A stretch of DNA of 64,000 bases. Source: Burkholderia puraquae. GTDB lineage: Bacteria; Pseudomonadota; Gammaproteobacteria; Burkholderiales; Burkholderiaceae. This document shows positions 1-64,000 of this stretch, one piece after another. The notes beneath the pieces were generated by a model. It worked only from the letters and a program-made list of their open reading frames with translations. It was not told the origin of the DNA and did no database searches. The position numbers and the translations under genes are program-made. The number at the start of each line of letters is the position of its first letter. Position 1 is the stretch's first letter. Location of the stretch: NCBI RefSeq assembly GCF_002099195.1, contig NZ_NBYX01000013.1, positions 62,001 to 126,000 on the forward strand, given 5' to 3'.

Positions 1-151
1 CGAGCGAGCGGTCGATCACGTGCTGCGTGTATTGCCACGCGAGCCAGTAGGCGATCAGGCCGCTCATCAGCGCGAGCATCGACAGCGGGGCGGCGAGGCG
101 CCGAAGCAGCGAGCGGCGCAGGCTGGTGGTCACAGCCGGATCAGGAGACAT
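1..151 (-). CDS. sensor histidine kinase, N-terminal fragment cut by the window edge
   Basis: Reading leftward from an ATG at 151-149, the protein begins MSPDPAVTTSLRRSLLRRL and runs into a hydrophobic stretch (about residues 20-35, rich in L, A, M, with IAYWLAW). This is a short cytoplasmic N-terminus followed by a first membrane helix, as in periplasm-sensing histidine kinases. Only about 50 codons are inside the window, so no kinase motif is visible. The call rests on the position directly downstream of the OmpR-type response regulator on the same strand, about 118 bp away, which is the usual regulator-then-kinase order. It could be another membrane protein, but that is less likely. Confidence 0.65.
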   Translation of the reverse strand, partial: MSPDPAVTTSLRRSLLRRLAAPLSMLALMSGLIAYWLAWQYTQHVIDRSL

Positions 152-269
152 TTCGACGGGCAAATGGATAAGCGCCGCTCACGGGGAGCGGCGCGGTCTT
201 GCGCCGGGCGGTGACGCGGAGCAGCACCACACGCGGGCGGCACGTGGCCGCCCGGCGCGCGGCCGCCGC

Positions 270-962
270 TCAGACGCTCGCCGTCTGGCGGATTTCCTGC
301 AGCAGGTAGCCGAAGCCGCGCACCGTGACGATTTCGACACGGCACTGCTCGAGTTTCTTGCGCACGCGGTGCACGTAGACTTCGATCGCGGTGTCGCCGA
401 GATCGCCGCCGAAGTGCGTGAGGTGATCCTGCAACTGGGCCTTGCTGACGACGCGGCCGTGGCGCAGCAGCAGCATTTCGAGCACCGCGAATTCGCGCGG
501 CGACAGCTCGAGCGGCTTGTCGTCGTTGAAGATGCGGCGGTCGACGCCCGACAGGCGGACGCCGCCGAGCGACACTTCCGGACGCGGCATGTCGCTGTGC
601 GGGCCGCTGCGGCGCATCACCGCGCGGATGCGCGCTTCGAGCTCGGCCGGCTCGAACGGCTTGAGCATGTAGTCGTCGGCACCCGAATTCAGGCCCTGGA
701 TCCGGTCGTTCAGCTCGTCGCGTGCGGTCAGCACGATGACGGGCGTGTGGCGGTTGGTCTGGCGGAAGCGCGTGAGCAGCGTCATCCCGTCGATGCCCGG
801 CAGGCCGAGGTCGAGGATCACGAGTTCGTGGCGGTTCTGTGCCAGCGCCTGTTCGGCAAAGATGCCGTCATGCACCATGTCGACGGTGAAGCCAGCCTGC
901 TCGAGGCTGCTCTGGATACCGCGTGCGATGGGGCGGTCGTCTTCGATCAGAAGGAGTCGCAT
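270..962 (-). CDS. OmpR/PhoB-family response regulator
   Basis: A 230-residue two-component response regulator. The receiver domain (about 1-120) has the acidic pocket E7-D8-D9, the phospho-acceptor D51 in VILDLGLPG, T79 and K101. The C-terminal winged-helix DNA-binding domain (about 130-225) has the family pattern LSPREFAVLEMLL, then VEVYVHRVRKKL-like text and GFGYLL. It is most like the QseB/TctD group. The partner kinase gene begins just downstream on the same strand. The stimulus cannot be told from the sequence. The ATG lies at the left end of the DUF3717 leader region, so this gene and that one are divergent. Confidence 0.93.
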   Translation of the reverse strand: MRLLLIEDDRPIARGIQSSLEQAGFTVDMVHDGIFAEQALAQNRHELVILDLGLPGIDGMTLLTRFRQTNRHTPVIVLTARDELNDRIQGLNSGADDYMLKPFEPAELEARIRAVMRRSGPHSDMPRPEVSLGGVRLSGVDRRIFNDDKPLELSPREFAVLEMLLLRHGRVVSKAQLQDHLTHFGGDLGDTAIEVYVHRVRKKLEQCRVEIVTVRGFGYLLQEIRQTASV

Positions 963-1085
963 GAAGTTCGCTCAAGTACAATGGGTTGGCGGTTCAGGCA
1001 CGCGGACAGCACGACGCCGTTTCCACAGGGGCGCCGCAACACCTGACAATCAAGCATGGCGGCCAGCGAACGATTAAATCCAATC

Positions 1086-1316
1086 ATGTCCGATATTTCG
1101 ATCAACGACCTAGAAGCCGCGATCAATTTCTGGCGCGCCCGCTCGCCGTCGAGCGGCGACGAACTCAAACTCTGCGAAGAGGCCAGCGCGCTCTCCAAGC
1201 CGTATGCGCTGCTGATTGTACAGCGCGAAAGCGCGCTACAACTGGAAGGTTTGGACCCCAAGGCACGGAATGCGTACGAGACTTACGTGCGCCTTAAGGA
1301 TGGCTTGGAAAGCTGA
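1086..1316 (+). CDS. small DUF3717-family protein
   Basis: A 76-residue protein starting MSDISINDLEAAINFWRA. The ISINDLEAAINFWRxRxPS start and the charged, Ala-rich helical remainder match the small DUF3717 family that I know from Burkholderiaceae. Function is not known. I chose the ATG at 1086 rather than the in-frame ATG at 1056 because family members start with M-[TS]-x-I-S just before the conserved DLEAAIN. There is no signal peptide or membrane segment. The gene stands alone, divergent from the response regulator and convergent with phhB, with 92 bp to the phhB stop. Confidence 0.75.
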   Translation: MSDISINDLEAAINFWRARSPSSGDELKLCEEASALSKPYALLIVQRESALQLEGLDPKARNAYETYVRLKDGLES

Positions 1317-1408
1317 AGGCTTTCGCTGACTACATCCTAGAAAACGTTCATCGAAATGAAAAGTTGACGCGCCGCGCATCGAAAGACGCGCGGCGGTAGA
1401 GGAAGGCT

Positions 1409-1717
1409 TCAGGCGGCCGGGTGCGCGTGCGCGCCGGCACGGTCGATGAACAGCGCCAGTTCGATGTCGCGTTCGGTCAGGCCGTCGGCATCGTGGGTCG
1501 ACAGCGTGACGTCGACGCGGTTGTACACGTTGAACCATTCCGGATGGTGGTTCATTTCCTGCGCCTTGATCGCGACGCGCGTCATGAAGCCGAACGCTTC
1601 GTTGAAATCGGCGAAGCGCAGGCTGCGCTGGATCGCGTCGCGGCCCGGCACGGCCGTCCAGAGCGGCAGGCCTTCGAGCCGGGTCTTGCGTTCTTCTGAT
1701 GTGAGCTTGTGGATCAT
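1409..1717 (-). CDS. phhB: pterin-4a-carbinolamine dehydratase
   Basis: A 102-residue cytoplasmic enzyme that dehydrates 4a-hydroxytetrahydrobiopterin, recycling the pterin cofactor used by phenylalanine hydroxylase. The family motif is intact: H57-H58-P-E-W-F-N-V-Y, then V-x-V-x-L-S-T-H75-D. The two adjacent histidines and H75 are the pterin-site residues of the PCD/DCoH fold. The start at 1717 ([10 protein letters not shown]) gives the standard length of about 100; a longer in-frame extension upstream has no family similarity. It lies 136 bp downstream of phhA on the same strand, so the two probably form one transcription unit for phenylalanine-to-tyrosine conversion. Confidence 0.95.
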
Positions 1718-1853
1718 CTTGCACCTCTCGGTCGGTAACGGCACTCGCGCGCGGTTGCGCCGCGCGGCGAAGCCGGCACCGGTCATTGTTTCATAGTTGC
1801 GGGAAGGCCATCCGGCGACCATCGGCGCGCTTTCGCGTGCTCGCGCTCGCGCG

Positions 1854-2747
1854 TCACGCGTCGTCGTCGTCGAGCCAGCCTTCGCCCGTGCCGCAATGCA
1901 GCACGCGATCGGTATCGAGCACCGCGCCGGCCGCGAATTCGGGCAGCGGGGCCAGCCGGTCGGCCAGCGCGCGGCCATCGACGTCGGCGAGCGCGAACAG
2001 TTGCGCGAAATCGTCGATCACGAAGTAGGTCTTCTGGAACGTGTCGATCCGGTACTTCGTGCGCATCACGCGCTCGAGGTCGAAGCCGAGCCGGTTCGGC
2101 GCCGCGCTCTCGAGGCTGTACAGGCTTTCGCCCTTGCTCGACACGATCCCGGCGCCGTAGATCGACAGCCCGTTCGTGCCGCGCGGGTCGCGGATCAGCC
2201 CGAATTCCACCGTATACCAGTAGAGTCGCGCGAGGCGCGCGAGCGCTGCTTCGTCGTCGGCGACCGCGAGCGCGGTGCGGCCGTACGCCTGCATGTAGTC
2301 GGCGAACACCGGGTCGATCAGCAGCGGCACGTGGCCGAACAGGTCGTGGAAGCAGTCGGGTTCCTGCAGGTAGTCGAGCTGGTCGGGACGGCGCATCCAC
2401 CAGGTAACCGGGAAGCGCCGGTTCGCGAGATGCTCGAAGAACACGCGGTCGGGCACGAGGCCCGGCACCGCGACGATCTCCCAGCCCGTTGCCGGCTTCA
2501 GCTGGCGGTTCACGTCGGCGAACGACGGCACGCGATCAGCCGGCAGGTCGATCTTCCCGAGCCCCGCGACGAACGCATCGCACGCGCGCCCGCGCAGCAG
2601 CGCCGACTGGCGTGCATAGAGCTGCTTCCACACCGCGTGGTCGACCTGGCCGTAACGCGCGAGCGGCTGGTCGATGGTGAAATCGGCGCGGGTTTCGAGG
2701 CCCGCATCGAACTGCTCCTGCAGTTTCGCGGTGACGACGGTGGACAT
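1854..2747 (-). CDS. phhA: phenylalanine 4-monooxygenase
   Basis: A 297-residue monomeric bacterial-type aromatic amino acid hydroxylase, converting L-phenylalanine to L-tyrosine with tetrahydropterin and O2. The non-heme iron triad is present: H134 and H139 in [12 protein letters not shown] and E181 in YWYTVEFGL. It lacks the N-terminal ACT regulatory domain of animal enzymes, as expected for bacteria. The start at 2747 ([13 protein letters not shown]) was chosen over an ATG 30 codons upstream because the extra residues look like untranslated leader and the length fits the family. The gene is divergent from an Lrp-type regulator at 2887, with 139 bp between them, and is followed by phhB. Confidence 0.96.
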
Positions 2748-2886
2748 GATCTGGCTCTGCACGTGGCGGTGGGTAACCATGCAAGTGTAGAGCGGGCTGC
2801 ACGCGGAATGGGCGCAATATTGGCGCTGATTCGCCATGTGATGCGATAATCGCGCACAAAATCATGAATCAATGCGGAGAATAATC
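2748..2886. promoter_or_regulatory. divergent phhA / Lrp-regulator promoter region
   Basis: This 139-bp gap must hold both promoters. Toward the Lrp gene there is GATAAT at 2845-2850 as a plausible -10. Toward phhA the minus strand reads TACACT (plus-strand 2784-2789). The -35 matches are weak. Lrp-family regulators commonly control the adjacent divergent operon, so this is the likely target, but I cannot point to a convincing operator repeat. Confidence 0.45.
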
Positions 2887-3372
2887 ATGCTGGAACTCGA
2901 TCACTTCGATCTCGCGCTGCTGGACGTGCTGCAGCGCTTCGGTCGCGCGACGCATCAGCAGCTCGGCGAGGAGGTGCCGCTGTCGCCGTCGCAGATCGGC
3001 CGGCGGCTGCAGCGGCTCGAGGCGGCCGGCGTGATCGAAGGCTACCGCGTGATGCTGCGCCCCGAAAAGCTCGGGCTCGGCGTCACCGCGTTCACGAGCC
3101 TGAAGCTCAAGCATCACGGCGATTCGATCATCGAGCAGTTCCAGCAGCAGATCGACGTGCTGCCGGAAGTGCTCGAATGCCATGCGGTGGTGGGCGATGC
3201 CGACTACCTGCTGCGGATCGTCGCGCCCGACCTGAACGCGCTGTCGCAGTTCGTGATGAAGAAGCTGATGCGCGTGCCGGGTGTCGACAGCGTGCGCTCG
3301 AACATCGTGCTGACGACCTTCAAGCGCAACGGCGCGCTGCCGCTCGCACACCTGGCACCTGGCGCCGCATAA
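2887..3372 (+). CDS. Lrp/AsnC-family transcriptional regulator, probable regulator of phhAB
   Basis: A 161-residue regulator with an N-terminal helix-turn-helix (about 1-55; LSPSQIGRRLQRLEAAGVI) and a C-terminal RAM/ACT-like ligand domain (about 65-145) ending GVDSVRSNIVLTTFK. The start at 2887 (MLELDHFDLALLDVL) follows GGAGA at 2876-2880. An ATG at 2872 is in frame but would put that ribosome binding site inside the gene. The divergent arrangement with phhA suggests it senses phenylalanine or a related amino acid and controls phhAB. That ligand assignment is inference. Confidence 0.9.
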   Translation: MLELDHFDLALLDVLQRFGRATHQQLGEEVPLSPSQIGRRLQRLEAAGVIEGYRVMLRPEKLGLGVTAFTSLKLKHHGDSIIEQFQQQIDVLPEVLECHAVVGDADYLLRIVAPDLNALSQFVMKKLMRVPGVDSVRSNIVLTTFKRNGALPLAHLAPGAA

Positions 3373-3439
3373 CGCGGCGACAGGGCGGCGGCAGGGTTGA
3401 AGGCGGTGCGCCGTTGCGCCGCCGCGGGGCAGGGCCGGA

Positions 3440-3973
3440 TCAGGCCGCTTCGTGCTGCGTATCGGCGTTCAACAGGTCGACGTACGCGACCGCGACGAGA
3501 TCGTCCTGCGACACGCCGAGCTTCGCGAACACGTCGTGCGCTTCGGCTTCGCCGCCGGCTTCGTCGTCGTCGGGTCCGAGCACGACTTCCAGTTCGATGA
3601 AATCGCCGAGGCCGTCGACGCGGTCGAGGTGGATGCGCGTGCGGCCCGCGAGGTACACGTGCCGTTCCTTCGTCACGATCCCGCGCGTGGTCAGCGCGGT
3701 GGCGAGCAGCGCATGCATCGCGTCGGGGTTCGTCACCGGGCTGCGGGTGTAGTACGACGCCTTCGGGCCGTCGCGGTCGTCGCGCTGGTAGAAGATCAGT
3801 TCGGCCGGCGTGCCGTCCTCGAAGCGGCGCAGCTTCAGCCGGCCGCGAGGCACGTCATAGAAGAAATCCTGCTGGCGATAGAACAGCGGCGCTTCGGTCG
3901 CGAGCCTGGCCGCCTGTTCACGCAGCTGGTCGAATTCGCGGGCGCGGGCTTTGATCTCGATGTTGCGGGCCAT
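3440..3973 (-). CDS. CYTH-domain protein (class IV adenylate cyclase / thiamine-triphosphatase fold)
   Basis: A 177-residue CYTH-superfamily protein. The N-terminus MARNIEIKAR carries the E-x-K core of the ExExK signature, though the first Glu is replaced by Asn at residue 4. Downstream are the tunnel-lining charged strands LKLRRF, ELIFYQR, RTRIHLDRVDGLGDFIELEVVL. These act on triphosphate substrates: cAMP synthesis, thiamine triphosphate or inorganic triphosphate hydrolysis. The short form and VDGLGDFIELE resemble class IV cyclases (CyaB type), but the actual substrate cannot be read from sequence. The start at 3973 was set by the conserved N-terminal strand. It is convergent with the Lrp gene. 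Confidence 0.85.
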   Translation of the reverse strand: MARNIEIKARAREFDQLREQAARLATEAPLFYRQQDFFYDVPRGRLKLRRFEDGTPAELIFYQRDDRDGPKASYYTRSPVTNPDAMHALLATALTTRGIVTKERHVYLAGRTRIHLDRVDGLGDFIELEVVLGPDDDEAGGEAEAHDVFAKLGVSQDDLVAVAYVDLLNADTQHEAA

Positions 3974-4200
3974 GCGGGTCTCCTTCAATCGGGGTCTCGC
4001 GGTGTGCGAATGCACAATCTAGCAAAAAGCCCGCGAAGGTGGCGTGACGAGCGGCGGGACGCGGCGACACGACGCGGCCGGGAGTTCGGCGTCCTGATTC
4101 CACCGTTCACGCACACGCAACGGCCCGCGCGGGCACCGGCTGCCGACGTGTCAGGCGTTGACGCCCGGTGCGCGGCCAGCCGCAGCGACATCAGCAGCAC

Positions 4201-5100
4201 TCATATCGCCCACTGCGCCTCGATCAGCCGCAGCGCGGCAGCGATCGCCGGTTCGTCGCACCGCTCGGCGAGCGTCACGAAGGTCAGTTCGGTCGGCACC
4301 GTCACGTGTTCGACGATCGTCAGCGCATGCGCGTGCGCCTCGGCCAGCGCGGTCGAGGCGCGCGCGAGCGTCAACCCGATGCCCGATTTGACGAGATCGA
4401 GCATCGACTGCTCCTGGTCGACCTCGGCAACCTTGACCGGCTGCGTGCCGGCATCCGCGAAGCGCCGCGACAGCAGCCGGTGGTGTGCGGACGCAGGCGG
4501 CGTCCAGATCCACGGCAGCGTGGCAAGCGAGCGCCAGTCGTGTGCGCGCTGCACGCGCTCCTTCCAGCCGGCCGGCGCGAGCACACGGTACTGGAAATGC
4601 GTGAGCGTGACGGTGTGGAACAGTGCGCTGTCGAGCGGATCGTCCTCGCCCGGCCGGCCGATGTAATAGCCGACGTCGAGCGCTTGCGTGCGCACCTGTT
4701 CGATCACCCAGCCCGACATCCCGTGCCGCAGTGCGGTTTCGATCTGCGGATGGGTTTCGACGAGCGCGCGCAGGAAGCCGCCGAGCCGCAGGAAGCCCGG
4801 ATCGAGGATCGTGCCGATCCGCAACCGGCCGCGCACCTCGTGCCGCAGCGCAGCAGCGGCGCGCTGCACGTCGGCGGCGGCGGCGAGCGCGCGTTCCGCA
4901 TGCGGCAGCAGCGTCTGGCCGTCGCGCGTGAGCGCGAGCCCGCGCGACGTGCGCGTAAACAGCGTGACGCCGAGCGTTTCCTGCAGATGCTTGATCTGCA
5001 GGCTGACGGCCGGCTGCGTCAGGTGCAGTTGCACGGCGGCGCGCGTCAGGTTGCCTTCGCGCGCGACCGTCGCGAACGCGCGGAGCAGGGTGAGATCCAT
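4201..5100 (-). CDS. LysR-family transcriptional regulator
   Basis: A 299-residue LysR-type regulator. The N-terminal winged helix-turn-helix (1-60) reads MDLTLLRAFATVAREGNLTR, then LTQPAVSLQIKHLQE and the wing GVTLFTRTSRGLALT. The remainder is the periplasmic-binding-protein-like effector domain. The start at 5100 matches the family's M-[DN]-x-x-x-L-x-x-F. It is divergent from the GMC oxidoreductase at 5608, but a 330-bp repeat array lies between. Its target and inducer are unknown; the divergent GMC gene is a candidate. Confidence 0.92.
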   Translation of the reverse strand: MDLTLLRAFATVAREGNLTRAAVQLHLTQPAVSLQIKHLQETLGVTLFTRTSRGLALTRDGQTLLPHAERALAAAADVQRAAAALRHEVRGRLRIGTILDPGFLRLGGFLRALVETHPQIETALRHGMSGWVIEQVRTQALDVGYYIGRPGEDDPLDSALFHTVTLTHFQYRVLAPAGWKERVQRAHDWRSLATLPWIWTPPASAHHRLLSRRFADAGTQPVKVAEVDQEQSMLDLVKSGIGLTLARASTALAEAHAHALTIVEHVTVPTELTFVTLAERCDEPAIAAALRLIEAQWAI

Positions 5101-5277
5101 CGTCGTGATATGAGCGCGGCTTATAACGCAGTTCAGCATAACTCATTGGATCGGCGGCCGGCAGCCGGAGTACGCTTCATCGGTCGTGGCGCGCAGGGCA
5201 GCAAGCGCGGCGCGCGACGCACTATGCTGGAAATGACGCGCGGTATTGCGCCGCGTGGCGGACAACAATGAGATTTG

Positions 5278-5595
5278 GATGGGGCCAGTGCCGGCGTTGA
5301 GGCGCTCACTCGGGTCGACCGCCGTGGGGATGGAGTGGGTGCTGAAGTGCCAGCTCCAGCCGGCCACGCGATGGGGCCAGAGTAAGCGCTGAAGTGCCAA
5401 CTCCAGCCAACCACGCCATGGAACCAGAGTAAGCGCTAAAGCGCCAACTCTGGTCGACCGCCGTGGGGCTGGAGTAAGCGCTAAAGCGCTAACTCTGGTC
5501 GACCGCCGTGGGGCTGGAGTAAGCGCTGAAGCGCTAACTCCAGCCAACCACGCCATGGGACCAGAGTAAGCGCTAAAGCGCTAACTCTGGTCGAC
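5278..5595. repeat. tandem array of seven 30-nt hairpin repeats
   Basis: Seven copies of a 30-nt imperfect palindrome start at 5285, 5330, 5377, 5424, 5469, 5514 and 5561, spaced 45 or 47 bp apart. The best copies have a 7-bp outer stem, an A.A mismatch, an inner AGCGCT/AGCGCT stem and a GA or AA tip. Outer stems change together: CTGGAGT pairs with ACTCCAG in copy 6, and CCAGAGT pairs with ACTCTGG in copies 4 and 7. Linkers alternate between TCGACCGCCGTGGGG and a form with CCAACCACGCCATGG. The last copy ends 17 nt before the GTG of the GMC gene and its linker runs into CGACAGGAG, the ribosome binding site. The same element recurs upstream of atpC. Confidence 0.9.
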
Positions 5596-5607
5596 AGGAG
5601 ACACACC

Positions 5608-7293
5608 GTGACTACTCGACGCACGCTAGAAGGCGAATTCGATTACGTGATCGTCGGCGCGGGCACCGCGGGCTGCGTGCTCGCGAACCGCCTGACTGAA
5701 GACCCCGACATCCGCGTGCTGCTGCTCGAAGCGGGCGGCAAGGACGACTATCACTGGATCCACATTCCGGTCGGCTATCTATATTGCATCGGCAACCCGC
5801 GCACCGACTGGCTGTACAAAACGCAACCCGAAGCGGCGCTCAACGGCCGGGCGCTGTCGTATCCGCGCGGCCGCGTTCTCGGCGGCTGCTCGTCGATCAA
5901 CGGGATGATCTACATGCGCGGCCAGCGCGAGGATTACGACAGCTGGGCGCAGGAAACCGGCGACGCCGGCTGGTCATGGGACAGCGTGCTGCCGATCTTC
6001 AAGCGCAGCGAGGATCACCATGCGGGCGCAAGCGACGCGCATGGCGCGGGCGGTTACTGGCGCGTCGAGAAGCAACGGCTGCGCTGGGAGATCCTCGAAT
6101 CGTTCGCGCAGGCCGCGCAGCAGACGGGCATCCCGGCAACCGACGACTTCAATCGCGGCGACAATGCCGGGGTCGGCTATTTCGAGGTGAACCAGAAGCG
6201 CGGCGTGCGCTGGAATACGTCGAAGGCGTTCCTGCGGCCCGCGATGGCGCGCCCGAACCTGACCGTGATCACCGGCGCACAGGCGCAGCGCGTGATCTTC
6301 GATGGGCGGCGCGCAGTCGGCGTCGAATATCACGGCGGCGGCACCGATTACGTTGCACGGGCGCGCTCGGAGGTGCTGCTGACGTCCGGCGCCGTGAATT
6401 CGCCGCAGCTGCTCGAGCTGTCGGGTATCGGCGATGGCCGGCGGCTGCAGGCGCTCGGCATCGACGTCGTGCAGGATCTGCCGGGCGTCGGCGAAAACCT
6501 GCAGGATCACCTGCAATTGCGGATGGCGTTTCGCGTCGAAGGTGTGCGCACGCTCAACACGCTGTCCGCACACTGGTGGGGCAAGCTGATGATCGGCGCC
6601 GAATATGCGTTGCTGCAGCGCGGGCCGATGTCGATGGCGCCGTCGCAGCTCGGCGCGTTCGCCAAATCCGACCCGGACGATCCCGCGCTCACGCGCCCCG
6701 ATCTCGAATACCACGTGCAACCGCTGTCGCTCGAACGCTTCGGCGAGCCGCTGCACAGCTTCAACGCGTTTACGGCGTCCGTGTGCCATCTGCGGCCGAC
6801 GTCACGCGGCAGCGTGCATATCGCGAGCGCCGATCCGGGCAGCGCACCCGCAATCGCGCCGAACTATCTGTCGACCGACCATGATCGCCATGTCGCCGCG
6901 AACGCGTTGCGCCTCACGCGCCGGATCGCGTCCGCACCGGCGCTCGCGCGCTATCGTCCCGAGGAAATCCTGCCGGGCACGCAGTACCGGAGCGAAGCCG
7001 AGCTGATCGAGGCGGCGGGCGCGGTCGGCACGACGATCTTCCATCCGGTCGGCACCTGCCGGATGGGGCGTGCCGACGATGAGCGTGCGGTGGTCGACAG
7101 CCGGCTTCGCGTGCGCGGCATCGCCGGGCTGCGGATCGTCGATGCGTCGGTGATGCCGTTCATCACATCGGGCAATACCAATTCGCCGACACTGATGATC
7201 GCCGAACGCGCGAGCGACATGATCCGTGCCGATCGCCGCGCGGCACGCGAAGCGACGCCGGTGCACACGGAGCCCGCGGTGACAGCCGCGTGA
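5608..7293 (+). CDS. GMC-family FAD-dependent oxidoreductase (choline dehydrogenase-like)
   Basis: A 561-residue flavoprotein. The N-terminal Rossmann motif VGAGTAGC (17-24) binds the ADP part of FAD, followed by the GMC signature PRGRVLGGCSSINGM (about 89-103) and the second signature SGAVNSPQLLELSGIG. The active-site pair is H479 (FHPVGTCRMG) and N523 (NTNSPTL), 44 residues apart as in choline oxidase. There is no signal peptide. Substrate is an alcohol, but which one is not clear; choline dehydrogenase, alkanol dehydrogenase and others share this pattern. It starts with GTG at 5608 behind AGGAG. It precedes an ABC transporter operon by 460 bp, so a functional link is possible but unproven. 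Confidence 0.9.
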   Translation: MTTRRTLEGEFDYVIVGAGTAGCVLANRLTEDPDIRVLLLEAGGKDDYHWIHIPVGYLYCIGNPRTDWLYKTQPEAALNGRALSYPRGRVLGGCSSINGMIYMRGQREDYDSWAQETGDAGWSWDSVLPIFKRSEDHHAGASDAHGAGGYWRVEKQRLRWEILESFAQAAQQTGIPATDDFNRGDNAGVGYFEVNQKRGVRWNTSKAFLRPAMARPNLTVITGAQAQRVIFDGRRAVGVEYHGGGTDYVARARSEVLLTSGAVNSPQLLELSGIGDGRRLQALGIDVVQDLPGVGENLQDHLQLRMAFRVEGVRTLNTLSAHWWGKLMIGAEYALLQRGPMSMAPSQLGAFAKSDPDDPALTRPDLEYHVQPLSLERFGEPLHSFNAFTASVCHLRPTSRGSVHIASADPGSAPAIAPNYLSTDHDRHVAANALRLTRRIASAPALARYRPEEILPGTQYRSEAELIEAAGAVGTTIFHPVGTCRMGRADDERAVVDSRLRVRGIAGLRIVDASVMPFITSGNTNSPTLMIAERASDMIRADRRAAREATPVHTEPAVTAA

Positions 7294-7753
7294 CGGAACG
7301 CTGACACGCGCGACAGCGGGCCGTCATGATGACGCCCGCTGATTCGCTATGCGAAACAAGCTGTCGTTGCAGTGCCGGTGCCGATGGCGCCGATTGTGCC
7401 GGTTCGCCGGCACGATCCATGCAAGCCGTGCGGCCGCACGGCGATTTAGTTGCGAGCTTGCACGGGCCGTGCGGATAGGCAACGGTCGATGATGCACGTG
7501 TCAAAAAAAACGTGGCGAAACATCGTGCACAGTCGCGCGCGATATGGCGGCCAGCCCTATAAGTGCAAATCCCGATGATTGCACTGCACCAACGGCGAGA
7601 CAATGTGGCGCAGTGTGCATACGCGTCGGCGCGGGAGACCACCCTCGAGGCGTAACACGGCGCCCGGGGCAGCCTGCTCATCCGCTGACCTGTTTCGCGG
7701 ACGCTTCTCGCGAATCTTCCCGGTGCTTCGCCTGACTTCGTACGGAAGGGAAC
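7294..7753. promoter_or_regulatory. 460-bp intergenic region with palindromes upstream of the first LIV transporter
   Basis: No gene is supported here. It holds a perfect 7-bp stem with a TTCG loop, GTGCCGG/CCGGCAC, at 7396-7413, and an 18-bp perfect palindrome GCCGTGCGGCCGCACGGC at 7425-7442. Neither has a T-run, so they are weak terminators at best. Between and overlapping them, 7408-7422 reads GG-N10-GC (GGCACGATCCATGC), the spacing of a sigma-54 -24/-12 promoter. It lies about 330 bp before the livG start, so any such transcript would have a long leader. Confidence 0.4.
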
Positions 7754-8533
7754 ATGATTCTCGGCGACACGATTCTGGAAACACGCGGACTGACCAAGGA
7801 ATTCAGGGGTTTCACGGCCGTCAACGGCGTGAACCTGCGTGTGCGTCGCGGTGCGATCCATGCGTTGATCGGACCGAACGGCGCAGGCAAGACGACCTGC
7901 TTCAACCTCCTCACCAAATTCCTGACGCCGACGGCCGGCCAGATCGTCTTCAACGGGATCGACATCACCGACGAGCGGCCCGCACAGGTTGCGCGGCGCG
8001 GCATCATCCGCTCGTTCCAGATATCGGCCGTGTTCCCGCACCTGACCGCGCTGCAGAACGTGCGCATCGGCCTGCAGCGCGCGCTCGGCACCGAATTCCA
8101 TTTCTGGCGCAGCGAAAGCACGCTGAAGCGGCTCGACGACCGCGCGATGGACCTGCTCACGCAGGTCGGCCTCACCGATTTCGCGCAGGTGCCGACCGTC
8201 GAGCTCGCATACGGCCGCAAGCGCGCGCTGGAGATCGCGACCACGCTCGCGATGGAGCCCGAACTGATGCTGCTCGACGAGCCCACGCAGGGGATGGGCC
8301 ACGAGGACGTCGATCGCGTGACGGCGCTGATCAAGAAGGTCGCGAGCGGCCGCACGATCCTGATGGTCGAGCACAACATGAACGTGATCGCGGGCATCTC
8401 CGACACGATCACCGTCCTGCAACGCGGCGAGGTGCTGGCCGAAGGCTCGTATGCGGAAGTGTCGAAGAATCCGCTCGTCATCGAGGCCTACATGGGCAGC
8501 GCCGATGCGGCGCTCGCGGGGGCGCACGCATGA
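7754..8533 (+). CDS. livG: branched-chain amino acid-type ABC transporter ATP-binding protein (LivG)
   Basis: A 259-residue cytoplasmic ATPase of the LIV/HAAT importer family. The Walker A motif GPNGAGKT is at 40-47, the family's modified signature region reads ELAYGRKRALEIA, and Walker B is LMLLDEPTQGMGHED, followed by the H-loop MLMVEHNM-like text. It opens an operon livG-livF-binding protein-livH-livM. Its stop overlaps the next gene's start (ATGA), showing translational coupling. Substrates in this family are branched-chain amino acids, amides, urea or aromatic acids; the sequence alone does not settle which. Confidence 0.93.
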   Translation: MILGDTILETRGLTKEFRGFTAVNGVNLRVRRGAIHALIGPNGAGKTTCFNLLTKFLTPTAGQIVFNGIDITDERPAQVARRGIIRSFQISAVFPHLTALQNVRIGLQRALGTEFHFWRSESTLKRLDDRAMDLLTQVGLTDFAQVPTVELAYGRKRALEIATTLAMEPELMLLDEPTQGMGHEDVDRVTALIKKVASGRTILMVEHNMNVIAGISDTITVLQRGEVLAEGSYAEVSKNPLVIEAYMGSADAALAGAHA

Positions 8534-9285
8534 AGCACAGCGAACGGGAGGAACGCGAATTGAGCGGCGTCGAAAGCGGTACGCCCGCGCTGGAGATCAC
8601 GGGCCTGGAGGCCTGGTACGGGGAATCCCACATATTGCACGGTGTCGACCTGACGGTGCATCGCGGCGAAGTCGTCACGCTGCTCGGCCGCAACGGCGCG
8701 GGCCGCACCACGACGCTGCGCGCGATCATGGGCCTCACGGGCCGCCGCAGCGGGTCGATCAAGGTCGCGGGCAACGAGACGATCGGCCTCGCGACGCACC
8801 GCATCGCACATTTCGGCGTCGGCTACTGCCCGGAGGAGCGCGGGATCTTCTCGAGCCTGTCGTGCGAGGAGAACCTGATGCTGCCGCCGCCGATCGGGCC
8901 GCGCGACCACGCGATGTCGATCGACGAGATCTACACGATGTTCCCGAACCTCGCGTCGCGTCGGCAGAGCCAGGGCACGCGGCTGTCCGGCGGCGAGCAG
9001 CAGATGCTCGCGGTCGCGCGGATCCTGCGCACCGGTGCGAACCTGCTGCTGCTCGACGAGATTTCCGAAGGCCTCGCGCCGGTGATCGTGCAGGCGCTGG
9101 CGCGGATGATCGTCGCACTGAAGGCACGCGGCTACACGATCGTGATGGTCGAACAGAATTTCCGCTTCGCCGCGCCGCTCGCCGACCGGTTCTACGTGAT
9201 GGAGCACGGCAGCATCGTCGAACATTTCCAGGCGGCCGAACTGGAAAGCAAGATGCCGACCCTGCACGACCTGCTCGGGGTGTGA
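8530..9285 (+). CDS. livF: branched-chain amino acid-type ABC transporter ATP-binding protein (LivF) with Arg in Walker A
   Basis: A 251-residue second ATPase of the importer. The Walker A region reads G53-R-N-G-A-G-R59-T60: the invariant lysine is replaced by arginine (codon CGC at 8704-8706). Everything else looks functional: the Q-loop region ERGIFSSLSCEENL, signature RLSGGEQQMLAVARIL, Walker B LLLLDEISEGLAP, and H-loop region VMVEQNFRF (Gln-Asn, as usual in LivF). The start overlaps the livG stop by ATGA. An extra 20-residue N-terminus precedes the first strand. I believe similar Lys-to-Arg forms exist in some LivF-like proteins, but I cannot check. Confidence 0.9.
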   Translation: MKHSEREERELSGVESGTPALEITGLEAWYGESHILHGVDLTVHRGEVVTLLGRNGAGRTTTLRAIMGLTGRRSGSIKVAGNETIGLATHRIAHFGVGYCPEERGIFSSLSCEENLMLPPPIGPRDHAMSIDEIYTMFPNLASRRQSQGTRLSGGEQQMLAVARILRTGANLLLLDEISEGLAPVIVQALARMIVALKARGYTIVMVEQNFRFAAPLADRFYVMEHGSIVEHFQAAELESKMPTLHDLLGV

Positions 9286-9361
9286 CGCCGCCCCGTCTCT
9301 CTCGCCGCTAGCCGTGGCGGCTTCGAACAACCACAACGCATCAGAACAACAGGAGACGTCA

Positions 9362-10561
9362 ATGAAAATGAAGACCCTCGCACACGCCTGTCTCGCGCTC
9401 GCGACTGCCGCGTTCACCGCCGGCGCCGCGCAGGCCGCGGATACCGTGAAGATCGGCTTCATCACCGACATGTCGGGGCTTTACGCGGATATCGACGGGC
9501 AGGGCGGCCTCGAAGCGATCCGCATGGCGGTTGCCGACTTCGGCGGCAAGGTGCTCGGCAAGCCGATCGAGGTCGTCTATGCCGATCACCAGAACAAGGC
9601 CGACATCGCCGCGTCGAAGGCGCGCGAATGGATGGACCGCGGCGGGCTCGACCTGCTGGTCGGCGGCACGAATTCCGCCACCGCGCTGTCGATGAACCAG
9701 GTCGCGGCCGAGAAGAAGAAGGTCTACATCAACATCGGCGCGGGCGCCGACACGCTGACCAACGAGCAGTGCACGCCGTACACGGTCCACTACGCGTACG
9801 ACACGATGGCGCTCGCGAAGGGCACCGGTTCGGCCGTAGTGAAGCAGGGCGGCAAGACGTGGTTCTTCCTGACCGCCGACTACGCATTCGGCAAGGCGCT
9901 CGAGAAGAACACGTCGGATGTCGTGAAGGCGAACGGCGGCCAGGTGCTCGGCGCGGTGCGCCACCCGCTGTCCGCGTCGGATTTCTCGTCGTTCCTGCTG
10001 CAGGCGCAATCGTCGAAGGCGCAGATCCTCGGCCTCGCGAACGCGGGCGGCGACACGATCAACGCGATCAAGGCCGCGAAGGAGTTCGGCATCACGAAGA
10101 CGATGAAGCTCGCCGCGCTGCTGATGTTCATCGACGACGTGCACAGCCTCGGCCTCGAGACGACGCAGGGCCTCGTGCTGACCGACAGCTGGTACTGGAA
10201 CCGCGATGCGGCGTCGCGCCAGTGGGCGCAGCGTTACTTCGGCAAGATGAAGAAGATGCCGTCGAGCCTCCAGGCAGCCGACTACTCGTCGGTGACGACC
10301 TACCTGAAGGCCGTCCAGGCCGCCGGCACGACCGACTCCGACAAGGTGATGGCCGAGCTGAAGAAGATCAAGATCAACGACTTCTACGCGAAGGGCTACA
10401 TCCGCACCGACGGCAGCATGATCCACGACATGTACCTGATGGAAGTGAAGAAGCCGGCGGAATCGAAGGAGCCGTGGGATTACTACAAGGTGCTCGCGAC
10501 GATTCCGGGCGAACAGGCGTTCGCGACCAAGCAGGAATCGCGCTGCGCGTTGTGGAAGTAA
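9362..10561 (+). CDS. LIV-type ABC transporter periplasmic substrate-binding protein
   Basis: A 399-residue binding protein with a signal peptide (positive MKMK, hydrophobic core, cleavage near AQA-A at 25) and a mature protein starting DTVKIGFITDMSGLY, the typical type I periplasmic binding fold opening. Its relatives serve amino acids, amides and other small acids, and it differs clearly in sequence from the other two LIV binding proteins in this window. The start at 9362 follows AGGAGA; upstream in-frame residues would put 16 polar residues before the signal peptide. It lies between the ATPase and permease genes. A strong hairpin follows at 10571-10594. Confidence 0.93.
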   Translation: MKMKTLAHACLALATAAFTAGAAQAADTVKIGFITDMSGLYADIDGQGGLEAIRMAVADFGGKVLGKPIEVVYADHQNKADIAASKAREWMDRGGLDLLVGGTNSATALSMNQVAAEKKKVYINIGAGADTLTNEQCTPYTVHYAYDTMALAKGTGSAVVKQGGKTWFFLTADYAFGKALEKNTSDVVKANGGQVLGAVRHPLSASDFSSFLLQAQSSKAQILGLANAGGDTINAIKAAKEFGITKTMKLAALLMFIDDVHSLGLETTQGLVLTDSWYWNRDAASRQWAQRYFGKMKKMPSSLQAADYSSVTTYLKAVQAAGTTDSDKVMAELKKIKINDFYAKGYIRTDGSMIHDMYLMEVKKPAESKEPWDYYKVLATIPGEQAFATKQESRCALWK

Positions 10562-10570
10562 GCAGGGCGT

Positions 10571-10594
10571 AGCGGCGCGCACGGGCGCGCCGCT
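10571..10594 (+). terminator. intra-operon hairpin after the binding-protein gene
   Basis: A perfect 10-bp stem, AGCGGCGCGC/GCGCGCCGCT, with an ACGG loop lies 9 bp after the binding-protein stop. There is no T-run, so it is more likely an mRNA-stabilising or partial-termination hairpin. Such a hairpin raises binding-protein yield relative to the permeases downstream. Confidence 0.55.
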
Positions 10595-10689
10595 CGGTGG
10601 CGGCGGCAGCGATGTGCCCGCTGCGCCGCCCGCGTACGCAACGCGTGAAGGTTGCGCGCGCAACGAAACTCATTCTGACGGCTAAGTCG

Positions 10690-11574
10690 ATGGAAATCTT
10701 TGGCATTCCGTTGCCGGCGATGCTGAGCCAGTTGCTGCTCGGGCTCGTCAACGGCTCGTTCTACGCGATCCTGAGCCTCGGGCTCGCGGTGATCTTCGGG
10801 TTGCTCAACGTGATCAACTTCGCGCACGGCGCGCTGTTCATGCTGGGCGCGATGCTTGCGTGGATGGGCCTGTCGTATTTCGGGCTGCCGTACTGGGCGA
10901 TGCTCGTGATCGCGCCGCTGGTCGTCGGCGCGTTCGGGATCCTGATCGAGCGCTCGATGCTGCGCTGGCTGTACAAGCTCGATCACCTGTACGGGCTGTT
11001 GCTCACGTTCGGGCTCACGCTGGTCGTCGAAGGCGTGTTCCGTTCGATCTACGGATCGTCCGGCCAGCCGTACGACGTGCCGTCGCAGTTGTCCGGCGCC
11101 ACCAACCTCGGCTTCATGTTCCTGCCGAACTACCGCGCGTGGGTGGTCATCGCGTCGCTCGCGGTGTGTCTCGCGACATGGTTCGTGATCGAGAAGACGC
11201 GCCTCGGCGCCTACCTGCGCGCGGGCACCGAGAACCCGAAGCTCGTCGAGGCATTCGGCGTGAACGTGCCGATGATGATCACGCTCACCTACGGCTTCGG
11301 CGTCGCGCTCGCCGCGTTCGCGGGCGTGCTGGCCGCGCCGGTGATCCAGGTGTCGCCGCTGATGGGCCAGCCGATGATCATCACCGTGTTCGCGGTGGTC
11401 GTGATCGGCGGGATGGGCTCGATCCTCGGCTCGATCGTCACCGGCCTGCTGCTCGGCGTGATCGAGGGCTTCACGCGCGTGTTCTACCCCGAAGCATCGG
11501 CCACCGTCGTGTTCGTGATCATGGCGATCGTGCTGCTGTTCCGCCCGGCGGGCCTCTTCGGCAAGGAAAAATGA
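10690..11574 (+). CDS. livH: branched-chain amino acid-type ABC transporter permease (LivH)
   Basis: A 294-residue inner-membrane permease with about eight hydrophobic segments and the LivH hallmarks GLVNGSFYAILSLGLAVIFG (about 15-34), INFAHGALFMLGA, the cytoplasmic ATPase-contact loop around LRAGTENPKLVEAFGVNV, and GGMGSILGSIVTGLLLGVIEG near the C-terminus. The start at 10690 (MEIFGIPLPAML) has no good ribosome binding site, but the family begins here. The stop overlaps the livM start region. Confidence 0.93.
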   Translation: MEIFGIPLPAMLSQLLLGLVNGSFYAILSLGLAVIFGLLNVINFAHGALFMLGAMLAWMGLSYFGLPYWAMLVIAPLVVGAFGILIERSMLRWLYKLDHLYGLLLTFGLTLVVEGVFRSIYGSSGQPYDVPSQLSGATNLGFMFLPNYRAWVVIASLAVCLATWFVIEKTRLGAYLRAGTENPKLVEAFGVNVPMMITLTYGFGVALAAFAGVLAAPVIQVSPLMGQPMIITVFAVVVIGGMGSILGSIVTGLLLGVIEGFTRVFYPEASATVVFVIMAIVLLFRPAGLFGKEK

Positions 11575-12548
11575 TGCAGAGAAAAGTGCTCTACGGCGTG
11601 CTGCTCGTCGCATTGCTCGCCGCGCCGTTCATCGGCGCGTACCCGGTGTTCGTGATGAAGGTGCTCACGTTCGCGCTGTTCGCGGCCGCGTTCAACCTGC
11701 TGATCGGCTATACGGGGCTGCTGTCGTTCGGCCATGCGATGTTCCTCGCGACCGCCGGCTATGCGACCGGTTATTCGATGCAGACGCTCGGTTTCACGCC
11801 GGAGCTCGGCGTGCTCGTCGGCACCGTTGCCGCGACGCTGCTCGGGCTCGTCGTCGGGCTGTTCGCGATCCGGCGGCAGGGCATCTACTTCGCGATGATC
11901 ACGCTCGCGTTCGCGCAGATGGTCTACTTCATCTACCTGCAGGCGCCGTTCACGCACGGCGAGGACGGGCTGCAGGGCGTGCCGCGCGGCCATCTGTTCG
12001 GGCTGCTCGACCTGTCGAACGACGTCGCGCTCTACTACGTCGTGGTGGCAGTGGTCGTCGCCGCATGCGCGTTCATCGTGCGGGTCGTTCATTCGCCGTT
12101 CGGCCAGGTGCTCGTCGCGATCAAGGAGAACGAAGCGCGCGCGATCTCGCTCGGCTACGACACCGACCGCTTCAAGCTGCTCGCGTTCATCCTGTCGGCG
12201 GGCCTCGCGGGGCTGGCCGGCTCGCTGAAGGTGCTCGTGCTCGGCTTCGAGACGCTGTCGGACGCGTACTGGACGATGTCGGGCCTCGTCGTGCTGATGA
12301 CGCTCGTCGGCGGGATGGGGACGCTGTTCGGGCCGCTGCTGGGCGCGGCACTGATCGTCGCGCTGGAAGACCGGCTCGGCGACATCGGCGAATGGCTCGC
12401 ATCGACGACGGGCATCGCGTGGTTCCATTCGCTCGGCGAATCGGCGACGATCGTCACGGGGCTGATCTTCATCGCATGCGTGCTCGCCTTCCGGCGCGGT
12501 ATCGTCGGCGAGATGGTCGCGCGGATCAAGCCGCTCAGGGCCTCCTGA
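11571..12548 (+). CDS. livM: branched-chain amino acid-type ABC transporter permease (LivM)
   Basis: A 325-residue inner-membrane permease, partner of the upstream LivH. Hallmarks are FNLLIGYTGLLSFGHAMFLATAGYATG (about 38-64), the coupling-loop region IKENEARAISLGYD, and GGMGTLFGPLLGAALIVALED. The ATG at 11571 overlaps the livH stop (ATGATG), so translation is coupled. It closes the first transporter operon; the stop at 12548 is followed by a short hairpin TCCGGC/GCCGGA at 12591-12606. Confidence 0.93.
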   Translation: MMQRKVLYGVLLVALLAAPFIGAYPVFVMKVLTFALFAAAFNLLIGYTGLLSFGHAMFLATAGYATGYSMQTLGFTPELGVLVGTVAATLLGLVVGLFAIRRQGIYFAMITLAFAQMVYFIYLQAPFTHGEDGLQGVPRGHLFGLLDLSNDVALYYVVVAVVVAACAFIVRVVHSPFGQVLVAIKENEARAISLGYDTDRFKLLAFILSAGLAGLAGSLKVLVLGFETLSDAYWTMSGLVVLMTLVGGMGTLFGPLLGAALIVALEDRLGDIGEWLASTTGIAWFHSLGESATIVTGLIFIACVLAFRRGIVGEMVARIKPLRAS

Positions 12549-12695
12549 GCGCGTGCCGCGCTCGTCGCCCCGGGTTGATGCGAAGCACCATCCGGCATGC
12601 GCCGGAAGGGCGTCGCAGCGGGCTCGGGCCGGCACCGCGCGGCAGGCTGGTGCCCCATTTTCGTGCGGCGATGCACCATAGGGGTAAATGCTAAG

Positions 12696-12724
12696 TTGCC
12701 GTGGTGCTTAAGCCTCTTTAAGAT
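12696..12724 (+). promoter_or_regulatory. sigma-70-type promoter for the candidate small RNA
   Basis: -35 TTGCCG at 12696-12701, a 17-bp spacer, and -10 TAAGAT at 12719-12724; each hexamer matches consensus at 4 of 6 positions. The predicted start is near 12732. No protein start with a family match follows; an intrinsic terminator does. Confidence 0.55.
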
Positions 12725-12731
12725 TCACCCT

Positions 12732-12841
12732 AGTTCTGATGCACCGCGAAACGAATTTGCAGGTGGAGAACGAGGAGACAATCGAGGCACAAAGTGCCCG
12801 GACCCCAAAGCGCTGTTGGACGGAATCCAACAGCGCTTTTT
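12732..12841 (+). ncRNA. candidate small RNA of about 110 nt
   Basis: The interval runs from the predicted start after the 12696-12724 promoter to an intrinsic terminator. Inside it has a GGCAC-AAA-GTGCC hairpin (12786-12798) and the terminator stem. A GGTGGAGAACGAGGAGAC purine stretch at about 12762-12779 is single-stranded-looking and could pair with targets or serve as a ribosome binding site, but no convincing open frame follows. I do not recognise the family. It could also be a leader peptide transcript or the remnant of one. The ends are estimates. Confidence 0.5.
12807..12841 (+). terminator. strong intrinsic terminator
   Basis: A 14-bp perfect stem, AAAGCGCTGTTGGA paired with TCCAACAGCGCTTT, loop CGGAA, followed by further T residues. 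The A-rich left side means it could work in both directions. Confidence 0.9.
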
Positions 12842-13667
12842 CATTTGCGTGCACGGATTTCCATCGATGGTGCATCGGCCTGCGCGATTGCCGTATTCTG
12901 CGCTCACGTTCGCACCGCACTTCTTCCGCGCTTCGCCGCGTCCCCCCGTTTTTCCATTTCCCGCCATCCGTTCGCAGACGATGCGCAACCGTGCGCCAGC
13001 CGTTCGGGCTAACCCGGTTGGCGTGCGCAAAACGCGTCCGTTACACTCGGCTTTCGCCGACCGCACGGTCGGGAAAATCGGTCGGCAGTTCTCCTACAAG
13101 CAGAATGCAGAAGAGGGAGTACGGTTGGATGAGCAGCGCAGGACGATGGATCGGGGCAGGAGGGGCGGCGGGTGCCGCTCGTTCGTCGTGGGGTGGGCCG
13201 GTTGTCGCCGCGGCCTTCCCAAGCCGTTCTGCGGCCTGTAGGCGCGTTCCGGCGCCATCGCGGGTCGTTGCGTGCGCATCCGTATCTGTATTCGCATCCG
13301 CATCCGCATGAGCGGCCGGCTTTCCGATCGTGCGCCGCTCGCTGACCTGGCCGCATCAGGCCGGATCGGCGTGCCTCTCCTTGTTCGTTGCGCATGCATC
13401 GATTGCCCGCACGTTTCCGCATTTCTCCGCTTTCTTCATCCTGACGACACCGCTGTTGCGCATCGTGACGGTCGAACGACCGTTTCGACCGGCAGGCGGG
13501 TGCGTCCGTGCGCGGTGCCATCCGGGCGCCGTCGTGGGGGCGGTGTTTCACGGGAAAACGAGCGTAGGCGTGGCAAGGCGAGATAGTTAAATTATTAACT
13601 TGTTTGGGGGCCGGGAGCCGCCCGAGCGACCCGTGGCTTTTTCGAGCAGCGTTTGGAGACAACGTAA

Positions 13668-14825
13668 ATGAAAATGAATCGATGGATGGAGGCCGTGCTT
13701 GCCGCGGGCCTCGTGTGCGCGGCGGCGACGGCGTCGGCGCAGGTGAAGATCGGCGTGACGCTGTCGGCCACCGGGCCGGCCGCGTCGCTCGGGATTCCGG
13801 AAAAGAACACGATCGCGCTGCTGCCGAAGGAAATCGCGGGCAAGAGCGTGCAGTACATCGTGCTCGACGACGCATCCGACACGAGCCGCGCGGTGCAGAA
13901 CGTGCGCAAGCTGATCGACGAGGATCACGTCGACGCGATCATCGGTTCGTCCGTCACGCCGAACTCGCTCGCGATGCTTGATCCCGTGTCGCAGGGCAAG
14001 ACGCCGACGATCTCGCTCGCCGCGAGCGCGCAGATCATCTCGCCGATGGATGCGAAGCGTGCATGGATGTTCAAGGTGCCGCAGAACGACCAGCTGATGG
14101 CCGATGCGATCGCCGGCTACATGGCGAAGCACGGCGTGAAGACGGTCGGCTTCATCGGCTTCGCCGATGCGTACGGCGACAGCTGGTACAACACGTTCAA
14201 TGCGGCGGCCGCGAAGAACGGCCTGAAGGTCGTGTCGAACGAGCGCTACAACCGCACCGACGCGTCGGTGATGGGGCAGGTGCTGAAGCTGATGGGCTCG
14301 AATCCCGATGCGGTGCTGATTGCCGGCTCGGGTACGCCGGCGGCGCTGCCGGCGAAGACGCTGAAGGAGCGCGGCTACAAGGGCAAGGTGTACCAGACGC
14401 ACGGCGTCGCGAACAACGATTTCCTGCGCGTGTGCGGCAAGGACTGCGAAGGCGAGATCCTGCCGGCCGGCCCTGTGCTCGTGACCGACCAGCTGCCCGA
14501 TTCGAATCCGGTAAAGAAGCCGGCGCTCGGCTACAAGGCCGCGTACGAGAAGGCGTACGGCGCGGGCTCGCTGGCGACGTTCGGCGGCCACGCGTGGGAC
14601 GCCGGGTTGCTGCTGCAGCGTGCGATTCCGGAAGCGCTGAAGAAGGGCCAGCCGGGTACCGAGGCGTTCCGCGAGGCGCTGCGCGCGTCGATCGAGAACG
14701 TGAAGGACCTGCCTGTGTCGCACGGCGTGATCAACATGACGCCGACTGACCACAACGGCTTCGACACGCGTGCGCGCGTGATGGTGCAAATCGTCGACGG
14801 CAAGTGGAAACTGCAGGCCGAGTAA
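13668..14825 (+). CDS. LIV-type ABC transporter periplasmic substrate-binding protein (second system)
   Basis: A 385-residue type I binding protein with a signal peptide (cleavage near ASA-Q at 24) and mature start VKIGVTLSATGPAASLGIPEKN. The GIPEKNTI and DDASDTSRAVQNVRKL segments are typical of the subfamily that binds hydrophobic or aromatic amino acids and acids. Ligand identity is not determinable here. The ATG at 13668 follows GGAGAC. It heads the second transporter operon, followed by livH, a livM-livG fusion and livF, all on the same strand. Confidence 0.93.
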   Translation: MKMNRWMEAVLAAGLVCAAATASAQVKIGVTLSATGPAASLGIPEKNTIALLPKEIAGKSVQYIVLDDASDTSRAVQNVRKLIDEDHVDAIIGSSVTPNSLAMLDPVSQGKTPTISLAASAQIISPMDAKRAWMFKVPQNDQLMADAIAGYMAKHGVKTVGFIGFADAYGDSWYNTFNAAAAKNGLKVVSNERYNRTDASVMGQVLKLMGSNPDAVLIAGSGTPAALPAKTLKERGYKGKVYQTHGVANNDFLRVCGKDCEGEILPAGPVLVTDQLPDSNPVKKPALGYKAAYEKAYGAGSLATFGGHAWDAGLLLQRAIPEALKKGQPGTEAFREALRASIENVKDLPVSHGVINMTPTDHNGFDTRARVMVQIVDGKWKLQAE

Positions 14826-15034
14826 GCCTCACGTGAAACCGGCGTGCGCGGCGCGAACGGCGCCGTGCATGCCGTCGGCAGGGTGTCGGGCCCGACGGGC
14901 CCCACCCGTGCCCAAGTCGTATGGAACCACCGGGGGGCTCGCCGCGTGGCGCCCGACGCGCCGATCTTGCCGTCCGTGTGCCCCGGCCGTTCCTGTCTTT
15001 CGTTGCTCCGCAGCATTCTCGATACACGACACGT

Positions 15035-16090
15035 ATGGATCTCTCGATTGCGGCGATCCTCGCGCAAGACGGCATCACGACCGGCGCCATTTATGCATTG
15101 CTGTCGCTGGCGCTCGTACTGGTGTTTTCCGTCACGCGGGTGATCTTCATTCCCCAGGGCGAATTCGTCGCCTACGGTGCGCTGACGCTTGCCGCGTTAC
15201 AGGCGCAGAAATTCCCCGCCACCTGCTGGCTGCTGTTCGTGATGGGCATCGCATGCTTCCTGCTCGAAGTCGGCGGCCTGATCCGGCATCGCGAACGGCG
15301 TCATCAGCTCGGCCGCACGCTTGCGACGCTCGGCAGCCGCTACGTCCTGCTGCCGCTCGCGGTGTTCGCGATCACGCGCAGCTTTGCCGCGCAGCCGCTG
15401 CCGATGCTCGCGCAGATCGCGCTGACGCTCGCGATCGTCGTGCCGATGGGGCCGTTCGTCTACCGGCTCGTGTACCAGCCGATCGCCGAAGGCACGACGC
15501 TGCTGCTGCTGATCGTGTCGGTCGCCGTCCATTTCGCGATGGTCGGCCTCGGGCTCGTGATGTTCGGCGCGGAAGGCTCGCGCACCAACGGGTTCTCGGA
15601 TGCGGCGCTGTCGATCGGCAGCATGACCGTGTCGGTGCAGAGCATCCTGGTCGTCGTGACGGCGCTCGTGCTGATCGGTGCGCTCTACGTGTACTTCGGC
15701 CGCACGATCGCCGGCAAGGCGTTGCGCGCGACGTCGGTGAACCGGCTCGGCGCGCGGCTCGTCGGCATCGGTACGACCGAGGCAGGGCGGCTCGCGTTCA
15801 CGCTCGCGGCGGGGCTCGGCGTGCTGTCCGGGATCCTCGTCGGCCCGCTGACGACGATCTACTACGACTCGGGCTTCCTGATTGGCCTGAAGGGCTTCGT
15901 CGGCGCAATCATCGGCGGGCTCGTCAGCTATCCGCTCGCGGCCGCCGGCTCGCTGCTCGTCGGTGTGCTCGAATCGTATTCGTCATTCTGGGCGAGCGCC
16001 TACAAGGAGGTGATCGTGTTCACGCTGATCATTCCGGTGCTGCTGTGGCGGAGCTTCGCCACGCCGCACGCGGAAGAAGAAGAGGAGTGA
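15035..16090 (+). CDS. LIV-type ABC transporter permease (LivH-like, extended)
   Basis: A 351-residue inner-membrane permease, about 55 residues longer than typical LivH. The usual opening is present (ITTGAIYALLSLALVLVFSVTRVIFIPQGEFVAYGAL), but between about residues 60 and 130 there is an extra charged loop (RHRERRHQLGRTL) and added hydrophobic segments. The C-terminal region keeps the IGLKGFVGAIIGGLVSYPLAA motif. It lies 209 bp after the binding-protein gene; that gap has GGGCCC-type hairpins near 14889-14904 that may tune expression. The next gene starts 4 bp after the stop. Confidence 0.9.
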   Translation: MDLSIAAILAQDGITTGAIYALLSLALVLVFSVTRVIFIPQGEFVAYGALTLAALQAQKFPATCWLLFVMGIACFLLEVGGLIRHRERRHQLGRTLATLGSRYVLLPLAVFAITRSFAAQPLPMLAQIALTLAIVVPMGPFVYRLVYQPIAEGTTLLLLIVSVAVHFAMVGLGLVMFGAEGSRTNGFSDAALSIGSMTVSVQSILVVVTALVLIGALYVYFGRTIAGKALRATSVNRLGARLVGIGTTEAGRLAFTLAAGLGVLSGILVGPLTTIYYDSGFLIGLKGFVGAIIGGLVSYPLAAAGSLLVGVLESYSSFWASAYKEVIVFTLIIPVLLWRSFATPHAEEEEE

Positions 16091-16094
16091 CACG

Positions 16095-17879
16095 ATGAAG
16101 ACGATGGTACGCAACAAGACCTTCTGGGTGTTTCTCGTGGTGCTGTTCGCGCTGCCGGTGCTGCCTGGCGCACTGCAGGTGCCCGAATACTGGATCACGC
16201 TGCTGAACTACATCGGCCTCTACGCGATCGTCGCGATCGGGCTCGTGCTGCTGACGGGTGTCGGCGGGATGACGAGCTTCGGGCAGGCTGCGTTCGTCGG
16301 CATCGGCGCGTATGCGACCGCGTTCCTGACGACGCGGTATGGCGTGTCGCCGTGGCTCGCGCTGATCGTCGGTGTCGTGCTGACGGCGCTCGTTGCGCTC
16401 GTGCTCGGCGCGGTCACGATGCGGCTGTCCGGCCACTTCCTGCCGCTCGGCACGATCGCATGGGGCCTCGCGCTGTTCTACCTGTTCGGCAACCTCGAAC
16501 TGCTCGGCAAGTACGACGGGATCAACGGGATTCCGGCGCTGAACCTGTTCGGCGTCCAACTCGGAACCGGCCGCAGCCTGTATTTCCTGATCTGGGCCGT
16601 CGTGCTGGCTGCGATCGTGTCGGTGCAGAACCTGCTGAACAGCCGCCCGGGCCGCGCGATCCGCGCGCTGCGCGGCGGCGGGGTGATGGCCGAGGCGATG
16701 GGCGTGAACACCGCATGGATGCGCGTCGTGATCTTCGTCTATGCGGCCGTGCTCGCGGCCGTCTCGGGCTTCCTGTACGCGCATCTGCAGCGCGCGGTGA
16801 ACCCGACGCCATTCGGGCTGAACCACGGGATCGAGTTCCTGTTCATGGCCGTGGTCGGCGGCGTGTCGCACGTGTGGGGCGCGGTGCTCGGCGCGGCGAT
16901 CCTGACCGTGCTGCAGGACTATCTGCAGACGCTGCTGCCGAAGTTGCTCGGTTCGGAAGGCAACTTCGAGATCATCGTGTTCGGCGTGCTGATGGTGCTG
17001 CTGCTGCAGTACGCGCGCCAGGGCGTGTGGCCGTTCGTCGCCAGGCTGTTCCCGCGCGGGCCGCGTGCGCATGTGCCCGAAAACGCCGATCCGCTGCCGC
17101 AGCGCGCGAAGCCGGCGGCCGGCGAGCCGCTGCTCGTCGTCGACCGCGCGCGCAAGCAGTTCGGCGGGCTCGTGGCCGTCAACGACGTCAGCTTCGCCGT
17201 GAAAGCGGGGCAGATCATCGGGCTGATCGGCCCGAACGGCGCCGGCAAGTCGACCACGTTCAACCTGGTGACGGGTGTCCTGAAGCCGACCGGCGGCACG
17301 ATCACGTTCCGTGGCGAGCGCATCGACGGGCTCACATCGCGCCAGATCGTCCGCCGTGGCATCGGCCGGACGTTCCAGCACGTGAAGCTGTTGCCGGCGA
17401 TGACGGTGCTCGAAAATGTCGCGATCGGTGCGCACCTGCGCGGGCATACGGGCGTGTGGCGCAGCGTCGCGCGGCTCAATGCGCATGAGGAAGCACAACT
17501 GCTCGCCGAAGCTGCGCGCCAGATCCGCCGGGTGGGGCTCGAAAAGCACATGTACGACGAAGCGGGCAGCCTCGCGCTCGGCCAGCAGCGGATTCTCGAA
17601 ATCGCGCGGGCGCTGTGCTGCGATCCGACTTTGCTGCTGCTCGACGAGCCGGCCGCCGGGCTGCGCTACCAGGAGAAGCAGCAACTCGCCGACCTGCTGC
17701 GGCGGCTGAAGGCGGAAGGCATGAGCGTGTTGCTCGTGGAACACGACATGGATTTCGTGATGAATCTCACCGACCGGCTGGTGGTGATGGAATTCGGTAC
17801 GCGGATCGCGGAAGGGCTGCCGCAGGACGTGCAGCAGGATCCGGCGGTGCTCGAAGCGTATCTGGGCGGGGTGGAGTGA
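16095..17879 (+). CDS. fused LIV-type permease and ATP-binding protein (LivM-LivG)
   Basis: A 594-residue fusion. Residues about 1-320 are a LivM-type membrane domain with [28 protein letters not shown] and the coupling-loop region [15 protein letters not shown] Pro/Ala-rich linker (about 325-345) leads to a LivG-type ATPase domain with Walker [10 protein letters not shown] near 379, signature region [17 protein letters not shown], Walker [12 protein letters not shown], and H-loop LVEHDMDF. Reading is continuous, with no frameshift needed. The stop overlaps the ATG of the LivF-type gene by one base (TGATG), so one transporter is assembled from four rather than five genes. Confidence 0.95.
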
Positions 17880-18634
17880 TGACGGACACGATGATGCCGA
17901 TTCTCGACGTGCGCGGGCTGGCAGTCCGGTACGGGAAGGTGGAGGCGCTGCACGGTGCGGCGATCAAGGTCGGCGCGGGACAGATCGTCAGCGTGATCGG
18001 CCCGAATGGTGCCGGCAAATCGACGCTGCTGAACGCGATCATGGGCGCGCTGCCGGTGACCGGGCATGCGTCGGGCGCGGTCGTGTATCGCGGTCGCGAC
18101 GTCGGCGCATTGCCGGTTGAGCAGCGCGTCGCACGCGGGATGTGTCTCGTGCCGGAAAAGCGCGAGCTGTTCAGCACGATGACGGTCGAAGACAACCTCG
18201 TGCTGGGCGCATATCGGCGCAAGCAGGCCGGTGAAGCGAACTTCCTCGACCAGCTCGATCATGTGTTTGCACTGTTTCCGCGGCTGAAGGAGCGGCGCAA
18301 GCAGGCGGCCGGCACGCTGTCCGGCGGCGAGCGGCAAATGCTCGCGGTCGGCCGCGCGCTGATGGGCAAGCCCGACCTGTTGATGCTCGACGAGCCGAGC
18401 CTCGGGCTGGCGCCGCTGATCGTGAAGGAGATCTTTCATATCATCAGCGCGTTGCGCGGTACGGGCGTGGCGACGCTGCTGATCGAACAGAATGCGCGGG
18501 CGGCACTGCAAATCTCCGACTACGGCTATGTGCTGGAGACGGGTGAGTTTGCGCTGGAAGGGCCGGCGGCTGAACTTGCGCAGAATCCGCGCGTGATCGA
18601 AACGTACCTTGGGTTGGTGAAGAAGACGGCTTGA
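17879..18634 (+). CDS. LIV-type ABC transporter ATP-binding protein (LivF), second system
   Basis: A 251-residue ATPase with an intact Walker [15 protein letters not shown]-loop region [17 protein letters not shown], signature [16 protein letters not shown], Walker [14 protein letters not shown] and Gln-Asn at the H-loop (LIEQNARAA), all standard for LivF. Unlike the LivF of the first system it keeps the Walker A lysine. It is translationally coupled to the fusion gene (TGATG) and closes the operon. Confidence 0.94.
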
Positions 18635-18666
18635 TCGGTGGCGCGGTCGGCGGGAAACGAGCGGCG

Positions 18667-18682
18667 TGTTTCACGTGAAACA
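18667..18682. promoter_or_regulatory. parS centromere site (perfect)
   Basis: TGTTTCACGTGAAACA, the canonical 16-bp parS, here extended to a 20-bp perfect palindrome at 18665-18684. It is the binding site of ParB, whose gene is 4 kb to the right. Confidence 0.95.
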
Positions 18683-19150
18683 CGTCGTTTTTGTTTTCGG
18701 GGTGAGAGGGGATGCCGATACATCGACGATTGGCAGCCAGGGGATAGGTGCCGGGAAAAACAGTCGGACGTTCTGTGCAGTGGCGGCGCGCGAGGTGTTC
18801 ACAGTGCAGACGGCGATCCGGTGCACCGCTCGGGGGTGGTTGTTGCTTGCTCCCACAGGCCGATGTCGTGCCGGGAGGGGATAACTGTCGGGCGAACCGA
18901 CGGAAATTCTGTGGGGGAAGGGGGCGAGTGCGATCGCACAGGGTGTTTCGTTCGGCGTGTTGCGTGGTCCACAGGCGTCGAATGGGTCGCGTGTTCCACG
19001 TGGTTTTTCCCGGCAACCGGATCTCTGCACAGACACAACGATGGCGGCAGGCGACCCGGAAGCATGGCCGGAGTAGGTTCTGAGCCACAGATTCATAGGT
19101 CCATCACCGAAAAAATGTCGAAATGCACAGACCCTACCATTCGGACGGCC

Positions 19151-19178
19151 TTCGGGTGAAAAGCGAACCCGCTATAAT
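19151..19178 (+). promoter_or_regulatory. mnmG promoter
   Basis: A perfect -10 TATAAT at 19173-19178, with TTCGGG at 19151-19156 as a weak -35 at 16-bp spacing. It lies about 57 bp before the mnmG start. Confidence 0.65.
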
Positions 19179-19234
19179 TCGGCCCATACATTTCTCAGAT
19201 AGGTTCGTGCGCAGCCCTGCGTACGGAATCCACC

Positions 19235-21205
19235 ATGCTTTTTCCCACAGAATTTGACGTCATCGTCGTCGGTGGCGGTCATGCCGGCACGGAAGCCGCG
19301 CTGGCGTCCGCCCGCATGGGCGCAAAGACACTGCTGCTGACCCACAACATCGAAACGCTTGGGCAGATGAGCTGCAATCCGTCGATCGGCGGCATTGGCA
19401 AGGGCCATCTGGTCAAGGAAGTCGATGCGCTGGGCGGCGCAATGGCAGCCGCGACGGACGAGAGCGGTATTCAGTTCCGGATCCTCAATTCGTCGAAGGG
19501 TCCGGCTGTGCGCGCGACGCGTGCGCAGGCCGATCGTATCCTGTACAAGGCCGCGATCCGCCACCGGCTCGAGAACCAGCCGAATCTCTGGTTGTTCCAG
19601 CAGGCTGTCGACGACCTGATGGTCGAAGGCGACCGTGTGGTGGGCGCCGTTACGCAGATCGGCATCCGCTTCCGCGCCCGTGCGGTGGTGCTGACCGCCG
19701 GTACCTTCCTCGACGGCAAGATCCACGTCGGCCTGAACAACTACACGGGCGGCCGCGCGGGCGATCCGGCGGCCGTGTCGCTGTCGTCGCGCCTGAAGGA
19801 GCTGAAGCTGCCGCAGGGCCGCCTGAAGACGGGTACGCCGCCGCGCATCGATGGCCGTTCGATCGATTTCTCGAAGTTGGACGAACAGCCGGGCGATTTC
19901 GATCCAGTCCCCGTATTCTCGTTCCTGGGCCGCGCAGAGCAGCATCCGCAGCAGCTGCCGTGCTGGGTCACGCACACGAACGAGCGCACGCACGACATCA
20001 TTCGTGGCGGTCTCGATCGTTCGCCTATGTATACAGGCGTGATCGAAGGCGTCGGGCCGCGCTATTGCCCGTCGATCGAGGACAAGATCCACCGGTTCGC
20101 CTCGAAGGAATCGCACCAGATCTTCCTGGAGCCGGAAGGGCTGACGACCAACGAGTTCTACCCGAACGGAATCTCGACGAGCCTGCCGTTCGACGTCCAG
20201 CTCGAGCTCGTGCATTCGATGCGCGGCCTCGAGAACGCGCATATCCTGCGCCCCGGCTACGCGATCGAGTACGATTACTTCGACCCGCGCGCACTGAAGG
20301 CATCGCTCGAGACGAAGGCGATCAACGGGCTGTTCTTTGCGGGCCAGATCAACGGGACAACCGGCTATGAAGAAGCGGCCGCGCAGGGTCTGCTGGCCGG
20401 CCTCAACGCGGGCCGCTACGTGCAGGAGAAGGATGCCTGGTGCCCGCGCCGCGACCAGGCGTACCTTGGCGTGCTGGTCGACGATCTCGTGACGCGTGGT
20501 GTGGCCGAGCCGTACCGGATGTTCACGAGCCGTGCCGAGTATCGCCTCAGCTTGCGTGAAGACAACGCCGACATGCGCCTGACCGAGATCGGCCGCGAAC
20601 TGGGGCTCGTCGACGACGTGCGCTGGGACGCGTTCAGCCGGAAGCGCGACGCTGTTTCACGTGAAACCGAACGCCTGAAGTCGACGTGGGTCACGCCGAA
20701 GACGTTGCCGCCGGAAGAGGCGACCGCGCTGCTCGGCAAGGCGATCGACCACGAATACAGCCTCGCCGAGCTGCTGCGCCGTCCGGGTGTCAGCTACGAC
20801 GGCGTGTGTGGCCTGAAGGGCGGCGAATGCGGCCCCGCAGAGCCGCTGGCGGACGATTCGGTGCTGCTCGAGCAGATCAAGGAGCAGGTCGAGATCGGCA
20901 TCAAGTATCAGGGCTATATCGAGCGCCAGGCATCGGAAATCGAACGCAACGATGCGAACGAGAACACGCGCCTGCCGGACGGTATCGATTACCGCGAAGT
21001 CCGTGGGCTGTCGTTCGAGGTGAGCCAGAAGCTCAACGAGTTCCGGCCTGAAACGATCGGGCAGGCGTCGCGTATCTCGGGTGTCACGCCGGCAGCGATC
21101 TCGCTGCTGATGGTGCACCTGAAGCGTCGCGGTCTGGGCCGCCGTAATGGCACTGCCGAAGCGGCAACGGAGCAGGGGGACGGCACCGTCCCGACGCAAC
21201 AATGA
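19235..21205 (+). CDS. mnmG: tRNA uridine 5-carboxymethylaminomethyl modification enzyme MnmG (GidA)
   Basis: A 656-residue FAD/NADH-dependent subunit that, with MnmE, modifies the wobble uridine of certain tRNAs. The FAD-binding motif [11 protein letters not shown] is at about 12-22. The conserved [21 protein letters not shown] and a C-terminal helical domain with ITPAAISLL-type text complete the family. The coding sequence contains a parS site at 20653-20668. It is the first gene of mnmG-rsmG-parA-parB and overlaps rsmG by ATGA. Confidence 0.98.
20653..20668. promoter_or_regulatory. second parS site inside mnmG
   Basis: TGTTTCACGTGAAACC matches parS at 15 of 16 positions, with the central 14-bp palindrome GTTTCACGTGAAAC intact. 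It encodes the residues VSRET of MnmG. parS sites inside this gene are known in other bacteria. Confidence 0.9.
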
Positions 21206-21888
21206 CGGCGCGTCGCGCGCCGGCGGTTAATCGGGACGTACTGGAAGGGATGCTCGTCGAAGGCACGACGGCGCTCGACCTCGCGCTGACGGATGCACAA
21301 CGCAACCAGCTGCTCGACTACGTCGAACTGCTCGGCAAGTGGAACGCGGTCTACAACCTGACCGCGATCCGCGACCCGAAGCAGATGCTGATCCAGCACA
21401 TCCTCGATTCGCTCTCCATCGTCCCGCATCTGCGCGGCCGTGCCTCGGCCCGCGTGCTCGACGTCGGCTCGGGCGGCGGGTTGCCGGGTATCGTGCTGGC
21501 GATCGTCGAGCCGGATTGGCAGGTCACGCTGAACGATATCGTGCAGAAGAAGTCTGCATTCCAGACTCAGATGCGCGCGGAGCTGAAGCTCGCGAACCTG
21601 TCGGTGGTCACCGGGCGAGTCGAATCACTGCAGCCGGGCGTCGAAGTGCCGGAAAAATTCGACATGATCGTATCCCGCGCTTTCGCGGATCTGTCCGACT
21701 TCGTTAAACTTGCTCGACATCTGGTCGCGCCGGGCGGATCGATCTGGGCAATGAAGGGCGTCCACCCGGACGACGAGATTGCGCGGTTGCCGGAAGGCAG
21801 CCGCGTCAAGCAGACGATACGGCTGGCGGTGCCGATGCTCGATGCCGAACGGCATCTGATCGAAGTGGCCGTCAACGAGGCGAATTGA
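21202..21888 (+). CDS. rsmG: 16S rRNA (guanine-527-N7)-methyltransferase RsmG (GidB)
   Basis: A 228-residue SAM-dependent methyltransferase that modifies G527 of 16S rRNA; loss of this modification gives low-level streptomycin resistance in other bacteria. The SAM-binding loop is at 86-96 ([11 protein letters not shown]), preceded by the family's [13 protein letters not shown] and HILDSLS. The start overlaps the mnmG stop (ATGA), so translation is coupled. Confidence 0.97.
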
Positions 21889-21944
21889 CGGGAAGGCGCG
21901 CGGTAGCGCGCCGTTTGTTTGAAGGTAAAGGGAACACACCAACG

Positions 21945-22724
21945 ATGGCAAAGATCTTCTGCGTTGCAAACCAGAAGGGGGGCGTCGGCAAGACGACGAC
22001 ATCGGTCAATCTCGCCGCAAGCCTTGCAGCGCAGGAGCAACGAGTCTTGCTGATCGATCTCGACCCGCAGGGTAACGCGACGATGGGTAGCGGGATCGAC
22101 AAGGCTGCCTGCGAAGCGACCGTGTACGAGGTGCTGATCGACGGCGTGTCGGTTACCGACGCGCGCATCCGTCCGGACGGCGTCACCTACGACGTGCTGC
22201 CTGCAAACCGCGAGCTGTCCGGTGCCGAGATCGAACTGATCAGCATCGACAATCGCGAGCGCCGGCTGAAGGCCGCGCTCGAGCGCGTGGCGGACGACTA
22301 CGATTTCGTGCTGATCGATTGCCCGCCGACGCTGTCGCTGCTGACGCTGAACGGGCTGTGCGCGGCGCATGGCGTCGTGATCCCGATGCAGTGCGAGTAC
22401 TTCGCACTGGAGGGGTTGTCGGACCTCGTCAACACGATCAAGCAGGTTCACGCGAACATGAACCGCGACCTGAAGATCATCGGCTTGTTGCGCGTGATGT
22501 TCGATCCGCGCATCACGCTGCAGCAGCAAGTCTCCGATCAACTGAAAGCGCACTTCGGCGACAAGGTGTTCGACGCGGTGATTCCGCGTAACGTGCGCCT
22601 GGCGGAAGCGCCGAGTTACGGGCTGCCGGGCGTCGTGTTCGACCGCAGCTCGCGCGGTGCGCAGGCGTATCTCCAGTTCGGTGCCGAGATGATCGAGCGC
22701 GTTCGCGCGTTCGAGGTGTCGTGA
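21945..22724 (+). CDS. parA: chromosome partitioning ATPase ParA
   Basis: A 259-residue deviant-Walker-A ATPase, MAKIFCVANQKGGVGKTTTS with the motif KGGVGKTT at 11-18, plus the Walker A' and B regions LLIDLDPQGNATMG and DFVLIDCPPTLSLL. It moves parS-ParB complexes in chromosome segregation. It is the short, chromosomal type without an N-terminal helix-turn-helix. The start at 21945 was chosen by the conserved N-terminus, with AAAGGGAAC upstream. parB follows at once. Confidence 0.97.
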   Translation: MAKIFCVANQKGGVGKTTTSVNLAASLAAQEQRVLLIDLDPQGNATMGSGIDKAACEATVYEVLIDGVSVTDARIRPDGVTYDVLPANRELSGAEIELISIDNRERRLKAALERVADDYDFVLIDCPPTLSLLTLNGLCAAHGVVIPMQCEYFALEGLSDLVNTIKQVHANMNRDLKIIGLLRVMFDPRITLQQQVSDQLKAHFGDKVFDAVIPRNVRLAEAPSYGLPGVVFDRSSRGAQAYLQFGAEMIERVRAFEVS

Positions 22725-22755
22725 TCCGGACATGAGCGAAGCGAGGAAGAAAGAC

Positions 22756-23649
22756 ATGAACGCGGTACCAAAGAAGAAGGGCTTGGGACGTGGCCTCGAA
22801 GCGCTGCTCGGCGGCAGTGCCGATATCACCGAAGCGGTGAAGATCGAAGGGGCACCGAACACGCTCGCGCTCGGCAAGCTGCAGGCCGGCAAGTACCAGC
22901 CGCGGACGCGGATGGACGAAGGTAGCCTGCAGGAGCTCGCGGCGAGCATTCGCGCGCAGGGCGTGATGCAGCCGATCCTGGTACGGCCTATTTCGTCAGA
23001 CAAATACGAGATCATCGCGGGCGAGCGCCGCTTCCGCGCGGCGCGCCTGGCGGGCCTCGATGAAGTGCCGGTGCTCGTGAAGGATGTGTCGGACCAGGCC
23101 GCCGCGGCGATGGCGCTGATCGAGAACATTCAGCGCGAGGATCTGAACCCGCTTGAAGAAGCGCACGGTATCCAGCGCCTGCTCGACGAGTTCGGTTTCA
23201 CACACGAACAGGCGGCCGAATCGGTCGGCCGTTCGCGCAGCGCGGTGTCGAACCTGCTGCGCCTGCTGAACCTGGCTTCGCCGGTGCAGACGATGCTGCT
23301 GGCCGGCGATCTCGACATGGGGCACGCGCGTGCGCTGCTCGCCGTCGATGCGGCCACGCAGATCACGCTCGCCCATCAGGTCGTCAACAAGCGCATGTCG
23401 GTGCGCGAGACCGAGAAGCTCGTCACGCACACGACGAAGGAAGTGCCGGCCGTGAAGGCGCGTGCGAAGGACGACGGCGGGCGCGACACGCGCCGTCTCG
23501 AGGAGGAGTTGTCCGACCTGCTCGCGTCGACGGTGAAGATCAAGCTCGGCCGCCGCGGGCGAGGGCAGGTGACGATCGACTTCGGCAACCTCGACGCGCT
23601 CGAGGGGATTCTCGTGCGACTGCGCGGCAACGTGGCAACCGAAGAGTAA
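22756..23649 (+). CDS. parB: chromosome partitioning protein ParB
   Basis: A 297-residue CTP-dependent clamp that loads at parS. The N-terminal KKKGLGRGLEALLG is the ParA-interacting region. The CTP-binding boxes are at 89-95 (GERRFRA) and 123-136 (ENIQREDLNPLEEA), with a helix-turn-helix about 150-172 (THEQAAESVGRSRSAVSNLL) and a C-terminal dimer domain. I prefer the ATG at 22756, with GAGGAAG just upstream, to the ATG at 22732. Two parS sites are present within 4.1 kb upstream. Confidence 0.97.
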   Translation: MNAVPKKKGLGRGLEALLGGSADITEAVKIEGAPNTLALGKLQAGKYQPRTRMDEGSLQELAASIRAQGVMQPILVRPISSDKYEIIAGERRFRAARLAGLDEVPVLVKDVSDQAAAAMALIENIQREDLNPLEEAHGIQRLLDEFGFTHEQAAESVGRSRSAVSNLLRLLNLASPVQTMLLAGDLDMGHARALLAVDAATQITLAHQVVNKRMSVRETEKLVTHTTKEVPAVKARAKDDGGRDTRRLEEELSDLLASTVKIKLGRRGRGQVTIDFGNLDALEGILVRLRGNVATEE

Positions 23650-23659
23650 CGGGCGGCAC

Positions 23660-24790
23660 ATGGAGGAGAGGGGAGCACCGGTGCCGCGCCGGTGGTTTGG
23701 ATGGCTTGCGCAGGAGCCCGTGCTATCGGTGCTTGCGGTTGGCCTGATCGTGCTGCAATGGGTGCGTCCGCAACCATTTTCGGTATTGGCCGATCGCGTC
23801 GACTGGCAGACGGTCGCGACGCTTGCGGGCCTGCTGATGCTGACCAAGGCACTCGAGTTGTCCGGCTGCCTGATGTGGCTCGCGCACCGCATCGTGCATC
23901 ACGTGCATTCCGAACGCGGCCTGGCCATGCTGCTGGTCGGGTTCGCCGCGCTGCTGTCGATGTGGCTCACCAACGACGTTGCGCTGTTCGTCGTCGTGCC
24001 ATTGATGGTGTCGCTGCGTGCGCTGACGCCGCTGCCGTTCCGGCGGCTCGTGATCGTCGTCGCGCTGGCCGTCAACGCGGGATCCGTCGCGACGCCGCTC
24101 GGCAATCCTCAGAATCTATTCCTGTGGCAATTGAGCGGCGTGTCGTTCGGCCGCTTCGTGGTCACGCTCGGGCCGCTCGCGATCGCGCTGATGGCGCTGC
24201 TGTTCGTACTGACTGCGTGCGCATTTCGCGCGAAGCCGCTTGACTTGTCCGGCGACGTCGTCGCCATTCCCGTCCAGCGCATGCACGCGCTGATCGCCGC
24301 GGTGCTGTTCGCTGCCTTCGTGCTGCTCGCCGATGCGCACCATGCTCTGCCGGGCCTGGTTGCCGTCGCAATCGTGCTGCTCGTCGCAAAACGTGACGCA
24401 GTCCTCAGGATCGACTGGCTGTTGCTGCTGATCTTCGTGTTGATGTTCGTCGTGCTGCGCAGCGCGGCTGCGCTGCCCGTCATACATGACGCGATTGCGC
24501 ATGCGCGCCTCGATTCGCCGCTGCGCATTTTCGCAGCCGGTGCCGTGCTGTCGCAGGGCATCAGCAACGTGCCGGCCGCGATCCTGCTATCGGAGTTCAC
24601 GCGTGACTGGCGCGCGCTCGCGTTCGGCGTATCGGTCGGCGGTTTCGGTTTCGCGATCGGTTCGCTCGCGAACCTGATCGCGGTGCGTCTCGCGAAAGAG
24701 CCGCGCATGTGGCTGCCGTTCCACCTGGTCTCGATTCCGTTCGCGCTCGCTAGTGCGGCACTCGGTGCGTGGCTGCTCGTTCACGGTTGA
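23660..24790 (+). CDS. ion-transporter superfamily membrane protein (ArsB/NhaD/SLC13-like)
   Basis: A 376-residue polytopic inner-membrane protein with roughly ten hydrophobic segments. MLTKALELSGCLMWLAHRI, LSMWLTNDVALFVVVPLM and NPQNLFLWQLSG resemble the two inverted-repeat hairpins of the ion transporter superfamily, which includes arsenite, Na+/H+, citrate and dicarboxylate transporters. LSQGISNVPAAILLSEFT is the second repeat's motif. The substrate cannot be assigned. It begins 10 bp after the parB stop, and so is probably cotranscribed with it. Confidence 0.8.
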   Translation: MEERGAPVPRRWFGWLAQEPVLSVLAVGLIVLQWVRPQPFSVLADRVDWQTVATLAGLLMLTKALELSGCLMWLAHRIVHHVHSERGLAMLLVGFAALLSMWLTNDVALFVVVPLMVSLRALTPLPFRRLVIVVALAVNAGSVATPLGNPQNLFLWQLSGVSFGRFVVTLGPLAIALMALLFVLTACAFRAKPLDLSGDVVAIPVQRMHALIAAVLFAAFVLLADAHHALPGLVAVAIVLLVAKRDAVLRIDWLLLLIFVLMFVVLRSAAALPVIHDAIAHARLDSPLRIFAAGAVLSQGISNVPAAILLSEFTRDWRALAFGVSVGGFGFAIGSLANLIAVRLAKEPRMWLPFHLVSIPFALASAALGAWLLVHG

Positions 24791-24887
24791 GTGATGCGGG
24801 TGCGTGTGGCACAGGCGTGCCATTCGGGTGGCGGGGAGAGTGCACAGCATTCGCGCTGGTTGCAGAGTTGTTGATAAGTACGGCAAT

Positions 24888-24907
24888 CCACAGTCGATCG
24901 ACTGTGG
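24888..24907. repeat. 20-bp perfect palindrome
   Basis: CCACAGTCGATCGACTGTGG. Each arm ends in the CCACAG of a DnaA-box-like motif. It has no T-run, so it is not a terminator; it could bind a dimeric protein. Confidence 0.8.
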
Positions 24908-25248
24908 TGGCATGACAACTGATTGGATGATTCGCTGCGTCAGCGTCGGTCCGGATTTCGCGCATTCGATGCGGTTGGGTGGTCACAGTGTTTTGCCTGT
25001 CCGGGCTTCGTGCGGCGCGCGAGCCCGGAGCCGCGTCACAGCATGGAGTCTGGGTGGTAATCGTGCCGCCCCGCCAGCACCCGCGCCGGGCATCGTTTCC
25101 TCGCCATTCCCTCATCGCCGGACATTTTCGAGCAAGAAATACCGGCGCAAAAAAGCGACCTTACAACTGTCATCGTACGTCGTCGAATCGCAGGTTTTTT
25201 CACATGATGAGGCGTCGTTTTACGCAGGTTTTTGTCGCGTCTAAAGCC

Positions 25249-25277
25249 TTGAATCACTTGCAACTATCGCTTACAAT
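25249..25277 (+). promoter_or_regulatory. ATP synthase operon promoter
   Basis: -35 TTGAAT at 25249-25254, an exact 17-bp spacer, and -10 TACAAT at 25272-25277. The expected start near 25284 gives a leader of about 75 nt that contains an AAGC/GCTT and CCCC/GGGG hairpin (25301-25328). Confidence 0.75.
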
Positions 25278-25358
25278 CGCCCGGATTTGTTAGCTAGGCA
25301 CCCCTGAAAGCTTTCAGAAAGCTTGGGGCCGGATTCAAGGATTTTGCGGAAGATTGCG

Positions 25359-25883
25359 ATGGCGGGTCAGGCGCCGGACAACAGGCACGATGATCAGCGC
25401 ACGCAACGCACCGCTTCAGCGGCCGGCGAGCGGCGCGAATCCGACGATGACTGGGATGCCGAGCAGCAAGATAACAATATCGTTCCGCTCACACGGGCAG
25501 AAGCCGAGAAGCTGTTCGGCCCGGACGTGAGCAAGCCCTCGCGCGTGACCCCCTATAAGGTGGTATTCGCGCAAGTGGTTCTGTCCCTGGTTGCAACGCT
25601 GGCGTGGTGGCTGTTTTCGAAGTCGCCGGGCGCCGCTGCGCAATCCGCGTTTCTGGGCGGAGCGATTGGCTGGGTGCCCAGTGCGTTGTTCGTGGCACGA
25701 CTGAAGGCAGGTGGCTCGGCCACCGTGATGAGCTGGGTGATGGGCGAAGCCCTGAAGCTCGGCCTGACGATCGGGATGTTCGCAGCAGTGGCGTTCGGCT
25801 GGTCCGGCGTGCACTGGGTGCCGTTCCTCGTCACGTACCTCGTCGTGCTGAAGACGTACTGGATCGCGCTGGCCTGGCGGTAA
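25359..25883 (+). CDS. atpI: ATP synthase protein I (AtpI), with a long hydrophilic N-terminus
   Basis: A 174-residue small membrane protein that heads the atp operon and is thought to help assemble the c-ring or insert Mg2+. About the first 65 residues are charged (DDQRTQ, RRESDDDWDAEQQDNN), then four hydrophobic segments follow: VVLSLVATLAWWLF, SAFLGGAIGWVPSALF, LKLGLTIGMFAAVAFGW and VPFLVTYLVVLKTYWIALAW. The position upstream of atpB, 108 bp away, supports the call more than sequence alone would, since AtpI is poorly conserved. Confidence 0.9.
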   Translation: MAGQAPDNRHDDQRTQRTASAAGERRESDDDWDAEQQDNNIVPLTRAEAEKLFGPDVSKPSRVTPYKVVFAQVVLSLVATLAWWLFSKSPGAAAQSAFLGGAIGWVPSALFVARLKAGGSATVMSWVMGEALKLGLTIGMFAAVAFGWSGVHWVPFLVTYLVVLKTYWIALAWR

Positions 25884-27191
<1,308 letters not shown>

Positions 27192-27320
27192 GGTTCCTCG
27201 GAAATATGCGTCCGGCGTGAGCCGGCGCAGGGCGGAACGGAGACTTGGGGCGCTGATCGAATGCAACTCGATGAGCGCCTTACCGTTTCATTTTTCCGGA
27301 ATAGCAGATAAGGAAACACC

Positions 27321-27791
27321 GTGAATCTCAACGCAACTCTGTTTGCGCAAATGGTCGTGTTCCTGGTCCTCGCGTGGTTCACGATGAAATTCGTGTGGCC
27401 GCCGTTGATCAACGCCCTCGACGAACGTTCGAAGAAGATCGCCGACGGCCTCGCCGCCGCCGAGAAGGGCAAGGCGGAACTCGACGCAGCGCACAAGCGC
27501 GTGGACCAGGAACTCGCGCAGGCCCGCAATGACGGCCAGCAGCGCATCGCCGACGCTGAAAAGCGTGCCCAGGCGGTCGCCGAGGAAATCAAGGCCAACG
27601 CCCAGGCTGAAGCCGCCCGCATCGTCGCGCAGGCGAAGGCGGAAGCCGAACAGCAAATCGTGAAGGCGCGCGAAGCGCTGCGTGGCGAAGTCGCCTCGCT
27701 GGCCGTGAAGGGCGCCGAGCAGATCCTGAAGCGCGAAGTCGATCAAACGGCCCACGCCCAACTGCTGAATCAACTGAAAGCCGAGCTCTGA
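27321..27791 (+). CDS. atpF: F0F1 ATP synthase subunit b
   Basis: A 156-residue peripheral stalk subunit: one N-terminal membrane helix ([22 protein letters not shown]), then a long charged coiled coil rich in Ala, Lys and Glu ([21 protein letters not shown]). It starts with GTG at 27321 behind AAGGAAAC. The stop at 27791 is followed by atpH after 2 bp. Confidence 0.97.
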
Positions 27792-27793
27792 TC

Positions 27794-28333
27794 ATGGCCG
27801 AACTTGCAACCATCGCCCGCCCTTACGCAGAAGCGCTGTTCCGCGTGGCCGAGGGCGGTGACATCGCCGCCTGGTCCACGCTCGTGCAAGAGCTGGCCCA
27901 GGTTGCGCGTCTGCCGGAAGTCCTGTCGGTCGCGTCGAGCCCGAAGGTGACGCGCACGCAAGTAGCCGAGTTGCTGCTTGCTGCGGTGAAGTCGCCGCTC
28001 GCGGCCGGCGCCGAAGCGAAGAACTTCGTGCAGATGCTGGTCGACAATCATCGCATCGCGCTGCTGCCGGAAATCGCAGAGCAGTTCGAGGCGCTCAAGA
28101 ACGAACGTGAAGGTGCAGCCGACGCCGAGATCGTGAGCGCGTTCCCGCTGAACGGTGCGGATCTCGAGGGTCTCGTCTCGGGCCTCGAACGCAAGTTCAA
28201 GCGCAAGCTGAAACCGACGGTCGAAGTCGATTCGTCGCTGATCGGCGGCGTACGCGTGACGGTCGGCGACGAAGTGCTCGACACCTCGGTTCGCGCGCGC
28301 CTCGCATCGATGCAGGCTGCGTTGACCGCCTGA
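27794..28333 (+). CDS. atpH: F0F1 ATP synthase subunit delta
   Basis: A 179-residue soluble stalk protein linking F1 to subunit b. It opens [19 protein letters not shown], the standard delta N-terminus, and ends with the family pattern [33 protein letters not shown]. Nearly contiguous with atpF. Confidence 0.97.
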
Positions 28334-28377
28334 GCGCCACGCCGGCACGCAACAGAATTGACTATCAGGAGCGAATA

Positions 28378-29919
28378 ATGCAACTCAATCCCTCTGAGAT
28401 CAGCGAGCTGATCAAGAGCCGGATCCAGGGCCTTGAAGCGAGCGCAGACGTTCGCAACCAGGGCACCGTGATCTCCGTGACCGACGGTATCGTGCGTATC
28501 CACGGCCTGTCGGACGTGATGCAGGGCGAAATGCTCGAGTTTCCGGGCAACACGTTCGGCCTCGCGCTGAACCTCGAGCGCGACTCGGTCGGCGCGGTGA
28601 TTCTCGGCGAATACGAACACATCTCGGAAGGCGACATCGTCAAGACGACGGGCCGCATTCTCGAAGTCCCGGTTGGCCCGGAACTCGTCGGCCGCGTGGT
28701 CGACGCGCTCGGCAACCCGATCGACGGCAAGGGCCCGGTCAACGCGAAGCTGACCGACGCGATCGAAAAGATCGCCCCGGGCGTGATCTGGCGTAAGTCG
28801 GTGTCGCAGCCGGTGCAGACGGGCATCAAGTCGATCGACGCAATGGTGCCGATCGGCCGTGGCCAGCGTGAGCTGATCATCGGCGACCGTCAGTGCGGCA
28901 AGACCGCAGTGGCGCTCGACGCGATCATCAACCAGAAGGGCAAGGACCTGATCTGTATCTACGTCGCGATCGGCCAGAAGGCTTCGTCGATCATGAACGT
29001 GGTTCGCAAGCTCGAAGAAACGGGCGCGATGGAATACACGATCGTCGTCGCCGCTTCGGCTTCGGATTCGGCAGCGATGCAGTACCTCGCACCGTACGCC
29101 GGCTGCACGATGGGCGAATACTTCCGCGACCGCGGCCAGGACGCGCTGATCATCTATGACGACTTGACCAAGCAGGCTTGGGCATACCGTCAGATCTCGC
29201 TGCTGCTGCGCCGCCCGCCGGGCCGTGAAGCGTACCCGGGTGACGTGTTCTATCTCCACTCGCGTCTGCTCGAGCGCGCTGCTCGCGTGTCGGAAGAGTA
29301 CGTCGAGAAGTTCACGAACGGCGAAGTGAAGGGCAAGAGCGGCTCGCTGACGGCACTGCCGGTCATCGAAACGCAGGCTGGCGACGTGACCGCGTTCGTT
29401 CCGACGAACGTGATCTCGATTACCGACGGCCAGATCTTCCTGGAAACCGACCTGTTCAACGCAGGCATCCGCCCGGCAATCAACGCCGGCGTGTCGGTGT
29501 CGCGTGTTGGTGGCGCCGCTCAGACGAAGGTCGTGAAGAAGCTGTCGGGCGGTATCCGTACCGACCTCGCGCAGTACCGTGAACTGGCCGCATTCGCGCA
29601 GTTCGCATCGGACCTCGACGAAGCGACTCGCAAGCAGCTCGAGCGCGGCCGCCGCGTGACGGAACTGCTGAAGCAGCCGCAGTACCAGCCGCTGCAGGTG
29701 TGGGAACTGGCCGTGTCGCTGTACGCCGCAAACAACGGCTACCTCGACGACCTCGACGTCAAGCAAGTGCTGTCGTTCGAGAAGGGCCTGCGCGAAAACC
29801 TGAAGACCAGCCACGCTGACCTCATCAAGCGCATCGAAGACACCAAGGATCTCTCGAAGGACGACGAAGGCGCACTGCGCTCGGCGATCGAATCCTTCAA
29901 GAAGTCCGGTGCCTATTGA
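28378..29919 (+). CDS. atpA: F0F1 ATP synthase subunit alpha
   Basis: A 513-residue regulatory nucleotide-binding subunit of F1. The Walker A motif GDRQCGKT is at 169-176, as in all bacterial alpha subunits; the arginine finger region is in [12 protein letters not shown]. Full length and colinear with the family from [16 protein letters not shown] onward, with a ribosome binding site CAGGAG upstream. A long open frame on the opposite strand across atpA-atpD is a composition artefact. Confidence 0.99.
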
Positions 29920-29988
29920 TCCGCGAGTGACACACTGAGGCCGCGCGGGTGCTGACGCGCCCGCGCTGCTTCGGTCAAGGAGCAAGCT

Positions 29989-30864
29989 ATGGCTGGAATG
30001 AAGGAAATTCGCGGCAAGATCAAGAGCGTGCAGAACACGCGCAAGATCACGAAGGCGATGGAGATGGTGGCCGCATCGAAGATGCGCCGCGCGCAGGAAC
30101 GCATGCGCGCCGCTCGTCCGTATGCGGACAAGGTCCGTGCCATCGCTGCGCACATGAGCCGCGCGAACCCGGAGTACCGCCACCCGTTCATGGTGGCGAA
30201 CGAAGGCGCGCAGACGGCCGGCATCATCCTCGTCACGACGGACAAGGGTCTGTGCGGTGGTCTGAACACCAACGTGCTGCGTGCGACGGTGCAGAAGTTC
30301 AAGGAGCTGGAAGAGAAGGGCCAGAAGGTCGAAGCTACCGCAATCGGTAGCAAGGGCCTCGGGTTCCTGAACCGCTTCGGCGCGAAGGTGCTGTCGCAGG
30401 TCGTGCATCTCGGCGACACCCCGCATCTGGACAAGCTGATCGGCGCCGTGAAGACGCAGCTCGATCTGTACTCGGAAGGCAAGCTGTCGGCGGTTTATAT
30501 CGCTTACACGCGCTTCGTCAACACGATGAAGCAGGAAGCCGTGATCGAGCAGCTGCTGCCGCTGTCGTCGGAACACTTCGAAGCCGATGACGGTACGCCG
30601 GCCACGTCGTGGGACTACATCTACGAGCCGGACGCGCAGGCAGTCGTCGACGAACTGCTCGTGCGTTACGTCGAGGCGCTGGTGTACCAGGCCGTCGCGG
30701 AAAACATGGCGTCCGAGCAATCGGCGCGCATGGTCGCGATGAAGGCCGCGTCCGACAACGCGAAGACGGTGATCAGCGAACTGCAGCTCGTGTACAACAA
30801 GAGCCGTCAGGCCGCGATTACGAAAGAACTGTCGGAGATCGTCGGCGGCGCAGCCGCTGTTTAA
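29989..30864 (+). CDS. atpG: F0F1 ATP synthase subunit gamma
   Basis: A 291-residue central rotor shaft. N-terminal helix [32 protein letters not shown] and the C-terminal helix with [35 protein letters not shown] are the two coiled-coil ends of the shaft; the middle is the Rossmann-like domain with [11 protein letters not shown]. The ATG at 29989 follows AAGGAGC. Confidence 0.98.
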
Positions 30865-32325
<1,461 letters not shown>

Positions 32326-32429
32326 GGGTTCGAGTGAGTCGTGCTGGCGTGGTCCGGCCGGGATTAACGGTCCGACTGATAATTCCGGCTGCCACGCCGA
32401 CTGCAACACGCTCAACCCGCCGTGCATGG

Positions 32430-32559
32430 GATCGGCGCAGGCGCGCAAGTGCCTGCTCCGATCGGCCGCCGTGGGGCCAGCGCAAGCGCTGAAGCGCTAA
32501 CGCGGGCCAACCACGGCATGGGACGGGAGTAAGTGCTGAAGCGCTAGCTCCCGCCGACA
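32430..32559. repeat. three hairpin repeats between atpD and atpC, same family as the 5.3-kb array
   Basis: Two copies of the 30-nt element are at 32477-32506 and 32524-32553, joined by GGCCAACCACGGCATGGGA, a linker of the same type as in the 5.3-kb array. The second has outer stem CGGGAGT/GCTCCCG and inner AGTGCT/AGCGCT; both stems rely on a G.U pair, which favours an RNA-level structure. A related hairpin with GATCGG/CCGATC and GCAGGC/GCCTGC stems lies at 32430-32463, followed by GGCCGCCGTGGGG. The last copy ends 15 nt before the atpC ATG and leads into CGACAGGAG, exactly as it does before the GMC gene. Confidence 0.9.
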
Positions 32560-32568
32560 GGAGTCGTT

Positions 32569-32994
32569 ATGGCAACCATCAAAGTAGACGTCGTCAGCGC
32601 GGAAGAGCAGATCTTCTCGGGCGAGGCGAAATTCGTCGCGCTGCCGGGCGAAACGGGTGAGCTGGGTATTCTGCCGGGCCACACGCCGCTGATCACGCGG
32701 ATTCGTCCGGGTGCGGTGCGCATCGAAGTCGAGGGCGGCAACGACGAATTCGTGTTCGTCGCGGGCGGCATTCTCGAAGTGCAGCCGGGCGCCGTGACGG
32801 TGCTCGCCGATACCGCGATCCGCGGCAAGGACCTCGACGCGGCGAAAGCCGAGGAAGCACGCAAGCGTGCCGAGGAAACGCTGCAGAACGCGAAGTCGGA
32901 TCTCGACCTCGCAAAGGCGCAATCCGAGCTCGCGACCGCAATGGCGCAACTCGAGGCGATCCAGCGTCTGGCGAAGATTCGCAGCCGGCACTGA
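32569..32994 (+). CDS. atpC: F0F1 ATP synthase subunit epsilon
   Basis: A 141-residue regulatory subunit of F1: an N-terminal beta-sandwich (to about 85, with [21 protein letters not shown]) and a C-terminal helical hairpin ([16 protein letters not shown], then [14 protein letters not shown]) that can inhibit ATP hydrolysis. The ribosome binding site is the CAGGAG that ends the hairpin repeat. It is the last gene of the operon, with a terminator 25 bp after the stop. Confidence 0.98.
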
Positions 32995-33018
32995 GCCGCG
33001 CCGCGTATCTCGCGAAAG

Positions 33019-33044
33019 AAAGCAGCCTTCGGGCTGCTTTTTTT
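33019..33044 (+). terminator. intrinsic terminator of the atp operon
   Basis: Stem GCAGCC/GGCTGC, extended by A/T pairs, with a TTCG loop and a seven-T tail (33038-33044). Confidence 0.95.
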
Positions 33045-33246
33045 CGTCTGCCGTTTTCGTCTGTTCTTTTGCGGGTCGGATCATTCTGTCCGGTCGTGCT
33101 ATTTCATCCGTCCGCCGTGATTTGATGTCAGAGTGTCGTCAGCCGCGCGCGTCATCATCCGCGTTGAGGCCGTCCGTCGCGATTGCGCGGCGGAGGCGGG
33201 CACCGGAAGCGCGCGGGCCGATCAGACAAAAAGGACGGAGACATTC

Positions 33247-34974
33247 ATGGCAGCAGACCTTGGCGTGGGGGCGCTGATCGCGCCCGAAAACGGATTGTCG
33301 TACGTGCGCGGCACGACCGACGTGCCGCTCTCCGAAGCGACGATCGGCCGGTTCCTGCTCGACACGGCGGGCCGCTTTCCCGATCGTCCGGCCGTCGTGT
33401 TCCGCGAGCAGCAGGTCCGCTGGACCTGGCGCGAGTTCGCGAACGAGGTCGACGTGCTGGCGGCCGGGCTGGCCGCGCTCGGCATCGTGAAGGGCGATCG
33501 CGTCGGCATCTGGTCGCCGAACCGCAGCGAATGGCTGCTCACGCAGTTCGCGACCGCGCGAATCGGTGCGGTGCTCGTCAACATCAATCCGGCCTACCGG
33601 TTGTCGGAGCTCGAATACGCGCTGAACAAGGTCGGCTGCAAGGCCGTGATCGCCGCCGAGCGCTTCAAGACGTCCGCGTACGTCGAGATGCTGCAGACCA
33701 TCGCGCCGGAACTCGCGACGGCGACGCCGGGCGACCTGCATGCGGCGCGCGTGCCGAGCCTGCGCACGGTCGTGTCGATGGGCGACGTCGCGCCGGCCGG
33801 CATGTTCCGCTTCGCGGACGTGATGGCGCGCGGCCGCGAGGCCGTCGATCCCGCGTTGCTCGATGCGATCGGCGCGACGCTCGCGGCTCACGAGCCGATC
33901 AACATCCAGTTCACGAGCGGCACGACGGGCAGCCCGAAGGGCGCGACGCTCACGCATCGCAACGTCGTCAACAACGGGCGCTCGATCGCGACGGCGATGC
34001 GCTTCACCGAGCAGGACACGCTGTGCATCCCGGTGCCGCTGTATCACTGTTTCGGGATGGTGCTCGCGGTGCTCGCGTGCGTGTCGAAGGGGGCGGCGAT
34101 GGTGTTTCCCGGCGAAGCGTTCGACCCGGTCGCGACGCTCGCGGCGGTGGCCGACGAGCGCTGCACCGCGCTGCACGGCGTGCCGACGATGTTCATCGCG
34201 GAGCTCGATCATCCGGCGTTCGCGAAATTCGACCTGTCGACGCTGCGCACCGGGATCATGGCCGGCTCGCCGTGCCCGATCGAGACGATGAAGCGTGTCG
34301 TGTCGCAGATGCACCTGTCGGAGATCACGATCGCGTACGGGATGACGGAGACGAGCCCGGTGTCGTTCCAGAGCTCGACCGACGATCCGCTCGAGAAGCG
34401 CACGACGACGGTCGGGCGCATCCAGCCGCATCTGGAAGTGAAGATCGTCGATCCGAGCGGCGGCATCGTGCCGGTCGGCGTAACGGGCGAGCTGTGCACG
34501 AAGGGCTATTCGGTGATGCTCGGCTACTGGGACGACGACGCGAAGACGCGCGAGGTGCTGGTGGATGGCTGGATGCATACGGGCGACCTCGCGACGCTCG
34601 ATGCGGACGGCTACTGCAACATCGTCGGCCGGCTGAAGGACATGGTGATTCGCGGCGGCGAGAACGTCTATCCGCGCGAGATCGAGGAATTCCTGTTTAG
34701 GCATCCGAAGATCCAGAGCGCGCAGGTATTCGGCGTGCCCGATGCGAAGTACGGCGAGGAGCTGTGTGCGTGGATCGTGCTGCGCGCGGATGAGCAGATG
34801 ACCGAGGACGACGTGCGTGCATTTTGCAGCGGGCAGATCGCGCACTACAAGATCCCGCGCTACATCCGCTTCGTCGACGAGTTGCCGATGACGGTGACGG
34901 GCAAGGTGCAGAAGTTCGTGATGCGCGACCGGATGATCGAGGAGCTGAAGCTCGACGTACAGAAGACCGCGTAG
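33247..34974 (+). CDS. medium/long-chain acyl-CoA synthetase (AMP-forming)
   Basis: A 575-residue ANL-superfamily ligase, converting a carboxylic acid to its CoA thioester through an acyl-adenylate. Visible motifs are [11 protein letters not shown] (P-loop), [44 protein letters not shown] (hinge), and the catalytic lysine near the C-terminus in [11 protein letters not shown]. The start at 33247 lies behind GACGGAGAC; upstream in-frame sequence lacks family similarity. Substrate chain length is not readable. It stands alone after the atp terminator. Confidence 0.93.
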
Positions 34975-35032
34975 CGCGGCATGAAGGCGGGAGAAACGCG
35001 GCGGCCTGCGGGCCGTTGCGCTTTCGATGGAC

Positions 35033-35065
35033 GAAAAAAAGCGGGCTTATTAGCCCGCTAAAAAC
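35033..35065. terminator. bidirectional intrinsic terminator
   Basis: Stem AGCGGGCT/AGCCCGCT with a TATT loop (35040-35059), flanked by an A-run on the left and AAAAA on the right. The A-run on the left gives a T-run on the minus strand, so minus-strand termination is the better one; the right flank is poor in T. Confidence 0.7.
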
Positions 35066-35100
35066 CACACGCTACGGGGTTAGCGCGAGGAGACCAAAGA

Positions 35101-35264
35101 TGAAACCGAGTCCGGCGGGGGGCCGGAAACGACTTCAACAGGGATGCCCCTCGGAAGGGCTTCGGTACGTGACCGACTGGCTCGCAGCGCTTCGCGTCCG
35201 CTCACACTTGGCACACGAGACCGCATCCGTGTTGAAACCGTTGAGGCCATTGTGGGCGAATTAA
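35101..35264 (+). CDS. possible small protein of 54 residues
   Basis: An ATG with a good ribosome binding site (GAGGAGACCAAAG at 35088-35100) opens a 54-codon frame beginning MKPSPAGGRKRLQQGCPSEG and ending KPLRPLWAN. The protein is basic, with no signal peptide, membrane segment or recognisable domain. The minus strand has a comparable open frame over the same bases, a sign that composition may explain both. It sits just after a terminator, so its own promoter would be needed. I do not recognise it. Confidence 0.25.
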
Positions 35265-35696
35265 TGACCCCTCGCGGTAACAAAGTGTTTCAGGTTGTAA
35301 CGCCCGCCAGATAAGGCTTTCCGGGATTTTTTTCTGTTTTTGAGGGGGCGGGAAAGGTCATTTTTACCCATATTTTCCGCAGCGTTTTCAGCGCATGCGC
35401 ACGATGCGTTTTTCATGCGTATCAGGCTCGACGAACTGCCGATTTGCACGCGAGAAAATGCGCAATTCGGCCGATACCGCGCATGACGATTCATTCGTCA
35501 GAAAGATTTTGAAACGTGATTGGCAGGCGCGGAAGTCGGCCGTTCGGCCAATTCGGTGGCTTCGGGCCGATTTTGCCGGCGCCGGCACGCGGCGTCGAAG
35601 TGTAACGGCGGCGATTCGGCCGCCGCCGCGCAGCGACTTTCGCGGGTGACGGCCGCGGGGTCGGTGCCCGCTATCGGCCGCCGCGCGCGAACCCGC

Positions 35697-36497
35697 TTAC
35701 TTCAGCCATTTGTCCGAAATGGCCTGGTATTCGCCGGTCGACAGGGCGAGATGCAGCCACTGGTCGACGTATTGCTGGAACGCGACGTCGCCGCGCGGCA
35801 CCATGTATGCCTTCTCGCCGAACTGGAACGGCTTGTCCGGATGCACCGAGCACAGGCCCGGATTCAGCTTTTGCTGCAGCAGCGTCTCGGACGCATCCGT
35901 CACCATCACGTCTGCCTTGCCCGCGAGGATTTGCTTGAAGATCGTTACGTTGTCCGGATAGACCGTGAGGTTCGCATGCGTGAAATACTGCTTTGCGAAA
36001 CGCTCGTTGGTGCCGCCCGGGTTCACGATCACGCGCGTTTCGGGCCGGTCGATCTGCGCGACGGTCTGGTATTTGTCTGCGTCCGCGCAGCGCACGATCG
36101 GCGTCTTGCCGTCGACGACGTACGGCTGCGTGAAGAACGCGCGCTTCTGGCGCTCGAGCGTCGTCGACACGCCGCCCACTGCGATGTCGCATTTCGCGAC
36201 GAAGTCGCCGGTCAGGTTCGGCCAGCTCGTCTTCACGTAGTCGGTCTTCACGCCGAGCGACTTCGCGAGCGATTCGGCCATGTCGATGTCGATGCCCTCG
36301 AAGCGGCCGTCCGCGCGGTAGTACGAATACGGCTTGTAGTCGCCCGTCGTACACACGCGCAGCGTGCCGCGCGCGAGCACATCGTCGAGCCGCGAGCCGG
36401 CGCCCGGTGCGGCGGCGGTTGCGCCCGTGCCGGTCTGTGCGTGCGCGGCGGCGCAGCAAAGCCATGCGGCCGCGGCGAGCGTGGCGAATGTCTTCAT
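35697..36497 (-). CDS. pheC: periplasmic cyclohexadienyl dehydratase (arogenate/prephenate dehydratase)
   Basis: A 266-residue protein with a signal peptide (MKTFATLAAAAWLCCAAAHA). The mature part reads SRLDDVLARGTLRVCTTGDYKPYSY, SWPNLTGDF, KTPIVRCADADKYQ, RVIVNPGGTNERFAKQYF, VYPDNVTIFKQILAGKADVM and GLCSVHPDKPF, the detailed pattern I recall for PheC of Pseudomonas rather than for a general amino-acid binding protein of the same fold. It makes phenylpyruvate or phenylalanine from prephenate or arogenate in the periplasm. The main alternative is a HisJ-type binding protein. It is divergent from hemE. Confidence 0.85.
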   Translation of the reverse strand: MKTFATLAAAAWLCCAAAHAQTGTGATAAAPGAGSRLDDVLARGTLRVCTTGDYKPYSYYRADGRFEGIDIDMAESLAKSLGVKTDYVKTSWPNLTGDFVAKCDIAVGGVSTTLERQKRAFFTQPYVVDGKTPIVRCADADKYQTVAQIDRPETRVIVNPGGTNERFAKQYFTHANLTVYPDNVTIFKQILAGKADVMVTDASETLLQQKLNPGLCSVHPDKPFQFGEKAYMVPRGDVAFQQYVDQWLHLALSTGEYQAISDKWLK

Positions 36498-36609
36498 CGG
36501 TCTCCTCCTTCGTTTCGTTCGATATGAGCGTTCGATCATAACGGAGCCATCGCGCGCGTCATATGGCCGCCATCGCGTCGGCAAGCGCAGCCTCGCGGCG
36601 GCTGTCCGG

Positions 36610-36615
36610 TAAAAT
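36610..36615 (+). promoter_or_regulatory. hemE -10 element
   Basis: TAAAAT about 30 bp before the GTG at 36647; no good -35 is visible. It supports the GTG start, since an upstream ATG at 36563 would lie before this promoter. Confidence 0.5.
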
Positions 36616-36646
36616 GCCGCTTTGCCCTCGCATCGTCGCTCCTACC

Positions 36647-37741
<1,095 letters not shown>

Positions 37742-37849
37742 ACGCAAGCGCTGTCATGCTGCACTGCGGGATGACAGCGTTTCGCTACCGGCACTAAACA
37801 GGGCGCAACCCCGCACCGGTTGCCGATTCAGTGCTTGTCAAGACTTGAC

Positions 37850-37858
37850 TTATACACA
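37850..37858 (+). promoter_or_regulatory. DnaA box
   Basis: TTATACACA, a perfect match to TTATNCACA. Confidence 0.75.
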
Positions 37859-37931
37859 TTTTCCACGTTGCAGCGCGGTAGAGCCCTGTATCGGTCAATT
37901 TGTCTCGCTATGGTTCGGTAATTTGAATAGC

Positions 37932-37950
37932 AGCCTTATGGAATAAGGCT
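37932..37950. terminator. AT-containing hairpin downstream of hemE
   Basis: AGCCTTAT-GGA-ATAAGGCT, an 8-bp perfect stem with a 3-nt loop, not followed by a T-run. Its role as a terminator is uncertain. Confidence 0.4.
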
Positions 37951-38039
37951 CCGCGGGGCGCCGCAACAAACCGCGAAAATCAGCGCAAAGCGCGGCCCCG
38001 CGCGCGTTGCGGCCGTCGAGCGGCGAGTTCTCAACAAAG

Positions 38040-38048
38040 TTATCCACA
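38040..38048 (+). promoter_or_regulatory. DnaA box
   Basis: TTATCCACA, perfect match and the highest-affinity form in other bacteria. Confidence 0.8.
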
Positions 38049-38195
38049 GGCTGGGCAGGGTATACGGCGATTCCTAATGCGAATCCAAAACTTAGCGCCG
38101 AATCTGAAGTTTTACTTTAAGTTCGCTGCCACGATGCGGGCGCGGATGCTGGCCGCCCATGACCAAGTGGCGCATGCCGCCGCCGGAGCGCCGTG

Positions 38196-40457
38196 ATGAG
38201 CGGTACCTACCTGCGCGTCGCGCTCGACCATCCGCTCGCCACCCTGTTCGACTACCGCTGCGACGCGCAACCGGCGCCCGGGCCCGGCACGCTCGTGCAG
38301 GTGCCGTTCGGCAAGCGGCAGGCCGTCGGGCTCGTCTGCGAAGTGACGACTCACACCGATGTGCCGCCGTCCCGGCTGCGCGCGATCGACGCGATCTGCA
38401 CCGACCTGCCGCCGCTGTCGCCGGACTGGCTCGCGCTCGTGTCCTTCGCGGCCGACTACTACCAGCGCGGGCGTGGCGAAGTCGCGCTGCCGGCGCTGCC
38501 GCAGGCGCTGCGCGATGCCGGGCGCTGGGGCCGACTGCTCGCGCCCGAGGTGCGCTACCGGCCGACTGAAGCCGGCCGCGCGGCGCTGCCCGATGCGTTG
38601 CCGGCGCGGGGGGCCGCGCTGCGGCGGCTCGCGCAGGCGCTGGTCGACACCGGTTCGCTGGGGCTGCCCGATGCGCGCGCGCTGCACCCGAAGGCGGCGG
38701 CGACGCTCGACGACTGGGCGGCGCGCGGCTGGGTCGACGTCGAGGAGATCGGCTGGGCCGATGCGCCTGTGCCCAAAGCTGTGGATAACCTGTTGGCAGC
38801 CGGTGGACGAACTGTGCCGCCGGCGCTCACGGACCAGCAGGCCGAGGCGCTCGACGCGATTCGCGCCGCGCAGGGCTTCGCACCGTTCCTGCTGCACGGC
38901 GTGACGGGCAGCGGCAAGACCGAGGTCTATCTGCATGCGCTCGCGTCGCTGCTCGACGCGCGGCCGGACGCGCAGGCGCTCGTGCTCGTCCCCGAAATCA
39001 ATCTGACGCCGCAGTTCGAGGCCGCATTTCGCGCGCGCTTCGCGGGTGCGCTCGCCGACGATGCGATCGTCACGCTGCACAGCGGGCTTGCCGAAGGCGA
39101 GCGTGCGCGCAACTGGCTCGCCGCGCATACGGGCCGCGCGCGGATCGTGCTCGGCACGCGTCTCGCGGTGCTCGCGTCGATGCCGACGCTCGCGCTGATC
39201 GTCGTCGACGAGGAGCACGAGCCGGCGTACAAGCAGCAGGAAGGGCTGCGCTATTCGGCACGCGATCTCGCCGTGTGGCGCGCGAAGCAGCTCGACATCA
39301 CGGTCGTGCTCGGCTCGGCGACGCCGTCGCTCGAAAGCTGGTGGCAGGCCGAGCAGGGCCGCTACACGCGGCTCACGCTGTCGCGCCGCGCGGTGGCCGA
39401 CGCGACGCTGCCGACCGTACGGCTGATCGACCTCGAAGAGGAGCGGCGGCGCGGGCGCGCGTCGATGGGCGGGCTGTCGGGGCCGCTCGTCGCGGCACTG
39501 AAGGCGCGGCTCGAGCGCGGTGAGCAAAGCCTCGTGTTCCTGAACCGACGCGGCTACGCCCCGCAGCTCGCGTGCGACGCATGCGGCTGGGTCGCAGGCT
39601 GCCCGCGCTGCAGCGCGTACGTCGTGCTGCACAAGCCCGAGCACGCGCTGCGCTGCCATCACTGCGGCTGGGAAGCGCGCATTCCGCGGTCGTGCCCCGA
39701 GTGCGGGAACGTCGACATCGCGCCGCTCGGGCGCGGTACGCAACGCATCGAGGAGGCGCTCGCCGAGGCCGTGCCGGGCGCGCGTGTGCTGCGGATCGAC
39801 GCGGACAGCACGCGCCGCAAGGGCAGCGCGCAGGCGCTCTTTTCCGATGTGCACGCGGGCGAGGTCGATATCCTCGTCGGCACGCAGATGATCGCGAAGG
39901 GGCACGACTTCCAGCGCGTGTCGCTCGTCGGTGTGCTCAATGCCGACACCGCGCTGTTCTCGCACGACTTCCGCGCAAGCGAACGGCTGTTTGCGCAGCT
40001 GATGCAGGTGAGCGGCCGTGCGGGGCGCGCCGGGCTGCCGGGCGAGGTGCTCGTGCAGACGCGTTACCCGCGTCATGCGCTGTACCACGCGCTCGGGCGG
40101 CAGGACTACGTCGGCTTCGCGAATTCGACGCTCGGCGAGCGCCGCGACGCGCACCTGCCGCCGTTCGTCTACCAGGCGCTGCTGCGCGCCGAAGGGCGCA
40201 CGCTCGACGCGGCGCTCGCGTTCCTGCTGCAAGCCGCGGCCGCCTTGCCGGGGCTGCCGGGCGCCGATCGTGTGACCGTGTACGACGCGGTGCCGATGAC
40301 GATCGTCAAGGTCGCGAACGTCCACCGCGCGCAGTTGCTGCTCGAAAGCGCATCGCGGGCGGCGCTGCAGCATGCGCTGCGCGCGTGGCAGCCGGAGCTG
40401 CGCGCGCTGAAGGGCGTGCTGCGGTGGAGCGTCGAGGTCGATCCGCTGGATATCTGA
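38196..40457 (+). CDS. priA: primosomal protein N' (replication restart helicase PriA)
   Basis: A 753-residue 3'-to-5' helicase that reloads the replisome at stalled forks. An N-terminal DNA-binding part is followed by Walker A GVTGSGKTEVYL near 234, the DEAH-type box VVDEEHEPAYK, and a zinc-binding insertion with four pairs of cysteines (CDAC, CPRC, CHHC, CPEC; about 463-507). The C-terminal helicase lobe has VSGRAGRAGLPGEVLVQTRYP. I use the ATG at 38196; a GTG sits 3 bp before it. A perfect reverse DnaA box lies inside the gene at 38780-38788. Confidence 0.96.
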   Translation: MSGTYLRVALDHPLATLFDYRCDAQPAPGPGTLVQVPFGKRQAVGLVCEVTTHTDVPPSRLRAIDAICTDLPPLSPDWLALVSFAADYYQRGRGEVALPALPQALRDAGRWGRLLAPEVRYRPTEAGRAALPDALPARGAALRRLAQALVDTGSLGLPDARALHPKAAATLDDWAARGWVDVEEIGWADAPVPKAVDNLLAAGGRTVPPALTDQQAEALDAIRAAQGFAPFLLHGVTGSGKTEVYLHALASLLDARPDAQALVLVPEINLTPQFEAAFRARFAGALADDAIVTLHSGLAEGERARNWLAAHTGRARIVLGTRLAVLASMPTLALIVVDEEHEPAYKQQEGLRYSARDLAVWRAKQLDITVVLGSATPSLESWWQAEQGRYTRLTLSRRAVADATLPTVRLIDLEEERRRGRASMGGLSGPLVAALKARLERGEQSLVFLNRRGYAPQLACDACGWVAGCPRCSAYVVLHKPEHALRCHHCGWEARIPRSCPECGNVDIAPLGRGTQRIEEALAEAVPGARVLRIDADSTRRKGSAQALFSDVHAGEVDILVGTQMIAKGHDFQRVSLVGVLNADTALFSHDFRASERLFAQLMQVSGRAGRAGLPGEVLVQTRYPRHALYHALGRQDYVGFANSTLGERRDAHLPPFVYQALLRAEGRTLDAALAFLLQAAAALPGLPGADRVTVYDAVPMTIVKVANVHRAQLLLESASRAALQHALRAWQPELRALKGVLRWSVEVDPLDI
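38780..38788 (-). promoter_or_regulatory. DnaA box inside priA
   Basis: TGTGGATAA on the plus strand, i.e. TTATCCACA on the minus strand; perfect match. Confidence 0.6.
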
Positions 40458-40566
40458 GCGGCGCGCCATGCGGCCGGCGCGCTGCGTGGCGCTGCGTCGA
40501 AGCCCGGGCCGCCGGGCACCCCTGAGCCGTCTCTTGCCGCTCGACCGCAGCCGGGCGCCACCCCTC

Positions 40567-40637
40567 CCGCCACACCCGCCGCCACACCCGCCGCCACACC
40601 CGCCGCCACACCCGCCGCCACACCCGCCGCCACACCC
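40567..40637. repeat. 12-bp tandem repeat, about 5.9 copies
   Basis: Unit GCCGCCACACCC, five exact copies from 40578 plus a partial one at 40567-40577. Because 12 is a multiple of 3, all frames stay open across it. It lies in the intergenic region after priA and may vary in copy number between strains. Confidence 0.95.
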
Positions 40638-40745
40638 AGTGCAACCCGTTTTCGCCCGCCGCCCCGCGCGCGGCAGGTTGCGCACGCATGTCAAACCGGC
40701 CCGCTCAGGGAAAACACCGATCCTCCGACCACGGGCAACTCCTAG

Positions 40746-40776
40746 GTTGCAACCGCATAAGTGGCTGATTATATTG
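40746..40776 (+). promoter_or_regulatory. putA promoter with an operator over the -35
   Basis: -35 TTGCAA at 40748-40753, exactly 17 bp, then -10 TATATT at 40771-40776. The -35 is embedded in the palindrome GGTTGCAACC (40746-40755), which holds two overlapping GTTGCA sequences, the binding motif known for the ribbon-helix-helix domain of PutA in enteric bacteria. The expected start is near 40783. Confidence 0.8.
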
Positions 40777-40788
40777 GCTAACTTGAGG

Positions 40789-40823
40789 GTGCAACCTGTC
40801 TCTCAATTTGGTTGCACCTTTTT
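40789..40823 (+). terminator. putA leader hairpin: PutA operator pair and terminator-like structure
   Basis: GGTGCAACC (40789-40797) and GGTTGCACC (40810-40818) form a 9-bp perfect stem with a 12-nt loop, followed by five T residues (40819-40823). Each arm contains a GTTGCA motif in one orientation. As DNA it is a pair of PutA operators just after the promoter; as RNA it would be an intrinsic terminator or attenuator in the putA leader. Confidence 0.75.
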
Positions 40824-40895
40824 ATTGCGTGCCGTAGGATTTCGCGCATCCTCTCACACCACATTGCCGGGCTCGCACCGGCGCACGAACCCACC

Positions 40896-43800
40896 ATGGC
40901 AAGCACGACTCTCGGCGTCAAAGTCGACGACATTCTCCGCTCGCGCCTCAAGGACGCCGCCGCGCGTCTCGAGCGCACTCCCCACTGGCTGATCAAGCAG
41001 GCGATCTTCGCGTATCTCGAGCGGATCGAGCACGGCCAGTTGCCGCCTGAACTGTCGGGCCACAGCGGCGTCACGGAGCTTGCCGACGGCCAGGCCGCGG
41101 ACGGCGACGACGACAACTCGCCGCATCCGTTTCTCGAGTTCGCGCAGAACGTGCAGCCGCAATCGGTGCTGCGCGCGGCGATCACGGCCGCGTACCGCCG
41201 CCCCGAGCCGGAATGCGTGCCGTTCCTGCTCGGGCAGGCGCGCCTGCCCGCGAACATGCAGGCGGACGTGCAGGCGCTCGCGACGAAGCTCGTCGAGGCG
41301 CTGCGCGAGAAGAGCTCGGGTGGCGGTGTCGAAGGGCTGATCCACGAGTTCTCGCTGTCGAGCCAGGAAGGCGTCGCGCTGATGTGCCTCGCCGAAGCGC
41401 TGCTGCGCATTCCCGATCGCGCGACGCGCGATGCGCTGATCCGCGACAAGATCAGCAAGGGCGACTGGCGCTCGCACGTCGGCCACGCGCCGTCGTTGTT
41501 CGTGAACGCGGCGACCTGGGGGCTGATGATCACCGGCAAGCTCGTGACGACCAACAGCGAGGCGGGGCTGTCGTCAGCGCTGACGCGCCTGATCGGCCGC
41601 GGCGGCGAGCCGCTGATCCGCAAGGGCGTCGACATGGCGATGCGCCTGATGGGCGAGCAGTTCGTCACCGGCGAGACGATTTCCGAAGCGCTCGCGAACA
41701 GCCGCAAGTACGAAGCGCGCGGCTTCCGCTACTCGTACGACATGCTCGGCGAAGCGGCAACGACCGAAGAGGACGCGCAGCGCTACTACGCATCGTACGA
41801 ACAGGCGATCCACGCGATCGGCAAGGCGGCCGGCGGCCGCGGCATCTACGAAGGCCCGGGCATCTCGATCAAGCTGTCGGCGCTGCACGCGCGCTACTCG
41901 CGCTCGCAGCAGGACCGCACGATGAGCGAGCTGCTGCCGCGCGTGCGCGCACTCGCGCTGCTCGCACGCCGCTACGACATCGGCCTGAACATCGACGCGG
42001 AAGAAGCCGACCGCCTCGAACTGTCGCTCGACCTGCTCGAGGCGCTGTGCTTCGACCCGGATCTCGCGGGCTGGAACGGCATCGGCTTCGTTGTGCAGGG
42101 CTACCAGAAGCGCTGCCCGTTCGTGATCGACTACCTGATCGACCTCGCACGCCGCAGCCGTCACCGCCTGATGATCCGCCTGGTGAAGGGCGCGTACTGG
42201 GATACCGAGATCAAGCGTGCGCAGGTCGACGGCCTCGAAGGCTATCCGGTGTACACGCGCAAGATCTACACGGACGTGTCGTACCTCGCGTGCGCGAAGA
42301 AGCTGCTCGCGGCGCCGGATGCCGTCTACCCGCAGTTCGCGACGCACAACGCGCACACGCTGGCCGCGATCTACCAGCTCGCGGGCCAGAACTACTACCC
42401 GGGCCAGTACGAATTCCAGTGCCTGCACGGGATGGGCGAGCCGCTGTACGAGGAAGTCACCGGCCGCGACAAGCTGAACCGTCCGTGCCGCGTGTACGCG
42501 CCGGTCGGCACGCACGAGACGCTGCTCGCGTACCTGGTGCGCCGCCTGCTCGAGAACGGCGCGAACACGTCGTTCGTGAACCGCATCGCAGATAAGACCG
42601 TGGCGGTGAAGGAGCTGGTCGCCGATCCGGTCGACGAGGCGTCGAAGGTCGTGCCGCTCGGCGCGCCGCACACGAAGATCCCGCTGCCGCGCAACCTGTA
42701 CGGCGACGAGCGCCCCAACTCGATGGGCCTCGACCTGTCGAACGAACACCGTCTCGCGTCGCTGTCGTCCGCGCTGCTCGCGAGCGCGCACTTCCCGTGG
42801 CGCGCGGCGCCAATGCTCGCCGACGACACGCTCGCCGACGCGCCGGCCCGCGACGTGCGCAACCCGGCCGACCAGCGCGACCTGGTCGGCACGGTCAGCG
42901 AAGCGACGGCCGAACACGTGAGCGCGGCGCTTGCGCACGCGGTGGCTGCCGCGCCGATCTGGCAGGCGACGCCGGTCGATGCGCGTGCCGATTGCCTGGT
43001 GCGTGCAGCCGACCTGCTCGAAGCGCAGATGCACACGCTGATGGGCCTGATCGTGCGCGAAGCCGGCAAATCGCTGCCGAACGCGATCGCCGAGATCCGC
43101 GAAGCGGTCGACTTCCTGCGCTACTACGCCGCGCAGATCCGCGGCGAATTCTCGAACGACACGCACCGTCCGCTCGGTCCCGTGGTCTGTATCAGCCCGT
43201 GGAACTTCCCGCTCGCGATCTTCATGGGCCAGGTCGCCGCGGCACTCGCCGCCGGCAACACGGTGCTCGCGAAGCCGGCCGAACAGACGCCGCTGATCGC
43301 CGCCCAGGCGGTGCGCCTGCTGCGCGAGGCCGGCGTGCCGGCCGGCGCGGTGCAGTTGCTGCCGGGCACCGGCGAGACCGTCGGCGCGGCGCTGGTGGCG
43401 GATCCGCGTACGCGTGCGGTGATGTTCACCGGTTCGACCGAAGTCGCGCGCCTGATCAACAAGACGCTGTCCGCGCGCCTCGACCCGGACGGCAAGCCGA
43501 TCCCGCTGATCGCCGAAACGGGCGGCCAGAACGCGATGATCGTCGACTCGTCGGCGCTCGCGGAACAGGTCGTCGCGGACGTGATGCAGTCGTCGTTCGA
43601 CTCGGCCGGTCAACGGTGTTCGGCGCTGCGCGTTCTGTGTCTGCAGGACGATGTCGCGGACCGCACGCTGACGATGCTCAAGGGCGCGATGCACGAGCTG
43701 GCGCTCGGCAACCCCGACCGGCTGTCGACGGACGTCGGCCCGGTGATCGACGGCGAAGCGAAGCAGACGATCGACACGCACGTCGCGGCGATGAAGGACA

Positions 43801-44828
43801 AGGGCCATGAGGTCACGCAGCTGCCGGCGCCCGAGGCGTGCGCGCACGGCACGTTCGTGCCGCCGACGCTGATCGAGATCGGCAGCATCGACGAGCTGAA
43901 GCGCGAAGTGTTCGGCCCCGTGCTGCACGTGGTGCGTTACCGCCGCAGCCAGCTCGACAAGCTGCTGGAGCAGATCCGCGCGACCGGCTACGGGCTGACG
44001 CTCGGCATCCACACGCGGATCGACGAGACGATCGCGCACGTGATCTCGAATGCGCACGTCGGCAACATCTACGTGAACCGCAACGTGATCGGCGCGGTGG
44101 TCGGCGTGCAGCCGTTCGGCGGCGAAGGGCTGTCGGGCACGGGCCCGAAGGCCGGCGGCGCGCTGTACCTGCAGCGCCTGCTCGCGACGCGTCCGTCGGG
44201 CCTGCCGCGTTCGCTCGCGCAGGCGCTGGTGTCGGACGGCGCGGTGGAGGGCGACGCACGTGGCAACCCGGCGGCGGCGCTCACGACGCTGCGCGACTGG
44301 CTGATCGAGCAGCGCGAGCCGGCGCTGGCTGCACGTTGCGACGGCTATCTGGCCCAGGTGCCGGCCGGTGCGACCGCGGTGCTGACCGGTCCGACGGGCG
44401 AGCGAAACACGTATACACTCGGCCCGCGCGGCACGGTGTTGTGTGTCGCGGCAACGCCGGGCGGTGCGCGCGCGCAGTTCGCGGCGGTGCTGGCGACCGG
44501 TAACCGTGCGCTGTTCGCCGGCGCGGCCGGCGAGGCGCTGGTCGCCGCGCTGCCGGCGTCGCTGAAGGCACATGCGGCGGTGCGCAAGCAGGCCGACGCG
44601 CCGTTCGACGCGGTGCTGTTCGAAGGCGACAGCGACGAACTGCAGACGCTCGTGAAGGACGTCGCGCAGCGGCCGGGCCCGATCGTGTCGGTGCAGGGCG
44701 TGTCGGTGGGCGCGTTCGAGAACGGCGATGCGGAAGATTACGCGCTGGAACGGCTGTTGACGGAGCGCTCGGTGAGCGTGAACACGGCCGCAGCGGGTGG
44801 CAATGCGAATTTGATGACGATCGGCTGA
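40896..44828 (+). CDS. putA: trifunctional proline utilisation protein PutA (repressor, proline dehydrogenase, P5C dehydrogenase)
   Basis: A 1310-residue membrane-associated enzyme oxidising proline to glutamate. Residues 1-50 form a ribbon-helix-helix DNA-binding domain (TTLGVKVDDILRSRLKDAAARLERTPHWLIKQAIFAYLE), so it also represses its own gene when proline is scarce. The FAD-dependent proline dehydrogenase domain is about 190-500 (RLVKGAYWDTEIKRAQ). The aldehyde dehydrogenase domain is about 600-1080, with the catalytic Glu in ETGGQNAMIV and Cys near 908 in SAGQRCSALR. The C-terminal part is conserved in long PutA proteins. The start at 40896 was fixed by the ribbon-helix-helix N-terminus. 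Confidence 0.98.
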   Translation: MASTTLGVKVDDILRSRLKDAAARLERTPHWLIKQAIFAYLERIEHGQLPPELSGHSGVTELADGQAADGDDDNSPHPFLEFAQNVQPQSVLRAAITAAYRRPEPECVPFLLGQARLPANMQADVQALATKLVEALREKSSGGGVEGLIHEFSLSSQEGVALMCLAEALLRIPDRATRDALIRDKISKGDWRSHVGHAPSLFVNAATWGLMITGKLVTTNSEAGLSSALTRLIGRGGEPLIRKGVDMAMRLMGEQFVTGETISEALANSRKYEARGFRYSYDMLGEAATTEEDAQRYYASYEQAIHAIGKAAGGRGIYEGPGISIKLSALHARYSRSQQDRTMSELLPRVRALALLARRYDIGLNIDAEEADRLELSLDLLEALCFDPDLAGWNGIGFVVQGYQKRCPFVIDYLIDLARRSRHRLMIRLVKGAYWDTEIKRAQVDGLEGYPVYTRKIYTDVSYLACAKKLLAAPDAVYPQFATHNAHTLAAIYQLAGQNYYPGQYEFQCLHGMGEPLYEEVTGRDKLNRPCRVYAPVGTHETLLAYLVRRLLENGANTSFVNRIADKTVAVKELVADPVDEASKVVPLGAPHTKIPLPRNLYGDERPNSMGLDLSNEHRLASLSSALLASAHFPWRAAPMLADDTLADAPARDVRNPADQRDLVGTVSEATAEHVSAALAHAVAAAPIWQATPVDARADCLVRAADLLEAQMHTLMGLIVREAGKSLPNAIAEIREAVDFLRYYAAQIRGEFSNDTHRPLGPVVCISPWNFPLAIFMGQVAAALAAGNTVLAKPAEQTPLIAAQAVRLLREAGVPAGAVQLLPGTGETVGAALVADPRTRAVMFTGSTEVARLINKTLSARLDPDGKPIPLIAETGGQNAMIVDSSALAEQVVADVMQSSFDSAGQRCSALRVLCLQDDVADRTLTMLKGAMHELALGNPDRLSTDVGPVIDGEAKQTIDTHVAAMKDKGHEVTQLPAPEACAHGTFVPPTLIEIGSIDELKREVFGPVLHVVRYRRSQLDKLLEQIRATGYGLTLGIHTRIDETIAHVISNAHVGNIYVNRNVIGAVVGVQPFGGEGLSGTGPKAGGALYLQRLLATRPSGLPRSLAQALVSDGAVEGDARGNPAAALTTLRDWLIEQREPALAARCDGYLAQVPAGATAVLTGPTGERNTYTLGPRGTVLCVAATPGGARAQFAAVLATGNRALFAGAAGEALVAALPASLKAHAAVRKQADAPFDAVLFEGDSDELQTLVKDVAQRPGPIVSVQGVSVGAFENGDAEDYALERLLTERSVSVNTAAAGGNANLMTIG

Positions 44829-44912
44829 TCATCCTTGCCGTTCGGATCAAACAAAGGAAGCGGCAAGGCGATCCCGAAGCCGCTCCATTTACCCTGGTAC
44901 CAAGGAGATGCT

Positions 44913-46052
44913 ATGCAGCACACGATGAAAAAGCTGGCAGGCGCGACGTTCGTCGCGGTCATGTCGCTGGCGGGGACGGCCCATGCGGATGACGTGAAGA
45001 TCGGTTACGCAGGGCCGATGACGGGCGCGCAGGCGCACTACGGCAAGGATATGCAGAACGGGATCGTGCTCGCGATCGAGGATTTCAACGCGACGAGCCC
45101 GAAGATCGGCGGCAAGCCGGTGAAGTTCGCACTCGACACGCAGGACGACCAGGCTGACCCGCGCACCGGCACGACGGTCGCGCAGAAGCTCGTCGACGAC
45201 GGCATCAAGGGCATGCTCGGCCACTTCAACTCGGGCACGACGATTCCGGCTTCGCGCATCTACGCGAACGCGGGCATTCCGCAGATCGCGATGGCGACCG
45301 CACCGGAATACACGCAGCAGGGCTACAAGACGACCTTCCGCATGATGACGTCCGACACGCAGCAAGGTTCGGTGGCCGGCACGTTCGCGTCGAAGGATCT
45401 CGGCATGAAGAAGATCGCGATCGTCGACGACCGCACGGCCTACGGCCAGGGTCTCGCCGACCAGTTCGAGAAGGCCGCGAAGGCTGGCGGCGCGTCGATC
45501 GTCGACCGTGAATTCACGAACGACAAGGCGGTCGACTTCAAGGCGATTCTGACCAAGCTGAAGGCGGCGAAGCCGGACCTCGTCTACTACGGCGGCGCGG
45601 ATTCGCAGGCTGCACCGATGGTCAAGCAGATGAAGACGCTCGGCATCACCGCCCCGCTGATGAGTGGCGAAATGGTGAAGACGCCGACGTTCCTGAAGAT
45701 CGCGGGCAACGCGGCCGACGGCACGATCGCCTCGCTGGCCGGCCTGCCGCTCGAAGAAATGCCGGGCGGCAAGACGTACGCCGACAAGTACAAGAAGCGC
45801 TTCGGCGAAGACGTGCAGACGTACTCGCCGTACGCGTACGACGGCGCGATGGCGTTGTTCAACGCGATGAAGAAGGCCGATTCGACCGATCCGGCGAAGT
45901 ACCTGCCGGTGCTCGCGAAGACCGACATGGCCGGCGTGACGTCGACGCACGTCGCGTACGACGCGAAGGGCGACCTGAAGAACGGTGGCATCACGATGTA
46001 CAAGGTCGAGAAGGGCGAGTGGAAGCCGCTGAAGAGCATCGGCGGGAAGTAA
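44913..46052 (+). CDS. LIV-type periplasmic binding protein, orphan, downstream of putA
   Basis: A 379-residue type I binding protein with a signal peptide (cleavage near AHA-D at 25) and mature start DDVKIGYAGPMTGAQAHYGKDMQNG. Its closest pattern is LivJ/LivK (Leu/Ile/Val binding). It lies 84 bp after putA with its own ribosome binding site AAGGAGA and is followed by a terminator. No permease or ATPase genes are adjacent, so it probably serves a transporter encoded elsewhere. Confidence 0.93.
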   Translation: MQHTMKKLAGATFVAVMSLAGTAHADDVKIGYAGPMTGAQAHYGKDMQNGIVLAIEDFNATSPKIGGKPVKFALDTQDDQADPRTGTTVAQKLVDDGIKGMLGHFNSGTTIPASRIYANAGIPQIAMATAPEYTQQGYKTTFRMMTSDTQQGSVAGTFASKDLGMKKIAIVDDRTAYGQGLADQFEKAAKAGGASIVDREFTNDKAVDFKAILTKLKAAKPDLVYYGGADSQAAPMVKQMKTLGITAPLMSGEMVKTPTFLKIAGNAADGTIASLAGLPLEEMPGGKTYADKYKKRFGEDVQTYSPYAYDGAMALFNAMKKADSTDPAKYLPVLAKTDMAGVTSTHVAYDAKGDLKNGGITMYKVEKGEWKPLKSIGGK

Positions 46053-46104
46053 GCAGCACGTGAGCTGCGGGCGGTGGCGCAACGCGCTGTCCCGCACCTC
46101 ATGC

Positions 46105-46145
46105 GAAAAAGCCACCGGGCCGTTGAGTCAGGTGGCTTTTTCTTT
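46105..46145 (+). terminator. intrinsic terminator after the orphan binding protein
   Basis: 12-bp stem GAAAAAGCCACC/GGTGGCTTTTTC with a 14-nt loop; the A-rich left arm makes it potentially bidirectional. Confidence 0.9.
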
Positions 46146-46272
46146 GGCGGTGCACGGCCAGGTAGTACATACGGCTCTTGCCGGCGATGATTCAACGGTT
46201 TGGGTATGTTCCGACGGGTGCGCCGCGTGTGTACGTCAATGCTTCATCGATGCGACTGGCGGCAGTACGAGG

Positions 46273-46680
46273 TTACTTATCTTCACAGCACTTGTTGGGG
46301 CAATCGGGCAGGAAGGAAATTTCCACACGCCGCCCATTATCCACGTCCCCATGCGAATAGACGCGGGCGCTCGTCTTGACGGTTCCGCGTAGAAAACCGA
46401 ATTGCTTCAGCAGCGCATACGCGGCTTGCATTCGCGATTGTGCAAGGGGCAGTGCGTTCTGTTCGCTTTCCTCGGCATGGCCGCTAATCAGCGTTGTTTC
46501 CTTGGTTACGTGACGGGCGTAGGCGATTTTCTGGTCTGCTGTCCAGTTTGCAGTGCGGACGATTTCAGAATTCGATACATATGAACTGTTTTTCGGAAAA
46601 TGGATATCGAAATTTTCGCTTGCGACACACGCAGATGCATGACTGGACGCGACGACGCATAGGCCAGCAATTAATTTCAT
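46273..46680 (-). CDS. small exported protein with an OmpA-like C-terminal pattern
   Basis: A 135-residue protein with a signal peptide (MKLIAGLCVVASSHASACVA). The rest reads like a short OmpA-type domain: TLISGHAEESEQNALPLAQSRMQAAYALLKQFGF, then VYSHGDVDNGRRVEISFLPDC, close to the peptidoglycan-binding pattern SGHxDxxGxxxxNxxLSxxRAxxVxxxL and NRRVEI. It ends with clustered cysteines (CPNKCCEDK). Codon use and GC are lower than in the surroundings, suggesting acquisition. The start overlaps the upstream gene's stop (ATGA). Function is not known. Confidence 0.6.
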   Translation of the reverse strand: MKLIAGLCVVASSHASACVASENFDIHFPKNSSYVSNSEIVRTANWTADQKIAYARHVTKETTLISGHAEESEQNALPLAQSRMQAAYALLKQFGFLRGTVKTSARVYSHGDVDNGRRVEISFLPDCPNKCCEDK

Positions 46681-47156
46681 AGTTTATTATTTGGTGAGTC
46701 TTGTTGTTGGCGAGACGCTGGGGCGTCGCATAAATTTCCACATCCATTTTTGCAGAAAGGCAGAAGACTCACGCCGAGCTGCAAGTATCCTCCATGGCCG
46801 GTGCTATCGATTGGGTATGTAATTCGATTGACGTGCGTGTCAACATAGATATATTGAGGCTTGATGCCAAGCTGTATCAGGAAGTCTTTCAGCTGTTCAC
46901 CTCTCGACTTTGCCAGATTCAAGGAGTTGCGTTCGCCGACATATGCGCTGGCGATGATTTGCGCCTGCACTTCAACATCGGGCCATTGCCGCGCAGCCAA
47001 AACCATATCCACTATCTTTATTCGATATGCATTTGGAATGCCGGGATAATTCAGAGGCACGCTTTCGAGCATGTGTTCCGATATCGTGCAGGCGCTCGCG
47101 TGTTGAATAAAAACGGCACCAGCAAGTGCAGCAACAGGAATCAGAATTTTTATCAT
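46677..47156 (-). CDS. small exported protein, probable diverged paralogue of the next gene
   Basis: A 159-residue protein with a signal peptide (MIKILIPVAALAGAVFIQHASAC). The segment QIIASAYVGERNSLNLAKSRGEQLKDFLIQLGI, then YVDTHVNRI and LQLGVSLLPFCKNGC, follows the layout of the neighbouring gene product and weakly that of OmpA-like domains. It lacks the key Asp and Arg of a functional peptidoglycan-binding site as far as I can see. It overlaps both its neighbours by ATGA, so the three are translationally coupled. Lower GC than the flanks. Confidence 0.55.
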   Translation of the reverse strand: MIKILIPVAALAGAVFIQHASACTISEHMLESVPLNYPGIPNAYRIKIVDMVLAARQWPDVEVQAQIIASAYVGERNSLNLAKSRGEQLKDFLIQLGIKPQYIYVDTHVNRITYPIDSTGHGGYLQLGVSLLPFCKNGCGNLCDAPASRQQQDSPNNKL

Positions 47157-47283
47157 TCAATAACCAAATATTCTTTTTTAAGAATTCACTTATGTCATCA
47201 AAGTGCGCGACGCGTCCGCCGCGTTCCGTGAGTGCGCCAACGGTGGCGAAAAGATGGGTCGATGCTTTGTGTTCGTTTTTCAT
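47153..47283 (-). CDS. short PAAR-like N-terminal protein ending through a -1 frameshift at A AAA AAG
   Basis: From ATG 47283 the protein reads MKNEHKASTHLFATVGALTERGGRVAHFDDISEFLKK. ATVGALTERGGRV resembles the N-terminus of PAAR proteins, the tip of type VI secretion spikes, but most of that domain is missing. In the zero frame translation would run far into the next gene out of frame. At codons 35-37 the minus strand reads TTA AAA AAG, i.e. the slippery heptamer A AAA AAG (47179-47173) used by dnaX. A -1 shift there adds EYLVIE and stops at TGA 47155-47153, overlapping the next start as ATGA. A single-base loss in the A-run is the alternative. Confidence 0.45.
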
Positions 47284-47614
47284 CCGGCTTCCCTGTCTCA
47301 GTAAATGGAATGTCCTGCCTAGAGACGCTATTCCAGATAAGAAACGTCGATCAATCGGGCGAGTATGATTCGGCATCCATAACTTCTATTACTTGTTCCA
47401 TTCCACCTATTGCATCGACCGTGCGTGCGGGAATGCGTTGGTCAGCTGACGCGGCCGTGCGATTTCCTGGAGGGCGTTACGCATGCTCCCGTTACGTGGC
47501 AGTCCGAGTGAGGCGCGGACAAGGAATGGTGACGTATCTCGCTTCGATGAAAGAGGGGGTGCGAGGGGAATATGAGTGCGCGAGTGGCAAGTGCGGTGGC
47601 GCAATCGTGGGTAT
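47284..47614. other. intergenic region, boundary of the low-GC patch
   Basis: 331 bp. The left half (to about 47410) is AT-richer and should hold the promoter of the three minus-strand accessory genes. The right half returns to normal GC. I see no gene, repeat or integrase site in it. Confidence 0.4.
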
Positions 47615-49126
47615 TCAGTCCCCGCGCCGCACACGCAGCAGGAACTTCTGCAGCTTGCCCGTCGGCGTGCGCGGCAGCGCCTGCGCGAACGTGAATTCGC
47701 GCGGGACCTTGTACGCGGCGAGCCGCTCGCCGCAGAACGCGCGCAGCGCGTCCGCGTCGGGCACCGCGCCCGCGCGCAGCACCACGTGCGCGACGACCGT
47801 CTCGCCCCAGTCGGGATGCGGGACGCCGACGACGGCGGCCTCGGCGATGTCCGGATGCGCGCCGAGCACATCCTCCACTTCCTTCGAATAGACGTTCTCG
47901 CCGCCCGTCACGATCATGTCCTTCAGCCGGTCGACGATGAACAGGTAGCCATCCTGATCGATCCGCGCGATGTCGCCGGTGCGATACCAGCCGCCCGGTG
48001 CGAACGCGTCGCGTGTCGCGGCTGCGTCGTCGAGATAGCCGAGCATCATGCTGTCGGTCTTCAGCCAGATCTCGCCGGTCTCGCCCGGCTGCGCATCGAT
48101 GCCGTCCATCCGCACGACGCGCAGGTCGACGCCCGGGCCGCCGTGGCGGCCGATCGAACCGGCCTTCGCGATCTGTTCGTCCGGATACAGTGTCGTGCCG
48201 GCCGGGCCCGCTTCCGTCATGCCGTACACCTGGAAGAACGCGTCGCTGCGATAGGCGCGTGCGAGCCGTTCGGCCTGCGCGGTGCCGATCGGGCCGCCGC
48301 CGTACAGCCACGCGCGCACGCTCGACAGGTCGAACGCCGCGAAGCCGTCGATCGTGTCGAGCGGCAGCAGGTACGACACCGGCGCGCCGAAATACAGCGT
48401 CACGCGTTCGCGCTCGACGGTCTGCAGGAACCGGAGTGGATGGTACTCGCGCAGCAGCACGACGGTGCCGCCCGCGTACAGCGTGCCGCCGAACCAGTTG
48501 TTGAGCGGCGACGAATGCCAGATCGGCATCGCCATCAGCGTGCGTTCGTTGCGGCCGATGCCGGTCGCGAGGGCCGCCTGCATCGCTGCGAGCGTCACGG
48601 TGCGGTGGCTGTGCACGCAGCCTTTCGGGTGGCCGGTCGTGCCGGACGTATAGAGGATCTGTGCGATGTCGCCGTCGGCCGGCTCGATGCCCGCGAGGCC
48701 GTCCATCGTCGCGCACAGCGTATCGAAGCACGGCACGCCGTCGAGCTCGCCTTCGGTCACGAGCCGCCGCGCGGGATGCACGATGCGTTCGACCACCGGC
48801 GCGAGCGCCACGTCGAACAGCAGCGCCTTGCTGCGGCTGTGTTCGAGCACGTAGTCGACTTCCGGCGCCTGCAGCTTGTGGTTGATCGGCACGAACGTCG
48901 CGCCGAGCCGCCACGCGCCGAACATCAGGTCGACGAAGGCCGGCGTGTTGAAGCACATCGCGGCGACGCGGTCGCCGGCCGCGACGCCGAGCGCGCTCAG
49001 CACGGCCGCCGCACGGTGCGAGCGCTCGCGCGCGGCGGCATAGGTGATCGTCTCGGATTCGCTGACGAGGAACGGCTTGTCGGGCGTCGCACGGGCGGCG
49101 CGGTCGAGGGCGGCGACGAGGTTCAT
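47615..49126 (-). CDS. AMP-dependent acyl-CoA synthetase/ligase
   Basis: A 503-residue ANL-superfamily ligase with ILYTSGTTGHPKGCVHSH (P-loop), QVYGMTEAGP, WYRTGDIARIDQDGYLFIVDRLKDMIVTGGENVYSKEVE (hinge) and the C-terminal catalytic lysine in RTPTGKLQKFLLR. It activates a carboxylic acid to a CoA ester; the specific acid is unknown. It lies 59 bp downstream of an acyl-CoA dehydrogenase on the same strand, so the two probably act in one degradation pathway. Confidence 0.92.
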   Translation of the reverse strand: MNLVAALDRAARATPDKPFLVSESETITYAAARERSHRAAAVLSALGVAAGDRVAAMCFNTPAFVDLMFGAWRLGATFVPINHKLQAPEVDYVLEHSRSKALLFDVALAPVVERIVHPARRLVTEGELDGVPCFDTLCATMDGLAGIEPADGDIAQILYTSGTTGHPKGCVHSHRTVTLAAMQAALATGIGRNERTLMAMPIWHSSPLNNWFGGTLYAGGTVVLLREYHPLRFLQTVERERVTLYFGAPVSYLLPLDTIDGFAAFDLSSVRAWLYGGGPIGTAQAERLARAYRSDAFFQVYGMTEAGPAGTTLYPDEQIAKAGSIGRHGGPGVDLRVVRMDGIDAQPGETGEIWLKTDSMMLGYLDDAAATRDAFAPGGWYRTGDIARIDQDGYLFIVDRLKDMIVTGGENVYSKEVEDVLGAHPDIAEAAVVGVPHPDWGETVVAHVVLRAGAVPDADALRAFCGERLAAYKVPREFTFAQALPRTPTGKLQKFLLRVRRGD

Positions 49127-49185
49127 CGGGGCTCCGGGCGGGCGATCGAAGGTGAACTGGGTTGTACCAGGCCGGACGAACGGCG

Positions 49186-50838
49186 TCAGGCCGGATACGC
49201 GCGCTGCAGCAGCGCGGCGACGTCGATCGCATGCGGGTCGAAGCCGCCCGCGATGCGGCCCCAGTCGGGCGCGGCGAGCCGCGTCGCGACGAACGCATCG
49301 GAGACGGCCGCCGGCGCGTCGCGGCGCAGCAGGCACGCCTGCGCGACGACCGCGAGCCGCTGCGCGAACAGGCGGCCCGACGCCTCGAGCGTGTCGGCCG
49401 GCACCGCGAGCATCGCGCGCAGCGCGTCGAGCGCCGCCCGGATGCGCGGTTCGCCCGCACCGAGGTCGGCGAGTTCGGCGAACAGCGCGGCGGCCGCGTC
49501 GGGCTCGCGCGATGTCGCGCGCAGCACGTCGAGGCACATCACGTTGCCCGAGCCTTCCCAGATCGAGTTGACGGGCGCCTCGCGGAACAGCCGTGCGATC
49601 GGGCCATCGTCGACATAACCGTTGCCGCCGAACACTTCCATCACCTCGCCGGTCAGCTCGACTGCGCGCTTGCACACCCAGAATTTCGCGGCGGGCGTGA
49701 CGATGCGCTTCCATGCGCGTTCACGCGGCGAGTCGTCGCGCTCGAACGCGTCGGCAAGACGCATCGAGAGGGAAAGCGCCGCTTCGCTCTCGAGCGCGAG
49801 ATCGGCGAGCACGGTGCGCATCAGCGGCTGCTCGGCGAGCGCGCGGCCGAATGCATGGCGCTGGCGCGTGTACGCGATCGCCTGCACGACGCCCTGGCGC
49901 AGCATCGCCGCGCTGCCGAGCACGCAGTTCAGCCGCGTGTAGGTGGCCATCTCGATGATGGTCGGAATGCCGCGGCCTTCGTCGCCGAGCATGATGCCCC
50001 ACGCGTCGTTCAGGTCGATCTCGCTGCTCGAGTTGCTGCGATTGCCGACCTTGTCCTTCAGCCGCTGGATCTCGACCGCGTTCTTCGTGCCGTCCGGCCG
50101 CCAGCGCGGCACGTAGAAGCACGACGGGCTGCCGGCTTCGGTGTGCGCGACGACGAGGTGCGCGTCGCACATCGGTGCGGAGAAAAACCACTTGTGGCCG
50201 CGCAGCCGGTATTCGCCGCCGCGTCCGCCCGCGCCGACGGCGGTCGCGAGCGTCGTGTTTGCGCGCACGTCGGAGCCGCCCTGTTTCTCGGTCATGCCCA
50301 TGCCGAACCAGATCGAGCGCTTGTCGGCGACCGGCACGTCGCGCGGATCGTAGTCGTCGCTGTAGAGCTTGTCGCGCAGCAGCGCCCACAGTGCGGGCTC
50401 CTTCTGCAGCACGGGGATCGCGGCCTGCGTCATCGTCGCCGGGCACAGCGTGCCGGCCTCGATCTGGCCATGCAGATAGAAGCCGGCCGCGGTCGCGGCC
50501 CAGCGGCCGCGGCGCGAATCGCGGAACGCGAGCGACACGAAGCCCTCGCGGCGGTACTGGCCGAGCAGCGCGTGCCACGCCGGGTGGAAGTCGACGCGGT
50601 CGATGCGCCGGCCGCGCCGGTCGAAGGTGCTCAGTTCCGGTGTGTGGCGGTTCGCGGCATCGGCGAGCCGTGCGGTGTCGGCGCTGCCGAGCCGCGCGCC
50701 GTATGCATCGAGCTGCGGCACGGCCCAGTCGGCACCCGCGCGGGTGAGCGCGTCGCGCAGCGCGATGTCCGTCGCGAAGAGGTTATAGTCGACCAGTTCG
50801 TCGAACTGGTTCGTGACGGCGTGAGTCGATTCGGTCAT
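49186..50838 (-). CDS. AidB-like acyl-CoA dehydrogenase
   Basis: A 550-residue FAD enzyme of the AidB branch of acyl-CoA dehydrogenases. FGMGMTEKQGGSDVRANTT is the FAD/substrate signature, HKWFFSAPMCDAHLV follows, then LNCVLGSAAMLRQGVVQAIAYTRQRHAFG and EVFGGNGYVDDGPIARLFREAPVNSIWEGSGNVMCLDVLR with the usual catalytic-site region. The N-terminal 150 residues are the AidB-type extra domain. The start at 50838 was preferred over two further upstream ATGs because it is closest to GAGACAACC. It precedes the acyl-CoA synthetase and is divergent from a TetR regulator. Confidence 0.9.
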   Translation of the reverse strand: MTESTHAVTNQFDELVDYNLFATDIALRDALTRAGADWAVPQLDAYGARLGSADTARLADAANRHTPELSTFDRRGRRIDRVDFHPAWHALLGQYRREGFVSLAFRDSRRGRWAATAAGFYLHGQIEAGTLCPATMTQAAIPVLQKEPALWALLRDKLYSDDYDPRDVPVADKRSIWFGMGMTEKQGGSDVRANTTLATAVGAGGRGGEYRLRGHKWFFSAPMCDAHLVVAHTEAGSPSCFYVPRWRPDGTKNAVEIQRLKDKVGNRSNSSSEIDLNDAWGIMLGDEGRGIPTIIEMATYTRLNCVLGSAAMLRQGVVQAIAYTRQRHAFGRALAEQPLMRTVLADLALESEAALSLSMRLADAFERDDSPRERAWKRIVTPAAKFWVCKRAVELTGEVMEVFGGNGYVDDGPIARLFREAPVNSIWEGSGNVMCLDVLRATSREPDAAAALFAELADLGAGEPRIRAALDALRAMLAVPADTLEASGRLFAQRLAVVAQACLLRRDAPAAVSDAFVATRLAAPDWGRIAGGFDPHAIDVAALLQRAYPA

Positions 50839-50959
50839 CGAGGTTGTCTCCGGTCTCATGCTTCGCGGGCGGCCGGCGCCATGCGGCACGGATGGCGCCC
50901 CGGCGCCGGTTCCGGCCCCCGGTAAAACGCATTCCCTGCTGATTTCCAGAGTAGCAAAT

Positions 50960-51664
50960 ATGCCGCCGCGACATGTTCAGGTTCCGGCGCTGCCCGGCCA
51001 GCCGGCGGCGCAACCCGCACCCGCATTGCGCCGCCGGCCGCGCCAGTCGCGCGCGCAGGCGAGTTCCGACGCGCTGCAGCAGGCGTTCGTTCAGCTTTTG
51101 CTCGAACGCGGCTACGCGAAAGCGACGATCCGCGAGATTGCGGCGGTCGCGGGCGTGAGCGTCGGCACCTTCTACGAGTATTTCGGCGACAAGCAGAGCC
51201 TCGCGGCGCTCTGCATCCACCGGCACGTGCTGGCGCTGGCCGGCCGGCTGCACGACACCGTCGCGCGGCTGCGCGGCGTGCCGCGGGCCGAACTCGCCGC
51301 TGCGCTCGTCGACCTGCAGGTCGATGCGATCGGCGCCGACGCGGCGCTGTGGGGCGCGCTCTTCGCGCTGGAGCGGCAGGTGTCGCCGCTCGCAGCGTAC
51401 CGCCGGCATTACGACGCGTATGTCGCGCTGTGGCGCGACGCGCTCGCGCACGCGGCCGATCCGCCGCCCGCCGCCCGGCTCGACGGGCTCGCGCGAATGG
51501 CGCACACGATCTGCTACGGCGGTCTCTCGCAGGCGTTGCTGACGCTCGGGCCTGCGTTCGACGTCGCCGCGCTGCGCGACGAACTGCGGGCCGTGCTGCT
51601 CGCCTATCTGGCGGCGGCCGGCCCTGGGGAAATGCCCGATTCGCATGTCGCCCCGGCAGGCTAG
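50960..51664 (+). CDS. TetR-family transcriptional regulator
   Basis: A 234-residue regulator with a proline-rich N-terminal tail (1-30), an HTH (about 35-85: ALQQAFVQLLLERGYAKATIREIAAVAGVSVGTFYEYFGDKQSL), and a helical ligand domain. Divergent from the acyl-CoA dehydrogenase gene, 121 bp apart. It most likely represses that dehydrogenase-synthetase pair in response to an acyl-CoA; that is inference from position. Confidence 0.9.
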   Translation: MPPRHVQVPALPGQPAAQPAPALRRRPRQSRAQASSDALQQAFVQLLLERGYAKATIREIAAVAGVSVGTFYEYFGDKQSLAALCIHRHVLALAGRLHDTVARLRGVPRAELAAALVDLQVDAIGADAALWGALFALERQVSPLAAYRRHYDAYVALWRDALAHAADPPPAARLDGLARMAHTICYGGLSQALLTLGPAFDVAALRDELRAVLLAYLAAAGPGEMPDSHVAPAG

Positions 51665-51826
51665 CCTTGCCGTTGCGTGCCTCTCTTCACGCGCCATGAG
51701 AAAAATGCATGGCAGCCATGACGAACTTTCGATTGTCCGCCGATATTGGCTCGGGCTAAATCTTGCGACAGATACAGGCTGCGCGCGTCGCGCGGGGCCG
51801 CCCGAAGGACATCAGAAGGAGGAGTC

Positions 51827-52981
51827 ATGCGAAGCGCCACCGCGCCCCGTTCGAAACTGCCCGACGTCGGGACGACGATCTTCACGGTGATCGGCCAACT
51901 GGCTGCCCGGCACGATGCGTTGAACCTGTCGCAGGGGGCGCCGAATTTCGCACCCGATCCGGCGCTCGTCGAAGGCGTTGCGCGCGCGATGCGCGACGGG
52001 CACAACCAGTACGCGCCGATGGCCGGCGTCATGGCGCTGCGCGAGCGGCTCGCCGAAAAGACCGAGGCGCTGTACGGCGCGTGCTACGACCCGGCCACCG
52101 AGATCACGGTGATCGCGAGCGCGAGCGAAGGCCTCTACGCGGCGATCAGCGCGCTCGTGCATCCGGGCGACGAGGTGATCTACTTCGAGCCGTCGTTCGA
52201 CAGCTATGCGCCGATCGTGCGGCTGCAGGGCGCGACGCCCGTGGCGATCAAGCTGTCGCCCGAGCATTTCCGCGTGAACTGGGACGAGGTGGCCGCAGCG
52301 ATCACGCCGCGCACGCGGATGATCATCGTCAACACGCCGCACAACCCGACCGCGACCGTGTTCTCGGCCGACGATCTCGCGCGGCTCGCGCAGCTCACCC
52401 GCGATACCGGCATCGTGATCCTGTCCGACGAGGTCTACGAGCACGTCGTGTTCGACGGCGCGCAGCACCAGAGCATGGCGCGCCATCGCGAGCTGGCCGA
52501 GCGCAGCGTGATCGTGTCGTCGTTCGGCAAGTCGTTCCACGTGACGGGCTGGCGGGTCGGCTATTGCCTCGCGCCGGCCGAGCTGATGGACGAGATCCGC
52601 AAGGTGCACCAGTTCATGGTGTTCGCGGCCGACACGCCGATGCAGGTCGCGTTCGCGGAGATCCTCGCGCGGCCGGACAGCTATCTCGGCCTGTCGGCGT
52701 TCTACCAGGCCAAGCGTGACCTGCTCGCGCGCGAGCTGGCCGATTCGCGTTTCGAGCTGCTGCCGAGCGAAGGCTCGTTCTTCATGCTCGCGCGCTTCCG
52801 GCACTTCTCGGACGAGAGCGACAGTGACTTCGTGCTGCGCCTGATCCGCGACGCGCGCGTCGCGACGATTCCGCTGTCGGCGTTCTATACCGACGGCACC
52901 GACGCCGGCGTGATCCGGCTCAGTTTTTCGAAGGACGACGCGACGCTGGTTGAAGGCGCGCGGCGGCTGCGTTCGCTGTAA
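51827..52981 (+). CDS. PLP-dependent aminotransferase, methionine/kynurenine type
   Basis: A 384-residue fold-type I aminotransferase. The PLP lysine is about K235 in SSFGKSFHVTGWRVGY. Other landmarks are LSQGAPNFAPDP near the start, NTPHNPTATVFSADDL, and the C-terminal RLSFSKDDATL. The SQGAPNF and FGKSFHVTGWRVGY text fits the YbdL methionine aminotransferase and kynurenine-glutamate transaminase group. AAGGAGGAG precedes the ATG at 51827. It starts a row of plus-strand genes with a binding protein and an FAD enzyme that suits amino or keto acid turnover. Confidence 0.88.
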   Translation: MRSATAPRSKLPDVGTTIFTVIGQLAARHDALNLSQGAPNFAPDPALVEGVARAMRDGHNQYAPMAGVMALRERLAEKTEALYGACYDPATEITVIASASEGLYAAISALVHPGDEVIYFEPSFDSYAPIVRLQGATPVAIKLSPEHFRVNWDEVAAAITPRTRMIIVNTPHNPTATVFSADDLARLAQLTRDTGIVILSDEVYEHVVFDGAQHQSMARHRELAERSVIVSSFGKSFHVTGWRVGYCLAPAELMDEIRKVHQFMVFAADTPMQVAFAEILARPDSYLGLSAFYQAKRDLLARELADSRFELLPSEGSFFMLARFRHFSDESDSDFVLRLIRDARVATIPLSAFYTDGTDAGVIRLSFSKDDATLVEGARRLRSL

Positions 52982-53052
52982 GGCCCGTACGGAAACCGGC
53001 GACGGGCACCCGGCGACGGGCGCGTCGCATCGACCAGACACAGGAGATCACG

Positions 53053-53841
53053 ATGAAGCACACGGCCACCCTGAAACTCGCGTTCGCACTCGCGTGCGCA
53101 ATCGGCTCCGGCGCTGCGCTCGCCGATGCGCAGACGCTGCGCTTCGGCCTCGAGGCGCAATACCCGCCGTTCGAATCGAAAGCGCCGAACGGCGACCTGC
53201 AGGGCTTCGACATCGATGTCGGCAATGCCGTCTGCCAGACGGCGAAGCTGTCGTGCAAATGGGTCGAGACGTCGTTCGACGGCCTGATTCCCGCGCTGCA
53301 GGGCCGCAAGTTCGACGCGATCAACTCGGCCATGAACGCGACCGAGCAGCGCCGCCAGGCGATCGACTTCACGACGATCATCTATCGCGTGCCGACCCAA
53401 CTGATCGCGCGCACCGGCAGCGGCCTGCTGCCGACGCCGGAATCGCTGAAGGGCAAGCGCGTCGGCGTGCTGCAGGCGTCGATCCAGGAAACCTTCGCGA
53501 AGGCGCACTGGGAGCCGGCCGGCGTCGCGGTCGTCGCGTACCAGGACCAGAACCAGGCGTACGCGGACCTCGTGTCGGGCCGTCTCGATGCGACGCTCGT
53601 GCTCGCGCCGTCCGGCCAGCGCGGCTTCCTGTCGCGTCCGGACGGCAAGGGTTTCTCGTTCGTCGGCCAGCCCGTGCACGACGACCGGATCCTCGGCAGC
53701 GGCATCGCCTTCGGGCTGCGTAAAGGCGACAGCGCGCTGAAGGCGAAACTCGATGCGGCGATCGACAAGCTGAAGGCGGACGGCACGGTGAGGTCGCTCG
53801 GCCTGAAGTATTTCGGCGATATCGACATCTCGGCGAAGTAA
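53053..53841 (+). CDS. amino-acid ABC transporter periplasmic binding protein (HisJ/ArgT type)
   Basis: A 262-residue type II binding protein with a signal peptide (cleavage near ALA-D at 24) and the family opening TLRFGLEAQYPPFESKAPNGDLQGFDIDVGNAVC. SFDGLIPALQGRKFDAINSAMNATEQRRQAIDFT is the standard binding-cleft signature of basic amino acid binding proteins. No permease genes are adjacent. It lies 72 bp after the aminotransferase and 16 bp before the FAD enzyme, so it is probably co-transcribed with them. Confidence 0.92.
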   Translation: MKHTATLKLAFALACAIGSGAALADAQTLRFGLEAQYPPFESKAPNGDLQGFDIDVGNAVCQTAKLSCKWVETSFDGLIPALQGRKFDAINSAMNATEQRRQAIDFTTIIYRVPTQLIARTGSGLLPTPESLKGKRVGVLQASIQETFAKAHWEPAGVAVVAYQDQNQAYADLVSGRLDATLVLAPSGQRGFLSRPDGKGFSFVGQPVHDDRILGSGIAFGLRKGDSALKAKLDAAIDKLKADGTVRSLGLKYFGDIDISAK

Positions 53842-53856
53842 GCCGGGCCGCGCGCG

Positions 53857-55287
53857 ATGCAGAACCGGAACACGGCCGCCGCGGGTGGCGAACAGGGCGG
53901 CGCGGCGCGGTCGGGCGATGCGCTCGAAACCGTGCTCGTCACCGAACTGGGCGATGCGCTCGTCACGCGCGCAGCCGACATCGATCCGCGTTACTTCACC
54001 GCGTACAACGAGCCGGCCGGCGTGCGGCCGCGTGCGCTGGTGCGCCCGCGCAGCGTCGACGACGTGTCGCGCGCGCTCGCGCTGTGTACGCGGCTCGGCC
54101 AGCCGGTCGTGCCGCAAGGCGGCCTGACGGGGCTCGCGCGCGGCGCGGTCGCGCTCGGCGGCGAGGTCGTGCTGTCGATGGAGCGCTTCGTGGGCATCGA
54201 GGCGCTCGACGCGGCGGCCGGCACGATGACGGTCCGCGCCGGAACGCCGCTGCAGACGGTGCAGGAAGCCGCGGAAGCGGCGGGTTTCACGTTCGGCGTC
54301 GATCTCGGCGCGCGCGGCTCATGCCAGATCGGCGGCATGCTCGCGACCAATGCGGGCGGCACGCGCGCGATCCGTTACGGGATGATGCGCGAGCAGGTGC
54401 TCGGGCTCGAGGCGGTGCTCGCGGACGGCACGGTCGTGTCGTCGATGAACCGGATGCTGAAGAACAACGCCGGCTACGACCTGAAGCAGCTGTTCATCGG
54501 CAGCGAGGGGACGCTCGGTGTCGTCACGCGCGCCGTGCTGCGGCTGCATCCGTTGCTCGCCGCGCCGGCCACCGCGCTTTGCCGCGTGCGTGACTACGAT
54601 GCGGTGCTCGCGCTGTGGAACCGCGTGCGCACGCTGCCGGAAGTCGTCAGCTTCGAGGCGATGTGGCCGGCGTTCTACGACTACGTCGCGCGTCAGACGC
54701 CGGGTGTTTCGGCGCCGTTCGTCGGTGACGATGGTTTCGCGGTCCTGGTCGAATGCGCGACGAGCGCACCGGGCGGCGACGCGCATCACGCGCTGGAAAC
54801 CGGTCTCGCGGCGGGGTTCGACGCAGGACTCGTGGACGACGCGGTGCTCGCGACGTCGGAGCGGCAGGCGCGCGACCTGTGGACGTTGCGCGAAGGCCTC
54901 GCGATCGATGCGCTGCCGCATCTCGTCAACTTCGACGTAAGTCTGCCGACGGGCGAACTCGGCGCGTTCGCCGAGCGCTGCGAGGCGTCGTTGCGGGCAC
55001 GCTGGCGGGATGTCACGTGCCTGTTCTTCGGCCATGTCGGCGACGGCAACGTGCATATCGGCGTGTCGCTGGCCGGGATGACCGACGCGGACCTCGATGC
55101 GCTCGATCACTGCGTGTACGCGGTGGTGCGGGACATGGGCGGCTCGGTGTCGGCCGAGCACGGGATCGGCGTGCTCAAGCGTCCTTATCTCGCGCATACG
55201 CGCAGCGATGCGGAAATCGGGCTGATGCGACGCCTGAAGGCCGCGCTCGACCCACTCGGCATCCTGAATCCCGGCAAGGTGCTTTGA
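53857..55287 (+). CDS. FAD-linked oxidase, D-2-hydroxyacid/glycolate dehydrogenase-like (GlcD family)
   Basis: A 476-residue FAD enzyme of the PCMH family. GGLTGLARGAVAL and DLGARGSCQIGGMLATNAGGTRAIRYGMMREQVLGLE are the FAD pyrophosphate-binding region. The C-terminal half has the metal and substrate ligands in FFGHVGDGNVHIGVS, VSAEHGIGVLKR and LGILNPGKVL. It oxidises a D-2-hydroxy acid such as D-2-hydroxyglutarate or D-lactate. Adjacent to an aminotransferase, it may feed a keto acid, but this is speculative. Confidence 0.9.
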   Translation: MQNRNTAAAGGEQGGAARSGDALETVLVTELGDALVTRAADIDPRYFTAYNEPAGVRPRALVRPRSVDDVSRALALCTRLGQPVVPQGGLTGLARGAVALGGEVVLSMERFVGIEALDAAAGTMTVRAGTPLQTVQEAAEAAGFTFGVDLGARGSCQIGGMLATNAGGTRAIRYGMMREQVLGLEAVLADGTVVSSMNRMLKNNAGYDLKQLFIGSEGTLGVVTRAVLRLHPLLAAPATALCRVRDYDAVLALWNRVRTLPEVVSFEAMWPAFYDYVARQTPGVSAPFVGDDGFAVLVECATSAPGGDAHHALETGLAAGFDAGLVDDAVLATSERQARDLWTLREGLAIDALPHLVNFDVSLPTGELGAFAERCEASLRARWRDVTCLFFGHVGDGNVHIGVSLAGMTDADLDALDHCVYAVVRDMGGSVSAEHGIGVLKRPYLAHTRSDAEIGLMRRLKAALDPLGILNPGKVL

Positions 55288-55332
55288 TCGGGGCGATGCC
55301 CGTTGCCGGCGGGAGCCGGCCTGCGTGACGCG

Positions 55333-55905
55333 TCAGCCGTCCACCCAGCGCAGCGCGCCGATCTTCAGGTGTTCGACGACGCTGCGCGCCCATTCGAGCT
55401 CGGCATTGAGCAGCACGAGCGCGTATTCGTTCTGCAGCAGGAACAGGCGTGGCACCTGGTCGGCCTGCGCGGTGGCGCGCAGCGCTTCCAGCCGTTTGCG
55501 TTCGGCGTCGAGCCGCGCAATCCGCAACTCGAGCTGGTGGCGTGCATCTTCGGCGTCGAGCAGCGGGAGGAACGCGAGACCGGCGCCGAACACCGGAAAT
55601 TCACGCGCGGGCTCCGCGAGCAGCGCATGCAGCCACGCCTGCCCGGCCGTGTGCCCAGCCTCGGTCAGCGCATACAGCGTGCGTTCCGGAAATGCGCCGT
55701 CGCGCTCGGTGTCGTGCACGGCAATCAGCCCGTCGCGCAGCAGCCGGTCGATCGTCTGGTAGAGGCTCGTGCGCTGCCGCACGTTGACGACTTCGTCGTA
55801 CCCGCGGGCCTTCAGTTGCTGCAGCATCCCGTACGGATGCATCGGCGTTTCGGTGAGCGTCGCGAGGACGGCCAGCGCGAGCGGGGACGGGCGGCTAGTA
55901 GACAT
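55333..55905 (-). CDS. PadR-family transcriptional regulator
   Basis: A 190-residue regulator. Residues about 1-85 are the PadR winged helix (LAVLATLTETPMHPYGMLQQLKARGYDE, SLYQTIDRLLRDGLI, ERTLYALTEAGHTA). The C-terminal about 100 residues are a helical dimerisation domain (VirR-type). No transporter or phenolic acid gene lies next to it. A perfect inverted repeat abuts the start codon, so autoregulation is likely. Confidence 0.88.
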   Translation of the reverse strand: MSTSRPSPLALAVLATLTETPMHPYGMLQQLKARGYDEVVNVRQRTSLYQTIDRLLRDGLIAVHDTERDGAFPERTLYALTEAGHTAGQAWLHALLAEPAREFPVFGAGLAFLPLLDAEDARHQLELRIARLDAERKRLEALRATAQADQVPRLFLLQNEYALVLLNAELEWARSVVEHLKIGALRWVDG

Positions 55906-55943
55906 GAATAGTTACAGTATATCTAGTAATAACATAACTATTC
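55906..55943. promoter_or_regulatory. inverted-repeat operator at the padR start
   Basis: GAATAGTTA (55906-55914) and TAACTATTC (55935-55943), 9-bp perfect arms with 20 bp between, immediately upstream of the PadR start codon. The surrounding 70 bp are strikingly AT-rich for this genome. PadR-family proteins bind such A/T-rich palindromes, and an autoregulatory role is the simplest reading. Confidence 0.65.
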
Positions 55944-55974
55944 TCAATCAGACTATCATATTCCACAAGGGTTT

Positions 55975-56406
55975 TCAGCCGAGATGCGAGCGCTTCGCGG
56001 CCGGTGCGACGGTTTCCATCGTCGCGAGACCGTGCACGATGCCGCAATCCTCGACCGAATGCTCGCCGACGCACTGGCGACGCAATTCGGTGAGCTGGTT
56101 GCGCAGATGGGTGAGTTCCGCGAGGCGCGCGTCGACGTGTCCGATGTGTTCGTCGAGCAGCGAATTGATCGAATCGCACGGATCCGCCGGCGTGTCCGTG
56201 AGCCGCAGCAGCGCGCGGATTTCGTCGTGCGCCATGTCGAGTGCGCGGCAGTTGCGGATGAAGCGCAGCCGTTCGACATGCACGTCGGTGTAGTTGCGGT
56301 AGTTCGAGTCGGTGCGCTCCGCATCCGGCATCAACCCCTCTTTCTCGTAGAAGCGGATCGTCTCGGGTGTGCAGCGGGCCGCTTTGGCCAGTTCGCCGAT
56401 CTTCAT
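55975..56406 (-). CDS. cadR: MerR-family metal regulator, CadR/PbrR type
   Basis: A 143-residue metal-sensing regulator. HTH and wing at 1-70 (MKIGELAKAARCTPETIRFYEKEGLM), dimerisation helix from about 80. The metal site is C77 (ADPCDS), C112 (RRQC) and C121 (EDCG), the cysteine pattern of Cd(II)/Pb(II) sensors rather than of Zn sensors ZntR or Cu sensors. It is divergent from a P-type ATPase and the operator between them matches this family. The metal is inferred from the cysteines and operator. Confidence 0.92.
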   Translation of the reverse strand: MKIGELAKAARCTPETIRFYEKEGLMPDAERTDSNYRNYTDVHVERLRFIRNCRALDMAHDEIRALLRLTDTPADPCDSINSLLDEHIGHVDARLAELTHLRNQLTELRRQCVGEHSVEDCGIVHGLATMETVAPAAKRSHLG

Positions 56407-56427
56407 GACCTTTCTCCCGTGTAAGGC

Positions 56428-56458
56428 TTGACCTTGTAGTGGCTTCAGGGTGTTAACT
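56428..56458 (+). promoter_or_regulatory. CadR-type operator-promoter of the metal ATPase
   Basis: -35 TTGACC (56428-56433), a 19-bp spacer, and -10 TTAACT (56453-56458). The over-long spacer is the hallmark of MerR-family promoters, in which the metal-loaded regulator twists the DNA. The spacer lies within ACC-TTGTAGTGGCTTCA-GGGT (56431-56451), an imperfect dyad close to known CadR/PbrR operators. It lies 30 bp before the ATPase start. Confidence 0.88.
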
Positions 56459-56488
56459 CTACACCGTCAAGCCACAAAGGAGGTTGTC

Positions 56489-59047
<2,559 letters not shown>

Positions 59048-59057
59048 GGAGCAGGCG

Positions 59058-59426
59058 ATGAGCTTTCTGAAACGAATCCTGGGCGGCCACGGCCGTGGCC
59101 ATGGCGGCGGGCACGGCAACAGCGGCCACGGTGGCGGGCATCACGTCGGGCAGCGCCAGGACGGGCATGGCGGCCATGACGCGCGCGGCCGCGACCGCCA
59201 CGGCTGGGGCTGGCAGGCGCCAGCCGACAGTCGAAGCGGTCAGGGCGGCGGCAACCTGCCGCTGAGCCAGCTCGCCTGTGCGGGCTGCGGCGCGCTCAAT
59301 GCGTCGGATGCGCGCTTTTGCGCGCAGTGCGGTGCCGCGCAACGCGGCAAGTCCTGCAGCCGTTGCCACTCGGCGCTGGCGGCCGACGCACGGTTCTGTC
59401 CCGGGTGCGGGACGCAGGCAGCATAG
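59058..59426 (+). CDS. small double zinc-ribbon protein with a Gly/His-rich N-terminus
   Basis: A 122-residue protein starting MSFLKRILGGHGRGHGGGHG. Residues 9-65 are Gly- and His-rich with few hydrophobics. Two zinc ribbons follow: CAGC-x10-CAQC and CSRC-x10-CPGC (about 74-120). It begins 10 bp after cadA behind GAGGAGC, so it is in the same transcript and probably metal-induced. Its function is unknown; it could buffer or deliver metal. It is not a known metallothionein. Confidence 0.8.
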   Translation: MSFLKRILGGHGRGHGGGHGNSGHGGGHHVGQRQDGHGGHDARGRDRHGWGWQAPADSRSGQGGGNLPLSQLACAGCGALNASDARFCAQCGAAQRGKSCSRCHSALAADARFCPGCGTQAA

Positions 59427-59505
59427 CGCATCGGTCATTCGCGCCGGCGGCGTGTGAACGCCGGCCGGCGCGCTTCGTTTCAGCGCCGGCGAACCGGCCT
59501 TTCGA

Positions 59506-59733
59506 TCAGCGCACCGTCAGCACGATCGATTCGCCATACCGCGCACGATAGACACGCTGCCAGCGATACGGCGACAGGCATGCGACTTCGGCGAGCCGGT
59601 TCAGGTCGAGCGGGCCGTCGAGGCACGCGCGGATGGTCTCGCGGACGCGCGCCACGCTGGCCGCGTAGCGGATCCAGGCGGCCGGGTCGGGTTTCGTTTC
59701 GACGGTCGTCGGCGTGTCCGGGCAGGACCCCAT
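59506..59733 (-). pseudogene. AraC-family regulator fragment (first helix-turn-helix only)
   Basis: A 75-residue open frame whose end reads RETIRACLDGPLDLNRLAEVACLSPYRWQRVYRARYGESIVLTVR, the beginning of an AraC DNA-binding domain. In intact members this is followed by the second helix-turn-helix and often a GyrI-like effector domain; here a stop follows. No continuation is evident in the other frames downstream. The N-terminal 25 residues have no domain. Probably a truncated remnant, although a short stand-alone HTH protein is possible. Confidence 0.55.
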
Positions 59734-59986
59734 GCCGCGGTAGCACGGCCCGAATTGATCGATCTTGCGGAAATGCGTAGGAGGCCGACAAATCAGGCCC
59801 TTTTTTATTTCAATGAAATGGGGTCTTGCCCCTCTGCGATCTATGACTAAAGTTAAAGACGGTGAAATCGGGTGATCGCGTCATTTTTCTCGGGTAAGTT
59901 GCTCCGTCGGGGCAGCACGCTTTTCGAAGTACGCAGGTAGTTCGTCGATGTTCAATCGCAACACCACGTTTTCGGGAGAAGAAGAA

Positions 59987-61450
59987 ATGGATGCTTCCAG
60001 CTTCATCACGTCGCTGCAGACCACGCTAGGGGGGTATCTGCCAAAGATCGCCGGCGCGATCGGCATCCTGGTGATCGGCTGGCTGATCGCCGTCGTCGTG
60101 CGGGCCGGCGCGATGCGCCTGCTCGGCGCGCTGAAGGTCGATCAGCGGATCAACGAAAGCACCGGCCAGGGCGCGTACGTCGAACGCATCATCGCGGGCG
60201 GCCTGTTCTGGCTCGTGCTGCTCGTCACCGCGGTGGGCATCTTCAACGTGCTCAACCTGTACGCGGTCTCCAACCCGTTCTCGCTGCTCGTCACGCATAT
60301 CGTCAACTACCTGCCGAACCTGATCGGCGGCGCGGCGCTGACGCTGATCGCGTGGCTCATCGCGTCGCTGCTGCGCAGCCTCGCGAACCGCGCGCTGAAG
60401 GCGAGCAAGATCGACGACAAGCTGTCCGAAGGCGCTGGCATGCAGCCGATGAGCGGCTATCTGGGCGACGTGCTGTTCTGGCTCGTGATCCTGATGTTCC
60501 TGCCGGCGATCCTCGCGTCGTTCGCGCTGTCGGGGCTGCTGTCGCCGGTGCAGGGGATGGTCGACAAGCTGCTCGCGATCGTGCCGAACCTGTTCGCAGC
60601 CGCGGTGATCGGCATCGTCGGCTGGATCGTCGCGCGCGTGCTGCGCGGCCTCGTGACGAACCTGCTCGTCGCCGCCGGCGCCGACCGCCTCACGCAGCGT
60701 CTCGACAGCCCGACGCCCGTGCGCGTGTCGAGCCTGATCGGCACGATCGTCTACGTGTTCGTGTTCGTGCCGACGCTGATTTCCGCGCTCGACGCGCTGA
60801 AGATCGACGCGATCTCGGTGCCGGCCACCAACATGCTGAACCAGTTCCTCGGCGCGGTGCCGGACATCGTCGCGGCGATCGTGATCGTACTGGTGACGTT
60901 CTACTTCGCGCGCTTCGTCGCGTCGCTTGCGCAGAAGCTGCTGGAAGCCGCGGGCGCCGACGGGCTGCCGGCCGTGCTCGGCGTCGAGCGCGTGTTCTCG
61001 GGGATCCTGCAGCCGTCGGTGCTGGTGGCGCGCCTGATCGTGTTCTTCGCGATGCTGTTCGCGTCGGTCGAAGCCGCGAACCGGCTCGGTTTCTCGCAGG
61101 TGCGCGACGTCGTCACGCTGTTCATCGAATTCGGCGGCCACGTGCTGATGGGCGGCGTGATCCTCGTGATCGGCGTGTGGCTCGCGGGCCTCGCGCGCCG
61201 CGTGATCGAGCAGGCCGACCGCGAGCACAGCGTGCTGTTCGCGCGCATCGCGCAATTCGCGATCCTCGGCCTCGTGTTCGCGATGGGGCTGCGCGCGATG
61301 GGCATCGCGAACGAGATCGTCCAGCTCGCGTTCGGCCTCGTGCTCGGCGCGATCGCGGTGGCGGTGGCGCTGTCGTTCGGCCTCGGTGGCCGCGAAGCGG
61401 CCGGCAAGCTGCTCGACCGCTGGTTCAACCAGCGCGGCGGCGGGCAGTAA
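59987..61450 (+). CDS. mechanosensitive ion channel family protein with repeated transmembrane helices
   Basis: A 487-residue membrane protein made of about nine hydrophobic helices. The conserved segment GGYLPKIAGAIGILVIGWLIA and its relatives (VNYLPNLIGGAALTLIAWLIASL, LAIVPNLFAAAVIGIVGWIVA, VPDIVAAIVIVLVTFYFARF) repeat through the protein, the conserved-TM-helix unit found in some MscS-superfamily members. The C-terminal AVALSFGLGGREAAGKLLDRW resembles the MscS-family motif region. No cytoplasmic beta domain of MscS is present. The ATG at 59987 follows GGGAGAAGAAG. It is probably a small-conductance channel or osmosensor; substrate and gating are unknown. Confidence 0.8.
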   Translation: MDASSFITSLQTTLGGYLPKIAGAIGILVIGWLIAVVVRAGAMRLLGALKVDQRINESTGQGAYVERIIAGGLFWLVLLVTAVGIFNVLNLYAVSNPFSLLVTHIVNYLPNLIGGAALTLIAWLIASLLRSLANRALKASKIDDKLSEGAGMQPMSGYLGDVLFWLVILMFLPAILASFALSGLLSPVQGMVDKLLAIVPNLFAAAVIGIVGWIVARVLRGLVTNLLVAAGADRLTQRLDSPTPVRVSSLIGTIVYVFVFVPTLISALDALKIDAISVPATNMLNQFLGAVPDIVAAIVIVLVTFYFARFVASLAQKLLEAAGADGLPAVLGVERVFSGILQPSVLVARLIVFFAMLFASVEAANRLGFSQVRDVVTLFIEFGGHVLMGGVILVIGVWLAGLARRVIEQADREHSVLFARIAQFAILGLVFAMGLRAMGIANEIVQLAFGLVLGAIAVAVALSFGLGGREAAGKLLDRWFNQRGGGQ

Positions 61451-61461
61451 GCGTGGGCGAT

Positions 61462-61482
61462 CCGGCCGCGTTGCGCGGCCGG
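61462..61482 (+). terminator. GC-rich hairpin after the channel gene
   Basis: CCGGCCGCG-TTG-CGCGGCCGG, a 9-bp perfect stem, without a T-run. Confidence 0.45.
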
Positions 61483-61636
61483 CGCACAGTCGCAATGAAT
61501 GCGGCCGGCATTTCTGCAAGCGAAATGTCAGCCGCGATCTTTGCCGAATTTCGATAACACGTCGTTTAATGACTCTCTAGCATCGATTCTCAGTCGCGCA
61601 GGCCGCCAGGCCCGGCGCCTTTGAGGAGAGAGTCCG

Positions 61637-63049
61637 ATGAAAGCAGAGTCGAATGGCCGGCCCGCCGCCGGCGCCAAGTCGTCCGGCCAGCCCGCGCTGC
61701 AGCAGACGCTCGGAACCTGGCAACTGTGGGGCATCGCGGTCGGCCTCGTGATTTCCGGCGAATACTTCGGCTGGAGTTATGGCTGGGCGAGCGCCGGCAC
61801 GCTGGGTTTCGTCGTCACCGCACTGTTTGTCGCGGCGATGTACACGACCTTCATCTTCAGTTTCACCGAGCTGACGACGTCGATCCCGCACGCGGGCGGC
61901 CCGTTTGCCTACGCGCGCCGTGCGTTCGGCCCGACCGGCGGCTATCTCGCCGGTGCCGCGACGCTCGTCGAGTTCGTGTTCGCGCCGCCCGCGATCGCGC
62001 TCGCGATCGGCGCGTACCTGCACGTGCAGTTCCCGGGCCTAGAGCCGAAGCATGCGGCGATGGGCGCGTATCTCGTGTTCATGGCGCTGAACATCGTCGG
62101 CGTGCAGATCGCGGCGACCTTCGAACTGGTCGTCACGCTGTTCGCGATCTTCGAGCTGCTGGTGTTCATGGGTGTCGTGTCGCCGGGCTTCGCGTGGAGC
62201 AACTTCATGAAAGGCGGCTGGTCGGGCGCCGATCATTTCAGCGTCGGCGCGTTCCACGGGATGTTCGCGGCGATCCCGTTCGCGATCTGGTTCTTCCTCG
62301 CGATCGAAGGCGTCGCGATGGCCGCCGAGGAAGCGAAGAACCCGAAGCGCTCGATTCCGATCGCCTACGTGGCCGGGATCCTGACCCTCGTCGCGCTCGC
62401 GATCGGCGTGATGGTGTTCGCCGGCGGCGCGGGCGACTGGACCAAGCTCGCGAACATCAACGACCCGCTGCCGCAGGCGATGAAGTACATCGTCGGCGCG
62501 AACAGCGGCTGGATGCACATGCTCGTGTGGCTCGGGCTGTTCGGGCTGGTCGCGTCGTTCCACGGGATCATCCTCGGTTATTCGCGCCAGATCTTCGCGC
62601 TGGCCCGCGAAGGCTACCTGCCCGAATGGCTCGGCAAGGTGCATCCCCGCTTCAAGACGCCGCATCGCGCCATTCTCGCGGGCGGCGTGGTCGGCATCGC
62701 GGCGATCTACAGCGACGAGCTGATCCAGTTCGGCGGCCAGACGCTGACCGCGAATATCGTGACGATGTCGGTATTCGGTGCGATCGTGATGTATATCGTG
62801 AGCATGGCGTCGCTGTTCAAGCTGCGCCGCTCGCAGCCGAATCTCGAACGGCCGTTCCGCGCGCCGCTGTACCCGATCTTCCCGGCCTTCGCGATCCTTG
62901 CAGCGCTCGTCTGTCTCGGTACGATGGTGGTTTTCAACGGGCTGGTCGCGCTGGTGTTCGTCGGCTTCCTCGCGCTCGGCTACGCGTACTTCCTCGCGAC
63001 CCGTTCGCAGCGTGCGAGTGCGCCCGGCGACGCACTGCTGGAGGAGTGA
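61637..63049 (+). CDS. eat: ethanolamine permease
   Basis: A 470-residue APC-superfamily transporter with about 12 hydrophobic segments. TLGTWQLWGIAVGLVISGEYFGWSYGWASAGTLGF near the N-terminus and FLAIEGVAMAAEEAKNPKRSIP are typical of the EutP-like ethanolamine permease of Pseudomonas and Burkholderia. Its product is followed by eutB, 106 bp downstream, with the same orientation, which strongly supports ethanolamine as substrate. It starts at 61637 behind GAGGAGAGAG. Confidence 0.9.
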   Translation: MKAESNGRPAAGAKSSGQPALQQTLGTWQLWGIAVGLVISGEYFGWSYGWASAGTLGFVVTALFVAAMYTTFIFSFTELTTSIPHAGGPFAYARRAFGPTGGYLAGAATLVEFVFAPPAIALAIGAYLHVQFPGLEPKHAAMGAYLVFMALNIVGVQIAATFELVVTLFAIFELLVFMGVVSPGFAWSNFMKGGWSGADHFSVGAFHGMFAAIPFAIWFFLAIEGVAMAAEEAKNPKRSIPIAYVAGILTLVALAIGVMVFAGGAGDWTKLANINDPLPQAMKYIVGANSGWMHMLVWLGLFGLVASFHGIILGYSRQIFALAREGYLPEWLGKVHPRFKTPHRAILAGGVVGIAAIYSDELIQFGGQTLTANIVTMSVFGAIVMYIVSMASLFKLRRSQPNLERPFRAPLYPIFPAFAILAALVCLGTMVVFNGLVALVFVGFLALGYAYFLATRSQRASAPGDALLEE

Positions 63050-63091
63050 GCAGGATGAGGATGCACGTGAAAGGCCGTTCCTGACGGCGTC

Positions 63092-63119
63092 CGGCGCGCC
63101 CCGTCGAACGGGCGCGCCG
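63092..63119 (+). terminator. intercistronic GC hairpin between eat and eutB
   Basis: CGGCGCGCCC/GGGCGCGCCG, a 10-bp perfect stem with an 8-nt loop and no T-run; it is more likely an mRNA-stability or partial-stop element than a full terminator. Confidence 0.55.
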
Positions 63120-63155
63120 TCGGCTTTTGGCAAGGATGGGCAAGGAGACTCGCAG

Positions 63156-64000
63156 ATGTCCTACACGGAGACGATCGGTCCGCGCACGTACCGCTTCGCG
63201 GACCTGAAGACGCTGCTCGCGAAGGCGAGCCCGTTGCGTTCCGGCGACCAGCTCGCCGGTGTCGCGGCGGCGAGCGAGGAGGAGCGCGTCGCCGCGAAGA
63301 TCGCGCTCGCGGGCGTGCCGCTGAAGGCATTCCTGAACGAAGCGGTGATCCCGTACGAAGACGACGAGGTCACGCGCCTCATCGTCGACGATCACGATGC
63401 GCAGGCATTCGCGGAAATCTCGCACCTGACCGTCGGCGATTTCCGCAACTGGCTGCTGTCGCCGGCCGCCGACGGCGCGGCGCTCGAACGGATCGCGCCG
63501 GGCCTCACGCCCGAGATGGTCGCGGCCGTGTCGAAGCTGATGCGCAACCAGGACCTGATCGCGGCGGCCAGGAAGCGCCGCGTCGTCACGCGCTTTCGCA
63601 ATACGGTCGGGCTGGCCGGCCGGATGTCGGTGCGGCTGCAGCCGAACCACCCGACCGACGACGTGAAGGGCATTGCCGCATCGATGCTCGACGGGCTGAT
63701 GTACGGCTGCGGCGACGCGATGATCGGCATCAACCCGGCCACCGACAGCCTCGCGGCGATCGTGAAGCTGCTGGCGATGATCGACGGGTTCCGCGAACGC
63801 TACGGCGTGCCGACGCAGTCGTGCGTGCTCACGCACGTGACCAATACGATCGCGGCGATCGAGAAGGGCGCGCCGGTCGATCTCGTGTTCCAGTCGATCG
63901 CGGGCACCGAGAAGGCGAACGCGAGCTTCGGCATCTCGCTCGCGCTGCTCGGCGAGGCGCGCGAGGCCGCGTTGTCGCTCAAGCGCGGCACCGTCGGCAA
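63156..64000 (+). CDS. eutB: ethanolamine ammonia-lyase large subunit, truncated by the window end
   Basis: The first 281 codons (MSYTETIGPRTYRFADLKTLLAKASPLRSGD) of the adenosylcobalamin-dependent lyase that splits ethanolamine to acetaldehyde and ammonia. VTRFRNTVGLAGRMSVRLQPNHPTDD and GDAMIGINPATDS match the large subunit closely. It is preceded by the ethanolamine permease gene, and eutC is expected next. The start at 63156 has AAGGAGAC upstream. Confidence 0.96.
   Translation, partial: MSYTETIGPRTYRFADLKTLLAKASPLRSGDQLAGVAAASEEERVAAKIALAGVPLKAFLNEAVIPYEDDEVTRLIVDDHDAQAFAEISHLTVGDFRNWLLSPAADGAALERIAPGLTPEMVAAVSKLMRNQDLIAAARKRRVVTRFRNTVGLAGRMSVRLQPNHPTDDVKGIAASMLDGLMYGCGDAMIGINPATDSLAAIVKLLAMIDGFRERYGVPTQSCVLTHVTNTIAAIEKGAPVDLVFQSIAGTEKANASFGISLALLGEAREAALSLKRGTVG

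Follow-up and report, generated by a model that had tools for sequence, protein, structure and literature searches.

A hairpin array upstream of a GMC oxidoreductase gene is one of many dispersed copies of a Burkholderia palindrome that in its behavior resembles an insertion element more than a dedicated regulator

The window, by which we mean the whole stretch of 64,000 nucleotides that was analysed, carries two arrays of a short palindromic hairpin. The first separates a divergent open reading frame (ORF) from the gene of a GMC oxidoreductase, while the second is located inside an operon, downstream of a gene read by its letters as atpD and upstream of atpC. The features referred to throughout are the following:

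4201-5139, minus strand: divergent ORF, LysR-like by reading of its letters, separated from the GMC gene by the array
5285..5314, plus strand: copy 1, decayed hairpin, 14/20 core letters
5330..5359, plus strand: copy 2, decayed by core-letter count, class X, with linkers that continue the stem
5377..5406, plus strand: copy 3, hybrid stem CCAGAGT/ACTCCAG with C.A and A.C mismatches
5424..5453, plus strand: copy 4, class S, CCAGAGT/ACTCTGG, match of covariance model R1
5469..5498, plus strand: copy 5, hybrid stem with G.U pairs, match of covariance model R1
5514..5543, plus strand: copy 6, class X, CTGGAGT/ACTCCAG, with GTGGGG and CCAACCAC linkers on either side, from the fold
5559..5592, plus strand: copy 7, the 34-nt hairpin proximal to the Shine-Dalgarno sequence (SD), R1 match with E 5.8e-12 and fold
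5593..5595, plus strand: GAC, right end of the element, from the sequence
5596..5600, plus strand: SD AGGAG, gap of 0 from the element, from the sequence
5608..7293, plus strand: GMC oxidoreductase, 561 aa, GTG start, Pfam PF00732 and PF05199
32424..32559, plus strand: second array, three units, upstream of atpC, from BLAST and pattern
32559..32563, plus strand: SD AGGAG of atpC
32569..32994, plus strand: atpC (ATP synthase epsilon), Pfam PF02823

The seven 30-nt copies of the GMC-side array start at 5285, 5330, 5377, 5424, 5469, 5514 and 5561, with spacings, in order, of 45, 47, 47, 45, 45 and 47 bp, in line with the seven copies at 45 or 47 bp described in the initial annotation. The array ends 3 nt before the AGGAG of the GMC oxidoreductase gene, these three letters being the GAC of the element, and the annotated transition from the last copy into a ribosome-binding site is thereby borne out. 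The same annotation had proposed a fixed 30-nt hairpin with a 7-bp outer stem. Folding itself is well supported, with 5500-5640 reaching -68.7 kcal/mol compared to -41.4 +/- 3.5 for shuffled sequences (z -7.9; 0/200 as good), but the size needs revision, as the outer stem comprises 9 bp (GACCAGAGT/ACTCTGGTC), making the full hairpin 34 nt; copy 7 folds into this 9-bp outer stem, an A.A mismatch, a 5-bp inner stem and a UAAA loop. The architecture is also not fixed in all copies: by core-letter count copies 5-7 are perfect, whereas copies 1 and 2 have decayed to 14/20.

Two classes of unit can be distinguished, class S with the linkers CATGGGA and TCGAC, and class X, in which GTGGGG and CCAACCAC linkers prolong the stem. 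Since linkers and stems agree, we read copies 3 and 5 as probable recombinants that combine half of an S unit with half of an X unit, in which case the "covariation" inside the array reduces to two classes plus hybrids. The G.U wobble attributed to the hybrids is found on the mRNA strand of copy 5, but copy 3 carries C.A and A.C mismatches instead. A scan of 5100-5700 for intrinsic terminators (a stem followed by a T run) returned 0, on which grounds a terminator or attenuator reading of this array was rejected. Rfam 15, searched at gathering thresholds across the 64-kb window, places no family on the array and only RF02423 and RF02865 elsewhere; these are the known Burkholderia sRNAs Bp1_781 (RF02423; 35033-35259, minus strand) and ncS01 (RF02865; 12732-12842, plus strand). 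The Rfam family of toxic small RNAs that had been raised as a candidate, RF02278, matches nowhere in the window at its gathering threshold and not in 5200-5660 even with E relaxed to 10. Below threshold, Rfam yields 14 matches at E up to 10, led by a miRNA model at 0.005, and these we attribute to chance.

Comparison of copies from many loci defines the element as a palindrome of ~49 bp, consisting of GC-NNN-GCATGG, the 34-nt hairpin and GAC, with the near-fixed core AGCGCT-NN-AGCGCT. Among 150 distinct last units, a set comprising all loci with the orthologous GMC and atpC leaders included, 131 have GAC after the stem, with A as the following base in 125 of them; the other 19 are without GAC at the expected place, several being merely shifted by one base. 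Right-hand half units (AGCTAAAGCGC.AACTC..GTCGAC) occur after a full unit at L091, L094, L097, L190 and L192, pointing to possible deletions between palindrome centres.

In order to assess its distribution, the array was compared to the source genome by BLAST, which returned 19 places including the query array, and a covariance model (R1) was built from 32 units of that genome. R1 has 59 matches there at E up to 0.1, of which 4 are antisense echoes of palindromes. Within the genus, the covariance-model search suggested by the initial annotation detects the element in all 41 sampled genomes (E up to 0.001), with 5 to 66 matches each, and within the family in 56 of 150 genomes and 8 of 25 genera (E up to 1e-4). 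Across the order, at E up to 1e-5 and with stricter filters, 2 of 250 genomes match, the source genome and G049; both belong to the source family, and none outside it matches. The order-wide listing names 22 genomes, 7 of them from the source family, and 228 match-free genomes are unlisted. Named records with the exact pattern, a stringency that yields 5 hits only, are from Burkholderia ambifaria and four Paraburkholderia species. The array is one of many dispersed copies and not a single-locus regulator.

To analyze the placement of the copies, array loci were fetched from four genomes (24 from the source genome, 19 from G006, 13 from G166 and 10 from G160, the last two sets being partial and drawn from the higher-scoring matches). 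Units were called with a custom pattern finder, whose thresholds vary between analyses, and several locus sets were selected by score. The finder called 56 arrays, among them one palindrome echo (L010, minus) and one G006 locus recurring four times (L187, perhaps an rRNA operon), and no array at L052-L054, L183, L185, L186, L196-L199 and L207. With an SD within 45 nt and an ORF no shorter than 40 codons as the criterion, 44 of the 56 arrays lead, in gene orientation, into SD, start codon and ORF (17/22 in the source genome, 12/16 in G006, 7/9 in G166, 8/9 in G160), compared to 6/56 in the antisense control (4, 1, 0 and 1, respectively). The annotated view of the element as structured, non-random and linked to ribosome-binding sites is thus upheld.

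The spacing to the SD is narrow. In the 17 placed arrays of the source genome the gap between GAC and SD is 0 in 10, 2 in 3 and other in 4, and in the 88 of 150 distinct last units where both GAC and SD are present it is 0 nt in 54, 2 in 29, 1 in 2 and larger in 3. An SD is absent by pattern from 43 of the 150, of which 22 form a set inside small ORFs (18 in L071-L087, L015, L201 and two in L283), with terminator A-tracts, half units and internal units among the others. Of the arrays with at least two units, 52/59 end at an SD, and in these 52 the SD-proximal unit is better preserved than the farthest one, both in core match (better in 39, worse in 2, tied in 11) and in pairs (better in 34, worse in 1, tied in 17).

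Other settings occur as well. Hairpins are found beside the T-tract of an apparent intrinsic terminator (GAC|AAAAAA) at L087, L100, L200, L307 and L308, and the edge of such T-tracts is an apparent second target class. At L014, L182 and L276, which appear to be equivalent positions in three genomes from two genera, a single hairpin precedes CAAGTCCGGCGCA, with no SD next to it in its own orientation. In G072, 19/23 array ends carry one identical 34-mer (in 20 loci picked for equal scores), and most units are contained, in antisense direction, in a repeated small ORF, apparently in frame from the letters; the unfilled form CCCACGCTCACNNNCGTTCGCTGCCCCC occurs there at 62 places with at most 1 mismatch. 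This dispersed small ORF has its own SD (L071-L087 and L283-L294 in G072, G052 and G088; L015 and L016 in the source genome), its product reads about M-N-x-P-H-A-H-x-R-S-L-P-P-E-G-A-D-A-S-L-G-A-A-R-R-E-A-S, and its stop often overlaps the next start (ATGA), as expected of a putative repeated translational-coupling leader.

The genes behind the arrays show no shared function. Of the 17 downstream products scanned in the source genome, 16 could be named and are unrelated: GMC oxidoreductase, HpaD, an MFS transporter, an aldehyde dehydrogenase, an acyl-CoA dehydrogenase, an ornithine cyclodeaminase-like protein, AtpC, an alpha/beta hydrolase, a sigma-54 activator, an acyl-CoA ligase, ExbD/TolR, NadA, methylcitrate synthase, TrpA, a methyltransferase and an M24 peptidase. 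A 61-aa downstream ORF gave no family on the scan, and a 25-aa ORF after L008 stands outside the 17 products.

Orthologous leaders allow filled and unfilled forms of one site to be compared. At atpC, leaders were examined in 51 of 61 genomes, with a hairpin in 32, a clean empty site in 6 (L212, L225, L226, L250, L253, L254), scars in 9 identified by script and in L234 and L255 by eye, and other forms in L256 and L258. The empty leader reads ACGCTCAACC|AGGAGTCGAT (CAACC|AGGAG), and the filled leader has 48-50 nt between those letters (e.g. L209, L235, L252); at this site, the only one worked out to the base, no letters are duplicated. The scars read (C/G)ATGAGATTGGAGTCGAT or near it and have the appearance of a recombination between the SD and the GGAGT within the stem itself. 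Some atpC hairpins have strongly changed letters (e.g. L210, L242), and their retention in 32/51 leaders, in part in such changed form, suggests some constraint. A different palindrome, GATTCTCCT..AGGAGACACGG, lies in the gap upstream of the hairpin-less atpC in L226 and L250. In other genera, where printed atpC leaders of 29 genomes were read by eye (L324 being a second copy in one genome), 7 have the empty site given above or one almost identical to it (L295, L296, L300, L308, L309, L313, L317), 7 a filled site (L297, L298, L301, L307, L310, L315, L316) and 4 a scar-like leader (L303, L311, L312, L314), with 11 uncalled.

At the GMC gene, 57 of 61 genomes were readable, 20 with 1 to 6 units and 37 without; an SD-like stretch is still visible in the hairpin-less leaders. 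In L111, the nearest empty relative, ~20 nt are missing beyond the array, and therefore the GMC loss is not precise. On a tree of 30 GMC genes (from 30/61 genomes) presence and absence change 7 times, compared to a mean of 10.2 and a least value of 5 in shuffled data; turnover of the hairpin here looks fast, with gain and loss not separated. Empty sites within the genus could be precise losses, homologous replacements or separate insertions. The absence or scarring of the hairpin at the same gene (GMC 20/57 and atpC 32/51 with hairpin), as well as the lack of a common downstream function, speak against the dedicated regulator envisaged initially; the element behaves more like an insertion element.

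On balance we favor the explanation that the array is built of tandem copies of a mobile palindrome of ~49 bp from Burkholderia and close relatives, and by the same measure that this element probably goes in at the 5' edge of a purine-rich, A-initial site, above all AGGAG, and leaves the target unduplicated. The observations on which this explanation builds are the dispersal, the orientation, the SD gap of 0 or 2 nt, the empty and filled sites, the deletion scars, the decay gradient and the covariation. On insertion the element's 3' end would face the gene. Movement would proceed via a single-stranded hairpin intermediate, as the absence of target duplication suggests, and its strand would be recognizable by the conserved A.A mismatch. 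New copies would land between the array and the SD, making the nearest copy the youngest, and arrays would also grow by unequal recombination, which would give rise to the hybrids; in the mRNA, each copy would fold on itself beside the SD, and its consequence for the gene would most likely be limited to weakly insulating the SD from the sequence upstream, making the element tolerated or mildly useful and not a dedicated switch. A more far-reaching version, which we put forward only tentatively, is a transposable hairpin with the SD itself (CTCCT on the template strand) as its preferred target, where it would place a self-folding module of 49 nt right against the upstream edge, repeatedly and in one orientation, such that arrays would be time-ordered records of insertion and leaders across the family would have been rewired by a mobile 5'-UTR part.

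The paired stem changes were the argument of the initial annotation for selection on the fold, and between loci they are real. In the 32 units of the source genome 96.0% of cells pair (83.8 in shuffled data), 8 pairs have changes on both sides, and the covariation score is 0.407 vs 0.162. At the orthologous atpC site, 21 distinct hairpins (10/31 were left out for a length other than 34) are 93.9% paired (86.5 shuffled), with 7 such pairs and a score of 0.295 (0.163), while the number of further pair types is not above shuffles (470/500 reach it). Selection acting on the mRNA would be expected to leave more G.U than A.C. This is not seen in 68 SD-proximal hairpins (23 vs 27; outer stem 17:12, inner stem 6:15); the mRNA-strand signal is present in the outer stems of 156 distal hairpins (91:58, p 0.009; inner stem 34:46; overall 125 vs 104), and the inner stems of 41 hairpins away from an SD show its reverse (5:18, p 0.011; overall 28 vs 36). 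Thus, the stems covary between loci, yet this covariation cannot serve as the proof of selection on the mRNA fold that it was taken to be, given that G.U is no commoner than A.C in SD-proximal copies and that template switching can give rise to paired changes.

Template switching during replication (quasi-palindrome correction), which PMC8794818 describes as creating and preserving hairpins, would produce the paired changes with no selection on the fold. This alternative covers the covariation alone, is compatible with the mobile-element explanation, and strikes us as plausible while short of probable. The lack of wobble bias in SD-proximal hairpins and the predominance of Watson-Crick cells (884/952) agree with it, but such correction should remove the A.A mismatch, which 52/68 SD-proximal hairpins keep (A-T in 1), and the inner core letters are near fixed.

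Rather unlikely, in our estimate, is a cis-acting RNA domain under selection, in which the SD-side hairpin would set translation or protect the downstream mRNA and copy number would tune the level. Such a domain would agree with the gene orientation and 0/2-nt spacing, the best preservation in the SD-proximal copy, the pairing excess at the single orthologous atpC site, the G.U excess in distal outer stems, and the location within an operon, before atpC and behind the gene read as atpD. The energetics of the SD point the same way in one comparison: the mean cost of opening it is 2.10 kcal/mol natively vs 2.66 with shuffled arrays (native lower in 47/65, p 3e-5). The cost is 2.50 kcal/mol with the array left out (43/65, p 0.002), and 2.34 with length-matched upstream sequence (38/65, p 0.15), while the last unit alone gives 2.15 and does not differ from the native state. 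These computed energies would fit a weak insulator and no more. Against a selected domain stand the lack of G.U excess at the SD, with the inner stem included, the optional presence at orthologues and loss with scars, the absence of a functional theme downstream, and the fact that some copies border terminator A-tracts or run antisense through small ORFs.

With respect to a mobilizing enzyme, a search for Y1_Tnp (PF01797) in 19 genomes did not identify a transposase for the element: 16 of the 19 have a match, mostly weak, and the 17 Y1_Tnp loci from these 16 genomes contain 0 hairpins within ~1.5 kb on each side. Y1-type enzymes carry HUH, and the Y1-type protein of the source genome has QVQ at the position of this motif. 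A 237-aa RAYT-like protein with QVQ replacing HUH is encoded away from hairpins in six genomes of the genus (L269:1120-1833, L268, L270, L271, L273, L274). That the element is a REP sequence and owes its movement to a REP-associated tyrosine transposase (RAYT), as its size, its mismatch-bearing palindrome, the variable complementary stems, the absent target duplication and the Y1_Tnp matches might indicate, is accordingly improbable, considering the empty Y1_Tnp loci, the QVQ motif and the missing GT(A/G)G head, the antisense strand beginning with GTCG. An operator bound as double-stranded DNA by a repressor or a nucleoid protein, suggested by the palindrome and its near-fixed core, is very improbable, as the outer stem letters vary yet stay paired, which binding to double-stranded DNA does not need, and the SD spacing is fixed. 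An upstream mini-ORF (ATG/GTG/TTG-GGN-NNN-NNN-stop), in frame in 100/131 units of four genomes, can hardly be credited: both codons occupy fixed places of one repeated unit and amount to a single coincidence of ~1 in 3, no SD is seen before the start, and the start is missing in some class X units (L106, L107).

If the mobile-element explanation holds true, a mobile element would target the translation start regions of genes as diverse as atpC, trpA, nadA and an exbD/tolR-like gene, providing a natural portable leader hairpin and revealing a new rule of target choice among small palindromic elements. In dispersed hairpins even strong covariation of the stems would then not have to signal an RNA regulator, and at least one set of "orphan CRISPR" repeats in Paraburkholderia would be accounted for.

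The latter appear in PMC5968390, one of 12 papers whose main text contains one of six 12-letter strings from the core; the element may also be described elsewhere under a different name. Table 4 of PMC5968390 lists GCGTAAGCGCTAAAGCGCTAACGCC of Paraburkholderia terrae as a CRISPR without identified cas genes, and as its letters are those of the hairpin core, it is very probably the same element. Unlike the unique spacers of a CRISPR array, the linkers recur between copies and loci. TERM 264, as described in PMC6045580, is a 49-nt stem-loop that B. pseudomallei carries in the 5' UTR of penA and that ends 25 nt before the ATG and was tested there as a terminator/attenuator; compared by description, it resembles the element in its position shortly upstream of a start codon and in an operon gap. 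Identity with it was rejected, with the R1 match absent at 4/6 class A-like loci of G006 (two are not given as loci). The direct TAACTGA repeats of Beggiatoaceae (PMC4679880) are reported within several nt upstream of the start codons of unrelated genes, and are thus similar to the element in pre-start position and dissimilar in being heptamers.

The closest parallels are small mobile palindromes. Correia/NEMIS and BOX also count among the bacterial MITE-like repeats. Those described in PMC2229807 (ERIC/IRU, YPAL, RUP) are, like the element, small, non-coding, mobile, transcribed with genes, and found in empty and filled sites; in contrast to them, the element measures only ~49 bp, has no terminal TA or target duplication that was seen, and is spaced 0 or 2 nt from the SD. 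REP sequences, in the description of PMC2817692, are short palindromes with a GT(A/G)G head whose inverted copies flank a RAYT gene. The element shares with REP/BIME the short intergenic palindrome with internal mismatch, the dispersal and clustering, and the complementary stem variation, and differs in the head (GTCG on the antisense strand), in flanking no transposase gene (0 matches in the 17 Y1_Tnp loci), in the single orientation of its array copies, and in the position of most checked copies at the SD edge. We file the element as a variant of the small palindromic mobile elements; it departs from the REP and from the MITE definition in at least one tested feature each.
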